A stretch of 64,000 bases of DNA from Candidatus Poribacteria bacterium (lineage in GTDB: Bacteria > Poribacteria > WGA-4E > WGA-3G). The position numbers and the translations under genes were made by a program. The stretch spans positions 372,001 to 436,000 of the forward strand of contig OY282386.1 in the NCBI GenBank assembly GCA_958295945.1. The letters run 5' to 3'. The notes below the pieces were generated by a model. It had not been told where the DNA came from. It saw nothing but the letters and a program-made list of their open reading frames with translations, and searched no databases. Shown here one piece after another: positions 1 to 64,000 of the stretch (the stretch's first letter is position 1; each line of letters opens with the position of its first letter).

Positions 1-1
1 C

Positions 2-640
2 CGTCGGCGCAGAAAACCGAACTTAGATTGGGCATCAACTGAGACTACACCATTTGAAGTTAATCCAAAGGCACAATTGACAGTTGAACGTCTATTTCAA
101 CATCTCAACGAATTCATTACTGATGAAATTACTGTGATAGCAGATGTTGGGGATAGCCTATTCGGTGCGGCTGAATTGCGAATACAACAACATACGAATT
201 TCCTGAGTCCAGCATATTATACATCAATGGGATTTGCTGTTCCCGCATCTGTCGGCGCGCAACTTAGCACACCGAATTCCCGTCCACTTGTCATCGTAGG
301 GGATGGTGCATTCCAAATGACAGGCACAGAACTATCAACTGTCGTTCGTTACGGATTGAACCCAATCGTTCTTTTGCTGAACAATCACGGCTATGGAACA
401 GAAAGGCATCTGTTGGAAGGAGAATTCAACGATATTGGATGTTGGAACTATAGTAGCATTACATCACTTTTTGGTTCTGGACAAGGTTTTCATGTTCATA
501 CCGAGGGTGAATTTGATGATGCTATGAATACTGCTTTGAGCGAAACCCAACAATTTACCTTAATAGAAATTGAACTTGAAAAATTAGACAGATCACCCGC
601 ACTGGCAAGATTAGCTGAACGGATGTCCGAAACAGTCTAA
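2..640 (+). CDS. Thiamine-diphosphate-dependent 2-oxoacid decarboxylase, C-terminal part
   Basis: The frame is open from the window edge, so the 5' part lies outside and only the last ~212 codons are present. The visible part is the C-terminal TPP-binding domain: a GDGAFQMTG motif followed about 25 residues later by NNHGYGTE forms the classic GDG-N26-NN thiamine-diphosphate/Mg site. The spacing and the NDIGCWNY segment resemble pyruvate/indolepyruvate decarboxylases more than acetolactate synthase. It would decarboxylate a 2-oxoacid to an aldehyde in the cytoplasm; the substrate cannot be told. It converges with the next gene with about 15 bases between stops. Family confident, subfamily moderate. 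Confidence 0.85.
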   Translation, partial: RRRRKPNLDWASTETTPFEVNPKAQLTVERLFQHLNEFITDEITVIADVGDSLFGAAELRIQQHTNFLSPAYYTSMGFAVPASVGAQLSTPNSRPLVIVGDGAFQMTGTELSTVVRYGLNPIVLLLNNHGYGTERHLLEGEFNDIGCWNYSSITSLFGSGQGFHVHTEGEFDDAMNTALSETQQFTLIEIELEKLDRSPALARLAERMSETV

Positions 641-654
641 TAATAGTTCACCTA

Positions 655-1455
655 TTACAATGTATCAATCTTCGCTTGTAAAAAGTTTACACAGAATGGA
701 ACTTGTTCTTCAGACAAACCGTGTAACACGACAGCACCGTCATAACCAACTTCACTTAACAAACCGATATATTGATTGTAATCCAGCATACCTGTCCCTG
801 CAGCAAGGTTTCCTGCATGACCATCTCGGTCTAAATCTTTTGCATGGGCAAGTGCAATGTCATCACCAAGTAATGCAAATGCTTCATCCAGAATCTCGCG
901 CATCTTAGGCAATTCACCCTTATGAAATATATTCGCACCATCCATAACAACTTTTAGATACGGAGAACTCATCTCATCCAATAGACGACGTGCCTTTTGT
1001 GCGGAGTCTATCACATTGGATACCTCAGGTTCAAATGCTAATGTCACATTGAATTCTTCAGCAACTTCCAATGCCTTTTGCATGGACTCCACAAGCTCTT
1101 GCCAAGCAGACTCAGAGTTGTTGTCAGGGTGTGCACGCCACATACTGTGCGGATCTCGAGAACCTGTGCAGAGTGTTATCACAGAAGTTCCAAGTAGTTC
1201 ACATTGGGAAGCGACATAACGTAACATTTGTAATCCAGCGTCACGTTTTTGTATGTCAGGATCAATCATATTATATGTCCCCGATAGTGCCACAATGTGA
1301 ATCTGTCGTTCATCAATCTCTTGCCGTATTTCATCAACAGATATCGCAGCGTTAATATGGTATTGTAAATGGTAAATTCCATATTCAACCGTAGCATCCA
1401 ATGTTTCTTCAAGTGTGTCACGTCGAATCGTTCCTTCCATAAGACCAATGTGCAT
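655..1455 (-). CDS. Sugar phosphate isomerase/epimerase (xylose-isomerase-like TIM barrel)
   Basis: A ~266-residue single-domain TIM barrel of the AP-endonuclease-2/xylose-isomerase fold. Expected metal-site residues appear late in the barrel: Glu in FEPEVSN, Asp in VMDGAN and His in AHAKD. The fourth position, usually Glu, reads VVLHG, so a His may replace it. ATG at 1455 is preferred over the in-frame GTG three bases upstream because AGGAG sits 6 bases before it. One of five such barrels in the window. Members of this family interconvert keto sugars or inosose-type compounds; substrate unknown. Confidence 0.85.
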   Translation of the reverse strand: MHIGLMEGTIRRDTLEETLDATVEYGIYHLQYHINAAISVDEIRQEIDERQIHIVALSGTYNMIDPDIQKRDAGLQMLRYVASQCELLGTSVITLCTGSRDPHSMWRAHPDNNSESAWQELVESMQKALEVAEEFNVTLAFEPEVSNVIDSAQKARRLLDEMSSPYLKVVMDGANIFHKGELPKMREILDEAFALLGDDIALAHAKDLDRDGHAGNLAAGTGMLDYNQYIGLLSEVGYDGAVVLHGLSEEQVPFCVNFLQAKIDTL

Positions 1456-1742
1456 CACATGCTCCTAAATAAAATGTATCGTATGTCAATATTTAAAATT
1501 TAATCAATTTTTATACCCCACTTTCCGCACATGTCTTAATAGATTTCTATAACAACCTTAATAGACACTATAACCGAAAACTTATGGATAAAAGAAAGAT
1601 CAAAAAGAGCGGCCTCATAACATCTGGCACGCATCACCGCACCCCTGTACAGTGTTTAGGATTATGCTTTAATTCTATAGACCTTGTTCAAGTGGTGTCA
1701 ATTAGAGATCAGTTAACATTGCTACTCTCTAATTCTTGTAAA

Positions 1743-2026
1743 CTATTTTAGTCCTTTGTAGACCCATATTCCGATCCTATAGACAGCATGACCGATTCCA
1801 TATATGAGCCACACACTTACACATAGCATCATTCCGACAGATATTCCACTGATAAAACTATCATAAGTATGTGAGTTCGCAATAGCGTCACCAAATTCAG
1901 CACGGTATGCTGCACCATAATATATCAGTGCCGACACAACGTTTAGCAGAAATGCTACTACAAATAATAATATAGAGGTTGCTACCGTAAGACGTAAAAA
2001 AACTTACGCCAGTTGTGTTGATTCAA
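1743..2026 (-). pseudogene. Small two-helix membrane protein, reading frame broken at a T7 run
   Basis: The intact downstream frame (GTG at 1937 to the stop at 1743) encodes about 64 residues with one hydrophobic helix near the C-terminus (GMMLCVSVWLIYGIG). The same frame continues upstream as a second hydrophobic helix (VATSILLFVVAFLL) but has no usable start before a stop at 2004-2006. Adding one T to the minus-strand T7 run at 1996-2002 joins it to a segment starting LNQHNWRKFF at a TTG (2026). This suggests an ancestral ~94-residue two-helix membrane protein. The frameshift could be real, a sequencing error, or bypassed by slippage. No Shine-Dalgarno is visible. Function unknown. Confidence 0.35.
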
Positions 2027-2353
2027 TGGGAATTCAGGGACAGTCGCCTGTCCAAGTCCTTTTAGTTATTTTATCATGCTTTGGATAACTCATTTTCAAA
2101 GTACTTGTCTACTTCTGTTGGTATGGGACTTCAATCGCTTTTTTGAAAATACCGTATCCAATGTAAGAGACTATATATGAATCTTCCGTGTGGAGTTCAA
2201 TCAGTGTTGGCACTGTTGCTACTGTAACCTTACTTATAACAAGTATATTGGATACATAGAGTTTTCGTTTAAATTGCCTTGAAATTTAGTCCAAAACATG
2301 TTATTTTGTATTCACAGATACGACGATTAGCTGAAAAATCTTGCAGGAACAAA
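2027..2353. other. Gene-poor stretch
   Basis: No convincing gene, RNA or mobile-element end was seen here. A short inverted repeat (ggacag/ctgtcc) lies at about 2038-2053. The right-hand part is presumably the promoter region of the following hypothetical gene. Confidence 0.4.
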
Positions 2354-2827
2354 ATGACACAAACTAATGCACAAGACCCCAACTACGACTGGGCACAAGA
2401 ACATATGGTCGATTTTGAGCGATACCTCACTGAGCAATGCAAACCAAACTTTCAGTCCGTTTCTGCTGAGGATTCCTCAAAGTTTATGGCACCGATGTGG
2501 TGGAGCGTTGGATATGTCATTCAACGGTGTCTCATAGACAACAAACCTGTTAATCCAGCAGACGCCGATACGCTTATTGACAGAGCTATGTTACTCTTGA
2601 TGCTCTTAACCCACAGTAAAAATCCGATTTTTTTTCAATTACAAGATCAATTCGTCCTCCCAATGGCAAAAGCATTAAAGGTTTCTACAGACAACAAAGC
2701 TATCAATGAGAAAATTTATGAAGGTATAGTTTTCACTGTCCACAGTCTTCAAAATGGAAAAACGTTGACAGTTCCAGACTTAACACGGAGTGGACACACA
2801 ACCCTTGAAATAGGAGACACCAATTAA
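2354..2827 (+). CDS. Hypothetical protein
   Basis: About 157 residues if started at the ATG at 2354, which has AGGA about 6 bases upstream. A longer frame begins with TTG at 2279, but its extra N-terminus has no ribosome binding site. The protein is mostly helical by eye, with acidic and aromatic patches (NYDWAQEHMVDFERYL, MAPMWWSVGYVIQRCL), no signal peptide and no membrane helix. No family recognised. It precedes the HNH pair by about 80 bases on the same strand. Confidence 0.55.
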   Translation: MTQTNAQDPNYDWAQEHMVDFERYLTEQCKPNFQSVSAEDSSKFMAPMWWSVGYVIQRCLIDNKPVNPADADTLIDRAMLLLMLLTHSKNPIFFQLQDQFVLPMAKALKVSTDNKAINEKIYEGIVFTVHSLQNGKTLTVPDLTRSGHTTLEIGDTN

Positions 2828-2904
2828 AACTCCTTTCTTATTATCTCCAGAATATGAAGCATAATATAAACATGAATCTCATAACCTAAAACAAAAACCG
2901 AAGG

Positions 2905-3381
2905 ATGAAGACAATGGAATACATAGCAAATGTTCTAACCCCCAATGCTTCAGTTAACAATACTATAGAAACTCCAAGTCTATTTCACGAAGACATTGAA
3001 TTAGATATCGATTTTTCAGAGATACCTATTTTGAGAACAGACATTGGTAAATGGCTTAGAAATTCTTCGGATTTGAAAAAAGGCAGCCACGAATCTCTAT
3101 CAACAGAAACTCCAGAGGAAGTTTCACTATTAGCGACTATACAAGAGAATTCACAATTACCGAATAATAAACAACAGCGGTATCAAGAATTATGGTTCAA
3201 ATGCGAATATGAAACACTATCCGAAACTGAACTTGCTGAATATCAAACATTGCTTAGCGAATTAGATACTCGGAACATAAAACGTTTTAAAGCAATTATC
3301 GCATTAGCAAAACTCAGAGGGAAATCAGTAGACGACATTATTGCTGAAATTGAAGTAAAAGAGGAAAAAAGTGTCGTCTGA
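2905..3381 (+). CDS. Partner protein of HNH endonuclease (conserved hypothetical)
   Basis: A 158-residue soluble protein, acidic N-terminus followed by a helical C-terminal half (KQQRYQELWFKCEYETLSET, then RFKAIIALAKLRGKSVDDI). A second ATG at 2914 has GAAGGA better spaced and may be the true start. The C-terminal pattern resembles small proteins I recall as encoded just upstream of HNH endonucleases in other bacteria. Here the stop overlaps the HNH start by 11 bases, so the two are translationally coupled. It may be an accessory or antidote protein; this is inference. Confidence 0.6.
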   Translation: MKTMEYIANVLTPNASVNNTIETPSLFHEDIELDIDFSEIPILRTDIGKWLRNSSDLKKGSHESLSTETPEEVSLLATIQENSQLPNNKQQRYQELWFKCEYETLSETELAEYQTLLSELDTRNIKRFKAIIALAKLRGKSVDDIIAEIEVKEEKSVV

Positions 3382-3796
3382 ACATATTTCCGATCACTTG
3401 CGTCAACGAGTAAAGGATCGTGCAAATGGATTATGTGAATATTGCCAATCACCTGACAAATACAGCATTGCCTCCTTTCACTGCGACCATATTATGCCTA
3501 AAAAGGAAAGTGGTAAAACTGAGTTCGCTAATTTAGCATTTGCGTGTCCATCGTGTAATACCCACAAATACACAAAAACAGTCGCTCCTGACCCACAGAC
3601 CCGTGAAAAAGTTCCGCTTTTTAACCCACGGAGTCAAAATTGGAAAGAGCATTTTCAGTGGAGCAATGATTTTATATTGATTCTGGGCAAGACCTCAATA
3701 GGTAGAGCTACAGTTAAAGCTTTGAACATGAATAAGGACAAACATATTGAGTCAAGAAAATTGCTAAAGAATGCAGGTAAACATCCACCTACATAA
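3371..3796 (+). CDS. HNH endonuclease
   Basis: A 141-residue protein starting at GTG, overlapping the upstream partner gene by 11 bases. It has the compact HNH fold: CEYC zinc ligands near residue 22, FHCDHIMPK with the catalytic DH around residue 38, then NLAFACPSCN, giving the Asn and the second Cys pair, followed by H. This is a metal-dependent nuclease of the standalone HNH type; its target is unknown. Such small HNH genes occur both as selfish elements and as defence effectors. An insertion sequence follows directly downstream. Confidence 0.88.
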   Translation: MSSEHISDHLRQRVKDRANGLCEYCQSPDKYSIASFHCDHIMPKKESGKTEFANLAFACPSCNTHKYTKTVAPDPQTREKVPLFNPRSQNWKEHFQWSNDFILILGKTSIGRATVKALNMNKDKHIESRKLLKNAGKHPPT

Positions 3797-3914
3797 AATA
3801 CATTTGTCGTAATTTCCTTTCTTCTGTAAGTGTTAATCTCTCGGTCACTTCCACACACCCTACTAGATCCACAGAGGCATTCAATTGTCGATATTGGTTG
3901 TGTATATTCATAAT

Positions 3915-3950
3915 ATAAGATATAGCATGACTTCTCATGCTATATCTTAT
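3915..3950 (+). promoter_or_regulatory. Perfect 16-bp hairpin upstream of IS transposase
   Basis: Arm 3915-3930, loop cttc, arm 3935-3950: a perfect 16-bp stem beginning ataagatatagcatga. It lies 47 bases before the transposase start. The deleted second copy has the same hairpin (25573-25608 region, minus orientation) with two base pairs changed on both sides, keeping all 16 pairs. This argues for selection on the hairpin rather than chance. It may mask translation signals or act in transposition. Confidence 0.75.
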
Positions 3951-3997
3951 GGACTTTACCTCAAAGTTTATATAGATTTTATTCTTTGGAGGTAAAA

Positions 3998-5191
3998 ATG
4001 ACGAAAGAAGATCCTCGCCACGGACTTAATAGATTAGCAGAAGTGCCTGATAAACGCAACCCACGTGGAAAACGACATCCGTTATCCGCTATTTTAAGTC
4101 TTTCAGTGATTGCCATGATGTGTGGATACCGCAGTTATAGTGCTATCGCACAATGAGGTCGGACATACCCTCCCGAATTTGCGAAAACACTCGGGTTCAC
4201 GCATCCGAAGACACCTTGTGCCTCAACACTCCATTATTGTTTCAATGATTTAGACGTTGTTGCTTTAGAAAAGACACTCAGTGAGTGGGCAACCGATGTG
4301 TTCGCAGCGACGCAGGAAGACGATAAGAATGCGGTAGCGATAGATGGCAAAACCTTATGTGGCAGTCTCACGCAAGATGCGCAAATCACACATCTGTTAT
4401 CTGTTGTGACACATCAACTCGGTATCACACTCACACAGCGACCTGTGTCTGATAAGACGAATGAAATCCCTATTGCTTCACGCATCCTTGAAGCGTTTGA
4501 TGTCACAGGAAAAGTGGTGACAACAGATGCGCTGCTGACACAACGTTCGTTCTGTCAAGACTTATGTGATGCGGATGCGGATTATGTCATGCCTGTAAAA
4601 GAAAACCACCCCACTCTATTAGAAGATATTCGCGCCGTATTTGAAAGTGAACACTCGGACACTCGGACATCACATCCCACAAAAACAGGTGAACAGGGAC
4701 ATAAGGAACTTGGTGCACGGACAGGGACTTGCACCACTGTTGAAAAAGACAATGGGTGGCTCCAAACGCGCACGATGACGACAAGCACACTCCTAATAGG
4801 GACAGGATATGTGGACTGGCCGGGGCTTGCACAAGTTTACCAATACAAGACAGAACGAGAACACACCCGCACCGGTGAAAAGAGCACCATGACGCAATAT
4901 GGCATCACAAGTCTAACGCCTGAGTGTGGGTCAGCAGAACGGATTTTGATGCTCCGCCGTGGACATTGGGCGATAGAGAACCTGTCGCATCGCACACGGG
5001 ATGTGCTCTTTGATGAGGATGCGTCTCAAGTCCGGTGTGGCAACGGACCTCAGGTGATGTGCGCATTACGAAATGCAACTATTAGTCTATTACGCACTTC
5101 TGGGAACACTGAAATCGCTTATGCATTCCGATATTTTGCAGCAAAACCTAAAGAAGCACTCATGCTTTTAGGAGCAAACATCGACAATTGA
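3998..5191 (+). pseudogene. ISAs1-family DDE transposase with in-frame TGA
   Basis: ATG at 3998 follows GGAGG. The frame encodes about 397 residues and is intact except for TGA at codon 53 (4154-4156). The context AQ-stop-GR shows that TGG (Trp) became TGA. Downstream the DDE core is complete: Asp in AIDGKTL, Asp in VVTTDALLTQ, and Glu in GHWAIENLSHR, with the family's typical C-terminus. TGA is used as an ordinary stop elsewhere in the window, so recoding is unlikely. Without readthrough only the C-terminal part, from about 4298, could be made by reinitiation. Confidence 0.9.
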
Positions 5192-5392
5192 ATGCCTCTG
5201 ACTAGATCCATTTAACATTGCAGATCCAAAATAACCGAACCCCTTTACTCTTTGCAAGGATATGTTTTCTATCTACCTATGAATGAGTGTGTAAAGTTTT
5301 TAGCACTAAACTCAATATCCAATGAAATATACACGTTTTTTCCAAAAAACTGTAAAATAACAAATGAAATGTTAAAAATTGTAAATAATAAC

Positions 5393-5422
5393 TTGACATA
5401 AGCAATTTGATTGTGTTATAAT
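5393..5422 (+). promoter_or_regulatory. Strong sigma70-type promoter
   Basis: TTGACA at 5393-5398, an 18-base spacer and TATAAT at 5417-5422: both boxes match consensus exactly. It points into the small gene starting at 5461. A homologous promoter (TTGACT-17-TATAAT, with the same flanking tgtcacata) precedes the related gene at 38593-39024. Confidence 0.8.
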
Positions 5423-5460
5423 ATACGTCACATATACCTTGTTGAATGAGGAAGAGAATT

Positions 5461-5675
5461 ATGAAAACAAAACAACGGACACAAGGAATAATGATCATCC
5501 TACAAGCAATCTTTTCAGGACATAGACAAAATAGTGAAGACGTACAATTTAAAAAAAATTCTGTTTCTTAATAAATACCGGACGAACCCTTATGTCCACT
5601 GCTCTTACAGCGACGCACAAAGACGTACAGTTGTACGTGAATTTGTACGTCAATTGTCCGGTTTTTTACAAGTGA
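5461..5675 (+). pseudogene. Decayed copy of a promoter-linked small gene
   Basis: ATG at 5461 follows GAGGAAG and opens a 36-codon frame (MKTKQRTQGIMIILQAIFSG...) ending at 5571. A second frame from ATG 5592 to TGA 5675 reads STALTATHKDVQLYVNLY. The first piece matches the N-terminus, and the second the C-terminus, of the single 143-residue frame at 38593-39024 (MKTR...MINLQAI; ATALKALKKTVQMYEIMY). So this copy appears to have lost its middle and shifted frame. Whether either copy is translated is unknown. The nested gtac repeats here are palindromic (ccggac at 5578, gtccgg plus T6 at 5656-5667) and could also end transcription. Confidence 0.5.
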
Positions 5676-5902
5676 AAAATCTCGGATTTCATTAACAAGA
5701 CACATAGTTGGAGTGGTTTTCAACCACGATTACCCACGGTCATTACACCGTAGGCGCGCTTTCTAAGCGCGCGCTTCGTAGGAGTGGTTTTCAACCCGAA
5801 GAATACCATAAGTGCATTCGGCTTTGAATTGGATTGATTAGATTTCAAACTTTCCATCCGACATGAAAATGAAATGGTTCGTGCCAAAAACTTTACACAC
5901 CC

Positions 5903-6048
5903 GCCAATACTTTATCTTTTTCTTAACGTTGTAAATATGGTATAATTGATTATATCAACAAATAATGACTATCTATATCAACAATTGCTATGAAACATAC
6001 ATATTTGACCATAGTCTTAAAACAAAAAATACCATATCCGAAAGATAA
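5903..6048 (+). promoter_or_regulatory. Leader region of uppS-like gene
   Basis: TATAAT at 5941-5946 looks like a -10 box about 100 bases before the ATG at 6049. The -35 region is only a weak T-rich match near 5917. Nothing else was recognised. Confidence 0.35.
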
Positions 6049-6852
6049 ATGAATCCTTTAAAATATCTAAAAATTCAAGCAGAAAAAAGGTTCTACAGAG
6101 CATATCAAAAACAGTTAGAGGCTGAAGCAGGTACTTGGAATATACCACGTCATATCGGAGTCATTCTTGATGGAAACAGACGATACGCTAAAGCAAGCGG
6201 GTTAGATAATGTTATTAAGGGACACTACGAAGGAGCGGATAAACTTGAGGAAGTACTTAATTGGTGCGATGAACTTGGCGTAGAGATCTTTTCAATTTGG
6301 ATTTTTTCGCTTGACAACTTCAATCGAGCAGATGATGAAGTAGAAGGGATACTGGGATTAATTGAAAGAAAAATGCGTGAGTTGGTTACAATAAAAGGAC
6401 TCCACAAAAATCAGATTAAGGTACGTGCAATGGGACAGATTGAAAGACTACCACAAAGTCTGCAAGAAGCAATTCGCCAAGCTGAAGAAGCAACAAAAGA
6501 CTATGACAAATTTATTTTGAATGTCGCTGTCGCTTATGGTGGACGGGAGGAGATTATAGAAGCCGTCAGAGGACACTTAAAGGCAGAATTCCAAAAAGGA
6601 AAAGATGCACTTCAAATTGCTGATGAATTAAGTGTTGATACAATCGCACCATATCTATACACCTCAAATTTACCGGATCCTGAACTAATTATTCGCACAA
6701 GTGGAGAGGTGCGTCTTTCTGGATTCTTGTTGTGGCAGAGCGTATATTCCGAATTCTATTTTTGTGATACATATTGGCCCTCATTTAGAAAAATTGACTT
6801 TCTACGGGCGATTCGAGACTATAGTCATCGTAAACGGCGTTTTGGAAAATAA
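6049..6852 (+). CDS. uppS: Isoprenyl transferase (cis-prenyl / undecaprenyl diphosphate synthase family)
   Basis: A 267-residue cis-prenyltransferase. The N-terminal GVILDGNRRYAK motif supplies the Mg-binding Asp and diphosphate-binding residues. Later come SLDNFNR, the RTSGEVRLSGFLLWQS motif (the usual RTSGExRLSNFLLWQ) and the C-terminal SEFYFCDTYWP Glu box. It makes long-chain (Z)-polyprenyl diphosphate from isoprenyl units, normally the lipid carrier for cell-wall and glycan synthesis, at the cytoplasmic membrane surface. Length fits the family. The downstream protease gene starts a few bases after the stop. Confidence 0.92.
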   Translation: MNPLKYLKIQAEKRFYRAYQKQLEAEAGTWNIPRHIGVILDGNRRYAKASGLDNVIKGHYEGADKLEEVLNWCDELGVEIFSIWIFSLDNFNRADDEVEGILGLIERKMRELVTIKGLHKNQIKVRAMGQIERLPQSLQEAIRQAEEATKDYDKFILNVAVAYGGREEIIEAVRGHLKAEFQKGKDALQIADELSVDTIAPYLYTSNLPDPELIIRTSGEVRLSGFLLWQSVYSEFYFCDTYWPSFRKIDFLRAIRDYSHRKRRFGK

Positions 6853-6866
6853 GAATGGAGTCAGAT

Positions 6867-7976
6867 ATGAAAAGATCGATCCTAACTATTACGGGTGTTG
6901 TAATACTACTCTTCAATGGCACAATAATTGAAGCACAGACACCTGAACAAATTGCAAAAAGAACAAAGGCATCTACAGTAGTATTGGAAATGAAAGATGC
7001 AATGGGCCGTTCAACACAAGGCAGTGGTTTCTTTGTCGGAGTTAACTTAATTGCTACAAACTATCATGTTATAAATGGTGTACATACAGGAAAAGTTAAG
7101 TTAGTAGAAAAAGAGATTCGATATGATATTGAGGGTGTCACTGCAACTGACAAAGATCACGACCTCGCGATAATTAAAGTTGAAACCTTGAATGCTCCGC
7201 CTCTCCCGCTTGGAGACAGCGATACTGTACAGCAAGGACAAAAGGTATATGCAGTTGGTAATCCACGCGGATTAGAGGGTACATTCTCGTCAGGTGAAAT
7301 TAGCAGTATTCGAGAAAAAGGTACTCCGAGACTCAAAGATAGAGTGTTCCAGTTTACTGCAGCTATTTCTCGTGGAAGTAGTGGCGGTGCCGTTGTCAAT
7401 AGATGGGGAGAAGTCATTGGGATCGTATCAGAGACAAGAGATGATGGACAAAACCTAAATTTCGCAGTTCCTGTAAATACATTGAAGACGCTAATTACAG
7501 AAGTCGGACCAGTTGCGGATTTCCCAAATGACAAGTCCAGTCCAGGATATAAATATGATTTGCCATTGTTGTTCATTTTTCTGTTGATGGGTATACCTAC
7601 ATTTCTTGTAATCTGGTTTTTACCCATTGTCAAGATTGAACATTGGTCAGTTGCAGTTTTGGTTGCCATTGGCTTTGGTATTACTAAAATGGTTATATCT
7701 GGAGTTGTCAGATCCGAGTCATTTCCTAATGGAGTTAAGTCTATTTTATCACCGCCGCCACCGAATGACGTTTTTCATGCTTTAGGATGTGAAAAATGCA
7801 TATTGGATTTATTACCTTATGTAATGAAATTTCCTGCATATTTAGTCCTTATCGCAGTTTTACTTGGAATTACAAATGTCGCAGTTAAAAAGTTTGAATT
7901 GAACGGTTTTTTCAGTACCTTCTTTGTAGCATTTTTAATTATCATTGGTGAATATGCTTTACATCTAATAATATAA
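6867..7976 (+). CDS. Trypsin-like serine protease (HtrA-like core) with C-terminal membrane helices
   Basis: ATG at 6867, preceded by GGAG, begins a signal-peptide-like segment (ILTITGVVILLFNGTIIEAQ). The trypsin-like domain follows: His in ATNYHVINGV, Asp in KDHDLAIIKV and Ser in SRGSSGGAVVN, the HtrA/DegP arrangement. No PDZ domain follows. The C-terminal ~150 residues carry about four hydrophobic helices (LPLLFIFLLMGIPTFLVIWF, VAVLVAIGFGI, YLVLIAVLLGI, FFVAFLIIIGEYAL). The protease would be anchored in the inner membrane facing the periplasm. An alternative ATG lies at 6855. Probably in one transcript with the gene before it. Confidence 0.85.
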   Translation: MKRSILTITGVVILLFNGTIIEAQTPEQIAKRTKASTVVLEMKDAMGRSTQGSGFFVGVNLIATNYHVINGVHTGKVKLVEKEIRYDIEGVTATDKDHDLAIIKVETLNAPPLPLGDSDTVQQGQKVYAVGNPRGLEGTFSSGEISSIREKGTPRLKDRVFQFTAAISRGSSGGAVVNRWGEVIGIVSETRDDGQNLNFAVPVNTLKTLITEVGPVADFPNDKSSPGYKYDLPLLFIFLLMGIPTFLVIWFLPIVKIEHWSVAVLVAIGFGITKMVISGVVRSESFPNGVKSILSPPPPNDVFHALGCEKCILDLLPYVMKFPAYLVLIAVLLGITNVAVKKFELNGFFSTFFVAFLIIIGEYALHLII

Positions 7977-7986
7977 GGAGCACTTG

Positions 7987-8754
7987 ATGCGGTTTGGAAT
8001 ATGTACAGGTATAGATAATGTAAATCGTCTTGCCGATGTCGGATATGATTACATTGAATTGGGTGTGGGAAGTGCTTTGATGCCTGAAGCAGATGAGACA
8101 GAATTTGAGAAAATAAGAAAACGCATAGCAAATGCACCCATAAAACCTGAAGCTTATGCGGGATTCGTACCCAGAGATATTCGTGTCGTTGGGGACTCTG
8201 TGGATTTTACAAGACTTTCTCGGTATGTAGAAAATGCATGTCGGAGAGCAAAACAAATTGGTGGTGAAGTTATTGTATACGGTAGCAGCGGTTCACGAAA
8301 TGTTGAGGAAGGCTTTTCAGAAGAACGCGCATTGGCACAAATTGCAGAATTCCTTGATATGTCAGCAGATCATGCTGAAGCACACGGTATTATAATTGCA
8401 ATAGAACCAATATGTATGAAAGAGGGAAACATATTGCGGACGGTTGCTGATGGTCTGGCAATGGCAAAACGCGTTAATCGGAATGGAATAAAGGTTTTGG
8501 CAGATCTATACCACATTTGGCAAGAGGACGAACCTATGCAGAATATCGTTGATGCTGCTTCATATTTGGCACATGTCCATATTGCTGAACCTGTCAAACG
8601 ATCATATCCCGGAAATGACGATTTTGATTTCTCAGAATTCTTTACTGCATTAAAAAAGACAGGATACAAAGGTCGTGTCTCATGTGAATGCAAATTTGAC
8701 AATTTTGAAACTGACATTGAAACTGCATTGAAAACAATGAAAAGCTATACATGA
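7987..8754 (+). CDS. Sugar phosphate isomerase/epimerase (TIM barrel)
   Basis: About 255 residues from ATG 7987 with AAGGAG 7 bases upstream. A xylose-isomerase-like barrel with a complete metal site: Glu in AIEPICMKEGN, Asp in LADLYHIW, His in HVHIAEP and Glu in SCECKF. Similar proteins act on hydroxypyruvate, ketohexoses or inososes; the substrate is not readable. It starts 10 bases after the protease stop and ends just before rsgA, so these plus-strand genes probably share a transcript. Confidence 0.87.
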   Translation: MRFGICTGIDNVNRLADVGYDYIELGVGSALMPEADETEFEKIRKRIANAPIKPEAYAGFVPRDIRVVGDSVDFTRLSRYVENACRRAKQIGGEVIVYGSSGSRNVEEGFSEERALAQIAEFLDMSADHAEAHGIIIAIEPICMKEGNILRTVADGLAMAKRVNRNGIKVLADLYHIWQEDEPMQNIVDAASYLAHVHIAEPVKRSYPGNDDFDFSEFFTALKKTGYKGRVSCECKFDNFETDIETALKTMKSYT

Positions 8755-8763
8755 TAATCAAAT

Positions 8764-9729
8764 TTGGAGGTGACGTTTATTCTCAGAAGTCAAGAAGGCA
8801 GAGTGATTCGTGCACGAGCAGGATTTTATGATGTTCAGCACGATGACCTTGTGCTACGATGCACATTACGCGGAACACTAAAAAAGAAACAACGATCCGA
8901 GACAGGACGAAGACTATACGCAGACCCTGTTGCTGTAGGTGATCATGTCATTTTCTCTCAACTTGATCAGGAAGAAGGTGTTGTAGAAGAAATCCTTCCG
9001 AGACAGAGCAAGTTTTCGCGCCGATATGCTGGTAGACAAGAAGAAATTGAACAAATAATTGTAGCAAATGCAGACCAAGTTGTTGCCGTTGTTTCAGCTC
9101 GCATGCCACCACTTAACTATCGCACATTAGACCGCTTTCTTATTTTGGCTGAAGCAGGAGAGATGACTGCAATAATCTGTTTAAATAAGATGGACTTGGT
9201 AGATATAGATCAGCGTGAACAATTCACATCAACGTTTGAAATCTATGAGAAACTTGGATACAAGGTCTTATATACGAGTATTAAAATACCAGAAAGTATA
9301 GAATCTTTGAAGAGTATTCTCAAAGATAAATTCAGTGTAATAGTCGGTGCGTCAGGTGTTGGCAAATCAAGTATTCTCAACGCAATTCAACCGAATCTTG
9401 AATTACGGACCGCTGTAGTAGGTGAAAAAACACGAAAAGGAAGACACACAACGACACTGGTAGAGTTATTCACACTGGAAAACAATGGAGGAGAAGTAGC
9501 AGACACACCTGGCATCAGGGAAGTTGGTTTATGGGGTGTGGATACAGAAGACCTCGAACACTATTTTCCAGAAATGGAACCGTTTATTGGGAAATGTAGA
9601 TACAACGACTGTGCACATGTCAAAGAATCTGACTGTGCAATACAGAATGCAGTCGAATCAAGCCATATACATCCTGAACGTTATCGCAGTTACGTCGTCC
9701 TAAAAACAGAAGACACTATAACAAATTGA
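8764..9729 (+). CDS. rsgA: Ribosome small-subunit-dependent GTPase RsgA (YjeQ)
   Basis: A circularly permuted GTPase: an N-terminal OB-like region, then G4 (NKMDLVD), G1 (GASGVGKSS), the switch region with GRHTTT, and G3 (DTPGIRE). A C-terminal zinc knuckle follows (CRYNDCAHVKESDC). It helps mature the 30S subunit. The open frame can start at TTG 8764, but GGAGG lies inside it at 8766-8770. Alignment from memory with Bacillus RsgA (EGKIIKA versus EGRVIRA) puts the start near the ATT at 8779, eight bases past that GGAGG. The start is therefore uncertain and may be non-canonical. Nine bases separate it from the next gene. Confidence 0.93.
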   Translation: MEVTFILRSQEGRVIRARAGFYDVQHDDLVLRCTLRGTLKKKQRSETGRRLYADPVAVGDHVIFSQLDQEEGVVEEILPRQSKFSRRYAGRQEEIEQIIVANADQVVAVVSARMPPLNYRTLDRFLILAEAGEMTAIICLNKMDLVDIDQREQFTSTFEIYEKLGYKVLYTSIKIPESIESLKSILKDKFSVIVGASGVGKSSILNAIQPNLELRTAVVGEKTRKGRHTTTLVELFTLENNGGEVADTPGIREVGLWGVDTEDLEHYFPEMEPFIGKCRYNDCAHVKESDCAIQNAVESSHIHPERYRSYVVLKTEDTITN

Positions 9730-9738
9730 GGAGAAAAA

Positions 9739-10674
9739 ATGAAATATCACATTCGTTTATTTACCATCATAATTGGTTGCTTACTTACGTTTTATATATT
9801 GGGTTGTGGCTCGGATGAGGATGATACCGAACCAACTAATAGTTCACCTATAGTCGACAGTTTTATAGTCCCAGAAGAATTCAATCCAGGTGATGTACTT
9901 GAATTCAAGATTATTGCTCATGACGAGGATGGAGATACACTTAGTTACACTTGGGAAGTAGATGGTGAAATATTGGAATCTACTGGAACAAGTGCAAAAT
10001 GGACTGCACCTGAAGATGTTGAATCTGTTAAAGTCACTGTGCATATCAGTGATGGAATAAGCAAAACCGTAAAAAGAGTTAAGACGGTCATAAATAAAGA
10101 ATTTGCACCTCCTGACCCCGTTGATCCGACCGATGGAGAAATTGATACAGTACCTGATCCACCGTTAAACCTCATTGTTCCAGGTAAGGGAGCGTTTGGC
10201 ATAAAATTAGGGGATCCGTTTAAGAAAGTTGAAGCAATTCATGGAAAAGCAGACGGTCCACTTGGAGTAGATAGAGACTTTTCATATTGGGATGATCCAG
10301 ACATAGGATTTTCAGGCTATGTTGATGGAATCAATCTTGTAAAAAGTTTATTTTTACACCGTCCAAATAAAGCCAAGACGGCTGGAGTTAATGGCATTGG
10401 AAGTGCACTTGATAGTGTTGAGAGAGAATTTGGGAATGCACAGGAAATTGACGAAAATGATTTTGGTGAGATTAGACATTGGTACTGGAAAAGAGGTATT
10501 AAATTTACTATAGATGAAAATGAGAAAGTAGTAACAGTATACGTCTTCAAACCGATTGCAGGAGCACCAGCAGCTGTTGGTATTCAAGATCAACAAGACC
10601 GTGCTGCACAGAAAAATGCTGCTAATGAACTTCTACGTAGAAGAACTAAGCAGTCATCACCATCAGATAATTGA
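9739..10674 (+). CDS. Lipoprotein with PKD/Ig-like domain
   Basis: The 311-residue product begins with a lipoprotein signal ending in YILGC (Cys ~23). A domain around residues 35-120 resembles PKD/cadherin-like repeats: DEDGDTLSYTWEVDGE with a following VTVHISDG. A proline/aspartate-rich linker (PPDPVDPTDGEIDTVPDPP) leads to a ~120-residue C-terminal domain with no recognised family. It is probably attached to the outer membrane. GAGGAG lies just before the ATG. Function unknown. Confidence 0.8.
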   Translation: MKYHIRLFTIIIGCLLTFYILGCGSDEDDTEPTNSSPIVDSFIVPEEFNPGDVLEFKIIAHDEDGDTLSYTWEVDGEILESTGTSAKWTAPEDVESVKVTVHISDGISKTVKRVKTVINKEFAPPDPVDPTDGEIDTVPDPPLNLIVPGKGAFGIKLGDPFKKVEAIHGKADGPLGVDRDFSYWDDPDIGFSGYVDGINLVKSLFLHRPNKAKTAGVNGIGSALDSVEREFGNAQEIDENDFGEIRHWYWKRGIKFTIDENEKVVTVYVFKPIAGAPAAVGIQDQQDRAAQKNAANELLRRRTKQSSPSDN

Positions 10675-10723
10675 TTGTACCAAGACAAACTACTATGAAT
10701 GTTAGTCATTGCAAACCAATCTA

Positions 10724-11575
10724 TTATATGAACCGATCTTTGTGCGGACTTGCATTCCATTGTCTTTGCCATTCCTTCCATGATGTCGGACATTGTTTAT
10801 TATCCTTTTCTCGGACAGGACAGGCAATCGCTTCATGCCAAAGTCCCTCTAACGATGTACCTGTGCGGCTATAGCGAAAGTCAACAGACCAACGTATTGT
10901 CCCACTTTTGTTCAACAAAGATCGGTGAAACACAAGATTGTTGAAAATCAGGAGATCACCTTTATTCATCTCTAATGTGTCAATGTCAATATCTGATGAA
11001 GTGGGAGAGATAACCGGGACAGCAAATGCTTCACCTTCAATGCGGTGGTAGGATTTTAAGCCTTCTTTATGACTTCTTGGCAAAAATTGCAATGCCCCGT
11101 TTTCAGTTTTCACATCTACTAACGGAAACCATACAGTAAGGTGCGTATCGTGTTCGGTGTCTGGCATGTAGGCACTGTCTTGGTGCCAGGGGAGGGTAGT
11201 AAGTTTTTCGTTGGGTAATTTTGGACGCACCCAGAAATCACCGTTAAATTGAATCTCATTCCCGATCAGTGTTTCAATAAGATCTAACACTTTTCGGTTT
11301 GTAATCAGGTTGAAGAGTGCTTCACTATATACAAGCGTATGCCAACCGAATACCTCGTTTTCTTTGCCACAGTCCTGAAGAATGGCATACCATCGTTTAT
11401 CAAAAGGCATCTCTTCATATACATGTGCAATGGTTCCAGCACTATACATTTCACGTGTGCGTTTGTCAACAACATCACAAATGATATGGGTTAATGGACC
11501 CAGATCTTCTGTGTCTAAAGCATCATGCACAACAAGGTAACCATTCTCCGTGAATATGTCTAAATGTGATTTCAT
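10724..11575 (-). CDS. Phytanoyl-CoA dioxygenase (PhyH) family protein
   Basis: A 283-residue Fe(II)/2-oxoglutarate oxygenase. The HxD pair lies in PWHQDSAY, the distal His in LVFHRSLLN and the 2-oxoglutarate-binding Arg in RWSVDFRY, with the family's GALQFLPRSHKEG loop between. It would hydroxylate a small organic substrate with O2 and 2-oxoglutarate; substrates of bacterial members are mostly unknown. It ends 50 bases from the convergent lipoprotein gene and starts 3 bases after the LamG gene, so those two are probably cotranscribed. Confidence 0.9.
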   Translation of the reverse strand: MKSHLDIFTENGYLVVHDALDTEDLGPLTHIICDVVDKRTREMYSAGTIAHVYEEMPFDKRWYAILQDCGKENEVFGWHTLVYSEALFNLITNRKVLDLIETLIGNEIQFNGDFWVRPKLPNEKLTTLPWHQDSAYMPDTEHDTHLTVWFPLVDVKTENGALQFLPRSHKEGLKSYHRIEGEAFAVPVISPTSSDIDIDTLEMNKGDLLIFNNLVFHRSLLNKSGTIRWSVDFRYSRTGTSLEGLWHEAIACPVREKDNKQCPTSWKEWQRQWNASPHKDRFI

Positions 11576-11578
11576 ATA

Positions 11579-12313
11579 TTAGTAATGAGTCTTTATACTG
11601 CCCCAAGTGGTTGTGAGTTTGCCACTCGGTTTGACTGCCAATGGATCTATAGCATCTTCAATCGGTATCACATCATTCCACAGTGCAACTTCATCAACAA
11701 CACCGGCAAAGAAGTTCTGACCATTTCTACTACCGATAGTGAATGGCAAATCATCAGTAATGTGGACTGCATCATTCCCCGGTAATTCACCTTCAAGTTT
11801 TCCATTCACATAAGACTTAACTGATTTGCCATCATAAGTTCCAAAGATATGATACCATTCATCAATCTTCAGCAGCACATCACCTACACAGCAAACAAGG
11901 TTGTTCGCAAGTCCGGTTGAAACATAAAAGGATAGTGTGCCATCTGCTTCAAGGAAAAACCCATAACTCCAATTCTCGTGAATTCCCTTTTCCAAAACTG
12001 CCACCCAAGAACCAAACTTTTTAGGTTGAATCCACGCAGACAAAGACAAAGCACCCAATTCTGAAATCGCTTTGTGATGTGGAATGGAGACATAACTATC
12101 CGTACCATTGAATTCCAATGCTTGACCAGTCTTACCCTCTACGACAAGAGGGTTACCGTGGACATCTCCATCATGACCGTTGCCACTCAAGTCATTCACA
12201 CCATCTGCTTCATCAAATGACCAATATCCTACTAATTCTGCATGCACAGCAATATTAAAAAGGAATATAACAACAGAAACGGATACAAACCAAATTGTAT
12301 TTGAAATTGTCAT
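11579..12313 (-). CDS. Secreted LamG/concanavalin-like domain protein
   Basis: 244 residues with a signal peptide (WFVSVSVVIFLFNIAVHA). One LamG-like jelly-roll follows (LVGYWSFDEADG...LSGNGHDG, LEFNGTDSYVSIP, LSLSAWIQP, WYHIFGTYDGKSVKSYVNG, VDEVALWN), the usual carbohydrate-binding or adhesive fold. It ends with a short tail lacking an anchor. It lies directly upstream of the PhyH gene. Probably periplasmic or extracellular. Confidence 0.85.
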   Translation of the reverse strand: MTISNTIWFVSVSVVIFLFNIAVHAELVGYWSFDEADGVNDLSGNGHDGDVHGNPLVVEGKTGQALEFNGTDSYVSIPHHKAISELGALSLSAWIQPKKFGSWVAVLEKGIHENWSYGFFLEADGTLSFYVSTGLANNLVCCVGDVLLKIDEWYHIFGTYDGKSVKSYVNGKLEGELPGNDAVHITDDLPFTIGSRNGQNFFAGVVDEVALWNDVIPIEDAIDPLAVKPSGKLTTTWGSIKTHY

Positions 12314-12342
12314 TCTTTTACCTTAATGAAATCAGAAAATAT

Positions 12343-12371
12343 CCATAACCAAATAGGCAATTTGGCTATGG
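12343..12371 (-). terminator. Hairpin after Gfo/Idh/MocA paralogue 1
   Basis: Arms ccataaccaaat (12343-12354) and atttggctatgg (12360-12371) form a 12-bp stem with one G-U pair. It lies between a minus-strand gene end (12383) and the next gene start (12313). The following T-run is weak (atatttt), so termination is plausible but not certain. Confidence 0.5.
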
Positions 12372-12382
12372 ACTAAAACAGG

Positions 12383-13420
12383 TTAAAGACGTTCCCTCAA
12401 CATATCCATGAGACCATCAGGAGGATCAAATGGTAGTTCTATCACTTCGTTTGTAATTCCACTATAGTATATACCCAGTAGTAAATTGAATTCTGCCAAA
12501 GATTGTTTCAAATGTGTTGGATGTTCATTCTTTTCATCATCTAGCCAATCAAAGACTGCATTCGTGAGATTCCCTTGTGCCATAACATCCTGTTCTCCGT
12601 AGCTGAGTGGTCCACCTTCGTAACCTCCATCTCTCGTGGATCGTTCCCAACTACTAAATCGCCAATGAACATAGCCATCTTCACCGATGACAAAGACACG
12701 TTTGTGGAAGAAAACCGTCTGATCATCGGAAGCAGAAGGGGCAATTGCTGTGCCAAATGCAACAGAAACATGTATTCCGTTTTCATATTGAACACGAGCG
12801 GCAGCAAATTGCGGTGATGGTTGTGCAGAATCTAAATGTGCACCACCAGATATTTGTCCTAATACTCGCACTGGTCGAGAGTTGTCTATGTAAGATGATA
12901 CTAATTGAAGGACGTGTGGACCTTGATCAACAGGCGTGCTACGAGCACTTGCATCAATAAACTTGATTTCACCGATTTTTCCATCTGCGACATCTTTCTT
13001 TAGTTCCAAGTTTTGTGGGTGAAAGTTCAATTGGGTATTCACAACAAATTTGGTAGTTGTCTCTTCAGCCAAACCTGCGATCTGTTTCCAGTCTTCACTT
13101 TCAACAGCAATAGGTTTCTCAACAATTGCAGCAGGTACACCATGGTCGGATGCTTGTTTCATGAGCGGATAACGGATACGTTCATTAGATCCGCGAAGAA
13201 CCGGCGCGGTGACAATGTGGAGAACATCAGGTTTTTCTTTTTCAAGCATCTCATCTAAATCGGTGTAACGAGATGAGACATTGAAATCGTCCCCAAATCG
13301 ATTGAGTAGTTCTTTATTCATATCGCAGACAGCAGCAAGTTTGCCACCTTTTACAAAACGGTATGCGTCTGCATGCGCACGTGCACGACCCCCACATCCT
13401 AACATCGCTGTTTTATACAT
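12383..13420 (-). CDS. Gfo/Idh/MocA oxidoreductase, tandem paralogue 1
   Basis: 345 residues. The N-terminal Rossmann domain has GCGGRARAHADAYR as the nucleotide-binding turn and VEKPIAVES as the EKP motif. The C-terminal alpha/beta domain carries QLNFHPQN and DQGPHVLQL, with His residues where this family binds substrate. One of five near-identical paralogues at 12.4-19.1 kb (others at 13544, 14707, 16836 and 18102). The variable stretch near residues 205-235 (GGAHLDSAQPSPQFAAAR...) differs most. Probably an NAD(P)-dependent sugar or inositol dehydrogenase or glycoside-modifying enzyme; substrate unknown. Confidence 0.9.
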   Translation of the reverse strand: MYKTAMLGCGGRARAHADAYRFVKGGKLAAVCDMNKELLNRFGDDFNVSSRYTDLDEMLEKEKPDVLHIVTAPVLRGSNERIRYPLMKQASDHGVPAAIVEKPIAVESEDWKQIAGLAEETTTKFVVNTQLNFHPQNLELKKDVADGKIGEIKFIDASARSTPVDQGPHVLQLVSSYIDNSRPVRVLGQISGGAHLDSAQPSPQFAAARVQYENGIHVSVAFGTAIAPSASDDQTVFFHKRVFVIGEDGYVHWRFSSWERSTRDGGYEGGPLSYGEQDVMAQGNLTNAVFDWLDDEKNEHPTHLKQSLAEFNLLLGIYYSGITNEVIELPFDPPDGLMDMLRERL

Positions 13421-13479
13421 AACTCATCTCCTTAAACAACTTATCATCAAGTGTCTTTTGTTGTTGAACTTTATAATTA

Positions 13480-13511
13480 ACGGTAGTTGCGTATATATAC
13501 CCAACTACCGT
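13480..13511. terminator. Intergenic hairpin between paralogues 1 and 2
   Basis: acggtagttg (13480-13489) pairs perfectly with caactaccgt (13502-13511). It lies downstream of paralogue 2 (stop at 13544) and upstream of paralogue 1. Related GGTAG-type palindromes lie in the other gaps of the array (about 14648-14684 and 18034-18070). Confidence 0.5.
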
Positions 13512-13543
13512 ATAAACTTTCATTTGCGTAGCAATAAGAGATA

Positions 13544-14581
13544 TTACAAATGTTCCTTCAATGAAGCCATTAATCCATCCGGCGGATCAAATGGTAGGTC
13601 AATAATCTCGTTGGTTATACCACTGTAGTATATACCTAATAACAAATTGAATTCTGCCAACGATTGTTTGAGATGAGTTGGGTGTTCTTTCTTTTCATCA
13701 TCAAGCCAGTCGAATGCAGCTTCAGTGAGATTCCCTTGTGCTTGAGTGTCCTGTTCTCCATAGTTGAGTGGTCCGCCTTCGTATCCGCCATCATGAGTTG
13801 AACGTTCCCAACTGCTGAATCGCCAATGTACAAACCCTTTTGTGCCGACAACGAAAACACGTTTGTGGGCAACAGTACTACCACTGTCGGATGCCAACGT
13901 TCCCATGCCTGTACCAAAAGCAAGTGATACATGTAGACCATTGTCATAAATTGCCTGTCCTGCAGCATGCATCGGGGAGGGTTGTGCAGAATCCAACTGC
14001 TCTTTCCCTGCAATTTGTCCTAACACCCTTGTCGGACGTGAGTTGTCAATATATGATGATACCAACTGCAATACATGCGGGGCTTGGTCAACAGGGGTAC
14101 TACGTGCACTGGCATCAATAAACTTGATTTCACCGATTTTCCCATCTGCGACATCTCGTTTCAGTTCAAGGTTTTTGGGATGGAAGTTAAGCTGTGTGTT
14201 GACAATAAACTTCGTATTAGTTTCTTCTGCCAAACCAGCAATCTGTTTCCAATCTTCACTTTCAACGGCAATCGGCTTCTCAACGATTGCAGCAGGTACA
14301 TTATGATCTGATGCTTGCTTCATGAGTGGATAGCGGATACGTTGATTCGTACCACGCAAAACTGGTGCAGTGACGATGTGTAACAGATCTGGTTTCTCTT
14401 TCTCAAGCATTTCATCGAAATCTGTGTAACGAGAAGAGACATCAAAATCATCTCCGAACTTATTGAGCAGTTCTTCGTTCATATCACAGATAGCACCGAT
14501 TTTGCCGCCTTTAACAAATCTATATGCACTTGCATGTGCCCGTGCACGACCACCACAACCTAAGAATGCACTTTTATACAT
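13544..14581 (-). CDS. Gfo/Idh/MocA oxidoreductase, tandem paralogue 2
   Basis: 345 residues, colinear with paralogue 1. It has GCGGRARAHASAYR, VEKPIAVES and the block RVFVVGTKGFVHWRFSSWER shared by all five. It differs mainly in a short loop near residues 205-235 (GKEQLDSAQPSPMHAAG, GMGTLASDSGSTVAHK) and in conservative changes elsewhere. AAGGAGATA precedes the start. The gap to paralogue 1 holds only a hairpin. Likely the same reaction as its siblings on a related substrate. Confidence 0.9.
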   Translation of the reverse strand: MYKSAFLGCGGRARAHASAYRFVKGGKIGAICDMNEELLNKFGDDFDVSSRYTDFDEMLEKEKPDLLHIVTAPVLRGTNQRIRYPLMKQASDHNVPAAIVEKPIAVESEDWKQIAGLAEETNTKFIVNTQLNFHPKNLELKRDVADGKIGEIKFIDASARSTPVDQAPHVLQLVSSYIDNSRPTRVLGQIAGKEQLDSAQPSPMHAAGQAIYDNGLHVSLAFGTGMGTLASDSGSTVAHKRVFVVGTKGFVHWRFSSWERSTHDGGYEGGPLNYGEQDTQAQGNLTEAAFDWLDDEKKEHPTHLKQSLAEFNLLLGIYYSGITNEIIDLPFDPPDGLMASLKEHL

Positions 14582-14706
14582 AGAAATATCTCCTTATTCA
14601 ATTTGACACCTTGTTTAGCAAAGTGTCTACACATATATGTAATAGATAGCGGCAGCGAGAGTATCTCAGCCACTACCACTAAATCAACATGTTTGGTTTA
14701 TTTATC

Positions 14707-15750
14707 CTACAACTTTTCTCTAAGTAAATCAATTAGTCCATCAGGTGGATCAAATGGAAGATCGACAACTTCATTCGTAACGCCACTGTAATAGATCCCT
14801 AAGAGCAGATTGAATTCAGCGAGGGATTGCTTGAGATGTGTGGGATGCTGGTTGCTCTCATCGTCCAACCAATCAAATACAGCTTCTGTCAAGTTACCTT
14901 GTGCTTGCACATCTTGTTCTCCATAATCAAGCGGACCATTCTCGTAACCCCTATCCTGCGTTGACCGTTCCCAACTACTAAAACGCCAGTGCACAAAACC
15001 TTTCGTCCCAACAACAAAGACTCTTTTGTGTGTATGATTACCCCCATCAGGTTCTTTCGGAACTTGCTGACCTACGCTTGCACCGAAAGCAAGGGAAACA
15101 TGTAATCCATTTTCATATATTACTTGGGCAGCAGCGTGCATTGGAGAGGGTTGGGTGGAGTCCAAATCCTGAGCACCAGAAACCTGTCCGAGTACTCTTA
15201 CAGGACGTGAGTTGTCAATATACGATGACACGAGTTGTAGCACATGCGGTGCTTGGTCTACGGGTGTGCTTCTGGCACTTGCATCAATAAACTTGATATC
15301 TCCGATTTTACCTGCAGACACATCTTTCTTTAATTCTAAGTTTTTTGGATGGAAATTGAGTTGTGTATTGACAACAAACTTCGTTTGAGTTTCTTCTGCC
15401 AAACCTGCAAGCTGCTTCCAGTCCTCACTTTCTACTGCGATTGGTTTTTCCACGATTGCAGCAGGTACACCGTGGTCTGATGCTTGTTTCATTAGAGGAT
15501 AACGGATACGTTGATTTGTACCACGCAATACTGGTGCGGTGACAATATGGAGCAGATCGGGTTTCTCCTTATCCATCATTTCGTCTAAATCTGTATAACG
15601 CGAAGAAATATCAAAATCATCACCGAATCGATTTAGCAGTTCTTCATTCATGTCGCAAATGGCAGCTATCTTACCACCTTTAACGAAACGGTATGCATCT
15701 GCATGAGCACGTGCCCGACCACCACACCCTAAAAACGCACTTTTATACAT
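14707..15750 (-). CDS. Gfo/Idh/MocA oxidoreductase, tandem paralogue 3
   Basis: About 347 residues from the ATG at 15750 (MYKSAFLGCGGRARAHADA). A longer in-frame start at 15768 would add six residues not found in the siblings. Motifs as in paralogues 1 and 2, with a two-residue longer loop (GASVGQQVPKEPDGGNHTHK). The C-terminus ends PPDGLIDLLREKL. The Rpn-like pseudogene lies upstream, so this member is the first of its own sub-block. Confidence 0.9.
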   Translation of the reverse strand: MYKSAFLGCGGRARAHADAYRFVKGGKIAAICDMNEELLNRFGDDFDISSRYTDLDEMMDKEKPDLLHIVTAPVLRGTNQRIRYPLMKQASDHGVPAAIVEKPIAVESEDWKQLAGLAEETQTKFVVNTQLNFHPKNLELKKDVSAGKIGDIKFIDASARSTPVDQAPHVLQLVSSYIDNSRPVRVLGQVSGAQDLDSTQPSPMHAAAQVIYENGLHVSLAFGASVGQQVPKEPDGGNHTHKRVFVVGTKGFVHWRFSSWERSTQDRGYENGPLDYGEQDVQAQGNLTEAVFDWLDDESNQHPTHLKQSLAEFNLLLGIYYSGVTNEVVDLPFDPPDGLIDLLREKL

Positions 15751-15858
15751 AGAAAAGCCTCCCATCATGTTTTGTGATTTTTAAATTCAATGATTGTCTT
15801 ACGGTATTTTTTAGAATTTCATACACCTTATTTCGGTGAGGTTAGGAATCCTAACCGA

Positions 15859-16752
15859 TTATTCTGAGTATTCATCTAATATTTGTCTGAAGTCGTCAAG
15901 ATTTTCAACAACTATTGCAGCACGATGCAAATTCTCAAGGATTTCCAGGTCCTCAATCTTTTCCAGTACACTCTTGAATGATTGTCCGGTATCGATTTCT
16001 AGTCGTAGTGAAAGTACCTCAAGAATATGTTTTCGAGTTGCTTCCTGTGCACCTTGCTGTTTTCCCTGCTCGCGCGCTTGTGGTGCTACGTATTCTACAA
16101 TTGGAGGCTGTCGCATGGTCTCCTCTCCTATGATATTGATAATTGTTTGTGAGTCGTGAACTAAATTCCCCAAAATTACAAGACTTCCAAGATATTCCGT
16201 TTTGTTCCGAACATCTAAACTGTCTGCTGTCTGAATACACTTCCTAAGCCATTCCTCATCATCTATATCTGGATCGTGTTTCATGAGCGGTGTGAATGGA
16301 ATTAAACCTACATTTTTCTGATCTAGTATCTGTTGTCCATCAACTTCACTTAAACGGAAGACTTGATATTCAATGAATATGTTGTGATTTTCCAGATTTT
16401 GTTCAAATATTCCAGGATCGTTTCTCCCTGCATTAGGACCTAAGTAAATGACATTGGAATATACTGGAAGACGATGGATTTCTATTGATCTGATAATATA
16501 GCCTGCCATCCTTAGTGGCATCTCTGGATCATAACTATCAGTTGTTTGAAACTCAAAATGAATCAGAATTTCTCTACCGTCATGTAGTGCCTTAATAAGT
16601 GTATCTGCTTGATGCATTTCCACTTTAGGTTATTCAGGCGTAATTATCTCCAGAACATTGATGTCTGTTGTATCAAATCTAAAACATAAGTCTACGAAAT
16701 CTTGAGGATTTGTTTCAACCTGTTTTTTAGATGCAGTGTCAAAACTCGTCAT
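15859..16752 (-). pseudogene. Rpn-type PD-(D/E)XK nuclease/transposase-like gene with nonsense codon
   Basis: The frame starts at ATG 16752 (MTSFDTASKKQVETNPQDFV, GGAGAAAG upstream). It runs ~297 codons to 15859 with one internal TAA at 16630-16632, where CCTGAA-TAA-CCTAAA indicates CAA (Gln) became TAA. After it come VEMHQADTLI and ILIHFEFQTTDSYDPEMPLRM, the nuclease-core motif of recombination-promoting Rpn/YhgA-like proteins. A long helical C-terminal tail follows. Reinitiation at GTG 16623 could give a 254-residue product lacking the N-terminus. It sits inside the five-gene array and may have split it. A small palindrome (ggttagga/tcctaacc) lies near 15840-15856, at its 3' end. Confidence 0.8.
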
Positions 16753-16835
16753 CTTTCTCCTATCTCTATGATGTCCATTGTTAGAAATTATATCATGTGA
16801 AACTTTTATTTTCCAATATGGATATATTTATCAGT

Positions 16836-17873
16836 CTACAATTTTTCTCTAAGTAAATTAATCAACCCATCGGGTGGATTGAAAGGCAAGTCAATAATCT
16901 GATTAGTGATGCCACTATAGTACATTCCCAATAATAGATTAAACTCAGCAAGGGATTGTTTCAGGTGTGTTGGATGAACTTTGTGTTCATCATCAAGCCA
17001 ATCAAATACAGCATCCGTAAGATTTCCTTGTGCTTGAACATCTTGCCCTGGGTAGCTAAGATGACCTGTTTCATAACCAGTGATTTGTGTTGAACGTTCC
17101 CAACTGCTGAACCGCCAATGCACGAACCCGTTTGTTCCTACAACAAAAACACGTTTATGTCTGAAATTCGCAGGTCTATTTGATACTTTTGCACCCATTT
17201 CTGTACCGAAAGCAAGGGAGACGTGTAGTCCATTTTCATATAGAACATGTGCTGCAGTATGTTCAGGTGCAGGTTCTGCAGAATCCAAACGTTTTCCGCC
17301 AGCGATTTGTCCGAGTACACTCACAGGACGAGCGTTATCAATATAGGAAGAGACCAATTGAATTACGTGTGGACCTTGGTTTACTGCGGTATTACGAGCA
17401 CTTGCATCAATGAATCTAATCTCACCAATTTTTCCATCCGCAACATCCTGTTTTAATTCTATGTTTTTTGGATGGAAATTTAGTTGAGTGTTGACAACAA
17501 ACTTTGTATTAGTGTCCTCAGCTAATCCAGCAATCTGTTTCCAGTCATCACTATCAACAGCAATCGGTTTTTCAACAATTACTGCAGGGACCCCGTGATC
17601 AGATGCCTTTTTCATCAGAGGATAACGGATATATTGATTAGTGCCTCGTAATAGAGGAGCAGTGACAATATGGAGAAGATCAGGTTTTTCTCTGTCAAGC
17701 ATCTCATCTAAATCTGTGTAGCGTGCAGAAATATTGAAACGATCACCGAAGTCGTTTAGGCGTTCTTCGTTCATATCGCAGATGGCTGCGAGTTTCCCTT
17801 TTTTTACAAAGCGATATGCCCCTGCATGCCCACGCGCACGACCACCACACCCTATTATTGAGCTCTTATACAT
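16836..17873 (-). CDS. Gfo/Idh/MocA oxidoreductase, tandem paralogue 4
   Basis: 345 residues and the most divergent of the five (GCGGRARGHAGAYRFVKKG, IVEKPIAVDSDDW, ASARNTAVNQGPHVIQ, loop GAKVSNRPANFRHK). The Rossmann turn, EKP motif and HWRFSSWERST block are kept. Its divergence suggests that it separated first or evolves under different constraint. It lies upstream of the Rpn-like pseudogene. Confidence 0.9.
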   Translation of the reverse strand: MYKSSIIGCGGRARGHAGAYRFVKKGKLAAICDMNEERLNDFGDRFNISARYTDLDEMLDREKPDLLHIVTAPLLRGTNQYIRYPLMKKASDHGVPAVIVEKPIAVDSDDWKQIAGLAEDTNTKFVVNTQLNFHPKNIELKQDVADGKIGEIRFIDASARNTAVNQGPHVIQLVSSYIDNARPVSVLGQIAGGKRLDSAEPAPEHTAAHVLYENGLHVSLAFGTEMGAKVSNRPANFRHKRVFVVGTNGFVHWRFSSWERSTQITGYETGHLSYPGQDVQAQGNLTDAVFDWLDDEHKVHPTHLKQSLAEFNLLLGMYYSGITNQIIDLPFNPPDGLINLLREKL

Positions 17874-17975
17874 AGATTTATCTCCCTATCTTTCTGTTCT
17901 GTGTGCACAATTTTCCCAATCATAACCTATAATACAGTTCTAAAGATGAATGTTTATTTGAGAGAAAGTGAAAGA

Positions 17976-17997
17976 GGCACAATGAATTGTGCGACTA
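17976..17997. repeat. Small palindromic repeat E, copy 1
   Basis: The minus strand reads gtagtcgcacaattcattgtgc, a near-palindrome. Related copies are at 33253-33274 and 46463-46484 (gtagtcgcgcaattcattgc core). The inner arms change together (gcac/gtgc versus gcgc/gcgc), so the palindrome is preserved. A short dispersed repeat of unknown role. Confidence 0.55.
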
Positions 17998-18101
17998 CAA
18001 ACGATCTTCATCTCTAAAGAGTTGTATTCTTGTAGTAGCGGTAGGTGCCAATAAGCTCACTACTACCGCTAATTCAAATGTATTGGAAATCAAAATTCGT
18101 T

Positions 18102-19139
18102 CTACAATTGCGCTCTGAGAGAATCAAATAGATTGTCCGGCGGATCAAAAGGTAGATCAATCATATTTTTCGTAATTCCGCTCTGATATATACCTAAGAG
18201 TAGATTGAATTCTGCAAGTGATTGTTTGAGATGGGTTGGATGTTGGTTCTTCTCATCATCAAGCCAATCAAAGACTGCTTCGGTTAGGTTGCCTTGTGCT
18301 TCAACATCTTGTTCGCCATAGTTGAGTGGTCCACCCTCATATCCTCCATCATGTGTTGAGCGTTCCCAACTACTAAAACGCCAATGTACAAATCCTTCTG
18401 TGCCAACGACAAAAACGCGTTTATGACAATAAATTCCCTGATTATCAGATGCCATAGTACCCATACCTTGTCCAAATGCGACAGAAACGTGTAATCCATT
18501 TTCATATAAGACTTGTGCAGCAGCATGCATTGGAGAAGGTTGAGCAGAATCTAAATGGTCTCTCCCTGCAATTTGACCTAACACGCGCGTCGGACGCGAA
18601 TTATCAATATATGATGATACTAACTGTAACACATGTGGACCTTGATCAACAGGAGTGCTTCGTGCACTTGCATCTATAAACTTAATGTCACCAATTTTTC
18701 CATCTGCGACATCGCGTTTTAGTTCAAGGTTTTTGGGATGGAAGTTGAGTTGTGTGTTGACGACAAACTTTGTATTCGTTTCTTCTGCCAATCCAGCGAT
18801 CTGCTTCCAATCATGACTTTCAACAGCAATCGGTTTCTCTACAATTGCAGCCGGCACTCCGTGGTCAGAAGCTTGCTTCATCAGAGAGTATCGTATTCTT
18901 TCATTTGAGCCGCGTAAAACGGGTGCGGTGACAATGTGTAGTAGATCCGGTTTCTCTTTATTGAGCATTTCATCCAAATCCGTGTATCTTGAAGTGATTT
19001 CAAATCTATCACCGAAGTTGTTGAGTCGTTCCTCGTTCATATCACAGACAGCTGCAAGTTTTCCATTCTTAACAAAGCGATAGGCACTTGCGTGGCCACC
19101 TGCACGTCCGCCGCACCCTAACATCGCACTTTTATACAT
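18102..19139 (-). CDS. Gfo/Idh/MocA oxidoreductase, tandem paralogue 5
   Basis: 345 residues, closest to paralogues 1-3, with GCGGRAGGHASAYRFVKNG, VEKPIAVESHDW and STPVDQGPHVLQLVSSYIDN. It ends PPDNLFDSLRAQL. AGGAGACAT precedes the ATG. It is the first gene of the array in the direction of transcription. Next upstream lies a distantly related family member (19203-20237), so six Gfo/Idh/MocA genes lie within 8 kb. Confidence 0.9.
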   Translation of the reverse strand: MYKSAMLGCGGRAGGHASAYRFVKNGKLAAVCDMNEERLNNFGDRFEITSRYTDLDEMLNKEKPDLLHIVTAPVLRGSNERIRYSLMKQASDHGVPAAIVEKPIAVESHDWKQIAGLAEETNTKFVVNTQLNFHPKNLELKRDVADGKIGDIKFIDASARSTPVDQGPHVLQLVSSYIDNSRPTRVLGQIAGRDHLDSAQPSPMHAAAQVLYENGLHVSVAFGQGMGTMASDNQGIYCHKRVFVVGTEGFVHWRFSSWERSTHDGGYEGGPLNYGEQDVEAQGNLTEAVFDWLDDEKNQHPTHLKQSLAEFNLLLGIYQSGITKNMIDLPFDPPDNLFDSLRAQL

Positions 19140-19202
19140 ATAATGTCTCCTTAGTTAGTCTATGTGAATATTGGAATAGATTATCAGATAGTGGGTATTA
19201 AG

Positions 19203-20237
19203 TCAAATGTAAACTTTCTCACCACTCTTAGCACTATCGTAAAGAGCATCCAGTATCTGCATAAAAGTAAATGCATTGGAAGCGTTCACATCAGGAGCGA
19301 CTTCACCCGCTATTGCCATAGCAAAATGATTGAGTTCATAATAGAATACAGGAACATTTTCGGGAAGTTCACCGTGATCTATTTCTATAGGTGCGTCAAT
19401 CGGTTCTCGGATAAATTCTCCATCTTTAAAACGCGAGATACCTCCGTTTGTAATTGCACCAGTTGTTCCATATAGTTCCACCACACTTGCAGAATCTGAA
19501 TGACTCATACGAGAACAGTCTATCTGAATTGTTTTGCCATCTTCACATCCAAGAATACCAGAGAAATAGTCTTCTGCAGCACCTTCAGGACCTTCATATT
19601 GTGGGTACAGCACGTGCTTTGAAGCGAATGCCCACAAAGGTTTTGGACATCCCATCCACCACCAAGTCAAATTGAGTTCGTGTGAATAGTGCTGACCTAA
19701 TGAGCCACCCTTTTGACCGTAAACATGGAGCCATTTACTATTCTCGTCAAGAGGTGGAATAAAGTTGTATTTGCCAAAGACACGTGCATGATAGGGAGTT
19801 CCAATTGCACCTTCCTGAATTGCTCGTCGAATTTGGCGATTATGAGGATAGTGCCGCATGAAATAACAGAATTGGAGTGTCTTGCCAGACTCATGTGCTG
19901 CCACTTCCATCTCTAATATTTCTGGTGCACGGATGGCATGAGGTTTTTGGACTAAGACATGTTTACCAGCGTTGAGCGTGTCCAAAACTTGTTGTAGCCT
20001 GCCATCTGGAGATGTGGCAAGATAAACAGCATCAACTGCAGGATTGGCAAGGAGTTGTTGATAGTCATCGTAGCGATGTTCGACTACATTGTCATCACCA
20101 GCCTGTTGACGTCGGGTTTCGTCCTTTTCTGCGATTGCAATGACGTTTAATCGTGAAGTTGCATTCGCAGATTCAATAGCCCTGCAGCCTGCCCATCCAC
20201 ATCCTACAAAGCCAAGCTGGATTGTATCATAGGACAT
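19203..20237 (-). CDS. Gfo/Idh/MocA oxidoreductase (separate subfamily)
   Basis: About 344 residues from the ATG at 20237, which has GGGAG well spaced; an in-frame ATG two codons earlier is closer to it. Rossmann turn FVGCGWAGCRA. The usual EKP reads VQKPHAI, so Gln replaces the Glu. The C-terminal domain has GGSLGQHYSHELNLTWWW, a His-rich pocket. It is only distantly similar to the five-gene array beside it. The ABC-type binding lipoprotein starts upstream, 29 bases away, suggesting cotranscription. Confidence 0.88.
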   Translation of the reverse strand: MSYDTIQLGFVGCGWAGCRAIESANATSRLNVIAIAEKDETRRQQAGDDNVVEHRYDDYQQLLANPAVDAVYLATSPDGRLQQVLDTLNAGKHVLVQKPHAIRAPEILEMEVAAHESGKTLQFCYFMRHYPHNRQIRRAIQEGAIGTPYHARVFGKYNFIPPLDENSKWLHVYGQKGGSLGQHYSHELNLTWWWMGCPKPLWAFASKHVLYPQYEGPEGAAEDYFSGILGCEDGKTIQIDCSRMSHSDSASVVELYGTTGAITNGGISRFKDGEFIREPIDAPIEIDHGELPENVPVFYYELNHFAMAIAGEVAPDVNASNAFTFMQILDALYDSAKSGEKVYI

Positions 20238-20266
20238 AAACATATCTCCCACATCTACCAATGATA

Positions 20267-21457
20267 TTACGGTTCAACAACCTTGTAATGTTCAACTTCC
20301 CCATTTTGAATTGTCTGAATTGCGAGGCTTTTTACAGGATGTCGATTTTCATCATAATGGGATATAGATGTCGCACCTTGGTAATCTTTGACTGCTGCAT
20401 AAGCATCACGAACAGCAACCGGATCAAGTGATCCAGCGGTCTCAATTGCACGTGCTAAGAGTCGCATCGCATCATATCCGGACGCTGCAATGCCATCTGG
20501 TGGACTATTATACAAGTTCATATAATCTTGAACAAATTCTTGAACATCTGCATCCTGAGTAGCAACAGAAAAATTGGTCGGATAATAACTACCGTCCAAA
20601 ACCATATTATCATCTAAGATACCGAGGAATCGTTCTCTGTCATCCCAAGCACTACCACCGAGAAATATGACATCGAGGCCGAGTTGACTCACCTCATTAA
20701 TCAACTTTGGCACTTCTGGTTGGGAACCGGGACAAAAGATGACATCTGGCATTTCACTCTGTATATCAGTAAGTAGTTCAGTAAACGAAGTTTCATCTGT
20801 TGCATAAGAGCCGCTGTGAACGACTTGTCCACCAATTTCCTCAAATGCTGTCTCAAAGGCTTGAACAAGATCAATAGAATAATTATCACCTTCTTCATAG
20901 ATTGTAGCTGCTGTTTGTGCACCAATTTCTTCAGGATTCATAGCGAAACTTGCCATGACTTTCCCTTGAAATGGATTAGGTACAGTGATTAGAAAGACAT
21001 AATCACCTGTTTCTGGTACACTTGAACCACTGGATCCGGGTAACATGAGTCTTTGAGTTTGTTGTGCTATAGGACCTACTTCTATAGCCATTGTTGAGCG
21101 AACGGGTCCGAGAAGTGCAAATACGTTCTCCATTTCAATCAGTTCTTTTGCGGCATTGATGCTTGATTCCGATGTTGGCTCTTCTCCTGCTACAGGTTGA
21201 TTATTTTTTGATATGAATTCGACCTGCATACCTAATACGCCGCCATTTTCATTAATTTGGATGCGTGCAGTTTCCGCACCTTGACTAAATGTGGTATAAC
21301 TATGTGCAGGCTGGATGACTCCAATTTTTACGGGTGTTTCTATCAGAGGAGTAGTATCGGGAGGAATCATCGTATCAATTTTTTCACATCCTAATATTGA
21401 AATACTTAAAGATACAATTAAAACAACGACAATAAAGTAACTAAAAGATTTATACAT
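20267..21457 (-). CDS. ABC-type branched-chain-amino-acid-like substrate-binding lipoprotein
   Basis: 396 residues. The lipoprotein signal ends in SISILGC (Cys ~24). A two-lobed periplasmic binding fold of the Peripla_BP_6 (LivJ/AmiC) type follows: IGVIQPAHSYTTFSQGAETA, then VFALLGPVRSTMAIEVGPIA, VIFLGGSAWDD, and a C-terminal ISHYDENRHPVKSLAI. No permease or ATPase gene is nearby, so it is an orphan binding protein or a sensor partner. It lies next to the six Gfo/Idh/MocA genes, compatible with ligand capture for that pathway. Confidence 0.87.
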   Translation of the reverse strand: MYKSFSYFIVVVLIVSLSISILGCEKIDTMIPPDTTPLIETPVKIGVIQPAHSYTTFSQGAETARIQINENGGVLGMQVEFISKNNQPVAGEEPTSESSINAAKELIEMENVFALLGPVRSTMAIEVGPIAQQTQRLMLPGSSGSSVPETGDYVFLITVPNPFQGKVMASFAMNPEEIGAQTAATIYEEGDNYSIDLVQAFETAFEEIGGQVVHSGSYATDETSFTELLTDIQSEMPDVIFCPGSQPEVPKLINEVSQLGLDVIFLGGSAWDDRERFLGILDDNMVLDGSYYPTNFSVATQDADVQEFVQDYMNLYNSPPDGIAASGYDAMRLLARAIETAGSLDPVAVRDAYAAVKDYQGATSISHYDENRHPVKSLAIQTIQNGEVEHYKVVEP

Positions 21458-21480
21458 GTGGTGATCTTTCCTTTCAGTGA

Positions 21481-21714
21481 GTGTAAAGTCTTTTGCAAAA
21501 TATCACAGTAACCATTGTAGTGCCAAATCAAGTAATCAACGGTATGAACGCCTGTAGGCGTTCCCCGGGTATGAATGCGCTTAGACGAATACGCGTTTGG
21601 TATTCCCCGGGTTTCCGTGCCCCGCCATCTTTCAATCTACCGACTATTGCGGGCACAGAGACCCCGCACTACAATGGATGGCAAGAAGTTAGCACCAAAC
21701 GCTTTACCCACCCC
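21481..21714. repeat. Arm-bounded palindromic mosaic element A
   Basis: Degenerate outer arms (gtgtaaagtcttttgca; rc-like gttagcaccaaacgctttac) enclose inner inverted repeats ccattgtagtg/cactacaatgg. Within are a gaacgcc-tgta-ggcgttc hairpin, the module gaatgcgcttagacgaatac with gcgtttggtattc, and a large tttccgtgccccgc...gcgggcacagagacc stem. It fills most of the 488-base gap between genes. The modules recur at 38.2, 39.4, 62.1 and 62.4 kb. Confidence 0.7.
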
Positions 21715-21944
21715 TTCAGTGTAAAATGCTTGAAAAAATGTAAGGTTAATGCTAACGTTTGAACAGAGTTATTTCTATTTGTAAACAATATCAGATTCCA
21801 CTGAACTTGTCAAGAACTTGAAAGCACGTAAACATATTGTCATTACACTCTTTATTGTGTCAATATACTTATTCTGCAATGTATAACATTTAAGACAAGA
21901 ATATCAATCCTCCACACATTTTATGGCAATAAAGGAGTTTATCT

Positions 21945-23003
21945 ATGGAACTCGGTTTTTTCACAATGCCACTACATCCACCTGGAAGCGATACCACAAA
22001 GACATTGGACGATGACCTTGAACAGATGGTGACCTTAGATAAATTAGGTTATAGCGAGGCTTATGTAGGAGAACATTTTACGTTTACTTGGGAAAATATT
22101 CCATCGCCTGATCTCTTCATTGCAAAAGCACTTGCTTTGACAGAAAACATCATATTTGGCACGGGAATAACGTGTATGCCCATCCATAATCCTGCTGTTG
22201 TTGCCCACCGAATTGCCCAGTTGGACCACATGGCACACGGTCGTTTCCATTGGGGTGTTGGCTCAAGTTCAACACCAAGCGATGCAGAAATGTTTATGGC
22301 ATCTGCGGACAGACGAAAAGCAACTCGCGAAGGTATTGATGCTGTTTTAAAACTATGGACAGATCCGGAACCTGGTCATTATAAAACCGATTCGTTTGAG
22401 TTTAAAATTCCTAGTGGACATCCAGATATTGTAAGTATTCACATGAAGCCGTATCAGAAACCACATCCACCTATTGCATTGGCAGGTTCTTCAACCAAGT
22501 CAGACACGTTAATATTTGCTGGTGAACGTGGTTGGATTCCTATGAGTATCAATCTTGCTCCTGTATCCGTTATTAAGACACATTGGGATGCGGTAGAAGA
22601 AGGTGCTGCTAAGACTGGACTTACTCCATCTCGGTCAACGTGGCGTATCGCCCGCGAAGTTTATGTTGCTGATACGAATGAGAAAGCAAGAAAAGAGGCG
22701 ATAGAAGGCACTCTCGGACGTGATTTTCGTGATTATTGGTTTCGACTTTGGGGTTGGGAGAAATTCAAAATGAAACCGGATATTCCTGACGTAGAATCAT
22801 GTTTAGAAGGTCTATTGGATACTTTGTGGATCGTTGGAAGTCCTGACCATGTTGCGAATCGTTTACGTCAACTCTATGATGATGTCGGTGGATTTGGTGT
22901 ATTGCTGGCGATGGGACACGAATGGGAACCAAGAGAGCAGTGGGTGCATTCTATGGAACTGCTCAAGAATGAAGTCATGCCGCAACTGACTGATTTGAAA
23001 TAA
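21945..23003 (+). CDS. LLM-class flavin-dependent oxidoreductase (luciferase-like)
   Basis: 352 residues with a bacterial luciferase-like TIM barrel: MELGFFTMPLHPP at the start, EAYVGEHF after strand 2, VAHRIAQLDHMAHGRFHWGVG with the family's conserved HR...D...GR...G signature, and AGSSTKSDTLIFAGERGW. These enzymes use FMN or F420 to oxidise or monooxygenate small organics. AAGGAG precedes the ATG. It stands alone between repeat element A and the convergent isomerase gene. Confidence 0.9.
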   Translation: MELGFFTMPLHPPGSDTTKTLDDDLEQMVTLDKLGYSEAYVGEHFTFTWENIPSPDLFIAKALALTENIIFGTGITCMPIHNPAVVAHRIAQLDHMAHGRFHWGVGSSSTPSDAEMFMASADRRKATREGIDAVLKLWTDPEPGHYKTDSFEFKIPSGHPDIVSIHMKPYQKPHPPIALAGSSTKSDTLIFAGERGWIPMSINLAPVSVIKTHWDAVEEGAAKTGLTPSRSTWRIAREVYVADTNEKARKEAIEGTLGRDFRDYWFRLWGWEKFKMKPDIPDVESCLEGLLDTLWIVGSPDHVANRLRQLYDDVGGFGVLLAMGHEWEPREQWVHSMELLKNEVMPQLTDLK

Positions 23004-23048
23004 TACCAATTCTGAAAGTTAAAGTCACATTAGGAGTTTCATTAGTCG

Positions 23049-23807
23049 TTAAAAGAACACTTCTAACATCGCACGTGCGTTTAAGACACCTTTAACAATC
23101 GGTTTGGGTGAATCCACCTTGAGTCCTAAATAAATCAACATAATCTCCCGCTCGTAACCTATTCTTTCAATCTCCTTGCAGATTCCCTTAAAATCCATCT
23201 CTGGTGCCCAGAAAGGCTCGCTTCCTGTTCGGGAATCAACACCACAGTTGAAATAGACGTTATTTAACCGTTCTGACAAAGTTCTTAGTGCAATCACAGG
23301 ATCATCTCCTGCCAAATGAAAATGAAATGGACTGTAGTAAAACCCAAAATTATCTTTAGAAATAGCATCAAAGATTTTCTGTGTGCGTTCAAGATTGTAT
23401 ACAAGACTCCCTTCATGTGCATATAACGAGAGCATCAAATTACGAGATTTCGCCTCTATTGTGAGTGTTCTAAGCAGATCAATTATCTTATCAATCTCTT
23501 TATCAGTAGCATCTTCTGTCCCTCCGCTTGCGATGCTAACTATTGGAACAGACAATCTTTTTGCTGTGTCAAGAATAGAAATTTGTGATTCAAATCCATC
23601 TGTCGCGTCAATCTTAACTGTACTCAGTAAAGATTTGAAATGCAACCCTGTCTGTGCTTGGAGTGTAGCGATTGTTTCTGCTTCAACATCTGAGAAATGG
23701 GTTTGTGAGAGTTCAATTGCAGATACTCCGCCCTCGGATAATTCACTTACAAACTCTGTTAATGGATATGGTGAGAATGGTAATGTGCTTGCACAGTAAG
23801 TTCTCAT
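23049..23807 (-). CDS. TIM-barrel protein of the sugar isomerase fold, metal site degenerate
   Basis: 252 residues. The fold pattern matches the xylose-isomerase-like family (VSAIELSQTHF, LSVPIVSIASGG, NLMLSLYAHEGS). The normal metal ligands are not seen: the Asp strand reads FYYSPFHFHLAG, the His strand VYFNCGVD and the last strand MLIYLGLK. It may bind a ligand without metal catalysis or use another chemistry. No ribosome binding site of note. Family moderately sure. Confidence 0.7.
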   Translation of the reverse strand: MRTYCASTLPFSPYPLTEFVSELSEGGVSAIELSQTHFSDVEAETIATLQAQTGLHFKSLLSTVKIDATDGFESQISILDTAKRLSVPIVSIASGGTEDATDKEIDKIIDLLRTLTIEAKSRNLMLSLYAHEGSLVYNLERTQKIFDAISKDNFGFYYSPFHFHLAGDDPVIALRTLSERLNNVYFNCGVDSRTGSEPFWAPEMDFKGICKEIERIGYEREIMLIYLGLKVDSPKPIVKGVLNARAMLEVFF

Positions 23808-24034
23808 AATATTAATGATATTTGATTTAACTTGAAATTGAGTACTATTAGAATAACGTTTTAGCGCGCTTGTACTAAAGAAAAAATGTGAATTCGGTAA
23901 TTTGACATCAAGTCCAGCGCACTTAAAAAGCGCGCCAACAAAGGACAGGAATTGAAATTATCCAAATAATAGACTAATCCTCATCAAAGCGCGCCTAATC
24001 AATGCATCAAAGAATTTACAAGGAGTATCTTGGT

Positions 24035-24811
24035 CTACTTACCCATTTCCTTTAGTGCTTTCAAACAACGTTCCACTGCTTCCAAAGGTGGAAAAGCATC
24101 GCTTTCATATTCCACAATATACCATTCTGTACCACCAGTTGTTTCGCAGATGTTGAAGATTTCAGTCCAAGGCACACTATCCTCCCCTATAATAGGACGA
24201 AAACCAGCGTGTCTATCTGACTCGTTATCTGAAATGGTATAAGGTTTGAGATGGACAGTGCCAGAACGGCCTGGATATCTTTCCAAAATGTCCACGAGAT
24301 CAGCACCTCCTGACATTGCGTTTCCCATATCCAGTTGCATTACAACACCTTCATTCGTATTTCCAAAGAAGGTATCCCACTGGACTTCACCATCCATCGG
24401 TGAAAATTCCACATGATGGTTATGGTATCCAGTAACCATTCCGTGTGGTGCCAACTTGTCAGCAAGGTCATTAAAGAAATCTGCTAATTTCAACCAATCC
24501 GCACGGGATTGACGTAGTTCACCCGGTATTCCGGGAATAATGACATATCTATTCTCAAGTATTTTATTGAATTCAATCGTGTCTGCAAGTGTGTCTTCTT
24601 TTACAAGGTTGAATGGTGTATGCCATCCACAGCAGACTATTCCGAATTCGTCAAGGTAACCTTTCAACTCTTCTGCGGGATGTTGTGGGGGACCAGCGAA
24701 TTCTACGCCTTCATATCCCATTTCTGCGACAACTTTAATCGTGCCGCGTGCATCCTCTGCTAACTCATTTCGGACAGAAAACAATTCTAAACCAATTGGT
24801 ACTCTTGTCAT
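24035..24811 (-). CDS. Sugar phosphate isomerase/epimerase (TIM barrel)
   Basis: 258 residues (MTRVPIGLELFSVRNEL). The metal site is complete: Glu in YHNHHVEFSP, Asp in QLDMGNAMSGG, His in TVHLKPY and Glu in IVEYES. The N-terminal LELFSVRNELAED is typical of the inosose dehydratase/epimerase-like subgroup, so a polyol or keto-sugar substrate is likely. The gap upstream leads to the ISAs1 remnant. The gap downstream (23808-24034) holds only short gcgcgc-rich palindromes. Confidence 0.87.
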   Translation of the reverse strand: MTRVPIGLELFSVRNELAEDARGTIKVVAEMGYEGVEFAGPPQHPAEELKGYLDEFGIVCCGWHTPFNLVKEDTLADTIEFNKILENRYVIIPGIPGELRQSRADWLKLADFFNDLADKLAPHGMVTGYHNHHVEFSPMDGEVQWDTFFGNTNEGVVMQLDMGNAMSGGADLVDILERYPGRSGTVHLKPYTISDNESDRHAGFRPIIGEDSVPWTEIFNICETTGGTEWYIVEYESDAFPPLEAVERCLKALKEMGK

Positions 24812-25027
24812 ATTGTTCCTTTCTTGTTATTGTAGAGATGATTATCTCTGCTTTTTATTGTTGTTCATTTCTAAAGACAGAGGGATACCCGTATTCTTAC
24901 TCAATCAATGGCGTTACATAGTTTGTTGATAATAAGTTCTTGTGTGATCACAATATTCTCTGTCTGTGATGTATGAAAATATGGTAGCATGTATACATTT
25001 AATGGTCAAGTTTTGATGAAATTGGGG

Positions 25028-25658
25028 CAGAGGCATTCAATTGTCAATGTTTGCTCCTATAAGTGTGAGTGCTTCTTTAGGTTTTGCTGCAAAATAACGG
25101 AATGCATAAGCGATTTCAGTGTTCCCAGAAGTGCGTAATAGACTAAGGGTTGCATTTCGTCCTGCACACATCACTTGAGGTCCGTTGCCACACCGGACTT
25201 GAGACGCTCCTCATCAAAGAGCACATCCCGCGTGCGGTGCGACAGATTCTCTATCGCCCAATGCCCACGACGGAGCATCAAAATCCGTTTTGCTGTCCCA
25301 CACTCAGGTGTTAGACTTGTGATGCCATATTGCGTCATCGTGCGCGTTTCTCCGGTTCGGATGTGTTTGCGTTCTGTCTTGTATTGGTAAACTTGTGCAA
25401 GCCCCGGCCAGTCCACATATCCTGTCCCTATTAGGAGTGTGCTTGTCGTCATCGTGCGCGTTTAAGCCACCCATTGTCTTTGTCAACAGTGGTGCAAGTA
25501 TCTGTCCGTGGCGAGAATCTTTTTTCGTCATTTTTACCTCCAAAGCATAAATGCTTATGAACTTTGAGGTAATGTCCATCATATATAGCATGAGAAGTCA
25601 TGCTATATATGATATATTAAGAATATGCACAACTAATATCGACAATTGAATGCCTCTG
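25028..25658 (-). mobile_element. Deleted ISAs1-family element (copy 2)
   Basis: Both terminal repeats survive (cagaggcattcaattgtc at 25028; inverse ending at 25658), but the element is only 631 bp. The transposase start (MTKKDSRHG on the minus strand, at 25531) is joined directly to the middle of the gene near TVDKDNGWL. The C-terminal half (TTSTLLIGTGYVDWPGLAQ...GHWAIENLSHR) is frameshifted at its end. No target duplication is seen (gaaattgggg versus aaatcatctt). The upstream hairpin persists with compensating changes. It could still be moved in trans. Confidence 0.88.
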
Positions 25659-25802
25659 AAATCATCTTCGCAATCGTTGCTTTCATGAACACTTAATGAT
25701 GGACTTGACATTGGTATCCTCTCCTAAAATTGTGATTTATTTATTAGGTTAGGATACCATGTGTGGACATTCTGAGCAAGAACTCCATTCAAGGCAATTT
25801 CA

Positions 25803-25824
25803 TGCCAAAAACTTTACACACCCC
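25803..25824. repeat. Solo arm of the arm-bounded repeat family
   Basis: gccaaaaactttacacaccc matches the right arm of elements F and D. No partner arm is found within 1 kb to the left, so this is either a solo arm or the remains of an element whose left part was lost when the ISAs1-like copy 2 arrived or deleted. Confidence 0.6.
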
Positions 25825-25840
25825 CCAGAACAAGTTCAAT

Positions 25841-25869
25841 TTGACAAAATGACTATAAAGTGTTAAAAT
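25841..25869 (+). promoter_or_regulatory. Sigma70-type promoter of the GGGP synthase gene
   Basis: TTGACA at 25841-25846, a 17-base spacer and TAAAAT at 25864-25869, 40 bases before the ATG at 25909. It lies immediately right of the solo repeat arm. Confidence 0.7.
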
Positions 25870-25908
25870 TGTTTAATTGAGTTAGCAACATAGACTGGTT
25901 ACAGGCTA

Positions 25909-26697
25909 ATGCCAGATGATAGATGTAAGAAATATAAGGAATATGGACATTTGACATCTAATAGTGTTCTAAAATATTTACATGGGGTAATAGAAAAAAA
26001 GAAGGCTGGTTATCTTGTTCTAATTGATCCCGATGTATATGAGATTGAGAGATGTGCAAATCTTGCTTGTGAGATTGAACGAGCTGGTGCTGATGCAATC
26101 CTACTCGGTGGTAGTCTCTTGACAAAAGACCTTCACCCAATCGCAGAAGGCTTAAAAGGATCTACTAATATACCCATTATCCTCTTCCCCGGTGATTCAA
26201 TGCACCTTACACCACACGCAGATGCCGTTCTTTATATGAGCCTAATTAGTGGACGAAACCCAAATTATCTTATAGGTGAACAGGTAAAAGCAGCCCCGTG
26301 GATACAACAGTATAATCTGGAGCCAATTCCTACCGGTTATATGTTAATTGATGGTGGAAATAGAACAACCGTTGAATTTATGAGTGGAACAGTTCCTATT
26401 CCTAACAACAAACCAGACATTGCAAGCACACACGCATTGGCAGCACAGTATCTTGGAATGAAAATGGTCTATTTAGAAGCCGGAAGTGGTGCTGAATTGC
26501 CTATTCCTGATGATATGATCTCAATGGTTGATTCACAGGTTGATATTCCACTGATTGTTGGTGGGGGTATCCGATCCCCCGAAATGGCAGCACGAAAAGT
26601 AAATGCTGGCGCAAATTTCATCGTCACTGGTAATATCCTTGAAGAAAACTGCTCTTATGATTTTATGAAACAATTTGCCGATGCAATACACAGTTAA
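25909..26697 (+). CDS. Geranylgeranylglyceryl phosphate synthase family protein (PcrB/GGGPS)
   Basis: 262 residues with a TIM-barrel prenyltransferase fold. Visible motifs are LVLIDPDVYE (the LIDPD substrate strand), ADAILLGGSL, TNIPIILFPGDSMHL, MVYLEAGSGAELPIP and the phosphate-binding end PLIVGGGIRSPEMA followed by GANFIVTGNILEE. The family joins a prenyl diphosphate to sn-glycerol-1-phosphate, the first step of archaeal-type ether lipids. The extended N-terminus and YLEAGSGA pattern resemble the group II enzymes known from archaea and Bacteroidetes. No partner DGGGP synthase is seen here. A heptaprenyl (PcrB) role cannot be excluded. Confidence 0.88.
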   Translation: MPDDRCKKYKEYGHLTSNSVLKYLHGVIEKKKAGYLVLIDPDVYEIERCANLACEIERAGADAILLGGSLLTKDLHPIAEGLKGSTNIPIILFPGDSMHLTPHADAVLYMSLISGRNPNYLIGEQVKAAPWIQQYNLEPIPTGYMLIDGGNRTTVEFMSGTVPIPNNKPDIASTHALAAQYLGMKMVYLEAGSGAELPIPDDMISMVDSQVDIPLIVGGGIRSPEMAARKVNAGANFIVTGNILEENCSYDFMKQFADAIHS

Positions 26698-26772
26698 ACA
26701 TCACACGAGATATTCTATCAATTATGTATTTACTACTAAATATTCGTAATTATGAAAGAGAGGTAATTCATC

Positions 26773-27516
26773 ATGATTGAAAATGATGAGGTAAGTATAG
26801 AAATAGTAACAGATGAAGACGAAAAACCTGATTTTCTAATTGATGAATCTGAAGAAGAAACGGAAACATCTAATGAAACAGAAGAACGAACAATAGAAAC
26901 TGTTGAAGCAGAACTTGAAGTTCTTAAGGAAGATTTTAAAAACCAGCTTGAAGCAGTTGCCGAATCTGAACGGGAGCAGTATCAAGCTGAACGTGAACGT
27001 TTGCTACGTACTGCCGCTGAAGCCGAGAATTCAAAAAAACGGATTGAGACTGATGCTCAGAAGCAGCTTAAATACGCAAATAAGAACCTAATTGAAGGTT
27101 TGATTCCAGTATTAGATAGTCTTGAAGCAGCAATAAAAAGTCTCTCAGATAAGAAAGATGAAAACGACACATCTGCAGATGTTACAAACTTCAGTGAGGG
27201 TGTACAATTAGTTCAGAAACAACTATTAGATGTGTTAAAAACAAATGGTCTTACTACAATAGCTGCAGTCGGTGGACCTTTCAACCCAAATCAACATGAA
27301 GCGGTTTTTGCTACTGAATCTGATGACGTTCCAGAGGGTGATGTTATTGAGGAATTTAGATGTGGATACCAATTACACGAACAGATTCTCCGTGCTGCGC
27401 AAGTAATCGTTTCAAAAGGCAAACTGAAAGTAGAAGAACCCGAAACTGAAGATATTGAAACAGAAGAAACTGACACACAACAAGCGGAAAACACTAACAA
27501 GGATAGTGATGAGTAA
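26773..27516 (+). CDS. grpE: Nucleotide exchange factor GrpE
   Basis: 247 residues, longer than usual because of acidic extensions at both ends (DEDEKPDFLIDESEEETE; EDIETEETDTQQAENTN). The GrpE core includes the long helix (YQAERERLLRTAAEAENSKK), PVLDSLEAAIKSL and the beta-wing signature NPNQHEAVF with a following GYQLHEQILRAAQVIVSK. It releases ADP from DnaK. It is followed by dnaJ after 24 bases; dnaK is not in the window. No CIRCE element is seen upstream. Confidence 0.95.
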   Translation: MIENDEVSIEIVTDEDEKPDFLIDESEEETETSNETEERTIETVEAELEVLKEDFKNQLEAVAESEREQYQAERERLLRTAAEAENSKKRIETDAQKQLKYANKNLIEGLIPVLDSLEAAIKSLSDKKDENDTSADVTNFSEGVQLVQKQLLDVLKTNGLTTIAAVGGPFNPNQHEAVFATESDDVPEGDVIEEFRCGYQLHEQILRAAQVIVSKGKLKVEEPETEDIETEETDTQQAENTNKDSDE

Positions 27517-27539
27517 TCTCAATTTAGGCAGGAAAATAT

Positions 27540-28652
27540 ATGGCGCAAAAACGGGATTATTACGATATATTAGAAGTAGGCAGAGACGCTAACGAGGACG
27601 AAATAAAGAAGGCTTATCGGAAGTTAGCGATAAAATACCATCCTGATAAGAACCCAGATGACAAAGAGGCGGAAGCAAAGTTTATTGAAGCTGCCGAAGC
27701 CTACGATGTCCTATTGACTCCAGAGAAACGGCAACGATACGACCAATATGGTCATGCTGGTTTGGAAGGTATGTCAACAGGTTATGGTGTCGGGATAAAC
27801 ATAGACGAAATACTTAATGATGTGTTTGGTGAGATGTTTGGAGGATTTCGAAGAGGTAGATCCAGACAAGGTCGAAGTCTGCAAACAAATCTTGAGATTA
27901 CACTTGAAGAGGCATATACCGGGAAAGAAGCATCTATTGAAGTTCCACGAATTGAATCCTGTCCGGAGTGCGAAGGAAGTGGTGCTGAAAAAGGTTCTAC
28001 AGTTGAGACTTGTCCACAGTGTTATGGACGTGGACAAGTAACACAATCACAAGGATTTTTTACACTGCAACGCACTTGTCATCGTTGTCATGGTAGTGGT
28101 GAAGTGATACAGAAACCGTGTAGAAATTGTAATGGACAAGGACGCGTTAGGGTCAAACGTGAGGTTAAACTGAAAATTGACAAGGGTGTAGATACCGGTT
28201 TTGAGTATCGTCTGCAAGGACAAGGAGAAGTCGGTGCGTCGGGAGGTGTTCCCGGAGATCTACTTGTTGTCCTCCATGTTGCACCACACGATAGATTTAA
28301 ACGGAGTGGGAACGATCTGATTACTTCAACAAAAATCTCGTTTGTTCAGGCAGCCCTCGGATGTACCATTCAAGTCAATAGTATTGATGGACCGAATCAA
28401 TTAGTTATTCCCGCGGGAACACAATACGGAGACCAATTGCGTATACAAGGCAAAGGGATGCCAAGATATCGTAGTTCCAGTTTTGGTGACCTTGTAGTAC
28501 ATGTCGGTATTGAAACACCGAAAAATCTAAATGATGAACAACGAAAACTATTAGAGAACTTTGATGAAGTCTATGAAGACACACAGGATTCTGGTAACGG
28601 TGGATTTTGGGACAAGTTATTTAGCCTAATAGATGATAAAGACAAAGACTGA
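27540..28652 (+). CDS. dnaJ: Chaperone protein DnaJ
   Basis: 370 residues. J domain at residues ~5-70 ([23 protein letters not shown] in [10 protein letters not shown]). The Gly/Phe linker is short and Arg-rich at its end ([18 protein letters not shown]). The zinc region has four CxxCxGxG repeats ([32 protein letters not shown]). The C-terminal substrate domains follow ([37 protein letters not shown]). A complete type I DnaJ. It lies between grpE and prmA, the heat-shock order known from many bacteria without the intervening dnaK. Confidence 0.96.
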
Positions 28653-28695
28653 ACTGATTTTATATTGAATTGTAGTTATCACTCGTTTCTAAATT

Positions 28696-29583
28696 ATGAA
28701 TTGGGCACAAATTACGATTACAACCTCTGAAGACGCATCAGAAGCAGTGGGAAACTATCTATTTCAATTGGGTACTCACGGTGTTGAACTGAAAGATTCC
28801 TCTAATAACACAACATCTCTCACCGCATATTTTCCGCTTGATGACCGTATTGATGCCAGAGTTAAGAAAATAAATGCTTTTCTTACTGAACTTCCAAAAT
28901 GGGGAATTCAACCTAATCCTGCCAAAATAGATTTAAAACGGATTGCATCAGAAGAATGGGCAGAAGCATGGAAATCAGACTACCATCCACAGAAGATAGG
29001 AAACCGATTTCTGGTCGCACCGACTTGGTATGACATCCCACCTGAGAACACAGATATACACATTCGTCTTGATCCGGGAATGGCATTTGGCACTGGTTAT
29101 CACCCAACAACAAGATTGTCATTGAAAATGTTGGAACAAACTCTCAAGCCAAATCAAGATGTCGTTGACATCGGTACGGGATCAGGAATTCTTGCTATTG
29201 CTGCTGTGAAGTTAGGTGCAAAACATGTTGACGCAATAGAACTTGATGTAACCGCAATTCCGATTGCAGATACGAACTTCAAAATAAACCATATCAAAGA
29301 CCAAACTACTTTGTCTCATGGGGATGGACTAAGTACAGTCGATAAAAAATACGACCTCATTATAGGTAATATACTTACCAAAGCCATTCTACCAATAATT
29401 CCATACTGTCCAGCAAGGATGAAACCAAATGGGTATGTCATCTTTTCTGGTATTTTAGAATCTGAACAGGATATAATTCAGAATGCATTGAAAGATTACG
29501 GAATGGAATGTATTGATATAATGCATGAATCAGAGGATGATGTTAAGTGGGTAGTGATTAAGGCAAAGCTGATTGACAAATAG
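28696..29583 (+). CDS. prmA: Ribosomal protein L11 methyltransferase
   Basis: 295 residues with the PrmA layout. The N-terminal substrate-recognition domain starts MNWAQITITTSEDASEAVGN. A linker with EEWAEAWKSDYHPQKIG leads to the SAM domain: RLDPGMAFGTGYHPTTRLSL, the SAM loop DIGTGSGILAIAAVKLGA and the NPPY-equivalent LIIGNILTKAIL. It trimethylates ribosomal protein L11. The position after dnaJ matches the conserved dnaJ-prmA order. Confidence 0.95.
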   Translation: MNWAQITITTSEDASEAVGNYLFQLGTHGVELKDSSNNTTSLTAYFPLDDRIDARVKKINAFLTELPKWGIQPNPAKIDLKRIASEEWAEAWKSDYHPQKIGNRFLVAPTWYDIPPENTDIHIRLDPGMAFGTGYHPTTRLSLKMLEQTLKPNQDVVDIGTGSGILAIAAVKLGAKHVDAIELDVTAIPIADTNFKINHIKDQTTLSHGDGLSTVDKKYDLIIGNILTKAILPIIPYCPARMKPNGYVIFSGILESEQDIIQNALKDYGMECIDIMHESEDDVKWVVIKAKLIDK

Positions 29584-29585
29584 AA

Positions 29586-29846
29586 CTAATCAGGCTTCTC
29601 CTTTGCTAATCCGTGGCATAAAGTACACCTACCAAGGTTAAGATGCGGCATCGTAGGCGTTTTTTCGTCTCCTTTGAGATGGCATTTCAAACATGTTTGA
29701 TTATCGGTTGGTTGAATGTGTATATCTATATTTGAACGTGCGGGGGCAGCATTAAAGAAGAGTATAACCATTACTATAGCGAAAATCAGACCAATCACAC
29801 TAACAATATAGAAAAGGACTTTTGGGTTGGCTTGTTCAGTTGGCAT
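29586..29846 (-). CDS. Small membrane-anchored diheme c-type cytochrome
   Basis: 86 residues: one N-terminal membrane helix (VLFYIVSVIGLIFAIVMVIL), then a short periplasmic part with two heme c motifs, CLKCH and CTLCH, separated by about 23 residues, each with a possible distal His (HPHLNLG-type). It resembles a truncated NapC/NrfH or cytochrome c7-like electron carrier. No redox partner is adjacent. It converges with prmA, the stops nearly touching. Confidence 0.75.
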   Translation of the reverse strand: MPTEQANPKVLFYIVSVIGLIFAIVMVILFFNAAPARSNIDIHIQPTDNQTCLKCHLKGDEKTPTMPHLNLGRCTLCHGLAKEKPD

Positions 29847-29907
29847 AAAAGATAATGCGAACTCCTAGTTGTTACAATATCAATTCATATAATAGGATAA
29901 CCAAGAA

Positions 29908-30759
29908 TCACCTATTCTGCAAATCAATTTGCATATCAATGAAAAATGGAAATAGGATTGGTAAATTTTCTGGTGTCAATGAAGAACCGTATTCACAGGA
30001 TTCAAATGCTTCTGCATATTTGATACTGTTTCCATTCTGTTCTCCATAAAGTTCAACTAACTTTTTTCGATACTTATTGGCAATTGAACTAAAACGGGTG
30101 TGTAGTCGTTCAGCAAGCCATTTGCGACGTTCATCATCACTATTAGGTACTGTATTGAGCGTACCGCTGTTGTATGGTAACCATTCATAAAACTGCGAAA
30201 CATGGCAGTGAAGCATACTCATCTTCTGTTCAACAACTGCATCAATACCGACAACAACATCAGGAGAAAATGGATTAGGTTTTTTGAAGTTATCGCTGAG
30301 GTAGACTATTACAGGATTTCTCTCTAAGTGGGGTGTAAGGGCACATATATTTGGGACAGTCACCATATAAGCTGCATCTTGAACAAGCATGGATGTGTAT
30401 CTATGGTCAGGATGGTAATCGTTTGGACGGTGCGTCATAATCAGGTCTGGTTGAAATTCTCTTATTGTGCGAATGATCTGATAGCGATTTTCCAAAGATG
30501 GCATCAGTTCACCATCGTGATTGTCAAGAAGTTCATAATCAATACCGATGATATCTGCTGCAGCCTGTGCTTCGGCATGACGACGTTGTGCTAATGGTCC
30601 GCCACCCATTTCATGATGTCCCGCATCTCCGTTCGTAACGGAAACAAATTTTACGGAATGTCCAAGCTGGGTGTATAAGGCAGCAATACCTCCAGCTTTA
30701 ATATCACAGTCATCGGGATGTGCGCCAAATACTAAGACGCGAAGTTGTTTTTTCATCAT
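29908..30759 (-). CDS. PIG-L/LmbE family deacetylase
   Basis: About 283 residues. The zinc motif AHPDD follows RVLVFG at the N-terminus, and a second His comes in DYHPDHRYTS. These are the hallmarks of GlcNAc-type N-deacetylases (PIG-L, MshB, BshB). It also has SVTNGDAGHHEMGGG and a C-terminal segment with HTRFSSIANKYR. The start is taken at one of two adjacent ATGs; a GTG four codons upstream is also possible. It likely removes an acetyl group from an amino-sugar conjugate. Confidence 0.88.
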   Translation of the reverse strand: MMKKQLRVLVFGAHPDDCDIKAGGIAALYTQLGHSVKFVSVTNGDAGHHEMGGGPLAQRRHAEAQAAADIIGIDYELLDNHDGELMPSLENRYQIIRTIREFQPDLIMTHRPNDYHPDHRYTSMLVQDAAYMVTVPNICALTPHLERNPVIVYLSDNFKKPNPFSPDVVVGIDAVVEQKMSMLHCHVSQFYEWLPYNSGTLNTVPNSDDERRKWLAERLHTRFSSIANKYRKKLVELYGEQNGNSIKYAEAFESCEYGSSLTPENLPILFPFFIDMQIDLQNR

Positions 30760-30825
30760 ATTTTTATCCACAATAGATTGTCAATCAATCTATGAATTTA
30801 TACAAAAACTATTGGAATTGACCTT

Positions 30826-31293
30826 ATGAAGAACTGGAAAGTTGAAGTTTTCTATAAACCTGAAGTGCCTGACACAATCGGAAATGGTATTGTTGAAGAT
30901 ATATCTGATCTTGGTCTTACTAGTGTGACTTCAGTTAGAACGGCTACAGTCTATTGGATTGAGGGTGATCTTGATGCACATTCAATTCAACGCATAGCAA
31001 CTGAACTGCTCGCTGATCCAATAACACAAGACTATACCTATGAGAGTGCCAGTCTACAAAATCAAGATTGGACGATTGAAGTGCAATTCAAACCTGGTGT
31101 CACAGATGCAGTCGGTGATAGTACTGTCAAAGGCATAAATGATATTGGTATAACAGGTGTTGACACTGTCCGTACTGGTAACAAGTATTGGCTATCAGGA
31201 AATTTGAATCCTGAAACTATAGAGACAATCTCAAAGCAATTGCTGATGAATGATGTCATACAGACATATTCTTACCAAAAACCTAATTCCTAA
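30826..31293 (+). CDS. Tandem-duplicated PurS-like protein
   Basis: 155 residues made of two copies of a PurS-like ferredoxin fold: residues 1-77 (WKVEVFYKPEVPDTIGNGIV, SVRTATVYWIEGDLD) and 81-152 (WTIEVQFKPGVTDAVGDSTV, TVRTGNKYWLSGNLN). PurS (~80 residues) is the small subunit of FGAM synthase in purine synthesis and normally occurs as a single domain working as a dimer. A fused pair would make that dimer covalent. purQ and purL are not in the window. Its stop overlaps the convergent methyltransferase gene by 4 bases. Confidence 0.78.
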   Translation: MKNWKVEVFYKPEVPDTIGNGIVEDISDLGLTSVTSVRTATVYWIEGDLDAHSIQRIATELLADPITQDYTYESASLQNQDWTIEVQFKPGVTDAVGDSTVKGINDIGITGVDTVRTGNKYWLSGNLNPETIETISKQLLMNDVIQTYSYQKPNS

Positions 31294-32117
31294 CTCGCAT
31301 ACAACCTGATTACTGTTCCTAAGTTAAACCTAACAAGTAACGCGGTTGATACCTTACGGAGCGGGAATAACCCGTTGGTTGTTGGACTTACTCGCTTGGG
31401 TTTTCCCACCTTAATCTCATGAAAACCGTGTTTATGTAACAATCTTGACAATGAACGCACCGAGAAATAGTAGAGATGATCTTTTGGATGAACGTAATGC
31501 CAATTCTCCTTATGAAGTCGACTCTGCATTCCTTCACCGTTCGGAACTTCAATGACCAATGTGCCTGCATTTTTGTTATTAGTTTTAGGTTTCAGAATGC
31601 GCCGCAACTCATTGAGAAACGGGTTCAGTTCAGAGATATGTTCCAAGACATGGTAAAGTGTAATTGCATTGAAATGTGCAGTTGGATAATTTGCATCAAA
31701 GACATCCCCACAATGCACATCCAGATTATGTACATTTTGTGCAAAGGCACAACCGCTCTTTGATGGATCAATACCTTGTGTCTCCCATCCTTGTTCACTC
31801 GCGAGGTGTAGAAATGTTCCAATCCCACACCCAACATCAAGCAGCCTCCCCTTACTACCGTGAAGTTTCTCTAATTCTGAAAGACGTTCCGACATCTGCA
31901 ACCATTCCATACTATCCGTATGGATACGTTCTACCTTTTCTTCTGGATAATAAGTTTCAACATAACCTTCCTCAAGTGATTGATGGTCAATCCGTGGATT
32001 AACATATCGCAGCCTACACTTTTGGCAGATTTGTATCGACAAAGAATCTTTGGTAAAGAGCAGCTTCGTCTCATCCTGTTCACAAATAGGACAGTCAATG
32101 TGTTCTAAAGTACTCAT
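31290..32117 (-). CDS. SAM-dependent methyltransferase with N-terminal zinc finger
   Basis: 275 residues. The N-terminal Cys4 knuckle (CPICEQ...CQKCRLRYVNPR) is typical of methyltransferases acting on nucleotide-linked sugars or lipids. The class I domain has LLDVGCGIGTFLHLASEQG (motif I), GIDPSKSGC and the acidic-turn motif YHVLEHISELNPFLNELRR (motif IV/post). The C-terminal VHPKDHLYYFSVRSL is a common signature of this type 12-like group. Substrate unknown, perhaps a cell-surface glycan intermediate. Confidence 0.87.
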   Translation of the reverse strand: MSTLEHIDCPICEQDETKLLFTKDSLSIQICQKCRLRYVNPRIDHQSLEEGYVETYYPEEKVERIHTDSMEWLQMSERLSELEKLHGSKGRLLDVGCGIGTFLHLASEQGWETQGIDPSKSGCAFAQNVHNLDVHCGDVFDANYPTAHFNAITLYHVLEHISELNPFLNELRRILKPKTNNKNAGTLVIEVPNGEGMQSRLHKENWHYVHPKDHLYYFSVRSLSRLLHKHGFHEIKVGKPKRVSPTTNGLFPLRKVSTALLVRFNLGTVIRLYAS

Positions 32118-32141
32118 AAATCTTACCGGTAATGCTGCAGA

Positions 32142-33113
32142 CTAAAAGAGCGGAAGTCCTAAGGCTTCTACATATACAGAATATAAAGATTGACTCCCCG
32201 TCATAAAGAGTCTATTTCGCTTAACACCACCGAAACACAGATTAGAACAGATCTCTGGTAGGTGTATTTTCCCAATCAGTGTGCCATCAGGTGCAAATAT
32301 GTGAACACCGTCATAACCATCACCTACCCAACCTGCACTTGCCCACAAATTCCCATCAATATCGCATCGTATCCCATCCGCAATACCTGGAGACATATCG
32401 CAGAATGTGCGTTTGTTCACCAAAGTATCACCATTTTGGACATCAAATACATATATGTTTCTGGGTGTACCTTCTTTGTGCGTAACACCTGTGTCAACCA
32501 CATAAAGCTTATCGTAATTTGGAGAGAAGCAGATACCGTTCGGTCTTTCCAGTTCGTCTATAACAACGGTAGCATTACCGGTATCTGGATCAAGCCGGTA
32601 CACAGAAGTTGGCAGGTCAAATTCAGCAATATGTCCTTCATAATTGAGCATAATTCCATACCCAGGATCAGTAAACCAAATATGTCCATCAGGATGTACA
32701 GCAACATCATTCGGTGCGTTTAGTCTTTTACCATTGAAGGTGTCTATCAGCACGGTTACCGTTCCATCATATTCAGTCCGGGTGACACGGCGCGCACCAT
32801 GTTCACAACTAATGAGTCTTCCTTGACGATCTCGGGTATGACCGTTACTATAGTTCGATGGTTTGCGATAGACGCTGACTTTCCCGTTTGCTTCTTCCCA
32901 CTTCAGAATACGGTTATTTGGTATATCACTCCATAAAAGATAGCCTCCATCACCAAACCAAACGGGTCCTTCTGACCATCGTGCACCTGTCCACAACCGT
33001 TCAACAACGGAATTACCTATCTTGTATTTAGCAAAACGACTGTCAATAACTTCAATTGCAGGATCAGGATATCGTGTTATTGTTCCATCCCATTTTCTAA
33101 CTGATTCATTCAT
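32142..33113 (-). CDS. SMP-30/gluconolactonase family hydrolase
   Basis: 323 residues forming a six-bladed propeller. The blade motifs include WSEGPVWFGDGGYLLWSD (metal Glu), RLNAPNDVAVHPDGHIWFTD (metal Asn and Asp) and GIADGIRCDIDGNLWAS (metal Asp). The family hydrolyses sugar lactones such as gluconolactone. It lacks a signal peptide, so it is probably cytoplasmic. A second member lies at 46649-47596. Confidence 0.9.
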   Translation of the reverse strand: MNESVRKWDGTITRYPDPAIEVIDSRFAKYKIGNSVVERLWTGARWSEGPVWFGDGGYLLWSDIPNNRILKWEEANGKVSVYRKPSNYSNGHTRDRQGRLISCEHGARRVTRTEYDGTVTVLIDTFNGKRLNAPNDVAVHPDGHIWFTDPGYGIMLNYEGHIAEFDLPTSVYRLDPDTGNATVVIDELERPNGICFSPNYDKLYVVDTGVTHKEGTPRNIYVFDVQNGDTLVNKRTFCDMSPGIADGIRCDIDGNLWASAGWVGDGYDGVHIFAPDGTLIGKIHLPEICSNLCFGGVKRNRLFMTGSQSLYSVYVEALGLPLF

Positions 33114-33219
33114 TATTGTTCCTCCGAAAATCGCATATCTTACTATTTAGTATAGCATAGATTGTTTGTGTGATGAATAGAATTTAATGAAATCGGATAT
33201 AATATAATACCATTTCTAA

Positions 33220-33672
33220 TTGATAGTCTCATACAAAGAAAACGCGCTCCTAGTCGCGCAATTCATTGCACGTGCAGGTTATAAAATACTGCAGGTCACT
33301 GATACGCCGCAAGAGTATATAGGACAACATCTTCTTCTGACATATCTTGAACCGTTTGTGCATGCAATCGGTGCTGGGATGTACATTGAAGTGCAAACAG
33401 GTCGTGGAAAAATGGACTTATTGATTTCTCATAACCAAGAAAAATATGTAATTGAAATTAAGATCTGGCGTGGTGACGTTCGGTATCAGGCAGGCAAAAG
33501 GCAACTGGCTGCATACGTTAATTCTGAAAATGCCTTGGAAGGCTATTATATCATATTTGATCATCGGAAAGAACCAATACGACGTAAAGAAAATGAGAGA
33601 ATTGACGGTGCATCAATAAGAAGTTACGTAATCCCTGTGATACAACAAGTACCATCATCAAAGTCAAGTTAA
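33220..33672 (+). pseudogene. C-terminal PD-(D/E)XK nuclease-like fragment
   Basis: 150 codons from a TTG with no ribosome binding site. The middle has the nuclease core GRGKMDLLISHNQEKYVIEIKIW (Asp, then E-x-K) and GKRQLAAYVNSENALEGY. This matches the C-terminal domain of AAA-ATPase-like proteins (DUF1703 type), whose N-terminal ATPase part is missing. The first codons coincide with dispersed repeat E (tagtcgcgcaattcattgc at 33253). A repeat boundary therefore seems to have cut the gene or created its present 5' end. Probably a non-functional remnant. Confidence 0.6.
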
Positions 33673-33723
33673 TTTCATTTGTGGAATGGTTAGAATGGTG
33701 AATCTACTCTCTAATGTATGAGT

Positions 33724-34899
33724 TTATCTATGTGCGTGCTGCGGTTCCACAGGTGCTTGATATTGGACATTTAGATGAGGTGTTTCTAAGTGAACATTTC
33801 CTTGATGACGTGAGATTAAACAACTCTCCAAAGTTCCACTCACCAACAAGGTTCGTTCCGCGGGATAGGGTGCAACTCCTGTCTCAAAAAGTTCTTCAAT
33901 TTTGGATACAAGACATGCAGAATAGGTGACATTCGGCGTTGGTGTTAAGAAGAATTGCGTGGATACGGGTATAGATTCATCCTTAAGTTTCCCTGCAAAG
34001 CAGTAATCACGGACAGCACCGTTAAGCATCAGTAGTGTTGCTTTAAAACCATCATTGTATTCAATAAAATAGGCAGATGGATTGTCCACGAGTTTGTGAA
34101 GTTCACCTGTACCGATGAGGTCTTGTGTTCTCCCATCTTCATCAGTTAACCCGCACGGTGTATCACTACGCGAAAGTGCTGCCTCAAGCAATTCCAATGA
34201 CCAACGTCCATCTTCACCAGCTTGCCAAACATCCTGTCCATCTATGAGTTGGACTGCCGCAACACCTGTTTCACCACCTTTACGCCGTTCAACCATACAT
34301 TGCATGGCTTCTAACGCATGGTAATCCATAGGATCTGAGCCACCAACACCGACCATAAGTGCATCTTCAAGGTCACATTCCAACGGTAATTCCACATCAG
34401 GCAGTCGCCATGTGACAGGTAATGATGAACCTGCGAGTAGTCCAAAACCGAGACGGTGTCCATCATCCACCATCTCTTTTGCCTTTTCAAAACTATAGGA
34501 TAGGTGTTTGTCGTTGAATATGGGAACTGCACGACCATCCTCTTCAAAAACCTTCACACATTCTTTGAAAAACTCATAGCGAGGATATAAAACTTGACTC
34601 ATTTCATTGTTAGGGTATTGACCATGTTCACCAATCAACAGAACTGCATCTACGGCAAGTTTGTCACCACCGCATCGGAGTGCTTCGGGTATAGTAGGAT
34701 AGACAGAAAAACCAAATTCTCTTGCTCGGTCTTGACTTTGTTCACCTTCTGGTATTTGATCAACATATAGAGAAACGACTTTCATATCTGGATGATGCCA
34801 TTTTCCTTCTTTTGGATATCCGACGAGAAACCTATCGCCAATGTGTTGTGCATGCGTTAGATAACGATAGATTGTTGTTATAACTGCAATTCGTTTCAT
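33724..34899 (-). CDS. Conserved protein of unknown function, tandem paralogue A
   Basis: 391 residues. It begins like a Rossmann strand (RIAVITTIYRYLTHAQHI). Blocks shared with the next gene are DAVLLIGEHGQYPNNE, VPIFNDKHLSYSFEKAKEM, AGSSLPVTWR, YHALEAMQCMVERRKGGE, YPAERTLLVSG and ETPHLNVQYQ. I recall similar unannotated proteins in Acidobacteria and Planctomycetes-like genomes. The conserved H, D, E and R residues suggest an enzyme rather than a structural protein, but no function is known. Three bases separate it from its paralogue. Confidence 0.85.
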   Translation of the reverse strand: MKRIAVITTIYRYLTHAQHIGDRFLVGYPKEGKWHHPDMKVVSLYVDQIPEGEQSQDRAREFGFSVYPTIPEALRCGGDKLAVDAVLLIGEHGQYPNNEMSQVLYPRYEFFKECVKVFEEDGRAVPIFNDKHLSYSFEKAKEMVDDGHRLGFGLLAGSSLPVTWRLPDVELPLECDLEDALMVGVGGSDPMDYHALEAMQCMVERRKGGETGVAAVQLIDGQDVWQAGEDGRWSLELLEAALSRSDTPCGLTDEDGRTQDLIGTGELHKLVDNPSAYFIEYNDGFKATLLMLNGAVRDYCFAGKLKDESIPVSTQFFLTPTPNVTYSACLVSKIEELFETGVAPYPAERTLLVSGTLESCLISRHQGNVHLETPHLNVQYQAPVEPQHAHR

Positions 34900-34902
34900 A
34901 GC

Positions 34903-36102
34903 TCATGTTCTCCAGAAGGTTGATTCTTTGGTTGGTTGATAGGCAATATCTAAATGCGGTGTCTCCTGTTTTGTACCACCATCATGGAGACTGTCAACAC
35001 CTGCAGCAACGAGTCCAGTCGTTAGTAATGTCCGTTCAACAGGGTAGGTCGGTTCTCCTGTTAGAAACATCTTCTCAATATTGTTCACCAGCGGAGAGAA
35101 GAAGTTTGCTAAACTCGTCCGTGCAGGAGGCATTGGGAGGTACATTTGCGTAGACAGCACTTCGTTATCTGATCCGATATAGGCAGCGAAGTTGAAATCC
35201 TGAACTAATCCGTTCATCAGAATCATCGTTGATTTTAGACCATCGTTATGTTCATATTGGTATGCTATCGGGTCTTGGACAATTTCTTTCATCTCATCTA
35301 TAGTGGGAAATGGATTGTTAAATCCTGGACGCGAGGGTGTCAATGTATGACTGCGACACAACGCAGATTCAAAGAGTTCGCGTGACCAGAGTTCATCATG
35401 ATGAGCGTTCCAAAAGGCATCACCACGGTAAGCTTGCAACCATTTGACACCAGATTCTCCACCATTTCGTCGTTCAACCATGCACTGTCCGGTTTCTAAT
35501 GCGTGGAAATCATAACTGTCCACACCACCATAACCGACGCACACTGCTTCTGATATGGAAGTTCCGAGTGGCATATCTATAGACGGAGTTCTCCATGTTA
35601 CAGGTAGCGATGAACCTGCCATGAATGCAAAATCCATCTTTTGAGAAATGTCATACATTTCCTGTGCCCACTCCCAATTCCATGAAAGATGTTTATCGTT
35701 GAATATAGGCACGCCCCGTCGGTTCTTTTCAAACACCTCAACCATTTGCATGTAGTGTTCATAGCGTGGATAGAGGCGTTGTCCTTTTTCGTTGCTCGGA
35801 TATTCACCGTGTTCTCCGATAAGAAGGACACCATCAACAGCTAATTCTTCACCGCCGAGAGTGAGTGCATCTGCTATTGTGGGATATCCTTTCATTGATG
35901 GAAATCGTTCTAATCTGTCTTTACTCAAGTCGTTGTCTTTGACCTGTTCAACATAGAGTGAGACAAGGTCCATACGGGGATAATGGTGTCGACTATTCCA
36001 TCCATATCCCTCTAAAAACCTATCTACAATATGCTGAGTATGTGAGTATTTGTGGTATATGGTAGTGATTGCAGCAATTTTTGGTCGTTTTTCCATAGTC
36101 AA
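34903..36102 (-). CDS. Conserved protein of unknown function, tandem paralogue B
   Basis: 399 residues, clearly homologous to the gene downstream throughout: KIAAITTIYHKYSHTQHIVD, DGVLLIGEHGEYPSNEKGQ, VPIFNDKHLSWNWEWAQEM, AGSSLPVTWRTPS, FHALETGQCMVERRNGGESG, YPVERTLLTTG. Unlike paralogue A it has a longer stretch before the last block. The pair is translated as an operon, downstream of the MITE-split zinc-ribbon gene. A heteromer or two related enzymes are both possible. Confidence 0.85.
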   Translation of the reverse strand: MTMEKRPKIAAITTIYHKYSHTQHIVDRFLEGYGWNSRHHYPRMDLVSLYVEQVKDNDLSKDRLERFPSMKGYPTIADALTLGGEELAVDGVLLIGEHGEYPSNEKGQRLYPRYEHYMQMVEVFEKNRRGVPIFNDKHLSWNWEWAQEMYDISQKMDFAFMAGSSLPVTWRTPSIDMPLGTSISEAVCVGYGGVDSYDFHALETGQCMVERRNGGESGVKWLQAYRGDAFWNAHHDELWSRELFESALCRSHTLTPSRPGFNNPFPTIDEMKEIVQDPIAYQYEHNDGLKSTMILMNGLVQDFNFAAYIGSDNEVLSTQMYLPMPPARTSLANFFSPLVNNIEKMFLTGEPTYPVERTLLTTGLVAAGVDSLHDGGTKQETPHLDIAYQPTKESTFWRT

Positions 36103-36115
36103 ATCCTTTTATCAC

Positions 36116-37038
36116 TCATGGTGATGGAATTACAGAGTCTACATTCAATGGTTTCTCAATCAACTCAACTGGTGCCTGACAGCAATCGCAGTTTCCCGGT
36201 GCAACTGCACGGATATAACATGTATCGCAATAGTAATAGAGTTCATGCACCAATACCTTCGCCAATTGTAGCACATTCTGCCAGATTGTGCGGTTTGTTG
36301 TTATGAAAACCTTTTGAATACTGCACAAACTCACAGTTTATGCTACGTTAAGGAAGCATCTATTATTAGAAATGGTCCAACGAGTCGTCCGGTCTGTTCA
36401 GGGTTCTTTCACATACCGCTCCGCTGGAGCGGAAGACTGAAACAAAGTGCGTGCTATAAACATACCGCTCCGCTGGAGCGGAAGAGTGGATAACTTAAAG
36501 AAAACGAAGGTGACCAGATTCTGATAGGTAGCAACTTGGGTTATGATAATTAAAAACACTTCAAGAAAAACCTAAAGTTATTTTTATTCATGCTATCGCA
36601 CAATATCACAGATCAATTATAGAGCAACCCTATATTCTCATTCGATTGAAGCACGTAAAAATGGCGAAGGTATTGATGCACAACACCATTTATTAGAGAT
36701 TGTATCCGCATTACTTCTAATAGTTGTGTGTTTGGAAAGACACGACCTTTGAAAATCAGGTCTTTCTCCTGCAACTGTTTGTCCACGAACAGTGCTTCTG
36801 ATAGCGATGTCCGTAAGAGTGTAAAGTATTTATCATCATTCGTTTTGACACCATAGAGATGCTCATGTTCTGTAGAGAGTTCAACCTTATACTTTTCATG
36901 CATTGCTTCTGCTAAACAGACAACCTTCCCATGAAGCTCAACCTCTTTAGGTTTCAGACCTTCATTTGTAGTTTTGGCACCACTTAGGAATAAGGTGAGT
37001 ATAAGGAATATTGATGAAAACCAATTGAATCTATGCAT
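36116..37038 (-). pseudogene. Exported zinc-ribbon protein gene split by a MITE
   Basis: The 5' part (37038 to ~36676) encodes a signal peptide (FSSIFLILTLFLSGA) and a domain with VELHGKVVCLAEAMHEKY and YFTLLRTSLSEALF. It runs to NGVVH, then into inserted DNA. The 3' part (from 36250 to 36116) encodes ELYYYCDTCYIRAVAPGNCD plus CCQAPVELIEKPLN, a Cys4 knuckle. Removing the 425-bp insertion and one 6-bp duplicate restores a single in-frame ~163-residue protein. It resembles small exported proteins of unknown role that I recall ending in such a Cys4 motif. The insertion probably inactivates it. Confidence 0.82.
36251..36675. mobile_element. 425-bp MITE with perfect 14-bp terminal repeats
   Basis: The left end caataccttcgcca (36251-36264) and right end tggcgaaggtattg (36662-36675) are perfect inverted repeats. 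The 6-bp direct repeat atgcac flanks both sides (36245-36250 and 36676-36681), and precise removal restores the disrupted gene. It encodes no protein. Inside are two copies, 49 bases apart, of a perfect hairpin ccgctcc-gct-ggagcgg (36416, 36465), a degenerate cacaaact/agttt palindrome, and a fragment like the 146-bp MITE end (ggtagcaacttgggtta near 36527). It is itself a mosaic. Confidence 0.88.
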
Positions 37039-37248
37039 AGTATTACTCCCCTTTACCTTATATTTTCAACTTCAGATATTCTAATTAAAGGAGATCTACA
37101 GCAGTTCCTATTGAAGATTAATGAATATTTTGTTTATTATGTAGTGAAACCCAGCACACTCACTAAACACACCTATGAGTTTTAGGATATTTGAATTACC
37201 CAATTAATAAATTAATCTCCTTACAGATCGTGCGACATGAATCTTTTA

Positions 37249-38064
37249 TTAAGACTTACGAGCATATTGGGGAAACAATACATCATGAATATCACTACAT
37301 TGCTTTAGATGTTTCAGACGTGTCTCATCCGCAGTATCAACCATAGTCGGAAAAAACATACCAGCACCTGTGTCAATGTTGTAACCACCTGCTGAATGTA
37401 CACTCAAATATTGATTCAGGACTTCCAAATCTTCTGCCAAAGTGCAGTGTTGCGTACAATTCATAGTGAACATACGCCGTCGTGTCCCACCACCAAAAGA
37501 TGCGTGGTAAGTATCATGATTGAATATTACCACATCCCCTGGAGAATTTTCTAAGGCAATACTTGTTGGAAAATCATTAGGTGGAACACCGAATAACGTC
37601 TCCGATTGATTCGGATCTATCTGCTGTGCTCGAACAAAATGTGTAGGATTCTGACTACCCGGTATAATGCGCAGACATCCTGTTTCGCGTGTCAGTGGAT
37701 CAAGGTAGAAAGCAACCTTAATAGAAAAAAGTCTGCCCCAATTACCATCAGGATGCCAACCCGTATTACCCGTGTAATAGTTGCCATCTCCACCTGCATA
37801 GTTGAAATCCTCTCCGATGACACCACCTATCAGCCCCTTTATACGGGGATCATCAAGAAGTGTGCAGAGACGAGGGCGGTGTTCAATAGGCCCCCCGAAC
37901 ATCGTACGGTTTGTGCCATCGTGATTCTTTCCACCACCAAATTCTTGTATAGTAATTTCAAATTCTTCCGTAATCCACTCAATTTCACTTGTTGAGAACA
38001 TTTTTGGAATAAAAAGATAACCAAATGTGTTGAAATAATTGACCTGTTTCTCAGTTAATTTCAT
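37249..38064 (-). CDS. Phytanoyl-CoA dioxygenase (PhyH) family protein
   Basis: 271 residues. HxD in TGWHPDGNW, distal His in HDTYHASFGGGTRRR, with the RRR Arg as 2-oxoglutarate partner. LDPLTRETGCLRIIPGSQNP is the typical jelly-roll loop. The N-terminus (VNYFNTFGYLFIPKMFS) is the standard PhyH opening. An Fe(II)/2-oxoglutarate oxygenase, substrate unknown. It is followed by a ~200-base gene-free gap and the split zinc-ribbon gene. Confidence 0.9.
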   Translation of the reverse strand: MKLTEKQVNYFNTFGYLFIPKMFSTSEIEWITEEFEITIQEFGGGKNHDGTNRTMFGGPIEHRPRLCTLLDDPRIKGLIGGVIGEDFNYAGGDGNYYTGNTGWHPDGNWGRLFSIKVAFYLDPLTRETGCLRIIPGSQNPTHFVRAQQIDPNQSETLFGVPPNDFPTSIALENSPGDVVIFNHDTYHASFGGGTRRRMFTMNCTQHCTLAEDLEVLNQYLSVHSAGGYNIDTGAGMFFPTMVDTADETRLKHLKQCSDIHDVLFPQYARKS

Positions 38065-38141
38065 ATAGCCACCTTCAACATTGTATAAACGAATTATGAC
38101 CTATGTCAAGAACAATCAAATAACTATACACCCCATCCGAT

Positions 38142-38506
38142 GGGTGTGTAAAGTTATTGTCACCGTAGATGTCAATTCAAGTGCAAAACCTGTCCTCTAT
38201 TGTAGTGCCAAATCAAGTAATCAACGGTATGAACGCCTGTAGGCGTTCCCCCAAATCAACGGTATGAATGCCATTAAGGCATTCCCCCAAATCAACGGTA
38301 TGAACGCCTTTTGGCGTTCCCCCAAATCAACGGTATGAATGCCATTAAGGCATTCCCCGGGTATGAATGCGCTTAGACGAATACGCGTTTGGTATTCCCC
38401 GGGTCTCTGTGCCTGCCATTCCTTGTCCTGTCCGGCAACGGGCGGGCACAGAGACCCGCCCCTACAATTCATGGTGAGAAGTTAGTGACACAATCTGGAC
38501 ACACCC
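38142..38506. repeat. Arm-bounded palindromic mosaic element B
   Basis: Left arm gggtgtgtaaagttattg at 38142, then agatgtcaattcaag and ctattgtagtgccaaatcaa. The right end reads ctacaattcatggtgagaag then gttagtgacacaatctggac, ending acaccc at 38506. The core holds a tandem hairpin array (38223-38362), the gaatgcgcttagacgaatac module and a long ggtctctgtgcc...ggcgggcacagagacc stem (38402-38458). A further arm-like sequence (aagaactttacacacct) lies at 39230-39246, so a larger unit up to there is possible. Confidence 0.7.
38223..38362. repeat. Four tandem ~35-bp hairpin repeats with paired stem changes
   Basis: Four units of caacggtatgaaYgcc...ggcRttcccc follow each other at 35-36 base spacing. 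Their hairpins are at 38231-38248 (gaacgcc-tgta-ggcgttc), 38266-38284 (gaatgcc-attaa-ggcattc), 38302-38319 (gaacgcc-tttt-ggcgttc) and 38337-38355 (gaatgcc-attaa-ggcattc). The C-G pair alternates with T-A on both sides, so every stem stays perfect. Loops vary freely. Confidence 0.85.
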
Positions 38507-38592
38507 TTGTCAATCTGATAGTAAATCTTAATCTTAAGATTTTATTGTGCGGTTTGATTGACAGCAGTTGAAGTGTTCATGAATTCTGTGTT

Positions 38593-39024
38593 TCATCTGG
38601 CAATATATTCTCTGTGATTTCCTTCTAATTTTATGGAATTTTCGCTTCTCAAAACTGTACAGAAATTGTACATTATTTCGTACATCTGTACAGTTTTTTT
38701 TAGTGCTTTCAGAGCAGTTGCTATAAGGATTGGTAAAGGATTTATAAAAAAACAAAAAATTTTTATTTTGTACACTTTCACTATTCGTCTTTTGTTGTGT
38801 GAGATTGGTGGACTGAGCATCATACTTGTCCAGCATTGGACGAATGCAGATAGAATGTTTCTAAATGTCAAAAGTGGTGTGATGCCTAAGGGTTTGGCGT
38901 TTATGTGAATGCGTTTAATATTGAATGTCTGTGCATTCTCACTTTTGTGTAATGTGTTTCTATGTAATGAAGAGATTGCTTGTAGGTTAATCATTGTTCT
39001 TTGCATAAGAGGTCTTGTTTTCAT
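38593..39024 (-). CDS. Hypothetical repeat-borne protein (143 residues)
   Basis: The frame MKTRPLMQRTMINLQAISSL...HREYIAR follows a good promoter (39062-39090) but has no clear ribosome binding site. The N- and C-terminal parts match the decayed small gene at 5461-5675 at both DNA and protein level. The middle is unlike any family I know (NAKPLGITPLLTFRNIL). A perfect palindrome aaaactgtacag...ctgtacagtttt (38651-38697) lies within its 3' part. Similarity between the copies is high at DNA level, so it proves a repeated unit but not translation. Confidence 0.4.
   Translation of the reverse strand: MKTRPLMQRTMINLQAISSLHRNTLHKSENAQTFNIKRIHINAKPLGITPLLTFRNILSAFVQCWTSMMLSPPISHNKRRIVKVYKIKIFCFFINPLPILIATALKALKKTVQMYEIMYNFCTVLRSENSIKLEGNHREYIAR
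38651..38701 (+). terminator. Palindrome with T-run
   Basis: aaaactgtacag (38651-38662) pairs perfectly with ctgtacagtttt (38686-38697) around a 23-base loop that itself contains tgtac/gtaca. The T-run reaches 38701 on the plus strand, giving terminator form in that direction. It overlaps the 3' part of the minus-strand repeat-borne frame, so the role is uncertain. Confidence 0.45.
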
Positions 39025-39061
39025 AATTTACTGCTTTGAAATTGAAATCTATGTGACATGT

Positions 39062-39090
39062 ATTATAACCGAATAAATAACGTGAGTCAA
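39062..39090 (-). promoter_or_regulatory. Promoter of the repeat-borne gene
   Basis: On the minus strand TTGACT (39090-39085), a 17-base spacer and TATAAT (39067-39062), followed by acatgtcacata. The other copy at 5393-5422 has the same boxes and the same downstream tgtcacata-like sequence, so promoter and frame were copied together. Confidence 0.65.
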
Positions 39091-39313
39091 GTATTTTTTT
39101 ACAATTTTAGCGAAATTTGTATTCTTTTAATTCTTTTTCTGACTTTTTGGCATAGTTTTGCATGCACAAGCTGGCAGCATGTGCTACGAATATACGAACA
39201 AGACTATAGGGTTAATGTAATATTTTTCTAAGAACTTTACACACCTCTGTCAATCTGGGGTATTTAGTAGGAATTAAGAAAATCCTAAATACAAATATCC
39301 CTGCTGTCAATCT

Positions 39314-39523
39314 GGGTGTTTAAAGTTTTTGTCACCGTAGATGTCAATTCAAGTGAAAAACCTGTCATCTATTGTAGTGCCAAATCAACGGGACCAATGC
39401 GCTTATGGCATTCCCCGGGTCTCTGTGCCTGCCATTCCTTGTCCTGTTAGGCAACGGGCGGGCACAGAGACCCGCCCCTACAATTCATGGTGAGAAGTTA
39501 GTGACAAAATCTGGACATACCCC
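39314..39523. repeat. Arm-bounded palindromic mosaic element C
   Basis: A shorter relative of element B. Left arm gggtgtttaaagtttttg at 39314, inner ctattgtagtgccaaatcaa, one truncated hairpin module (accaatgcgcttatggcatt) and the ggtctctgtgcc...gggcacagagacc stem. The right end is ctacaattcatggtgagaag, then gttagtgacaaaatctgg, ending at 39523. It has far fewer hairpin units than B, which lies 800 bases away. Confidence 0.7.
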
Positions 39524-39538
39524 CATCCGATAACATCA

Positions 39539-39568
39539 TTGCAACATATTACTCAGATACGGTATAAT
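39539..39568 (+). promoter_or_regulatory. Promoter of queF
   Basis: TTGCAA at 39539-39544, an 18-base spacer and TATAAT at 39563-39568. It lies just right of repeat element C and about 90 bases before the queF start. No preQ1 riboswitch-like structure was recognised in the leader. Confidence 0.6.
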
Positions 39569-39658
39569 GTATCTCTTGGTGCAAGTTACCATTACTAATA
39601 ATTTTAACTTCCATATTCACACTTGAAACAAACATTATATACATCTAAGGACTTACGA

Positions 39659-40054
39659 ATGAATAATCAATCAACTTATGACGATTTACAGACACATATA
39701 CGCGATCTAAAAACACCCTCAATAGAAACATGGGAAAATCAATACAGCGACAGAGATTATACCATAGAAATTACTAATTTAGAATTTACCACTGTTTGTC
39801 CCAAAACCGGTTTGCCAGACTTCGCAACTATCACAATTACTTATGTTCCAGATATGCATTGCATTGAACTCAAATCATTTAAAGAGTATTTCGTCTCTTT
39901 CAGGGATATTGGCATCTTCCATGAACATATTGTAAATAAGGTGCTTGAAGATTTTGTGAATGCATGTCAACCAAGAACAGCAGAAGTTGTCGGTGACTTT
40001 AACATACGCGGCGGTATGAAAACGATTGTTCGTGCGAGTTACGTAAAAGAATAA
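39659..40054 (+). CDS. queF: NADPH-dependent 7-cyano-7-deazaguanine (preQ0) reductase
   Basis: About 131 residues from the ATG at 39659; an in-frame upstream start at 39623 lacks support. Short (type I) QueF: the catalytic Cys is in TTVCPKTGLPDFATI, and the QueF signature IELKSFKEYFVSFRD is followed by the zinc/NADPH-side FHEHIVN. It reduces preQ0 to preQ1 in the queuosine tRNA-modification pathway. Other queuosine genes are not in the window. Confidence 0.95.
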   Translation: MNNQSTYDDLQTHIRDLKTPSIETWENQYSDRDYTIEITNLEFTTVCPKTGLPDFATITITYVPDMHCIELKSFKEYFVSFRDIGIFHEHIVNKVLEDFVNACQPRTAEVVGDFNIRGGMKTIVRASYVKE

Positions 40055-40089
40055 ATTTTGGTAGAAATTAACTACATCCAAATAGGATT

Positions 40090-41118
40090 CTATAGAATTG
40101 GCACAGAACGTCCAATCCGTGCAGATTCGTAAATCGCATCAAATATCTTCGTCACATTTAACACTTCTTCTGCTGGTACAGGTGAAGGTAAATCCTCTCT
40201 TATCGCTTTGTGGAACGATTCAAATTCACTCGGCAATCCAGTCAGAAGTTTGGGTTCATAATTGACCATCTCATCCTTCTTGTCAAGATATATCTGAAGC
40301 GGTTCATAGGTTGCCCCTGCCATATCTCCCATAAAGAAAGTGCCACCTATATTCTGAATATGTGATGCCCACGCTGTTTCTAAGGTCACCGTCAAGTCTC
40401 CTTCAAATTTGATTGTTCCCATCGCAAAGTCTTCTACTTCAAATTCTTCTGGATTCCACTTTCCCCATGGGTTGATGACATCCGCTCTATCTCCGAATTT
40501 CTTGACTGCCATGCCTAATGCTTCAACGGGTTTAGGACAACCTATCATCCAGAGGAGGACATCAAGAATATGCACTCCGATATCGATGAGGGGACCACCA
40601 CCTGCAATCTTTTTACTCAGAAACGATGGCGACGCAGGAACTCCACGTCGACGCATAGCCATTGCACGCGCATAATATACATCACCGAAAAAACCTTCGT
40701 CATGCATTTTGCGAAGTGTGCGTGCACCTGCACCGAAACGCGATTGCAGCCCGATTTGCAATATCTTTCCACTTGCTTTCTGTGCGTCTACCATTGCTTG
40801 TCCGTCAACTGCATTCGCAGCGATCGGTTTTTCACATATAACATGCTTTCCTGCTTTTAGGGCAGCGATAGTTGGTCCAGCATGAAAGTTGTTCGGCGTG
40901 CATACACTAACCGCATCAAGTTCGTCCATCTCTACCAATTTCTCATATTTTGTGAAAACATTCGGAATATCATGCTGCTTTGCAAATGATTTAGCTCGCG
41001 CTTTTTCTATATCACATGCAGCGATGATTGATACATCTTTTACGCTATTGTGGCCAGGTAGATGTTTACCTCCAGCAATTCCGCCACAACCTATTATACC
41101 AACTTTTATTTTTTTCAT
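40090..41118 (-). CDS. Gfo/Idh/MocA oxidoreductase
   Basis: 342 residues. GIIGCGGIAGGKHLPG is the nucleotide-binding turn, VICEKPIAANA the EKP motif, and GGPLIDIGVHILDVLLWMIG the substrate-pocket helix with its conserved Asp and His. NINPWGKWNPEEFEVEDFA-like segments mark a group common in planctomycete-type genomes. It is separated from the PhyH gene upstream by a 146-bp MITE. Probably acts on a sugar-like substrate. Confidence 0.9.
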   Translation of the reverse strand: MKKIKVGIIGCGGIAGGKHLPGHNSVKDVSIIAACDIEKARAKSFAKQHDIPNVFTKYEKLVEMDELDAVSVCTPNNFHAGPTIAALKAGKHVICEKPIAANAVDGQAMVDAQKASGKILQIGLQSRFGAGARTLRKMHDEGFFGDVYYARAMAMRRRGVPASPSFLSKKIAGGGPLIDIGVHILDVLLWMIGCPKPVEALGMAVKKFGDRADVINPWGKWNPEEFEVEDFAMGTIKFEGDLTVTLETAWASHIQNIGGTFFMGDMAGATYEPLQIYLDKKDEMVNYEPKLLTGLPSEFESFHKAIREDLPSPVPAEEVLNVTKIFDAIYESARIGRSVPIL

Positions 41119-41170
41119 ATTAGTCCTTCTTTAAAGAGTGATACAATACTGCTCTGCATCTTCTATATTG

Positions 41171-41316
41171 TAACCTAAGTTGCCACCTATCATTTGTTGG
41201 AGGGGTTTGTAACCCCGATTTATAAGAAGTGGCACTAAAATATGCAGACTTCCTTTGTTTCTTCGTTTGATAAAGAAATTTGATGATTACTATTCTGTAG
41301 GCAGCAACTTAGGTTA
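41171..41316. mobile_element. 146-bp MITE, copy 1
   Basis: Ends taacctaagttgccacctat (41171) and gcagcaacttaggtta (ending 41316) are inverted repeats over about 13 bases. It matches the copy at 43947-44092 along its whole length, including tcatttgttggagg and gtttgtaaccccgat. Flanking TA at both ends would fit a TA-duplicating (IS630/Tc1-like) mechanism; this is an inference. The PhyH gene on its right reads into the terminal repeat for its stop codon. Confidence 0.85.
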
Positions 41317-42127
41317 TTGTAACAGTTTGAGGTGCTTGTTCCAAAGTTAGATTATGTTCAGTTGCCCAGTGTGCAGCTGCCCCTCCACCACCTCCGAGAA
41401 ACTGTTTCCCAAGATCATCGACGTTTTTCAAAACATCCTCATCAGGCTGTTGTCTGTCGTTGTAATACAACAAATAGCCTTCAGGTTTAAGCCATGCGTA
41501 GTGGTAGCCGTATATTATTATTTTCGCTGTTTGATCTGTAAAGTTCAGTCCTGTAGTGTGGTAAATTCGATTTTCAAAAAAATATGCATCACCCGCACGA
41601 AGCAGTGGTTCCGCATAAGGTTCAACTGGATCAAGATTGCCCTCTGGAATCCCTAATGGTTCACCCGATACATGGCTTTTTGGTATAAACAGTGTAGCTC
41701 CAGAATTGGGAACATGACAATCCGTTAAACAATATGCCACTTTCAAACCAACCCGTGGACAATCTCTATGTCCGAGATCCAAATGCAAACCCACATCGCG
41801 GTGCCAACCCCGATGCTCTGGCATCTCGGGCGGTTGTGGACGTTTATAGAGTAGGGCAGTATTTGTTATGTGGATATTTGTGCCTAGCAATTGAATGACT
41901 AACGGAATTGCATTCGTCTGTGATGTCAATTCTGCAAACGCAGGTTCTTGAACCAATCCATCACGGATATGAACATATTGTGCATCAGACTCTCGTTCAT
42001 TTACGATACGATCAGCAGTGTCAGTCAGCCGTGCAATCATTTCTTCGTCAAGTACTGAACGGACAATTAAAAACCCGTTCTCTTCAAAGTCATTACGCTG
42101 TGCATTTGTCAACTGAACAAAATTCAC
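41309..42127 (-). CDS. Phytanoyl-CoA dioxygenase (PhyH) family protein
   Basis: 272 residues. HxD in GWHRDVGLHLD, distal His in RIYHTTGLNFTD, and GATLFIPKSHVSGEPLG as the jelly-roll loop. A glycine run (FLGGGGGAAAHW) lies near the C-terminus. The last codons (ACA ATA ACC TAA) run into the 146-bp MITE, whose terminal repeat provides the stop, so the ancestral C-terminus may have been different. Fe(II)/2-oxoglutarate oxygenase, substrate unknown. Confidence 0.9.
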   Translation of the reverse strand: MNFVQLTNAQRNDFEENGFLIVRSVLDEEMIARLTDTADRIVNERESDAQYVHIRDGLVQEPAFAELTSQTNAIPLVIQLLGTNIHITNTALLYKRPQPPEMPEHRGWHRDVGLHLDLGHRDCPRVGLKVAYCLTDCHVPNSGATLFIPKSHVSGEPLGIPEGNLDPVEPYAEPLLRAGDAYFFENRIYHTTGLNFTDQTAKIIIYGYHYAWLKPEGYLLYYNDRQQPDEDVLKNVDDLGKQFLGGGGGAAAHWATEHNLTLEQAPQTVTIT

Positions 42128-42438
42128 GTCTTCGTCTCCCTATGTACTCATGCAGATTGAAATTCTAATAATGTTGAGATATATTATCATAGTCAGTTTC
42201 TGATGTCCACAAAATACCACTTCTAAATAGCAACTTACGTAAACACTTCTTATCAACGGCATCCGCGGATTTCCGCGATTTAGAACTCAAAATCACGGAT
42301 TTACACAGATTACTCTGATATGAGGGTTTCTCCCAAGTTTAGTTTGTCCTTGGAATGAACACTGGAGAATCAAGTGTATTCTCCGTGTAATCCGTGCAAA
42401 TCTGCGATACAGAAAGAAGCTAAACCATCACATTTTCC
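42128..42438. repeat. Gene-free gap with imperfect inverted repeat
   Basis: The text aatcacggatttacacagat (42291) and its near-complement gtgtaatccgtgcaaatctg (42386) face each other about 75 bases apart. A gcggatttccgcg palindrome (about 42265) lies to the left. The phrase resembles short repeats scattered in other environmental genomes. No gene is seen. Confidence 0.45.
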
Positions 42439-42466
42439 TTGACTCAAAGCACTTGCCAAGTATAAT
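42439..42466 (+). promoter_or_regulatory. Promoter of the sulfatase gene
   Basis: TTGACT at 42439-42444, a 16-base spacer and TATAAT at 42461-42466, 31 bases before the ATG. An AAAGGAAC ribosome binding site follows at about 42485. Confidence 0.65.
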
Positions 42467-42496
42467 GAAACATAACATTAACCTAAAGGAACAGAA

Positions 42497-43954
42497 ATGC
42501 AAAACCCACAACCAAATCTACTATACATCCATTCAGACCAACACAATCCCTATGTCACAGGATGTTACGGTGACAAATTGGTGCAAACGCCAAACTTAGA
42601 CAGACTTGCATCTGAAGGCATAGTATTTGAGAATGTCTACTGTCCTTCACCAATCTGCGTGCCATCCCGAATGTCAATGTTAAGCGGTAGACATCCTTAT
42701 GAAAACCAAGTTTGGACTAACAGTCACGTCCTAAACTCTGGGATTCCAACCTTCGCACATGCAATGGGTGCAGCAGGATATAAACCAGTTCTTATCGGCC
42801 GAATGCATGCATTAGGTCCAGATCAACTGCATGGTTATTCAGAACGACTCATCGGAGACCACGGTCCAAATCATCCAGGGGGTAGTGGTGTTGACCATGG
42901 AGAACTCTCAGGAACTGCTGGACCCGCTCGTGTTAGTCTACAGAAATCTGGCGTAGGACAGAGTGCATATCAGGTGCATGACGAAGATGTAACCGCTGCC
43001 ACAGTAGATTATCTCAACCGACTCGGTGTTCAGAAAAGAGCAGGAATACTTGATGAACCATTCTCAATCTCTGTCGGATTTATGTTACCCCATCAACCTT
43101 TTGTAGCAAGGCAGGAAGATTATAAACTATATGATGGACGAATGACGATGCCTGCAAATCCTGAACCTTATTCAGAAAAATTACATCCCTATTTCCAATG
43201 GTGGCGTGAAAAGTGTGGAATCACAGAAGTATCAGATGGTGAGATTATACGGGCACGCACAGCATATTGGGCATTAGTTACGCGTATGGACATCATGATT
43301 GGACAAATCCTAACCGCTCTCCAAGAAAATGAATTAGACCAAAACACAATCATACTCTATTCTTCAGATCACGGAGAACAAGTTGGTGAACATGGACTCT
43401 GGTGGAAACAGACTTTCTATGAACATTCAGTTAAAGTGCCAGCAATTCTATCATGGCGTGGAAACTTGCCAGAAGGTGTCCGTTGTGACAGGGTGATCAG
43501 TTCACTCGATTTAAATGCAACGATGCTTGATGCACTTGACGCACCACCTTTACCAAATTCTCACGGCAGAAGTGTCCTTCCTTTGTTCAATGGAAAAGAC
43601 ACGTATTGGGAAGATATTGCATTCTCTGAATTCTGCACTGACGACGGATGTTACCACAGGATGATTCGAAACGGAGATTGGAAATTAAATTACTATCTTC
43701 TGCAACCTTCGCAACTCTATAATATATACGATGACCCAAATGAATTGCACGATAGAGCAAATGATCCAGATTGTCAGGACATTTTGTCAGAATTGACAGA
43801 AAAGGTATTGACTGGATGGGAACCCGAAAAAATTGCCCTACAGATGCAAGCAAAACGTGAGGATACACGAATACTTGCTAATTGGGCACGCAACACGCAT
43901 CCACCTGACCAATACAGGTGGAATTTGTTACCCGAAATGGATTATTTAACCTAA
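42497..43954 (+). CDS. Sulfatase (formylglycine type)
   Basis: 485 residues. The CxPSR motif that is converted to formylglycine is seen as CVPSRMSMLSGRHP near residue 55. The N-terminal metal site is HSDQHNP, and later SSDHGEQVGEHGLWWKQ supplies the second DH pair. No signal peptide, so probably cytoplasmic. It would cleave sulfate esters of a small substrate such as a desulfatable sugar. The C-terminus (MDYLT) uses a stop provided by the 146-bp MITE copy 2. Confidence 0.92.
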   Translation: MQNPQPNLLYIHSDQHNPYVTGCYGDKLVQTPNLDRLASEGIVFENVYCPSPICVPSRMSMLSGRHPYENQVWTNSHVLNSGIPTFAHAMGAAGYKPVLIGRMHALGPDQLHGYSERLIGDHGPNHPGGSGVDHGELSGTAGPARVSLQKSGVGQSAYQVHDEDVTAATVDYLNRLGVQKRAGILDEPFSISVGFMLPHQPFVARQEDYKLYDGRMTMPANPEPYSEKLHPYFQWWREKCGITEVSDGEIIRARTAYWALVTRMDIMIGQILTALQENELDQNTIILYSSDHGEQVGEHGLWWKQTFYEHSVKVPAILSWRGNLPEGVRCDRVISSLDLNATMLDALDAPPLPNSHGRSVLPLFNGKDTYWEDIAFSEFCTDDGCYHRMIRNGDWKLNYYLLQPSQLYNIYDDPNELHDRANDPDCQDILSELTEKVLTGWEPEKIALQMQAKREDTRILANWARNTHPPDQYRWNLLPEMDYLT

Positions 43955-44092
43955 GTTACCACCTATCATTTGTTGGAGGGATTTGTAACCCCGATATATA
44001 AGAAATGATACCAAAATATGTAGAATTCCTTTGATTCTTCTTTTGATAAAGTATTTTGATGATTAATATTCAGTAGGTAGCAACTTAGGTTA
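43947..44092. mobile_element. 146-bp MITE, copy 2
   Basis: The same length and ends as copy 1 (taacctaagttacc at 43947; gtagcaacttaggtta ending 44092). Internal differences are scattered (ccgatatata versus ccgatttata). The left end overlaps the last codons of the sulfatase gene, and the right end lies 15 bases before the next ATG, which keeps its own AGGAG. Confidence 0.85.
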
Positions 44093-44107
44093 TAATAGGA
44101 GACAAAT

Positions 44108-44965
44108 ATGCCAAACAGTCCAATCTTAAATGGTGAACCATTCAGTCCAGAGAAAACAAAAGAAATTGCCGAACAGTTCTTTCAAGATGGATTTGTACAT
44201 CTACCGGATATCCTCACTGAGGAAGAAGTAATCGCGCTACGAGACAAAACAGATTCGTTTTTCGCCGATCCAGAACTTGCCGACAGAACAAATCCACACC
44301 TTGCTGATGTCCGATATATCCAAATGGGTAGACATGCGGAGACGGGAGAAGAGCTACCCTTCATTCTACGAAACACCATAGAACTTGATCCGATTTTCCG
44401 AGATATGCTTCTCCGTGAACCCATCCTAAGTCTCGCAGAAGCAATTGTTGGACAAAACTGCAAGTTTTGTGGACAGAATGTACTCCGAAATCTACCCGGT
44501 CTTTCCATAAGCAGTTGGCATGTTGATGGTTCTGTGCACTTCCCCGTTACTGAAGAGATGCCACGGCACGACCCACGACTGAGGATGCCTGTGATGTGGT
44601 TCACAGTGCAGATGGCACTAAATGACATCAATACACTTGAGGAAGGACCAACGCAGTATGTGCGTGGGAGTCATTATTCTGGAAGAGGACCCAACAGTCA
44701 AGAAAATCCGGAATTTGAAGGAAACAAACCTGTCTCAATCTTTTGCAAAGCAGGAGATATCTATCTACAAGACCCACAATGTTGGCATCGCGGTGCACCA
44801 AATACATCAAACAAAACACGTTATATTATTCAATCTCAGTATGCTGCATATTGGGCATATTGGCGGTTCAATCTGTGTAACGATGTCCCTGTACCGGATG
44901 ATGCACTCCAAACCGCAGATGAACGTCTATTGAGTCTATTAGGACGCAGCCGTCCAAATGAATAA
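44108..44965 (+). CDS. Phytanoyl-CoA dioxygenase (PhyH) family protein
   Basis: 285 residues. HxD in SWHVDGSVHFP, distal His in QCWHRGAPNTS with Arg in KTRYIIQSQYA. The jelly-roll loop is EEGPTQYVRGSHYSGRGP. The N-terminus EQFFQDGFVHLPDILTEEEV is the usual PhyH start. It overlaps the region preceding the amidase start, so the two are cotranscribed, possibly with the sulfatase across the MITE. Confidence 0.9.
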   Translation: MPNSPILNGEPFSPEKTKEIAEQFFQDGFVHLPDILTEEEVIALRDKTDSFFADPELADRTNPHLADVRYIQMGRHAETGEELPFILRNTIELDPIFRDMLLREPILSLAEAIVGQNCKFCGQNVLRNLPGLSISSWHVDGSVHFPVTEEMPRHDPRLRMPVMWFTVQMALNDINTLEEGPTQYVRGSHYSGRGPNSQENPEFEGNKPVSIFCKAGDIYLQDPQCWHRGAPNTSNKTRYIIQSQYAAYWAYWRFNLCNDVPVPDDALQTADERLLSLLGRSRPNE

Positions 44966-44987
44966 TAGAGAATTAGGGGAAAATGAC

Positions 44988-46448
44988 ATGTCAGAAACAC
45001 CACTTTATTACAAGACTATATCACAGATAGCAGAATTACTGTCATCTAAGAAGTTATCACCTGTTGAATTGACAAAGGTAATGCTTGATCGTATTGAACA
45101 CCATGATGGTCATCTGAAAAGTTATGCTACTGTAACTGCTGAACAAGCAATGGCAGCAGCTCAACAAGCTGAACAGGAAATTACTGCCGGTAACTACCGC
45201 GGTCCACTTCACGGTGTGCCTATTGGGGTAAAGGATCTATTGTTTACAAATGGCATTCGCACGATGGGTGGGGCTTATGTCATGGCAGCTCACATCCCTA
45301 AACACGACAGCACAGTTGTCAAAAAACTCAAGGATTCTGGTGCAGTGATACTTGGTAAATTAAATCTGACTGAAGGGGCAATGGGTGGATACCATCCAGA
45401 ATTTGATATTCCCATAAACCCTTGGAATCCAGATAGATGGACAGGTTCATCATCAAGTGGATCAGGCGTTGCAACCGCAGCGGGATTGTGCTCAGGTTCT
45501 ATTGGTAGTGATACTGGGGGTTCAATCCGATTCCCTTCAGCTGCATGCGGTATCGTTGGATTGAAACCGACTTTTGGGAGAGTGAGTAGATATGGTGTAT
45601 TGGAGCTTGCACTCTCTATGGATCATATCGGTCCGATGACACGTAGTGTAGCAGATGCAGCAATAATGCTTGAAGTAATTGCTGGTTCTGACACAGGTGA
45701 TTTTTCAACATTGGATGAAGCAATAATGCTTGAAGTAATTGCTGGTTCTGACATAGATGATTATTTAACATTGGATGATACTGTCCCGACAATGTATGAT
45801 GAGATTCATCGGGGAATTCAAGGTGTTCGAATAGGTTTCGACGAGAATTACGCAACAAAGGATGTAGACGCAGAACTTGCCGAAGCAGTATCAAACGGTG
45901 TGAAATTACTGCAAGAATTGGGTGCTGAGATAATTGATGTTGAAGTGTCAGATATAGATGAGTATGTATTGGCGTGGCCAACAATCTGTTCTTGGGAGGC
46001 TGTGAAAGCGCATGTAAAGTGTTATCCTTCACATCGTGAGCATTACGGTCCTTGGTTCCAAGGATGGCTTGACATGGGAGCAAATGTTACACCGGCAGAA
46101 TATGAAAAAGCACATAAATTACGAACTGCATGCACTAAACATTTCAAACGTGTGTTTCAAGATATTGATGTGTTGGTATGTCCGTCAATGTCTGCCCCAC
46201 CTCATCCGATTACTCCAGAGATGTTGTATGGTCCAATGGAGACAAGACCAGCAAAGTTTCAAAGATTTACTGTCCCGTTTAACTACAACGGTACCCCAAC
46301 GTTATCTGTTCCGTGTGGCATGAACAGTGAAGGATTACCATTGAGTATTCAGTTTATTGGAAAGGATTTGAGTGAACCGTTATTGCTACAAGTCGGTCAC
46401 GCTTATGAAAGTGCAACAACCTGGCACACACTTCATCCAGATGTATAA
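44988..46448 (+). CDS. Amidase (amidase signature family)
   Basis: About 486 residues from the ATG at 44988 (AGGGG ~9 bases upstream). An in-frame ATG at 44958 overlaps the PhyH gene. The catalytic Lys is in PIGVKDLL. The Ser-cisSer signature is WTGSSSSGSGVATAAG followed by GSDTGGSIRFPS, giving the Ser-Ser-Lys triad. Residues ~222-261 contain a direct 20-residue duplication (AIMLEVIAGSDTGDFSTLDE / AIMLEVIAGSDIDDYLTLDD). Family members hydrolyse amides such as acetamide, glutamine-type or peptide amides. Confidence 0.9.
   Translation: MSETPLYYKTISQIAELLSSKKLSPVELTKVMLDRIEHHDGHLKSYATVTAEQAMAAAQQAEQEITAGNYRGPLHGVPIGVKDLLFTNGIRTMGGAYVMAAHIPKHDSTVVKKLKDSGAVILGKLNLTEGAMGGYHPEFDIPINPWNPDRWTGSSSSGSGVATAAGLCSGSIGSDTGGSIRFPSAACGIVGLKPTFGRVSRYGVLELALSMDHIGPMTRSVADAAIMLEVIAGSDTGDFSTLDEAIMLEVIAGSDIDDYLTLDDTVPTMYDEIHRGIQGVRIGFDENYATKDVDAELAEAVSNGVKLLQELGAEIIDVEVSDIDEYVLAWPTICSWEAVKAHVKCYPSHREHYGPWFQGWLDMGANVTPAEYEKAHKLRTACTKHFKRVFQDIDVLVCPSMSAPPHPITPEMLYGPMETRPAKFQRFTVPFNYNGTPTLSVPCGMNSEGLPLSIQFIGKDLSEPLLLQVGHAYESATTWHTLHPDV
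45661..45780 (+). repeat. 60-bp in-frame tandem duplication in the amidase gene
   Basis: Bases 45661-45720 and 45721-45780 are tandem copies with 52 of 60 positions identical by eye. They keep frame and add 20 residues after SVADA, a helix normally present once in this family. The two copies have begun to diverge, so the change is not recent. Confidence 0.85.
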
Positions 46449-46462
46449 GAAAAAACTGGTTC

Positions 46463-46572
46463 GTAGTCGCGCAATTCATTGCGCTTCTTAATTTATACCA
46501 TTTCTATAAATGTATATCCCATTAGCATTTGTTAAGAATGTCTTGAAGGACTGCACAAACTGGCAGTTTGTG
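46463..46572. repeat. Two small palindromic repeats (E copy 3 and a cacaaact palindrome)
   Basis: gtagtcgcgcaattcattgc starts at 46463 (family E). cacaaactggcagtttgtg at 46554-46572 is a perfect 9-bp palindrome around one base; degenerate relatives lie at about 36325 and 39167. Both recur with attagaaatggt-type flanks. No gene occurs between 46449 and 46648. Confidence 0.55.
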
Positions 46573-46648
46573 GTACAAAAATGCGGCGTTTTCTATTAGA
46601 AATGGTATTACATTTCATTAGGGAATCCTTATCGAATTGGTATTAATT

Positions 46649-47596
46649 CTACGGAAGATGATATCCATCTTTAGAAACACGAATTCTAAGGAGACTACCA
46701 CCTGCGGTGATATAAAGCATCTTACTTGCATCACCTCTACCAAAGGCAACATTGGTGGGCAATTCAGGTGTCTTGATATACGCCAATTCAGTTCCATCAG
46801 GAGAATAGACACAGATACCAAACCGAGTTGCATCACGAACCGCAACGTATAAATTGCCTTCAACATCAACTTCAAAGCCATCCGGTCCGTGTTCTGGAAA
46901 ATAGTCAACGAGTGTTTCTCGGAATGTAGCAGTACCATCTGATGATAAATCATAAGCGAGCAGAGCCATGCGACCCGTATAGGTTGGCATTTCATCTGGC
47001 AACTCACGAAACGCTCCGCTGTCATTACTACCGACATAAAGCGTTTTCTGGTCAGGTGATACCGCAATGCCGTTAGGTTTGCCAGAATCAGCAATAAGGA
47101 GGTGCACTGAACGATCAGTGTCAATTCTATAGACACCCATAACAGGTTGTTCTACCGGTTCATTGCCAACGTAGCGCGGATCAGTGAAATAGATTCGTCC
47201 CTTTTCATCTATCGTAAGGTCATTTGGGGAGTTGAATGGTCTGTCTTCGTATAGTCCAGCAATGATATCGCTTTTACCCGTTTTCATATCAGTTCGGGTA
47301 ATCCGTCTACCACCGAAATCTGCACCTTCTGCAACAACCAATCGTCCTTGTGCATCAAACTTCATCCCGTTTGACATGCCACTCGGCGAACGGAAAACAG
47401 TTGTCTCGTTAGTAGCAGGATCGTATCTCATAATATGTCCGGCTTGCATATCAGCTTGATGTGTGAAGGTGATGTCACTGAAAAAGACCGTCCCATCTGG
47501 TGCAACGGTTGGTCCTTCAGTGAAATGTGCATCACCATAAACTTCTTCTAATTCTGAATCTGGAGGTAGTATTTCTATATTATTTGATTTTGCCAT
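46649..47596 (-). CDS. SMP-30/gluconolactonase family hydrolase
   Basis: 315 residues with a calcium/zinc propeller. HFTEGPTVAPDGTVFFSD gives the metal Glu, RPFNSPNDLTIDEKGRIYFT the Asn/Asp, and GPDGFEVDVEGNLYVA the final Asp. A sugar lactonase. Its start lies 32 bases from the Gfo/Idh/MocA stop, so the two share a transcript and a lactone made by the dehydrogenase would be its natural substrate. Confidence 0.9.
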   Translation of the reverse strand: MAKSNNIEILPPDSELEEVYGDAHFTEGPTVAPDGTVFFSDITFTHQADMQAGHIMRYDPATNETTVFRSPSGMSNGMKFDAQGRLVVAEGADFGGRRITRTDMKTGKSDIIAGLYEDRPFNSPNDLTIDEKGRIYFTDPRYVGNEPVEQPVMGVYRIDTDRSVHLLIADSGKPNGIAVSPDQKTLYVGSNDSGAFRELPDEMPTYTGRMALLAYDLSSDGTATFRETLVDYFPEHGPDGFEVDVEGNLYVAVRDATRFGICVYSPDGTELAYIKTPELPTNVAFGRGDASKMLYITAGGSLLRIRVSKDGYHLP

Positions 47597-47628
47597 TATT
47601 GAATCCTTTATAGCTTTATTGGATTAGA

Positions 47629-48645
47629 TTATCCCAAAGGATAGGGACCGTTCGATGCCTCACTTTGTCGGGCATGAGCATAGACAGCATCCTGAACTTC
47701 AAGTATTCGCACAGCATCAACAACAGATGGATCAAAGGAGTTACCATCACGAATTGCATCAAATGCATTACCCATGACACCTTTCATTCTTGCTCCGTGT
47801 GATATGTCCTCGCTGAACTGCACTCCTTCTGTGGTATGCACTTCAATCAACGGTTCACCGTTTTTGCCATACTGCTCAAACACCGATGCCTTTGTGCCGA
47901 TAAAACGAAAGAAGTGGTCACCACCACGTTTACCTGATGGATATGTATAACCTGATTCTATGATACCTGTGATCCCGTTTTCTGTTCTTAATACACCAAT
48001 GCCGTTATCTTCCACAACGCGACCATACATTGCATTGGACATTACTGCACCGACAACAGTGATTTTTTGATCCCCTACAAACTGTAGGAATGTATCAATA
48101 CCGTGCGCAGCTTCAACTGCCCAACATCCACCACCAGAAATGTTTGGATCGTTGTGCCAATAGGATGGAGTGGGATCATAACGGGATGGAGGCCCGTTGT
48201 TTAGTCTGCTGTTGTATAGGACAAGTTCACCTAAGCTGCCATCTTCAAGTAATTCTTTGACAACACTCACAATTCTGCTTGCTCGATTCGGCAACACAAG
48301 CGCACTGATTACCCCATGCTTCTCCGATGCTTCTGCCACAGGACGCAGACTTCCTGCACTATCAGCAAACGGTTTATCCAATAGATATGGAATCCGTCTG
48401 TCAACACAAGCCTGAACGTGAAATGACATCTCGTTATGTTTCCCGGCGACAAGAGCTGCGTCAGGTTTAGTAGCATCAAGACAGTTGCCAGCAGTATCAA
48501 ATGCTGGTGCTTGGAAGTGATGTGCCAACTGTTCGCGGGGTGAATGCTCAGAATCCATCACACCAACGATCTCGTGTCCGATTGATTGTGCTGTTTGTGC
48601 CATACTCCGTCCGTGATGGCTATAGGAAAGAACTGCTATTTTCAT
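47629..48645 (-). CDS. Gfo/Idh/MocA oxidoreductase, divergent nucleotide loop
   Basis: 338 residues. The fold is clear (YLLDKPFADSAGSLRPV; GGGCWAVEAAHGIDTFLQF), but the N-terminal turn reads LSYSHHGRSMAQTAQSIG, without the usual GxGxxG. The EKP motif is DKP. Cofactor binding may be altered. Its ATG lies 4 bases after the PIN fragment's stop, with GGAG in the overlap. Confidence 0.85.
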   Translation of the reverse strand: MKIAVLSYSHHGRSMAQTAQSIGHEIVGVMDSEHSPREQLAHHFQAPAFDTAGNCLDATKPDAALVAGKHNEMSFHVQACVDRRIPYLLDKPFADSAGSLRPVAEASEKHGVISALVLPNRASRIVSVVKELLEDGSLGELVLYNSRLNNGPPSRYDPTPSYWHNDPNISGGGCWAVEAAHGIDTFLQFVGDQKITVVGAVMSNAMYGRVVEDNGIGVLRTENGITGIIESGYTYPSGKRGGDHFFRFIGTKASVFEQYGKNGEPLIEVHTTEGVQFSEDISHGARMKGVMGNAFDAIRDGNSFDPSVVDAVRILEVQDAVYAHARQSEASNGPYPLG

Positions 48646-48648
48646 TGA

Positions 48649-48792
48649 TCACTCCATATCAAGAACTAATTTCACATCTCCATCGATAATCTGCTGAAGT
48701 CTCTCTATACAAGTGATAACACAAGTTGCAGAGGCTTGTTCAGATTTACCGTTGGTGACAACAACTACATTTGTATCAACAACAACGATCAC
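48649..48792 (-). pseudogene. PIN-domain fragment (VapC-like N-terminus)
   Basis: A 47-codon frame (VIVVVDTNVVVVTNGKSEQA...GDVKLVLDME) from the GTG at 48792, overlapping the ATPase fragment's stop by GTGA. The N-terminal VVVDTNVVV with its Asp is the start of a PIN nuclease, but the rest of the domain is missing. The order ATPase then PIN resembles two-gene systems. Both genes are truncated here. Confidence 0.7.
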
Positions 48793-49067
48793 AAACCTTG
48801 CTCCTTCTTGCGTTTCATTTCAGCATTGTGTTGATAAATGAGATCTTCAAAAGAGCCTAAGTAGACCTGCGAATTATCATCTCCAAAATCAATTAAACCT
48901 TCCCAATTCCAGGGTTGTTCAACTGTTTGCTTCAACATAAGTAGTGTTTGGAGAATACTGGTTTTACCCGAACTATTCGCACCGAAAAAGCCGGTTAAAG
49001 GTGCAATCTGAAATTTCTCTGGATCTTTCCATGATTTGATGTTTTTAATGCCAAGTTCGGTAATCAT
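48789..49067 (-). pseudogene. Truncated AAA/SMC-like ATPase N-terminus
   Basis: 92 residues (ITELGIKNIKSWKDPEKF, then the Walker A GANSSGKTS with FF before it). This is the start of an OLD/SMC-type ATPase that normally runs to ~400-600 residues. The Walker B and signature parts are absent, so an internal deletion probably joined the N-terminus to the PIN-gene overlap. A remnant of a defence-like ATPase-PIN pair. Confidence 0.75.
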
Positions 49068-49210
49068 TTAATACCCTCTTTATCATAAGAATGGGAACTG
49101 ACTGACGATTCTATTTGACAGCATATCAGATAGTCATAAGTGCGTTTGTTAATCTTATCAGGAACAACACCTGAATTGCCATCGATTTTTTAGACCATAA
49201 TTTCGTACAG

Positions 49211-49770
49211 TTAAGACAAGTGTTCTTTCTCAAATTCAATAGGTGTCAAATAACCTAAAGCCGAATGAGATCGTTTCTGGTTATACTTGTTGAATAAAAT
49301 GTCCAATGCGAGTATGAGCATCTGCTATATCCTCATAGTCATTCAGGTGGACTTCTTCCTCTTTGAGAGTTCGGATAAGTCGTTCCGCCTAACCATTCTC
49401 CCAAGGACACGGTAATAAAACCTACAATTCTGTTTCTTATGCTAATCGTTCCGCCTAACCATTCTCCCAAGGACACCCTCTATGAGCTAACGAAATCTCA
49501 ATCCCATAGTTGGTGAGAGTAGAAATATAGTCGTTTGAAAGGGACTGAACTCCCTGATCACTATGATGGATCTCTGGCACGTTTTGGCGTAACGCCCGCT
49601 GCAATGATTTCACTGTCAGAGGTTATGTCAAATGTCGGCTCAGTTGCCTGCCTCTTATCAATTGAGTAAATACATCCATGAGAACTGAAACATAAACGTC
49701 TAGGTTATAGGGCTTCAATAACAACTTCAATCTTAAATTTGGGAGTGAACCTTCTTCGTTTGGTCTCCAT
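49211..49770 (-). pseudogene. IS3-family element remnant (orfA start fused to orfB)
   Basis: The minus strand begins METKRRRFTPKFKIEVVIEA (IS3 orfA, ATG 49770). It jumps within a few codons to orfB integrase core pieces (DVYVSVLMDVFTQLIRG, PEIHHSDQGVQ, VHLNDYEDIADAHTRIGHF) and ends KRSHSALGYLTPIEFEKEHL. Several stops and a frameshift (GTATAACC) break it. A 30-bp stretch (cgttccgcctaaccattctc...) is duplicated at 49381 and 49447. Inactive. Confidence 0.88.
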
Positions 49771-49800
49771 CGGATTTCTCCTTCTAACAAGATTGTAATT

Positions 49801-50818
49801 ATAACGTGAGTTTGAAAATAGTTTAGAAGTTAAAAAGCATAGGTCCATCGTTGATTTCCTGAAGTTTTCGCAGGTTCACCGAGGGTTTGTGCTCTAAAAG
49901 TTGATAAGCAATCAGGGCAGTAACCGCATTCACTTGAAAGTTGACAATGCTTCTATGTCGGCTGTGTTCCAGCTGTGTCTGTGTTTTCAGTTCCTTGATC
50001 ACAGATTCAATAATCACACGTTTTCTCAACCACTCCTCATCGGAGGTAGACAGCGGTTCGGGTTTCATATTCGGACGGACTTTGTCCATCAAGTTGATAC
50101 CTTGCTGGCGAAGCGTTTCCCGCATGTCTTTAGAGATATATCCCTTATCTCCGTAGAGGGAACCCTGCAGTCCCACCACTAAATCGGGTCCGGGTTTTCG
50201 GTCATCTGTGTTGCCCGGTGTGAGTTGAATACCTAAAACTTCGCCTTTCTCATTGATGATCAGATGAAGTTTAAAGCCAAAGAACCAGCCCATAGAGGTT
50301 TTTGAACGCCCCGCATATTCAGCAAAGACACGATGTGCTGAAATCCGCTTGTTATCACACACGCGCAGACGCGTGGAATGGACAAAAGAGGTGCCACTAC
50401 ATGCTCCGAGGTGCACATCAAGAAAAATCGTCAAGAGGTGCAGCACCTCTTTTTTGAGCTGCACGAACCGAGAATAACTGACAAGATTTGGAAACTCAGC
50501 ACACCAATAGACGCAGACATGTTTTTCATAAAAATGTTTGAACGTACGATACCCACTTTGATGGAAGGCAATGATTATGGTCAGGACCTCACTGTCGTGT
50601 AGACTGCGCGGATGCCCGCGTGTTTCAACCGGTTTATCGTTCTGAAGTGATCGCGATTCCAGAAATGCATTATAAGCTAAAAAAAGTCGTCAATTTTGCA
50701 AAATAGTGTTAAAATACCCATTAGAGAACTCCTTTGGAAAGTCCGTATAATGACTTTATTATACCAAAAGAGTTCTCTTTAGACAAAATATTTGAATTGT
50801 TTATCAAACTCACGTTAT
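49801..50818 (-). mobile_element. IS982-family insertion sequence
   Basis: Inverted ends ataacgtgagtttga (49801-49815) and tcaaactcacgttat (50804-50818) bound 1018 bp, the normal size for IS982. The single gene matches IS982 transposases. The right end lies 21 bases from the start of the ATPase gene (50840), separating it from whatever promoter it had. TTGAAT near 50792 with a 17-base spacer before ttatta could act as an outward promoter; this is speculative. Clear target duplications are not seen. Confidence 0.87.
49823..50721 (-). pseudogene. IS982 transposase with a -1 frameshift at a T7 run
   Basis: ATG at 50721 follows AAGGAG and reads MGILTLFCKIDDFF, then TAG. Slipping back one base on the T7 run (about 50682-50688) continues LAYNAFLESRSLQNDKPVE through the complete IS982 sequence: AFHQSGYRTFKHFYEKHVC, STRLRVCDNKRI, SMGWFFGFKLHLI, LTPGNTDDRKP, YGDKGYISKDM, HSRHRSIVNFQVNA. 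So the whole protein is encoded in two frames. A lost T, a slippage site or a base-call error would all explain it. Confidence 0.8.
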
Positions 50819-50839
50819 TAAAATAGGAGGAAACATCCT

Positions 50840-52300
50840 GTGGAAGAACAGAAAGACAAACAAGACTATAAAATCCACATTGCTGTAGAGAATTTCGGTC
50901 CTATTGAAAAGGCAGAGATAGACTTACGTCCGCTCACTATATTCGTAGGTGAAAGTAACACTGGAAAAACATATCTTGCATCGCTCATCTATGCTTTATT
51001 CCGATATTTCGAAGGTATTAATCAATTTCCTTGGTCTTATCATATTAGTCCATCAATTGCATTCACATACCGAAGAAGAAATCTTCCAATTGATAATCAA
51101 GCTGAATTAGATCAAGAAATAGGTGAAACACTTGAAAAGTTAAACAGAAATAATTGTCCATTTAGGTTTTCTGATTTACCTGATAGAATCCGCCTCCGAT
51201 TAGAATCTAAACTGAACAGATCAGAATTGATTACGGAAGAATTACAGAGATGTCTTGAATTGGAATCCTTTGCGAATCTAATAAGGTTGTCCGGTGGATT
51301 ATTTAACCAACTAAAAGTCTCACTGCATGTATGGGAACAAAAACAGAAACTTTGGCACTTTGAAATGCTTCACTATGGTCCTTCTTCAAATGCAGAAGGA
51401 TCTGTTAACGGTGACATTATACTCAGATCAGATGTTAATCCAGTGCCGGAGTCCCCATACGATTTTGATGATCTATTATCCTTACTAAGAAAAGGTCGAT
51501 TTAACGCACCGAATACGTATTATTTACCTGCTGCTAGAAGTGGAATAATAAACAGTCAAGGTTTAATTGTCAGTTCAGTGATTGATCGTGTTGCTCAGAT
51601 TGGATATAAAAATTTACCAAGAATTTCTGCATTTTCTGGAATGACTGCTGACTTTATAAAACTGATAATTGAATATGGGGAAAAAAACAAATCTTTACCT
51701 GAAATTGAGGAAATTGCTACAGTATTAGAAGAAGAGGTGTTATATGGAAAGATAAAGGTTCAACGACATGGTACAACTGAACATCCTCAATTCTATTATC
51801 ATCCAAGAAAAGCTGGAATAAGACTTGGAATGAATAGTTCCTCATCAATGGTATCAGAACTCGCTCCACTCATAATGTTACTTCGTGGCATTGTTAAACC
51901 CGGAGATACCCTAATCATTGAAGAACCAGAAGCACATCTACATCCAAGAGCACAAACTAAAATTGCTATGACACTTGCTCGTTTAGTCCGTGCTGGAGTT
52001 CGTGTTATTATTACAACACATAGTGATTGGCTGCTTGAGCAAATTGGCAACTTAGTTCGTGAAGGTGAAGTGATGAAATTAGATGAAAATTACATTGAAC
52101 CACCATCCACTTGGTTGATGGAAGAAGATGTAGGAGCATGGCGTTTCCATACTGATAAACCTGTGGAAGAAATCAATTTTGATCTCATTTCTGGTTTTGA
52201 ACCACATGATTACGGTGAGGTAGCAGAGGAACTATATAATCGTTCTGTTGACCTTCGAACTTTACTTATGAAGAAGATGGGAGATAACAAGGTTGAATAA
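50840..52300 (+). CDS. AAA-family (OLD/SMC-like) ATPase, putative defence ATPase
   Basis: 486 residues. The N-terminal strand HIAVENFGPIEKAEIDL leads to Walker A FVGESNTGKTYLA at about residues 36-48. A ~300-residue insert with helices follows. The signature SSSSMVSELAPL and Walker B DTLIIEEPEAHLHP then a D-loop-like THSDWLLEQI complete an ABC/SMC head. No toprim domain is fused. It starts at GTG with AGGAGG 9 bases upstream, just outside the IS982 end. The partner gene overlaps its stop by 8 bases. Similar ATPases drive Septu-, PARIS- and Gabija-like defence with other partners. Confidence 0.88.
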   Translation: MEEQKDKQDYKIHIAVENFGPIEKAEIDLRPLTIFVGESNTGKTYLASLIYALFRYFEGINQFPWSYHISPSIAFTYRRRNLPIDNQAELDQEIGETLEKLNRNNCPFRFSDLPDRIRLRLESKLNRSELITEELQRCLELESFANLIRLSGGLFNQLKVSLHVWEQKQKLWHFEMLHYGPSSNAEGSVNGDIILRSDVNPVPESPYDFDDLLSLLRKGRFNAPNTYYLPAARSGIINSQGLIVSSVIDRVAQIGYKNLPRISAFSGMTADFIKLIIEYGEKNKSLPEIEEIATVLEEEVLYGKIKVQRHGTTEHPQFYYHPRKAGIRLGMNSSSSMVSELAPLIMLLRGIVKPGDTLIIEEPEAHLHPRAQTKIAMTLARLVRAGVRVIITTHSDWLLEQIGNLVREGEVMKLDENYIEPPSTWLMEEDVGAWRFHTDKPVEEINFDLISGFEPHDYGEVAEELYNRSVDLRTLLMKKMGDNKVE

Positions 52301-52781
52301 TAGTTTAATACTTGCAAATATACGATTGCAAGTAGGTGAAGAAAACCTGATAATTGGAAATTCATTTCGAAAACGGAATTGTAGTGCAAACTTAGCAGGT
52401 GTTGCAGAAGTGGATCGCATTGTAATTGATTTTGACAAGGTCTTTCCACATGGAAGGCATGGAGAAAATCTATGTGAGTGTGTACTCTTTTACATTGATG
52501 ATAATGACAGCTTGATCGTAGTTCCAATTGAACTTAAAGGTGGAAAAAATGCTGAAGCAGAAAAAGCAGTAGAACAGTTAAGAGGCGGTACTAAATTTGC
52601 TGATACCTGTGCACCGAAAGATATAGCAACTGTTGTCTATCCTATCTTATTTCACAATCATTTGAGTAAAGCAGAGGTTAGAAGACTTAAACAAAGTCGG
52701 TCAAGAATCCAATTCCATGGAAAATCTTATGAGGTAAAAACTGCACGATGTGGAAGTAAATTAATTGATGTGATTCAATAA
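52293..52781 (+). CDS. Putative PD-(D/E)XK-like nuclease partner of the ATPase
   Basis: 162 residues starting at TTG inside the ATPase gene's end. RIVIDFDKVF and then LIVVPIELKGGKNAEAEKAV give a D...E-x-K pattern like the PD-(D/E)XK nuclease core, with a helix bearing conserved Gln-type residues after it (VEQLRGGTKF). The C-terminus is basic (RRLKQSRSRIQFHGKSYEVK). No known effector (HNH, toprim, DUF4435) is seen. The overlap and the ATPase partner suggest a two-gene defence or stress system; function inferred. Confidence 0.6.
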   Translation: MNNSLILANIRLQVGEENLIIGNSFRKRNCSANLAGVAEVDRIVIDFDKVFPHGRHGENLCECVLFYIDDNDSLIVVPIELKGGKNAEAEKAVEQLRGGTKFADTCAPKDIATVVYPILFHNHLSKAEVRRLKQSRSRIQFHGKSYEVKTARCGSKLIDVIQ

Positions 52782-52790
52782 TGTATATTC

Positions 52791-54050
52791 CTAACTCCAC
52801 AACCTATCATGTGATCGTTCATTATCCCATTCTGTTGTAGACACAAAATATCCAGTTTCGTTCGCATGTAGATGTTCCTTGATAACTTCTTCATTCAGTT
52901 CAATACCCAATCCGGGCGTTTCAGGAACAGAAATATAACCGTCTTGAATAATCGGATAGGACAATCCAGTTACCATCTCATCCCACCAAGGATTATCTAC
53001 AGAGTGGTTTTCCAAGACCATAAAGTTTGATGTTGCCGCTGCGCAATGAACACTTGCCATAGCACATACAGGTGTTCCTGCCATATGAAGAGCCATTGCA
53101 ATACCGTAATCTTCTGCAAGGTCACCAATCTTTTTTGTTTCAAGAATCCCACCTGATGTTGCAATATCAGGATGACAGATCGCAATAGCACGGTTTTCAA
53201 ACAGCGGCATGAAATCCTCTTTACAGTAGATATCCTCTCCTGTGCATATAGGTGTCGCACAGGAATTTGATAAACGAACATATTGGTCCGTATATTGCCA
53301 AGGAACCATGTCCTCTAACCATGCAAGGTTATATTTTTCTAATGCTTTTGCGAGTCTGATACAATCTTCTAATCCTATATGACCGAAATGATCAACTGCA
53401 AGTGGAATCTCATATCCAATTATGTCTTGCACAGATTCCACATAATCACATAGTATTCCAATTCCCTTTTCGGTCAAACGAATGCCTGTGAAAGGATGCA
53501 TCAAATCATGCCTATCTAAATTCCCATCTGGTGCTGAAAGTGTGCCATCTATACCTCGTAGCAATCCTACACCCAAATCCATTTTCAAAAAAGTAAATCC
53601 TCTGTCAATACGTTCTTGTAGTTTCTTACCCATTTCTTCTGGGTCTCTCAGCGATGGTGTATCACTATAGCATCGGATTTTATCACGAAATTTACCACCA
53701 ACAAGTTGATAACACGGCACACCATAAGCCTTTCCAGTCAGATCCATCAGTGCCATTTCAATACCACATACACCACCACCTTGTCGCGCATGGTGACCAA
53801 ATTGCTTGATTTTGCGAAAAATCTTGTCAACATTACACGGGTTTTCTCCCAAGATGCGACTTTTGAGCATGAGCGCATAAGTTGGACTTGCCCCGTCACG
53901 AACTTCACCCAGTCCATGTATACCTTGATTTGTATACAGTTTCAAGATTGTTCCGCCAACCTGAGTACGGACGATTCGCATGTCGGTAATTTTCAGTTCT
54001 GATGGATGTGAGTTCGTATTTACATTAGATAACATGGATTGTATTTCCAT
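52791..54050 (-). CDS. Mandelate racemase/muconate-lactonizing (enolase superfamily) enzyme
   Basis: 419 residues. N-terminal capping domain (DMRIVRTQVGGTILKLYTNQ). The barrel has the KMD acid-base strand (FTFLKMDLGVG). Metal ligands are Asp in LAVDHFGH, Glu in AWLEDMVPW and Glu in CTGEDIYC, and ALHMAGTPVC is the final catalytic strand. Such enzymes dehydrate or racemise sugar acids. Immediately upstream, only 0-1 bases away, lies the M14 peptidase gene, so this is the last gene of the operon. Confidence 0.9.
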   Translation of the reverse strand: MEIQSMLSNVNTNSHPSELKITDMRIVRTQVGGTILKLYTNQGIHGLGEVRDGASPTYALMLKSRILGENPCNVDKIFRKIKQFGHHARQGGGVCGIEMALMDLTGKAYGVPCYQLVGGKFRDKIRCYSDTPSLRDPEEMGKKLQERIDRGFTFLKMDLGVGLLRGIDGTLSAPDGNLDRHDLMHPFTGIRLTEKGIGILCDYVESVQDIIGYEIPLAVDHFGHIGLEDCIRLAKALEKYNLAWLEDMVPWQYTDQYVRLSNSCATPICTGEDIYCKEDFMPLFENRAIAICHPDIATSGGILETKKIGDLAEDYGIAMALHMAGTPVCAMASVHCAAATSNFMVLENHSVDNPWWDEMVTGLSYPIIQDGYISVPETPGLGIELNEEVIKEHLHANETGYFVSTTEWDNERSHDRLWS

Positions 54051-54773
54051 CTAAGTTTCCTCTATGTAATGCGTTAATGCAGTATCTAAGATGCCAAGAT
54101 GAAGTGCAACACGTTGATCCAGTTCCCAAACAGTCGGTGTCTCAGGAATGATGACATGTTCGCTATGATAGTGTAATAGATAAGGTGCTAATCCCTGTGC
54201 TCCCCATTTTGATGCAACTTTATATACGCCTTGAGTAATTGCTGTAGTATCTTCACCTGAATCTTCAGTATCTATTGGACCAATGGATTTGACAACATTG
54301 GCAATAATGGGTCCAAGGTACTGCTCATTTTGTATCCCTTCGTAAAGGTAAAATCCACTTGCCTCATAGTCTTCATGAAAGTCTATCGTCATAGCAAATT
54401 GCATATCGCGTATTGCATCTTTGACTATTACTGCCTCCAAGACATCATCTGTTTCAAAAGAACGATTTATATCAACATTATTCTCGTTTTCTCGCATTTC
54501 ATGGATGTAACCGTACGGATTGATACACGGAATTACAACAAAGGAAAAATGATTGAGAAGTTCAGTATTGTCTCGTGCTAAGAACGATATAGCTGCTTCC
54601 ACACCTGCTGGTTCATCTCCATGAACGCCTCCAGTAATTAGTATCTGTTTGGGATTGGAAGACTGAGATTGAAGTTGGAAGAGATAGATAGGACTATCGT
54701 CAACAACACCTATGGTCTTGTGTGGTAGGTCTAATCGTTTTAATCGTCTGATTAGATCGGAATAATCTCGCAA
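54051..54773 (-). CDS. M14-family zinc carboxypeptidase-like protein
   Basis: 240 residues. The zinc motif is GGVHGDEPAGVEAA (His, Glu) with the third ligand in MTIDFHEDYEA. INPYGYIHEMRENENNVDINRS carries the substrate-binding Asn-Arg pair. It resembles succinylglutamate desuccinylase/aspartoacylase and short M14 peptidases. No signal peptide. It could remove an acyl or amino acid group from the compound processed by this operon. Confidence 0.85.
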   Translation of the reverse strand: MRDYSDLIRRLKRLDLPHKTIGVVDDSPIYLFQLQSQSSNPKQILITGGVHGDEPAGVEAAISFLARDNTELLNHFSFVVIPCINPYGYIHEMRENENNVDINRSFETDDVLEAVIVKDAIRDMQFAMTIDFHEDYEASGFYLYEGIQNEQYLGPIIANVVKSIGPIDTEDSGEDTTAITQGVYKVASKWGAQGLAPYLLHYHSEHVIIPETPTVWELDQRVALHLGILDTALTHYIEET

Positions 54774-54812
54774 TATGTCTCTTATCCTTTATCTGAATTA
54801 CACAAATAGATT

Positions 54813-55619
54813 CTAATCTTGGTTAGTACGCCACTGTGCGAAATCCTTCTCAATCTCTTCAGACCATTTCCTGTCTATTTCACCTGGAGTGTAAATCCCC
54901 TCTCGCAGTCGTTGGTGACCAAAACGATCTCTGAGTTGTACCTCTTCACCTTGTTCAACAACTTGTTGTGCAAAGTGTGGCGGAATAAAAATGATTCCCC
55001 CACGTCTCCCCAAAACAACATCTCCAGGAAGGACAGTTACTTCAGCAATTCTGATAGGGATGTTGATCCCAGTGAGTGTTACGTTTGCTATACCTGTAGG
55101 ATCAACACCGCGTACAAACGTAGCAAAATCGGGTAGTTCATAGATACCATCTAAATCTCGTATACCTCCATCAATTACCATTCCAGTTCCTGTTTTAGCA
55201 TAGATGGAATTACCAAGGTTATCACCAGCGAAAGTGCCATCCTTTACTTTACCAAAAAGGTCCACGACAATCACATCATCTTTAACAAGTGTGTCAATAA
55301 CCCATGAGTTTTGTCCGCCAACGCGTCCATCCTCTACACCTTGGGCAGAAACTGCATCATTAAAATCAGGACGTATAGGAACAAAGGCACATGTCACCGC
55401 TCTTCCAACAAGGATACGATCAGGGTGAAGATCCATCCAATCACCAGCAAATTGGAATTTATAACCATTGCCATTTAGAACTCCCCATGCTTGTTCAATA
55501 CTGATTGCCTTCATTCTTTGAAGAATATCATCTTGAACACGGGGACGACCATCATCAAACCGATCACCATCCCATAGATGTGTAATGGCAATAATGTTCT
55601 CTTTGTTGATTAATTGCAC
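54813..55619 (-). CDS. RraA-like protein (HMG/CHA-type aldolase family)
   Basis: 268 residues. The central RraA fold has VGRAVTCAFVP, GGQNSWVIDTLVKDDVIVVD and GGIRDLDGIYELPDF. The metal-binding GDVVLGRRGGIIFIPPHFAQ follows. The family includes RNase E regulators and retro-aldol cleaving 4-hydroxy-4-methyl-2-oxoglutarate-type enzymes. Operon context (racemase, peptidase, isomerase, dioxygenase) favours an aldolase role here. Confidence 0.88.
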   Translation of the reverse strand: MQLINKENIIAITHLWDGDRFDDGRPRVQDDILQRMKAISIEQAWGVLNGNGYKFQFAGDWMDLHPDRILVGRAVTCAFVPIRPDFNDAVSAQGVEDGRVGGQNSWVIDTLVKDDVIVVDLFGKVKDGTFAGDNLGNSIYAKTGTGMVIDGGIRDLDGIYELPDFATFVRGVDPTGIANVTLTGINIPIRIAEVTVLPGDVVLGRRGGIIFIPPHFAQQVVEQGEEVQLRDRFGHQRLREGIYTPGEIDRKWSEEIEKDFAQWRTNQD

Positions 55620-55645
55620 AATTTTACCTTTTGAAGATTGTTATC

Positions 55646-56500
55646 TTATAGTCCAGCGTTTTGCCACACCTGATTGAGAGAGTCGGCTGTTGTTTTCGCA
55701 GCTTCAGCAGGTTCCATTCCATTAACTTTTTTACTAAAAGGTTCTGGTGTAACAGGTCCATCATAACCGATATCGTTGAGAATCTGCATCAATTCAGTCA
55801 GTGGAATAACACCTGTTTCTGCTGGAAGACATCTAATGTTGTCAATCTGCTCATCAGGGTCAATTCCTGCGGGGGCATCGTTGATATGAACATACACAAC
55901 ATCTGAAGCAGACAGTTTACGCACATCGTCAACAGTAGAACGACATGTATACCAATGCCAAGTATCAAACAGTAAACCAACGTTTCCCGTACCAATAGCA
56001 GCTGCAAGACCTAACATCGCATCCATTGAATATGCAAATAGATGTTTTGCCCCTTTCCGGCTTGTTGCAGGACCAATAAATTCCAAACCAATTGAATGTC
56101 CATATTCATTTAGGATTTCAGCAACACCACGAAGTCTTTTAACAGAAAAATCCCAATTCTCTTGATATGTCATGTCATTTGATGCTGGACCAACAACAGT
56201 AGTTGAACGGAAGCAACCGAGTTCTGCAGCGAGTTCTGCACGAGCGGGTAATTGTGCTAAACCGGCATAATAATCAGCATCAGAACCACGCCAATTCACA
56301 CCAAATCCCCAACCTCCCATTGCAATACCGGCAGAATTCCACAAATTCTTTACATAGTCAACTGAGTGTTCTTCTGCAAGATGATTTGCTTCACCGATAT
56401 TTAGGTCAAGTCCTTCAAATCCTGCTTCTTTTGCTAAGTCTAAACCTTCAGTCATGTTTGCTTGGATACCGATTGCCCCTGTACTAAGATTTCGGAACAT
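55646..56500 (-). CDS. Sugar phosphate isomerase/epimerase (TIM barrel)
   Basis: 284 residues with a complete metal site: Glu in GLEFIGPATS, Asp in LFDTWHWYTC, His in VVYVHINDAPAG and Glu in VTPEPFSKKV. The N-terminus GFEGLDLNIGEANHL fits inosose/keto-sugar isomerases. It lies in an operon between PhyH and RraA-like genes; the gaps are 49 and 26 bases. Confidence 0.88.
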   Translation of the reverse strand: MFRNLSTGAIGIQANMTEGLDLAKEAGFEGLDLNIGEANHLAEEHSVDYVKNLWNSAGIAMGGWGFGVNWRGSDADYYAGLAQLPARAELAAELGCFRSTTVVGPASNDMTYQENWDFSVKRLRGVAEILNEYGHSIGLEFIGPATSRKGAKHLFAYSMDAMLGLAAAIGTGNVGLLFDTWHWYTCRSTVDDVRKLSASDVVYVHINDAPAGIDPDEQIDNIRCLPAETGVIPLTELMQILNDIGYDGPVTPEPFSKKVNGMEPAEAAKTTADSLNQVWQNAGL

Positions 56501-56549
56501 ATTTACTCCTGTTTTTTTATCAGATGTGTAACAAAATCAGATTATAAAA

Positions 56550-57257
56550 TCATTTTTCTCCACGAACAACCTTTGCTGCAACTGCCCACGGATATTCTTT
56601 ATCTTCAGCTTTTGCATTACGATAAGTCGGAATCCATACCCACCGTTCTGCGCCTGAACGATTCGGGTGACTCGAATGGAGCGTAAGGTCATGGAAAAAG
56701 ACTGCACCACCGGCTTCTATTTCTGCAGTGATAGCTTTGGTTTCATCAACTGCATCAGGTTTCAACCGGTTACCAAACCCGTGTCCATCATTTGCATCAC
56801 CATCATGAACAATAGCAGATTTGTGTGAACCGGGAAACAACTTCAGACAACCATTTTCTACTGTGGCATCGTCAAGTGCCACCCAAATAGAATATTTATG
56901 TGCACCATACCAATAAGACCAATCTTGATGCCATGGACTGGCAAAGGTCGTTGATTCACTCTTGAAAACAAATTTATCGCTCAAAAATTCAATATCTGGT
57001 GAAAGTATTTCAGCTAAGATATCAAGAATCCTTTCATCTGCAACTGCTTCTTGAAAAACAGAACTCCGTGCAGCCAAACCCACATGCACTCCGTGTCCAG
57101 GAACTGATCCTGTTTCTTTCCTAACTTTCTCCAAAATATCAATACATTCTAATTTAAGACGTTGCACCTCGTCTCTCTTAAAAAGATTCGGAACAATCGC
57201 AAAACCTGTCTGATCAAAATCATCACGCAAGGTTTTCAAATCAGGATTCATACTCAA
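56550..57257 (-). CDS. Phytanoyl-CoA dioxygenase (PhyH) family protein
   Basis: 235 residues. HxD in SPWHQDWSYWYG, distal His in DLTLHSSHPNRSG with Arg in ERWVWIPTYR, and ENGCLKLFPGSHK as the jelly-roll loop. Shorter than its relatives but with all active-site residues. Start and stop overlap with the upstream Gfo/Idh/MocA gene by 4 bases (ATGA), a translational coupling. Confidence 0.9.
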   Translation of the reverse strand: MSMNPDLKTLRDDFDQTGFAIVPNLFKRDEVQRLKLECIDILEKVRKETGSVPGHGVHVGLAARSSVFQEAVADERILDILAEILSPDIEFLSDKFVFKSESTTFASPWHQDWSYWYGAHKYSIWVALDDATVENGCLKLFPGSHKSAIVHDGDANDGHGFGNRLKPDAVDETKAITAEIEAGGAVFFHDLTLHSSHPNRSGAERWVWIPTYRNAKAEDKEYPWAVAAKVVRGEK

Positions 57258-58318
57258 TCCACCTCAAGATGTACCTCACGTCCAGTCTCTCCACTTTTGA
57301 GTAGACCTTCCATCATTCTTTGAACAATGAGACCGTGTCGTAAAGGTGCTTTACATTCTGTGCTATCCAATATACATTCAATAAAATGATCTGCTATAGC
57401 ATCCCATGCTTCATTATGCTTACTCTTTGGTAGTTTTAAATCTAAGTCTTCAAAATCACCTTTTTTAGTTGTTCTGTATGCTTTCAATGGACTCAGAGTT
57501 GCCCCTGCTTCTGTTCCGAATATTTCTATCTGAAATTCACCGGGTTGATGGGATGCCCAGAAACTTTCAACTTGTAGTCCGACTCCATTCTCAAAAGTAA
57601 TGAAACCTCCTGCATAATCGTCAGAATCATATTTCTCATAGGTTTCTTTCGGTGCTTTTGTGTTGTTCCAATAACCGAGTCCGCGTGGACCGAACTTTGC
57701 CCCAGCTGCACCGAGAACAGAGATAGGTTTAGGCATACCCATTATCCACCAGACAGAATCAAGCACGTGAACACCCATATCTCTGAACGCTCCGCCACCC
57801 TTCTGAATGAATCCGAGATTCCAAGCGGGAATGCCACTTCTTCTAACACTTCGGGCACGGGCATAGTATATCTCACCGAAATATTCATCCCGAGATAGAT
57901 TGCCAAGATGTTGGCAGCTATGTCCAAACCGTGTAGATAATGACATCATGTTGACAACTCCAACAGATTCTGCTTCCTTAACCAACTTCTCTGCAGCTTC
58001 TTCAGAATCAGCAAGCGGCTTAGTAACCATAACGTGTTTTCCGTTCCGAACTGCTTCTAATGCTATCGGGACGTGCCATTGATTTGGTGTGCCGACAAAA
58101 ACTGCATCAATATCTGATGCTTTACACATCTCTTTGTAATCCGTGTATAGTTTAACTTTTCCGGGCAAATCCTTTGCAAAACCTTCCATTCGTTTTTCGT
58201 CAAGGTCACATAATGCAACGACTTTGCCTCTTGTATTTCGTGATAATGCTGCTCCGTTTGGTCTACCTATCCCCATCCCAACAACAGCAACTTTAACTTG
58301 TTTATTAGATGATGCCAT
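57254..58318 (-). CDS. Gfo/Idh/MocA oxidoreductase
   Basis: 354 residues. GMGIGRPNGAALS forms the nucleotide turn and MVTKPLADSEE replaces the EKP motif by TKP. GGGAFRDMGVHVLDSVWWIMG carries the substrate-pocket residues. It is related to the 40.1-kb gene in layout but distinct in sequence. It begins the compact six-gene set (57254 to 52791), with a c-type cytochrome gene upstream. Confidence 0.9.
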   Translation of the reverse strand: MASSNKQVKVAVVGMGIGRPNGAALSRNTRGKVVALCDLDEKRMEGFAKDLPGKVKLYTDYKEMCKASDIDAVFVGTPNQWHVPIALEAVRNGKHVMVTKPLADSEEAAEKLVKEAESVGVVNMMSLSTRFGHSCQHLGNLSRDEYFGEIYYARARSVRRSGIPAWNLGFIQKGGGAFRDMGVHVLDSVWWIMGMPKPISVLGAAGAKFGPRGLGYWNNTKAPKETYEKYDSDDYAGGFITFENGVGLQVESFWASHQPGEFQIEIFGTEAGATLSPLKAYRTTKKGDFEDLDLKLPKSKHNEAWDAIADHFIECILDSTECKAPLRHGLIVQRMMEGLLKSGETGREVHLEVD

Positions 58319-58349
58319 AGTTTATATGCTCCAATTGTATGTTTATCAT

Positions 58350-58916
58350 TTAATATGGTCTGCCAAATCTGTTTAATACCGGACTCACATCGTTTTTGAC
58401 AGTTTTGATGGTTTTCAGATATGCCCAAATGGCTTTTAGATCAGTATCGGTCATCTGTGCATAATGCTTAGAAGGCATTGGTGGAAATATCTTACGATTG
58501 TCTTTATTTCCTTGATGATGTCCTGTCCGCATAGCATCTATGAACATCTTCTCTGTCCACTCTCCCAATCCAGTTTCTTTATCAGGTGTTAAATTCGTGG
58601 CGAAACTTGTCCCAAACGGTCCTGAGAACGCACTTAATTGTGGCGATACTAAAAGGAAAATCCTTTGTTGCATCATACTGAAATCATACTTAGGAAAAGA
58701 GTCGTTTTCTGGATGTCCAGCAAGGTATTTGGTCATATCGTAGTCTGCACCAGCACGTGGTGTATGGCAATGTCCACATGCAGCAACCGCATCAACAAGG
58801 TATTTACCACGTTCTACCATGTCATCTTGACTTTCAACTGAACGGGAATAGATAATGATGATTAATGATATAATTACTACCATTAACCCGCTAATAGTTA
58901 ATTTTCGATACATCAT
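58350..58916 (-). CDS. Monoheme c-type cytochrome
   Basis: 188 residues. One N-terminal membrane/signal helix (GLMVVIISLIIIIY) is followed by the heme motif CGHCHTPR near residue 47. The distal Met may lie in PPMPSKHYAQMTD, and the rest follows the diheme/monoheme cytochrome c class I pattern (ADLKAIWAYLKTI-like end TDTDLKAIWAYLKTIK). It would carry electrons to or from a periplasmic oxidase. Upstream of the Gfo/Idh/MocA gene by 31 bases. Confidence 0.87.
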   Translation of the reverse strand: MMYRKLTISGLMVVIISLIIIIYSRSVESQDDMVERGKYLVDAVAACGHCHTPRAGADYDMTKYLAGHPENDSFPKYDFSMMQQRIFLLVSPQLSAFSGPFGTSFATNLTPDKETGLGEWTEKMFIDAMRTGHHQGNKDNRKIFPPMPSKHYAQMTDTDLKAIWAYLKTIKTVKNDVSPVLNRFGRPY

Positions 58917-58983
58917 TTTCTCCTATTATTCAAAACTTGTTTCATATTGATAGTAATTTAGCATTTTGAGTATAATGATTCAA

Positions 58984-59010
58984 TAAAAAAGCGCGGTAAA
59001 GTACCGCGCT
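58984..59010 (-). terminator. Rho-independent terminator after the TonB receptor gene
   Basis: agcgcggta (58990-58998) pairs perfectly with taccgcgct (59002-59010) around a 3-base loop. Read on the minus strand it is followed by a T-run (TTTTTT, 58984-58989). It lies 28 bases after the TonB receptor stop. Confidence 0.88.
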
Positions 59011-59037
59011 AATAATTTCAGATTATGATTCAAGCTA

Positions 59038-61809
59038 TTAGAAACTATAATTCAACTTTGCGTAGTAAAGACCACCGTTGAAACCGAAAGGTGCTGATCT
59101 TCTGGAATATGTGAAAACACCAGGAGAATCAACAATGACTGTTCCCGCTCCATCGACCAACTTACCACCACGTGATTGACCAATTTCATTATCATCAGGC
59201 ACTTGATCTAAGATATTATTTGCCCCTATGGTCAGAGATAGTCCTTCATTCAATTTATAGTTGGTTTGGAGGTCTGTAAGCCATTTTCCACCGTAAGTTT
59301 GTCTGGCAGGATCATCTCCACTTCCTTCTTGTACTGTATATTCACCAAAGTAACGGAGTGCACCACCAATCGTTAGATCACCAATGATATAATCGGCACT
59401 AAAATTGATCCGTGTGTTCGGTTGCCATTCTTCTATCATCGACCGTTCTTGTGATGGAAAAAGAGTGTCTTTAAGATTTACCAGAATCTCAGGTGCTTCC
59501 ACATCTCCGATTACTTCTGTATCAGCGAATGTGAATGCAAGTTTCAAATTCAGAAGCGTTTCATTTTCAAATGCATGTAGATATCCAGCTGCAACATCTA
59601 CACCCTGTGTACGTGTCTGTGCAACATTTGTGAAAACTTGTGCACTATTCGCGCCAGCTTCCTCCAAACCTTCAACATCATCGGCACTGAATGTACCACT
59701 AAGCACAATACGGTCGTCTATCTGAATAAGGAATCCATCAACGGTAAACCAAAGTTTCTCAACAGGTTTTAAGACTACACCACCAGAAACATTAAATGCT
59801 GTTTCCTCTTTCAATTCAGGAATACCGAGTGCGCGGGCAGCATCACTATCATTTCTGAATGTTCCTACCTCAAGCGGTATAAGTTCACCAGATGCTTCAT
59901 CAAGTTTGAATTGGGTACTGATGTTATTAAAGTAGAGTTGTTGTAGTGAGGGTGCTCGGAAACCAGTACTACCCGCAGCACGAACTGCGATTTGAGTATT
60001 TATATCATAACGTGCTGTTGCTTTACCTGTCATGGTCGTGCCAAAATCACTGTACTGTTCACCACGCACAGCAGCACCAACAAGTAGACCACTTCCAGGT
60101 TGGCCACTCAGATAGGACTCAAAGTCAAGGTATCCAGCGATATTCGTTCTATTTTCGTCAACTTCGTTTTCTGGTTTGAATCCAGGAAAGACCTGAATGC
60201 CTGCGGATGCACCATCAATACCGAGTCCAGCATCAATATATGATACCATTTCACCTGCATGAATTCCGTATCCTTCACGGCGAAATTCCACACCTCCTGC
60301 AAGGTTGATGAGAGATGATTGATACTCAAGTGGACATGAAACATCAAGATTAAATGCTGTATGGGAAAGTTCAAATCCACCTGCTTCTGCAGACGTTGGA
60401 CTTGTTGCACCATAGGATGCATTCATTGAATTAGAAATGAAAAAGTCAAATGTATTCAAACCGTGATTGACACTGACATCAACATTGAGATCTGTTGCAT
60501 CGTGTGTCCAATCCGCACCTAATGCGAGTGATACATCTTCTATGTCTGTGTTAATTTCTGGCAAGAAACCGTCAGGATAGATATCTGTGACAGTGCGTTC
60601 TGATTGATTTGCTCTTCGATAGAAACCTGCACTGTTGTTTTGACGTGTGGAATATCCTCCGAAGGAATACAATTCCATATTACCTATGACGGGTAATCCA
60701 AAGTTGTAAAATCCTACTTTTTGAGATGAATCTGCATCACCGATACGGAAATTTTGACGGTCAAATGTATATTCACGTGAGTCAAACCATACTGGTTTTT
60801 CCTCAACTATGTTTCCTTCATCATCTTTTATTTCAATTATGTTGTCTGCAGCTCTACCAGGGTCTTCTTCTACCCAATCGTATTGACGTGTTCCCGTATG
60901 ACCTGCTCGGTTTGTGCGATATCTGTCGCGCCATTCTGCAGTCAGATTGAGAAATCCATCTGTCCCTACTCTCATACCGTAGTTTGCATTTCCATTCCAC
61001 GTATCTCCATCACCTTCGTAAGTTTGTCCCCAATATAAGTTCGCATCACCTGTGTCAACATCATCTTTCAGAATAATGTTAATGACACCTGCGATTGCAT
61101 CAGAACCGTATTGTGCAGCAGCACCATCACGTAGCACCTCAATACGTTTGATAGCAGATGAAGGGATGGCATTGTAATCTGTTCCTGCCGTTCCACGACC
61201 TACAGATGTGTTGACATGTAACAACGCACTTTTATGCCGACGTTTACCATTAATTAATACCAACGTCTGATCTGGACCTAATCCTCTAAGTGTTGCAGGT
61301 CGTAAGGCATCTGTCCCATCACTAATAGACGAACTTGAGAAATTGAAAGAGGGGACCAACATTTGAATAATACGACCTGTCTCTGATTGACCTGTAAGAC
61401 TCAGTTGTTCTCTTTCAACAACATCAATCGGTACAGGTGCTTGTAAAGCACGCCGACCAATACTACGTGTACCTACGACAACGACTGAATCTACAGTTTG
61501 AATAGGTGCAAGCATTATTGTTAGTTCTGTTTGCCCAGTACTAATATTCACTCGTCTTGTAGCATAACTGATGGCAGAGATTTCAACAGACTGCGCGCCT
61601 GTTACATCGCTGAATGTAGCTGCACCGTTGTCATCTGTAGTCTGTTCCTCGCCTCCAATTATTACCTTTGCTGACGAAATTGCATTCTCATTCTGATCTT
61701 TTACGACCACTTTCAGTGACTCAGCATTTGCTGTCAAAGGTATTACTGATATACAACCGACTATCATTAAGACGACATACCAAGAAAACCTATGATTCGA
61801 AATTTTCAT
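59038..61809 (-). CDS. TonB-dependent receptor with N-terminal carboxypeptidase-regulatory-like domain
   Basis: 923 residues. The signal peptide (VVLMIVGCISVIPLTANA) is followed by a CarboxypepD-regulatory-like beta sandwich (~30-100). The plug has VEREQLSLTGQSETGR, TLRGLGPDQTLVLINGKRRH and IKRIEVLRDGAAAQYGSDAI followed by AGVINI. The 22-strand barrel ends in a C-terminal aromatic (YYAKLNYSF). Such receptors import large glycans, siderophores or complexes through the outer membrane. It ends at a good terminator and is probably a single-gene unit. Confidence 0.93.
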   Translation of the reverse strand: MKISNHRFSWYVVLMIVGCISVIPLTANAESLKVVVKDQNENAISSAKVIIGGEEQTTDDNGAATFSDVTGAQSVEISAISYATRRVNISTGQTELTIMLAPIQTVDSVVVVGTRSIGRRALQAPVPIDVVEREQLSLTGQSETGRIIQMLVPSFNFSSSSISDGTDALRPATLRGLGPDQTLVLINGKRRHKSALLHVNTSVGRGTAGTDYNAIPSSAIKRIEVLRDGAAAQYGSDAIAGVINIILKDDVDTGDANLYWGQTYEGDGDTWNGNANYGMRVGTDGFLNLTAEWRDRYRTNRAGHTGTRQYDWVEEDPGRAADNIIEIKDDEGNIVEEKPVWFDSREYTFDRQNFRIGDADSSQKVGFYNFGLPVIGNMELYSFGGYSTRQNNSAGFYRRANQSERTVTDIYPDGFLPEINTDIEDVSLALGADWTHDATDLNVDVSVNHGLNTFDFFISNSMNASYGATSPTSAEAGGFELSHTAFNLDVSCPLEYQSSLINLAGGVEFRREGYGIHAGEMVSYIDAGLGIDGASAGIQVFPGFKPENEVDENRTNIAGYLDFESYLSGQPGSGLLVGAAVRGEQYSDFGTTMTGKATARYDINTQIAVRAAGSTGFRAPSLQQLYFNNISTQFKLDEASGELIPLEVGTFRNDSDAARALGIPELKEETAFNVSGGVVLKPVEKLWFTVDGFLIQIDDRIVLSGTFSADDVEGLEEAGANSAQVFTNVAQTRTQGVDVAAGYLHAFENETLLNLKLAFTFADTEVIGDVEAPEILVNLKDTLFPSQERSMIEEWQPNTRINFSADYIIGDLTIGGALRYFGEYTVQEGSGDDPARQTYGGKWLTDLQTNYKLNEGLSLTIGANNILDQVPDDNEIGQSRGGKLVDGAGTVIVDSPGVFTYSRRSAPFGFNGGLYYAKLNYSF

Positions 61810-62071
61810 TTATTGCTCCTTAGGATTTATCATTTAAATATGAGTTTATTTTGAAATAGATATGTTGTGATGAATCCCTGAAATTCAACATATATCTACA
61901 TTTCTTGCAAATATTATGAACGATATCTCATACAAATGCAAATCTAAATGAATTACATACTATAATTTGATCTGATATTATCCACATGTGTTAGACTTGA
62001 TGTGAGTTTATATTCCTTATTGTATGAACCAGGATTTTCAGGTTTGGTAGATTTCCAGGAATAGAGTCTGA
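61810..62071. other. Upstream region of the TonB receptor gene
   Basis: The sequence is AT-rich. AGGAGCAA precedes the ATG at 61809. No cobalamin-type riboswitch or clear promoter boxes were recognised. Confidence 0.3.
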
Positions 62072-62657
62072 GGGGTGTATAAAGTTCTTGGCACTAACTT
62101 CTTATCATCCATTGTAGTGTGAAATCAAGTAATCAACGGTATGAACGCCTGTAGGCGTTCCCCGGGTATGAATTCGCTTAGACGAATACGCGTTTGGTAT
62201 TCGCCATGATTCCCGGGTCTCTGTGCCCCGCAATTGTTGGGAGAAGAGATCGCGGGACACGGAGACCCCGCACTACAATGGATTGCGGTATTTTCCGCTA
62301 AATTGATGCCTCTGGCGCGGTTAGGAAACCACACCTACCGGGTTTGGGAAAATGAGAATTACCCGATTAAGAAATAAATTGGGTAATTTGATTTCAAAGC
62401 CTAGCGCGCTTACAAAGCACCAAATCAAGAAATCAACGGTATGAACGCCTTTTGGCGTTCCCCGGGTATGAATGCCTTTTGGCATTCCCCGCCTACGGGG
62501 TTTGGTGTGATTATGATGACCCGTTTAATAAATTAATCTTCATACGGGACTGAAGAACGTATTACGAAAGTTAGAGTGGATATGACAACGGCTAAGTAGG
62601 AACAGTAAGACATCCGACAATATCAACAGATTCTTTTGCCAAAAACTTTACACACCC
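62072..62657. repeat. Arm-bounded palindromic mosaic element D
   Basis: Left arm ggggtgtataaagttcttgg at 62072, the right arm gccaaaaactttacacaccc ends at 62657. Inner catccattgtagtg/cactacaatggat repeats enclose gaacgcc-tgta-ggcgttc, the gcttagacgaatacgcg module and a gggtctctgtgccccgc...gcgggacacggagacccc stem. To the right is a separate set (62430-62490) with gaacgcc-tttt-ggcgttc and gaatgcc-tttt-ggcatt hairpins. It fills the gap between the TonB receptor and the D-aminoacylase genes. Confidence 0.7.
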
Positions 62658-62674
62658 ATATATTACCTACGATG

Positions 62675-62703
62675 TTGAATACCATATTGATGTGTGATAT
62701 AAT
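62675..62703 (+). promoter_or_regulatory. Promoter of the D-aminoacylase gene
   Basis: TTGAAT at 62675-62680, a 17-base spacer and TATAAT at 62698-62703, 18 bases right of the repeat arm. The start codon is 45 bases further on, behind GGAGG. Confidence 0.65.
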
Positions 62704-62747
62704 TCGTCAAATCTAAATGGATATATTGACCGATTTTGGAGGACTAT

Positions 62748-64000
62748 GTGGAATTTGACACGATTATAACGAATGGTACGATCGTTGATGGTACAGGAAA
62801 ACAGGAACCTTATGTAGCAGACATCGGAATACAAAATGATAAAATTATAGATATTGGTGACCTTAGTCATGTTGATTCATCTCACAGTATCTCTGCAGAT
62901 GGACAAGTTGTTTGTCCAGGGTTTGTTGATGTTCATGTGCATTCTGAAATTTCATTGCTTGGTGGACGCGATCAGTATGCACCACTTATGCAAGGTATCA
63001 CAACACATCTCGCTGCTCCGGATGGATTTGGTTGGGCACCATTGTCACCACAACGCGCACAGGAATTCTGGCACTATACACAATTTGCTTATGGAGACGC
63101 GCAAGTAGCACTCAATTGGCAAACACCTGACGAATACCTCAGTATTTTTGACGGGAATATTCCTGCAAACCTATACCCGCAAGTACCACATTGTGCAGTG
63201 AGACTTCATGCGATGGGATGGGATGCACGACCCGCGACATCGGATGAGTTAAAACTAATGGAAAAAACCACTCGTGAATGGCTTGATGCGGGTGCATGCT
63301 GTCTCTGTTTAGGTCTAGACTATCAACCCTCTGCGAATGCGGATTTGAACGAGTTGGTTTATCTCTCTAAGGTTGCCATAAGTTACGATGCCATATACGC
63401 TGCACATATCCGATACCAACTCATCGGGCGGAAGGCTGCGTGGGAAGAAACTATAGAGATTGCACAGCAAGCAGAGATTCCCGTACATATTTCACATGAG
63501 AGAGTTGACGCTGAATCCGTAGAGGTGCTTGAACGGGTTGATCAAGAAGATATAGATTTGACCTTTGAATCTTACCTATATCCTGCAGGAATGACACACC
63601 TTGCTATGTTATTACCGATGGAATTTCAAACTGGCACGCCTGATGATATGTTAGCTAATTTGGAAAACAGTGATGTTAGAATAAAGTCATTACCTTATCT
63701 ACGTGAGAAGTTAGGACAAGGAAATCAAATTGTTGGTTACAACAAGTCCGGCAGATACATCGGCAAGTTACTATCAGAAGCAGCGGAAAGTGAAAGTAAA
63801 TCTTATGAAGAATTCGCGTATGATTTTATCCAAGATGAATTGGCAATTGAGACCTTTATGATGCCGTGGGTAACCCCTCCTGAGGAAAATGAAAAGGTAT
63901 TAAACCGAACTGCTTCCCATCCACGCATGATGATTGCAAGTGATGGTGTCTATAACATTCCACATCCACATCCCCGTAGTTATGGGTGTTTCGTACAATA
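62748..64000 (+). CDS. N-acyl-D-amino-acid deacylase (D-aminoacylase) family, 3' end outside window
   Basis: GTG at 62748 with GGAGG 5 bases upstream; the frame is open for 417 codons to the window edge. An amidohydrolase barrel: the N-terminal beta strands (VEFDTIITNGTIVDGTG) lead to the zinc pair HVHSE in PGFVDVHVHSE, and later His residues occur in IPVHISHERVD. SDGVYNIPHPHPRSYG matches the family's C-terminal Asp strand. It hydrolyses N-acyl-D-amino acids or related N-acyl compounds in the cytoplasm. The upstream promoter and repeat element mark it as a separate unit. Confidence 0.87.
   Translation, partial: MEFDTIITNGTIVDGTGKQEPYVADIGIQNDKIIDIGDLSHVDSSHSISADGQVVCPGFVDVHVHSEISLLGGRDQYAPLMQGITTHLAAPDGFGWAPLSPQRAQEFWHYTQFAYGDAQVALNWQTPDEYLSIFDGNIPANLYPQVPHCAVRLHAMGWDARPATSDELKLMEKTTREWLDAGACCLCLGLDYQPSANADLNELVYLSKVAISYDAIYAAHIRYQLIGRKAAWEETIEIAQQAEIPVHISHERVDAESVEVLERVDQEDIDLTFESYLYPAGMTHLAMLLPMEFQTGTPDDMLANLENSDVRIKSLPYLREKLGQGNQIVGYNKSGRYIGKLLSEAAESESKSYEEFAYDFIQDELAIETFMMPWVTPPEENEKVLNRTASHPRMMIASDGVYNIPHPHPRSYGCFVQ

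Follow-up and report, generated by a model that had tools for sequence, protein, structure and literature searches.

A 35-nt hairpin unit of Poribacteria, probably a small mobile repeat that inserts into other palindromes

Tandem hairpins whose stems change in pairs raise the question of whether the fold is preserved in place or imposed when the repeat is copied, and of what does the copying. We address this for an array in a 64-kb stretch of a Candidatus Poribacteria genome; "the window" refers to this whole stretch, and its features are listed in Table 1. Four units of 35–36 nt occupy positions 38223–38362, with the layout CAAATCAAC-GGTAT-(7-bp stem, 4–5 nt loop)-CCC, and their positions, stems and loops are as an earlier sequence-only reading had described. 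All four stems are perfect (GAACGCC/GGCGTTC or GAATGCC/GGCATTC), and pair 4 switches between C-G and T-A unit by unit along the array. Tandem Repeats Finder (TRF) gives a period of 35/71, the hairpin pattern has eight matches in the window vs. none in 100 shuffles, and the 153-nt array folds into four hairpins (z = -4.8). Further copies reported at 21.5, 62.1 and 62.4 kb were likewise found (units at 21541, 62138, 62438 and 62465), each with C-G or T-A at pair 4.

Table 1. Hairpin units and their carriers in the window.
Feature	Position	Strand	Hairpin span	Details	Evidence
Unit 1 with nested leader AAATCAAGTAATCAAC	38210..38251	+	38226-38251	stem 38231-38237/38242-38248, C-G type, loop TGTA	sequence, hairpin pattern, DNA fold
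Unit 2, CAAATCAAC-GGTAT-hairpin-CCC	38252..38287	+	38261-38287	stem 38266-38272/38278-38284, T-A type, loop ATTAA	sequence, hairpin pattern, DNA fold
Unit 3	38288..38322	+	38297-38322	stem 38302-38308/38313-38319, C-G type, loop TTTT	sequence, hairpin pattern, DNA fold
Unit 4	38323..38358	+	38332-38358	stem 38337-38343/38349-38355, T-A type, loop ATTAA	sequence, hairpin pattern, DNA fold
Fifth, longer mosaic hairpin unit GGGTATGAATGCGCTTAGACGAATACGCGTTTGGTATTCCCC	38359..38400	+		directly after unit 4	sequence, loose pattern
Host-A carrier around array, inverted arms	38199..38472	.		left ATTGTAGTGC(units)GGGTCTCTGTGCC; right GGGCACAGAGACCCGCCCCTACAAT, unit-free	
Unit plus mosaic hairpin	21525..21608	+		C-G type, loop TGTA; inside another host-A carrier, about 21514-21677	hairpin pattern
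Unit in host-A carrier	62122..62163	+		C-G type, loop TGTA	hairpin pattern
Two units, unit-in-unit nest inside host B	62422..62490	+		C-G then T-A; GCGCGCTTACAAAGCRC^GCCTAC	hairpin pattern, empty-site comparison
Host-A carrier with degraded unit	39365..39490	.		CAAATCAACGGGACCAATGCGCTTATGGCATTCCCC	sequence comparison

The unit is a lineage-restricted, high-copy repeat. Within the single-contig genome of 5,337,261 bases, a strict pattern matches 83 copies vs. none for a reversed-pattern control, and a loose pattern matches 104. All 18 genomes of the same genus (g1) carry it, at 2 to 218 copies each, as do most genomes of a second genus of the same family (g2), with one more copy in a different family. 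Among the 80 matches listed in a scan of GTDB, 79 are from Poribacteria; the other, from a Burkholderia, is probably due to chance. Loop variants are genome-specific, with different Poribacteria genomes amplifying different variants of the unit. We found no description of Poribacteria repeats in the mainly open-access literature searched.

Comparison of filled and empty sites indicates precise insertion of the units into other palindromes, a point the sequence-only reading missed. When the flanks of units are joined, they recover an empty site elsewhere in the same genome: attgtaggggc^gggtctctgtgcccg with 0 mismatches against two filled copies, and gcgcttacaaagcgc^gcctacggggtttgg and caacgccaaatgcgc^gtgtggcatttggcg with 1 mismatch each. 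Units also occur inside units; the nested site ccaaatcaac^ggtatgaatgcc is recovered with 1 mismatch, a C-to-G change where the flanks meet, and so are tandem junctions. Across other Poribacteria, an empty counterpart (3 or fewer mismatches of 28) exists for 37 of 91 filled contexts vs. 2 of 89 with swapped flanks. These comparisons, in the source genome and in the other Poribacteria, revealed no target-site duplication at the unit. Several junctions lie 1–2 nt off the empty site, and boundaries are thus not always exact. The array itself lies entirely within one arm, the left, of a larger element with inverted repeats (host A), whose right arm serves as an empty-site control within the element, and the same division between left arms with and right arms without a unit holds for the carriers of the window.

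About 25 distinct and mutually unlike carriers have precise empty counterparts. Across all contexts, joined flanks show only a modest rise in palindromicity; because flank complementarity alone gave this modest enrichment, we turned to folding of the empty sites. A strong hairpin lies at the insertion point in 12 of the 25 carriers, compared to 3.8% of random positions, and 8 (32%) are loop insertions, compared to 9% at random, with the reservation that carriers were detected as repeats, which biases them toward palindromic ones. Six of the 25 have no hairpin at the site by the criterion used. Roughly 14, judged by eye, have GTAG/CTAC at the hairpin foot, which is a REP-like foot. Examples are GCGACC-AGG^G-GGTCGC, GGGAAT^CGGAG-TTCCC, GCAGAATACGC^GTGTGGTATTCTGC, GCACTCCG^CTGGAGTGC and GGCGAGGTTAGGAA^ACCTCGCC. 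At one carrier site, of the type with GTAGG and CGGGTAGAGCG on its two sides, the unit is present in both orientations.

Within the source genome the picture is narrower, as only four or five carrier classes occur and nearly all copies sit at the same site of host A or host B; most copies there may stem from carrier amplification of few insertions. The carrier at 21.5 kb sits between two divergent genes, and in 12 relatives the corresponding intergenic region is without it. Since it is the entire carrier that the relatives' region lacks, part of the spread of the unit is hitch-hiking. Taken to its limit, this would mean that a few ancient insertions were multiplied by a MITE (host A) and a hairpin repeat (host B), with the unit inert today. 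The shared insertion sites and the wholly absent 21.5 kb carrier favor such an account, but carriers and amplified unit variants differ between genomes, and loci differ in their unit-in-unit nests and tandem arrays; we consider amplification of carriers as the sole process to be somewhat unlikely.

Several features of the carriers were seen in passing. The host-A carrier at 21475–21725 has longer outward inverted arms (GTGTAAAG... / ...CTTTACCCAC) and a possible 7-bp target duplication, TTCAGTG, and looks like a MITE of some transposon. At locus L053 (2430–2500), both arms of one carrier contain a unit; the two are oppositely oriented, and the CCC end of the second is degraded. Apart from the repeat family, the window contains a 60-nt tandem repeat in two copies (45654–45778) inside an ORF (44958–46448), its length a multiple of three.

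We then asked how far the paired changes extend. As circularity was to be avoided, copies in the source genome were collected by the leader AATCAACGGTAT plus a single C 20 bases on. Hairpins form in 81 of 83 such left-anchored matches, with pair 4 distributed as T-A 40, C-G 34, C-A 4 and T-G 3; the alternation between C-G and T-A seen in the array is thus present without being the absolute rule it had been taken for. In a cross-genome set of 73 distinct units, pairing holds in 95.1% of stem cells (89.1% in shuffles), four stem pairs change on both sides, and 25 cells are doubly changed compared to 3.0 in shuffles. The covariation score is 0.197, compared to 0.079 for shuffled and at most 0.071 for slid alignments; as the copies share ancestry, these counts are not independent events. 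The paired changes proposed from the array are therefore real in the cross-genome set, where the score clearly exceeds both controls. Neither are the units copies of two fixed sequences only. Fully paired stems include GAATGCC, GAACGCC, GAATGCT, GAAGCCC, GAAGTCC, GAATGTC, GAATACC and GAATGAC; GAATGCC alone is combined with 33 loops, and at least four loops (TTTT, ATTGA, ATTTA and TGTT) are each seen with C-G and with T-A.

Resident copies behave differently from what a preserved fold would suggest. In a fuzzy collection from the source genome, uncompensated changes number 16 in stems vs. 7 in flanks over equal numbers of bases; these rates are rough, with mosaic and truncated rows left out and some sites fixed by the fetch patterns. 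Stems of resident units are thus kept no better than flanks, and uncompensated mismatches in them reach or exceed background frequency, the outcome that the sequence-only reading had named as refuting its proposal. Because pairing decays in resident copies no more slowly than their flanks change, it is probably imposed at the copying of units, rather than held by selection on resident copies. That reading had offered a fold either preserved or copied as a hairpin; maintenance in place is unlikely, and imposition at copying or template switching fits better. Mutation pressure alone is able to supply either half of the pair-4 change, since the switch is a transition at a CpG in the same context in both arms.

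The same data bear on whether the unit is a functional RNA hairpin (a terminator, stabilizer or regulator) that was selected and spread with its carriers. Stem covariation is what such an RNA would display, and 90 of 92 copies in the source genome are intergenic. By crude gene calls, units are enriched between divergent genes (32 of 70 sites vs. 22% of intergenic bases) and in tandem-gene contexts lie mostly antisense to the genes (26:8), although both tendencies may be carrier behavior. On the other side stand the loss of pairs in resident copies, the absence of a T run, and mismatches with no wobble bias (among left-anchored copies, 8 would wobble on one strand vs. 8 on the opposite strand). 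The same gene calls gave no enrichment of unit loci between convergent genes in this genome, and a terminator function is therefore not suggested. Rfam has no match in the window at the gathering threshold; the only sub-threshold matches are of miRNA type and fall outside the units. We regard a selected RNA as highly improbable. Replication-strand bias gave no clear pattern in this genome.

Replication template switching at palindromes could by itself generate both mosaics and paired changes, with no transposition. Published work documents such switching as a way of completing compensatory changes within hairpins (PMC8794818) and of homogenizing arms and inverting spacers (PMC8604942). Consistent with this, four loop pairs are mutual reverse complements vs. 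a column-shuffle mean of 1.2 (P = 0.011), and a single tandem array (L088) contains C-G, T-G and T-A at pair 4, all with an identical loop. However, the loop-inversion signal is weak, and template switching alone leaves unexplained the insertion of 35 nt into >20 unlike carriers in several genomes; as a full explanation it is unlikely.

The sequence-only reading had likened the units to REP/BIME elements moved by RAYT transposases. It was right about their REP-like and mosaic character, and no RAYT gene is present in the 64-kb window; mobilization by RAYT is supported neither by loci nor by counts. Were the units ordinary REPs or BIMEs moved by a RAYT/TnpA-REP encoded elsewhere in the genome, this would account for the hairpin, the many copies, the intergenic positions and the mosaic arrays, as well as for the GTAT 5' of the stem at the position of the REP GTAG; many carriers are GTAG-footed as well, and Y1 proteins are indeed encoded. 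Searches of the whole genome with Y1_Tnp and RAYT profiles, the check that reading had proposed, yielded one IS200-type TnpA (above the NCBIfam cut-off for IS200, below that for RAYT) and one sub-threshold RAYT-like ORF (67.8 bits vs. a cut-off of 80). Neither is associated with units: both loci are flanked by their own, unrelated palindromes, and none of the Y1/RAYT loci inspected has a strict unit within 1.5 kb. Over the 18 genomes, unit copy number is uncorrelated with Y1 and RAYT counts (Spearman 0.07 and -0.07), and a relative (G002, 94% complete) has 95 units and no match to the Y1_Tnp or RAYT families. On these grounds (Y1 loci lacking units, no correlation, and a unit-rich genome with neither enzyme) we reject RAYT mobilization, and judge the underlying explanation to be quite improbable.

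About nine TGTACCACAATCTGCCAGATTGTGTAG palindromes flank the RAYT-like ORF (L290:2311-3712; G000:C1 about 2313.5–2314.9 kb), and these also change in pairs (CACAATCTGCCAGATTGTG vs. CACAAACTGGCAGTTTGTG). The solo IS200-type TnpA (159 aa; L095:2740-3860, G000:C1 about 1609.5–1610.7 kb) is flanked by repeated CGCTCCAGCGGAGCG palindromes, with which it forms a separate candidate REP system. A weak second Y1_Tnp match at 4508523 was discarded as a false positive, its ORF reading as a CCA-adding enzyme.

Taken together, we think it likely that the unit is a tiny non-autonomous mobile repeat which inserts into palindromic repeats and into itself and is then carried as a passenger. The insert/empty pairs, hairpin enrichment at insertion points, both orientations, unit-in-unit nests, lineage restriction and covariation are direct observations in its support. 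The repeat body would comprise about 35 nt (leader AAATCAAC, GGTAT, the 7-bp hairpin, and CCC before a G). Its targets would be the loops or feet of the genome's other palindromic repeats as well as existing units, entered with no target duplication, and it would spread further as a passenger of carriers. Copying may proceed via, or depend on, a folded single strand, in which case source copies would always be well paired, whereas resident ones drift. Alternation between C-G and T-A would then reflect different well-paired source lineages, changed by CpG transitions in both arms, with the paired change possibly completed by hairpin-templated (quasi-palindrome) correction. Since carrier amplification and template switching can accompany insertion, our confidences in these explanations overlap.

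A more specific version, which we offer tentatively, is that this mobile DNA finds its target by hairpin fold, not by sequence, with a non-RAYT activity joining the 35-nt single-strand hairpin to extruded palindromes at their loop or foot; the mobile DNA would thereby build nested hairpins and parasitize REP-like repeats. If the units are mobile as proposed, few known mobile inserts would be as small, they would be, as far as we found, the first bacterial transposase-free palindrome-seeking repeats, and their many natural insert/empty-site pairs would make target rules readable. The case also separates two situations that are often conflated, since changes in pairs within a repeat family can stem from constraint during copying even as the resident copies drift. 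Palindromes as safe landing sites would also help explain the build-up of mosaic intergenic repeats.

Among known systems, REP/BIME elements (RAYT = TnpA-REP; PMC2817692, PMC8266576) resemble the units as high-copy short intergenic hairpins with mosaics and a tetranucleotide 5' of the stem, which in REPs is GTAG/GTGG and in the units is GTAT, with GGG(G) on the other strand. Unlike RAYT-REPs, the units have no rayt gene that they flank, are abundant where Y1/RAYT are undetected, and sit inside other palindromes. REPINs are also hairpin-forming mobile DNA in which compensatory changes are common, but they are inverted REP pairs with a cognate RAYT (PMC3116915), whereas units are single or head-to-tail on the same strand, with no mixed-strand cluster among the sites examined. 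PATEs share the lack of terminal inverted repeats and of target duplication as well as a near-terminal palindrome, yet have two such palindromes and an IS605-type end relation (PMC3119063); the unit has a single hairpin, and no strict unit was seen at the Y1 loci inspected. IS1397, IS621 and other REP-targeting insertion sequences likewise prefer palindromic repeats as targets (PMC1525189), but are autonomous and have transposases; IS110 was rejected as mobilizer of the units because the source genome has no match to its transposase family (PF01548). Two MITE features are missing: the unit has no target-site duplication, and CAAATCAA and ...TTCCCC, its two ends, do not form inverted repeats.

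The closest precedent is SMR-A of Haloquadratum walsbyi, a transposase-free repeat in tens of copies that makes no target duplication and prefers the palindromes of other mobile repeats, its mobilization termed enigmatic by the authors (PMC3119063). The units share this lack of target duplication and preference for palindromes of other repeats. SMR-A is archaeal, is about 110 bp long, has terminal inverted repeats and targets PATE/IS605 palindromes (PMC3119063), whereas the units are bacterial, measure 35–36 nt with one internal hairpin and no terminal inverted repeat, and target GTAG-footed palindromes and the unit itself. As far as we found, nested movers are known in one archaeon and have not been reported for Poribacteria. 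Because the RAYT and REPIN features tested fail and the terminal repeats of MITEs and SMR-A are absent, we place the units outside any named family, as a variant of the small mobile repeats.
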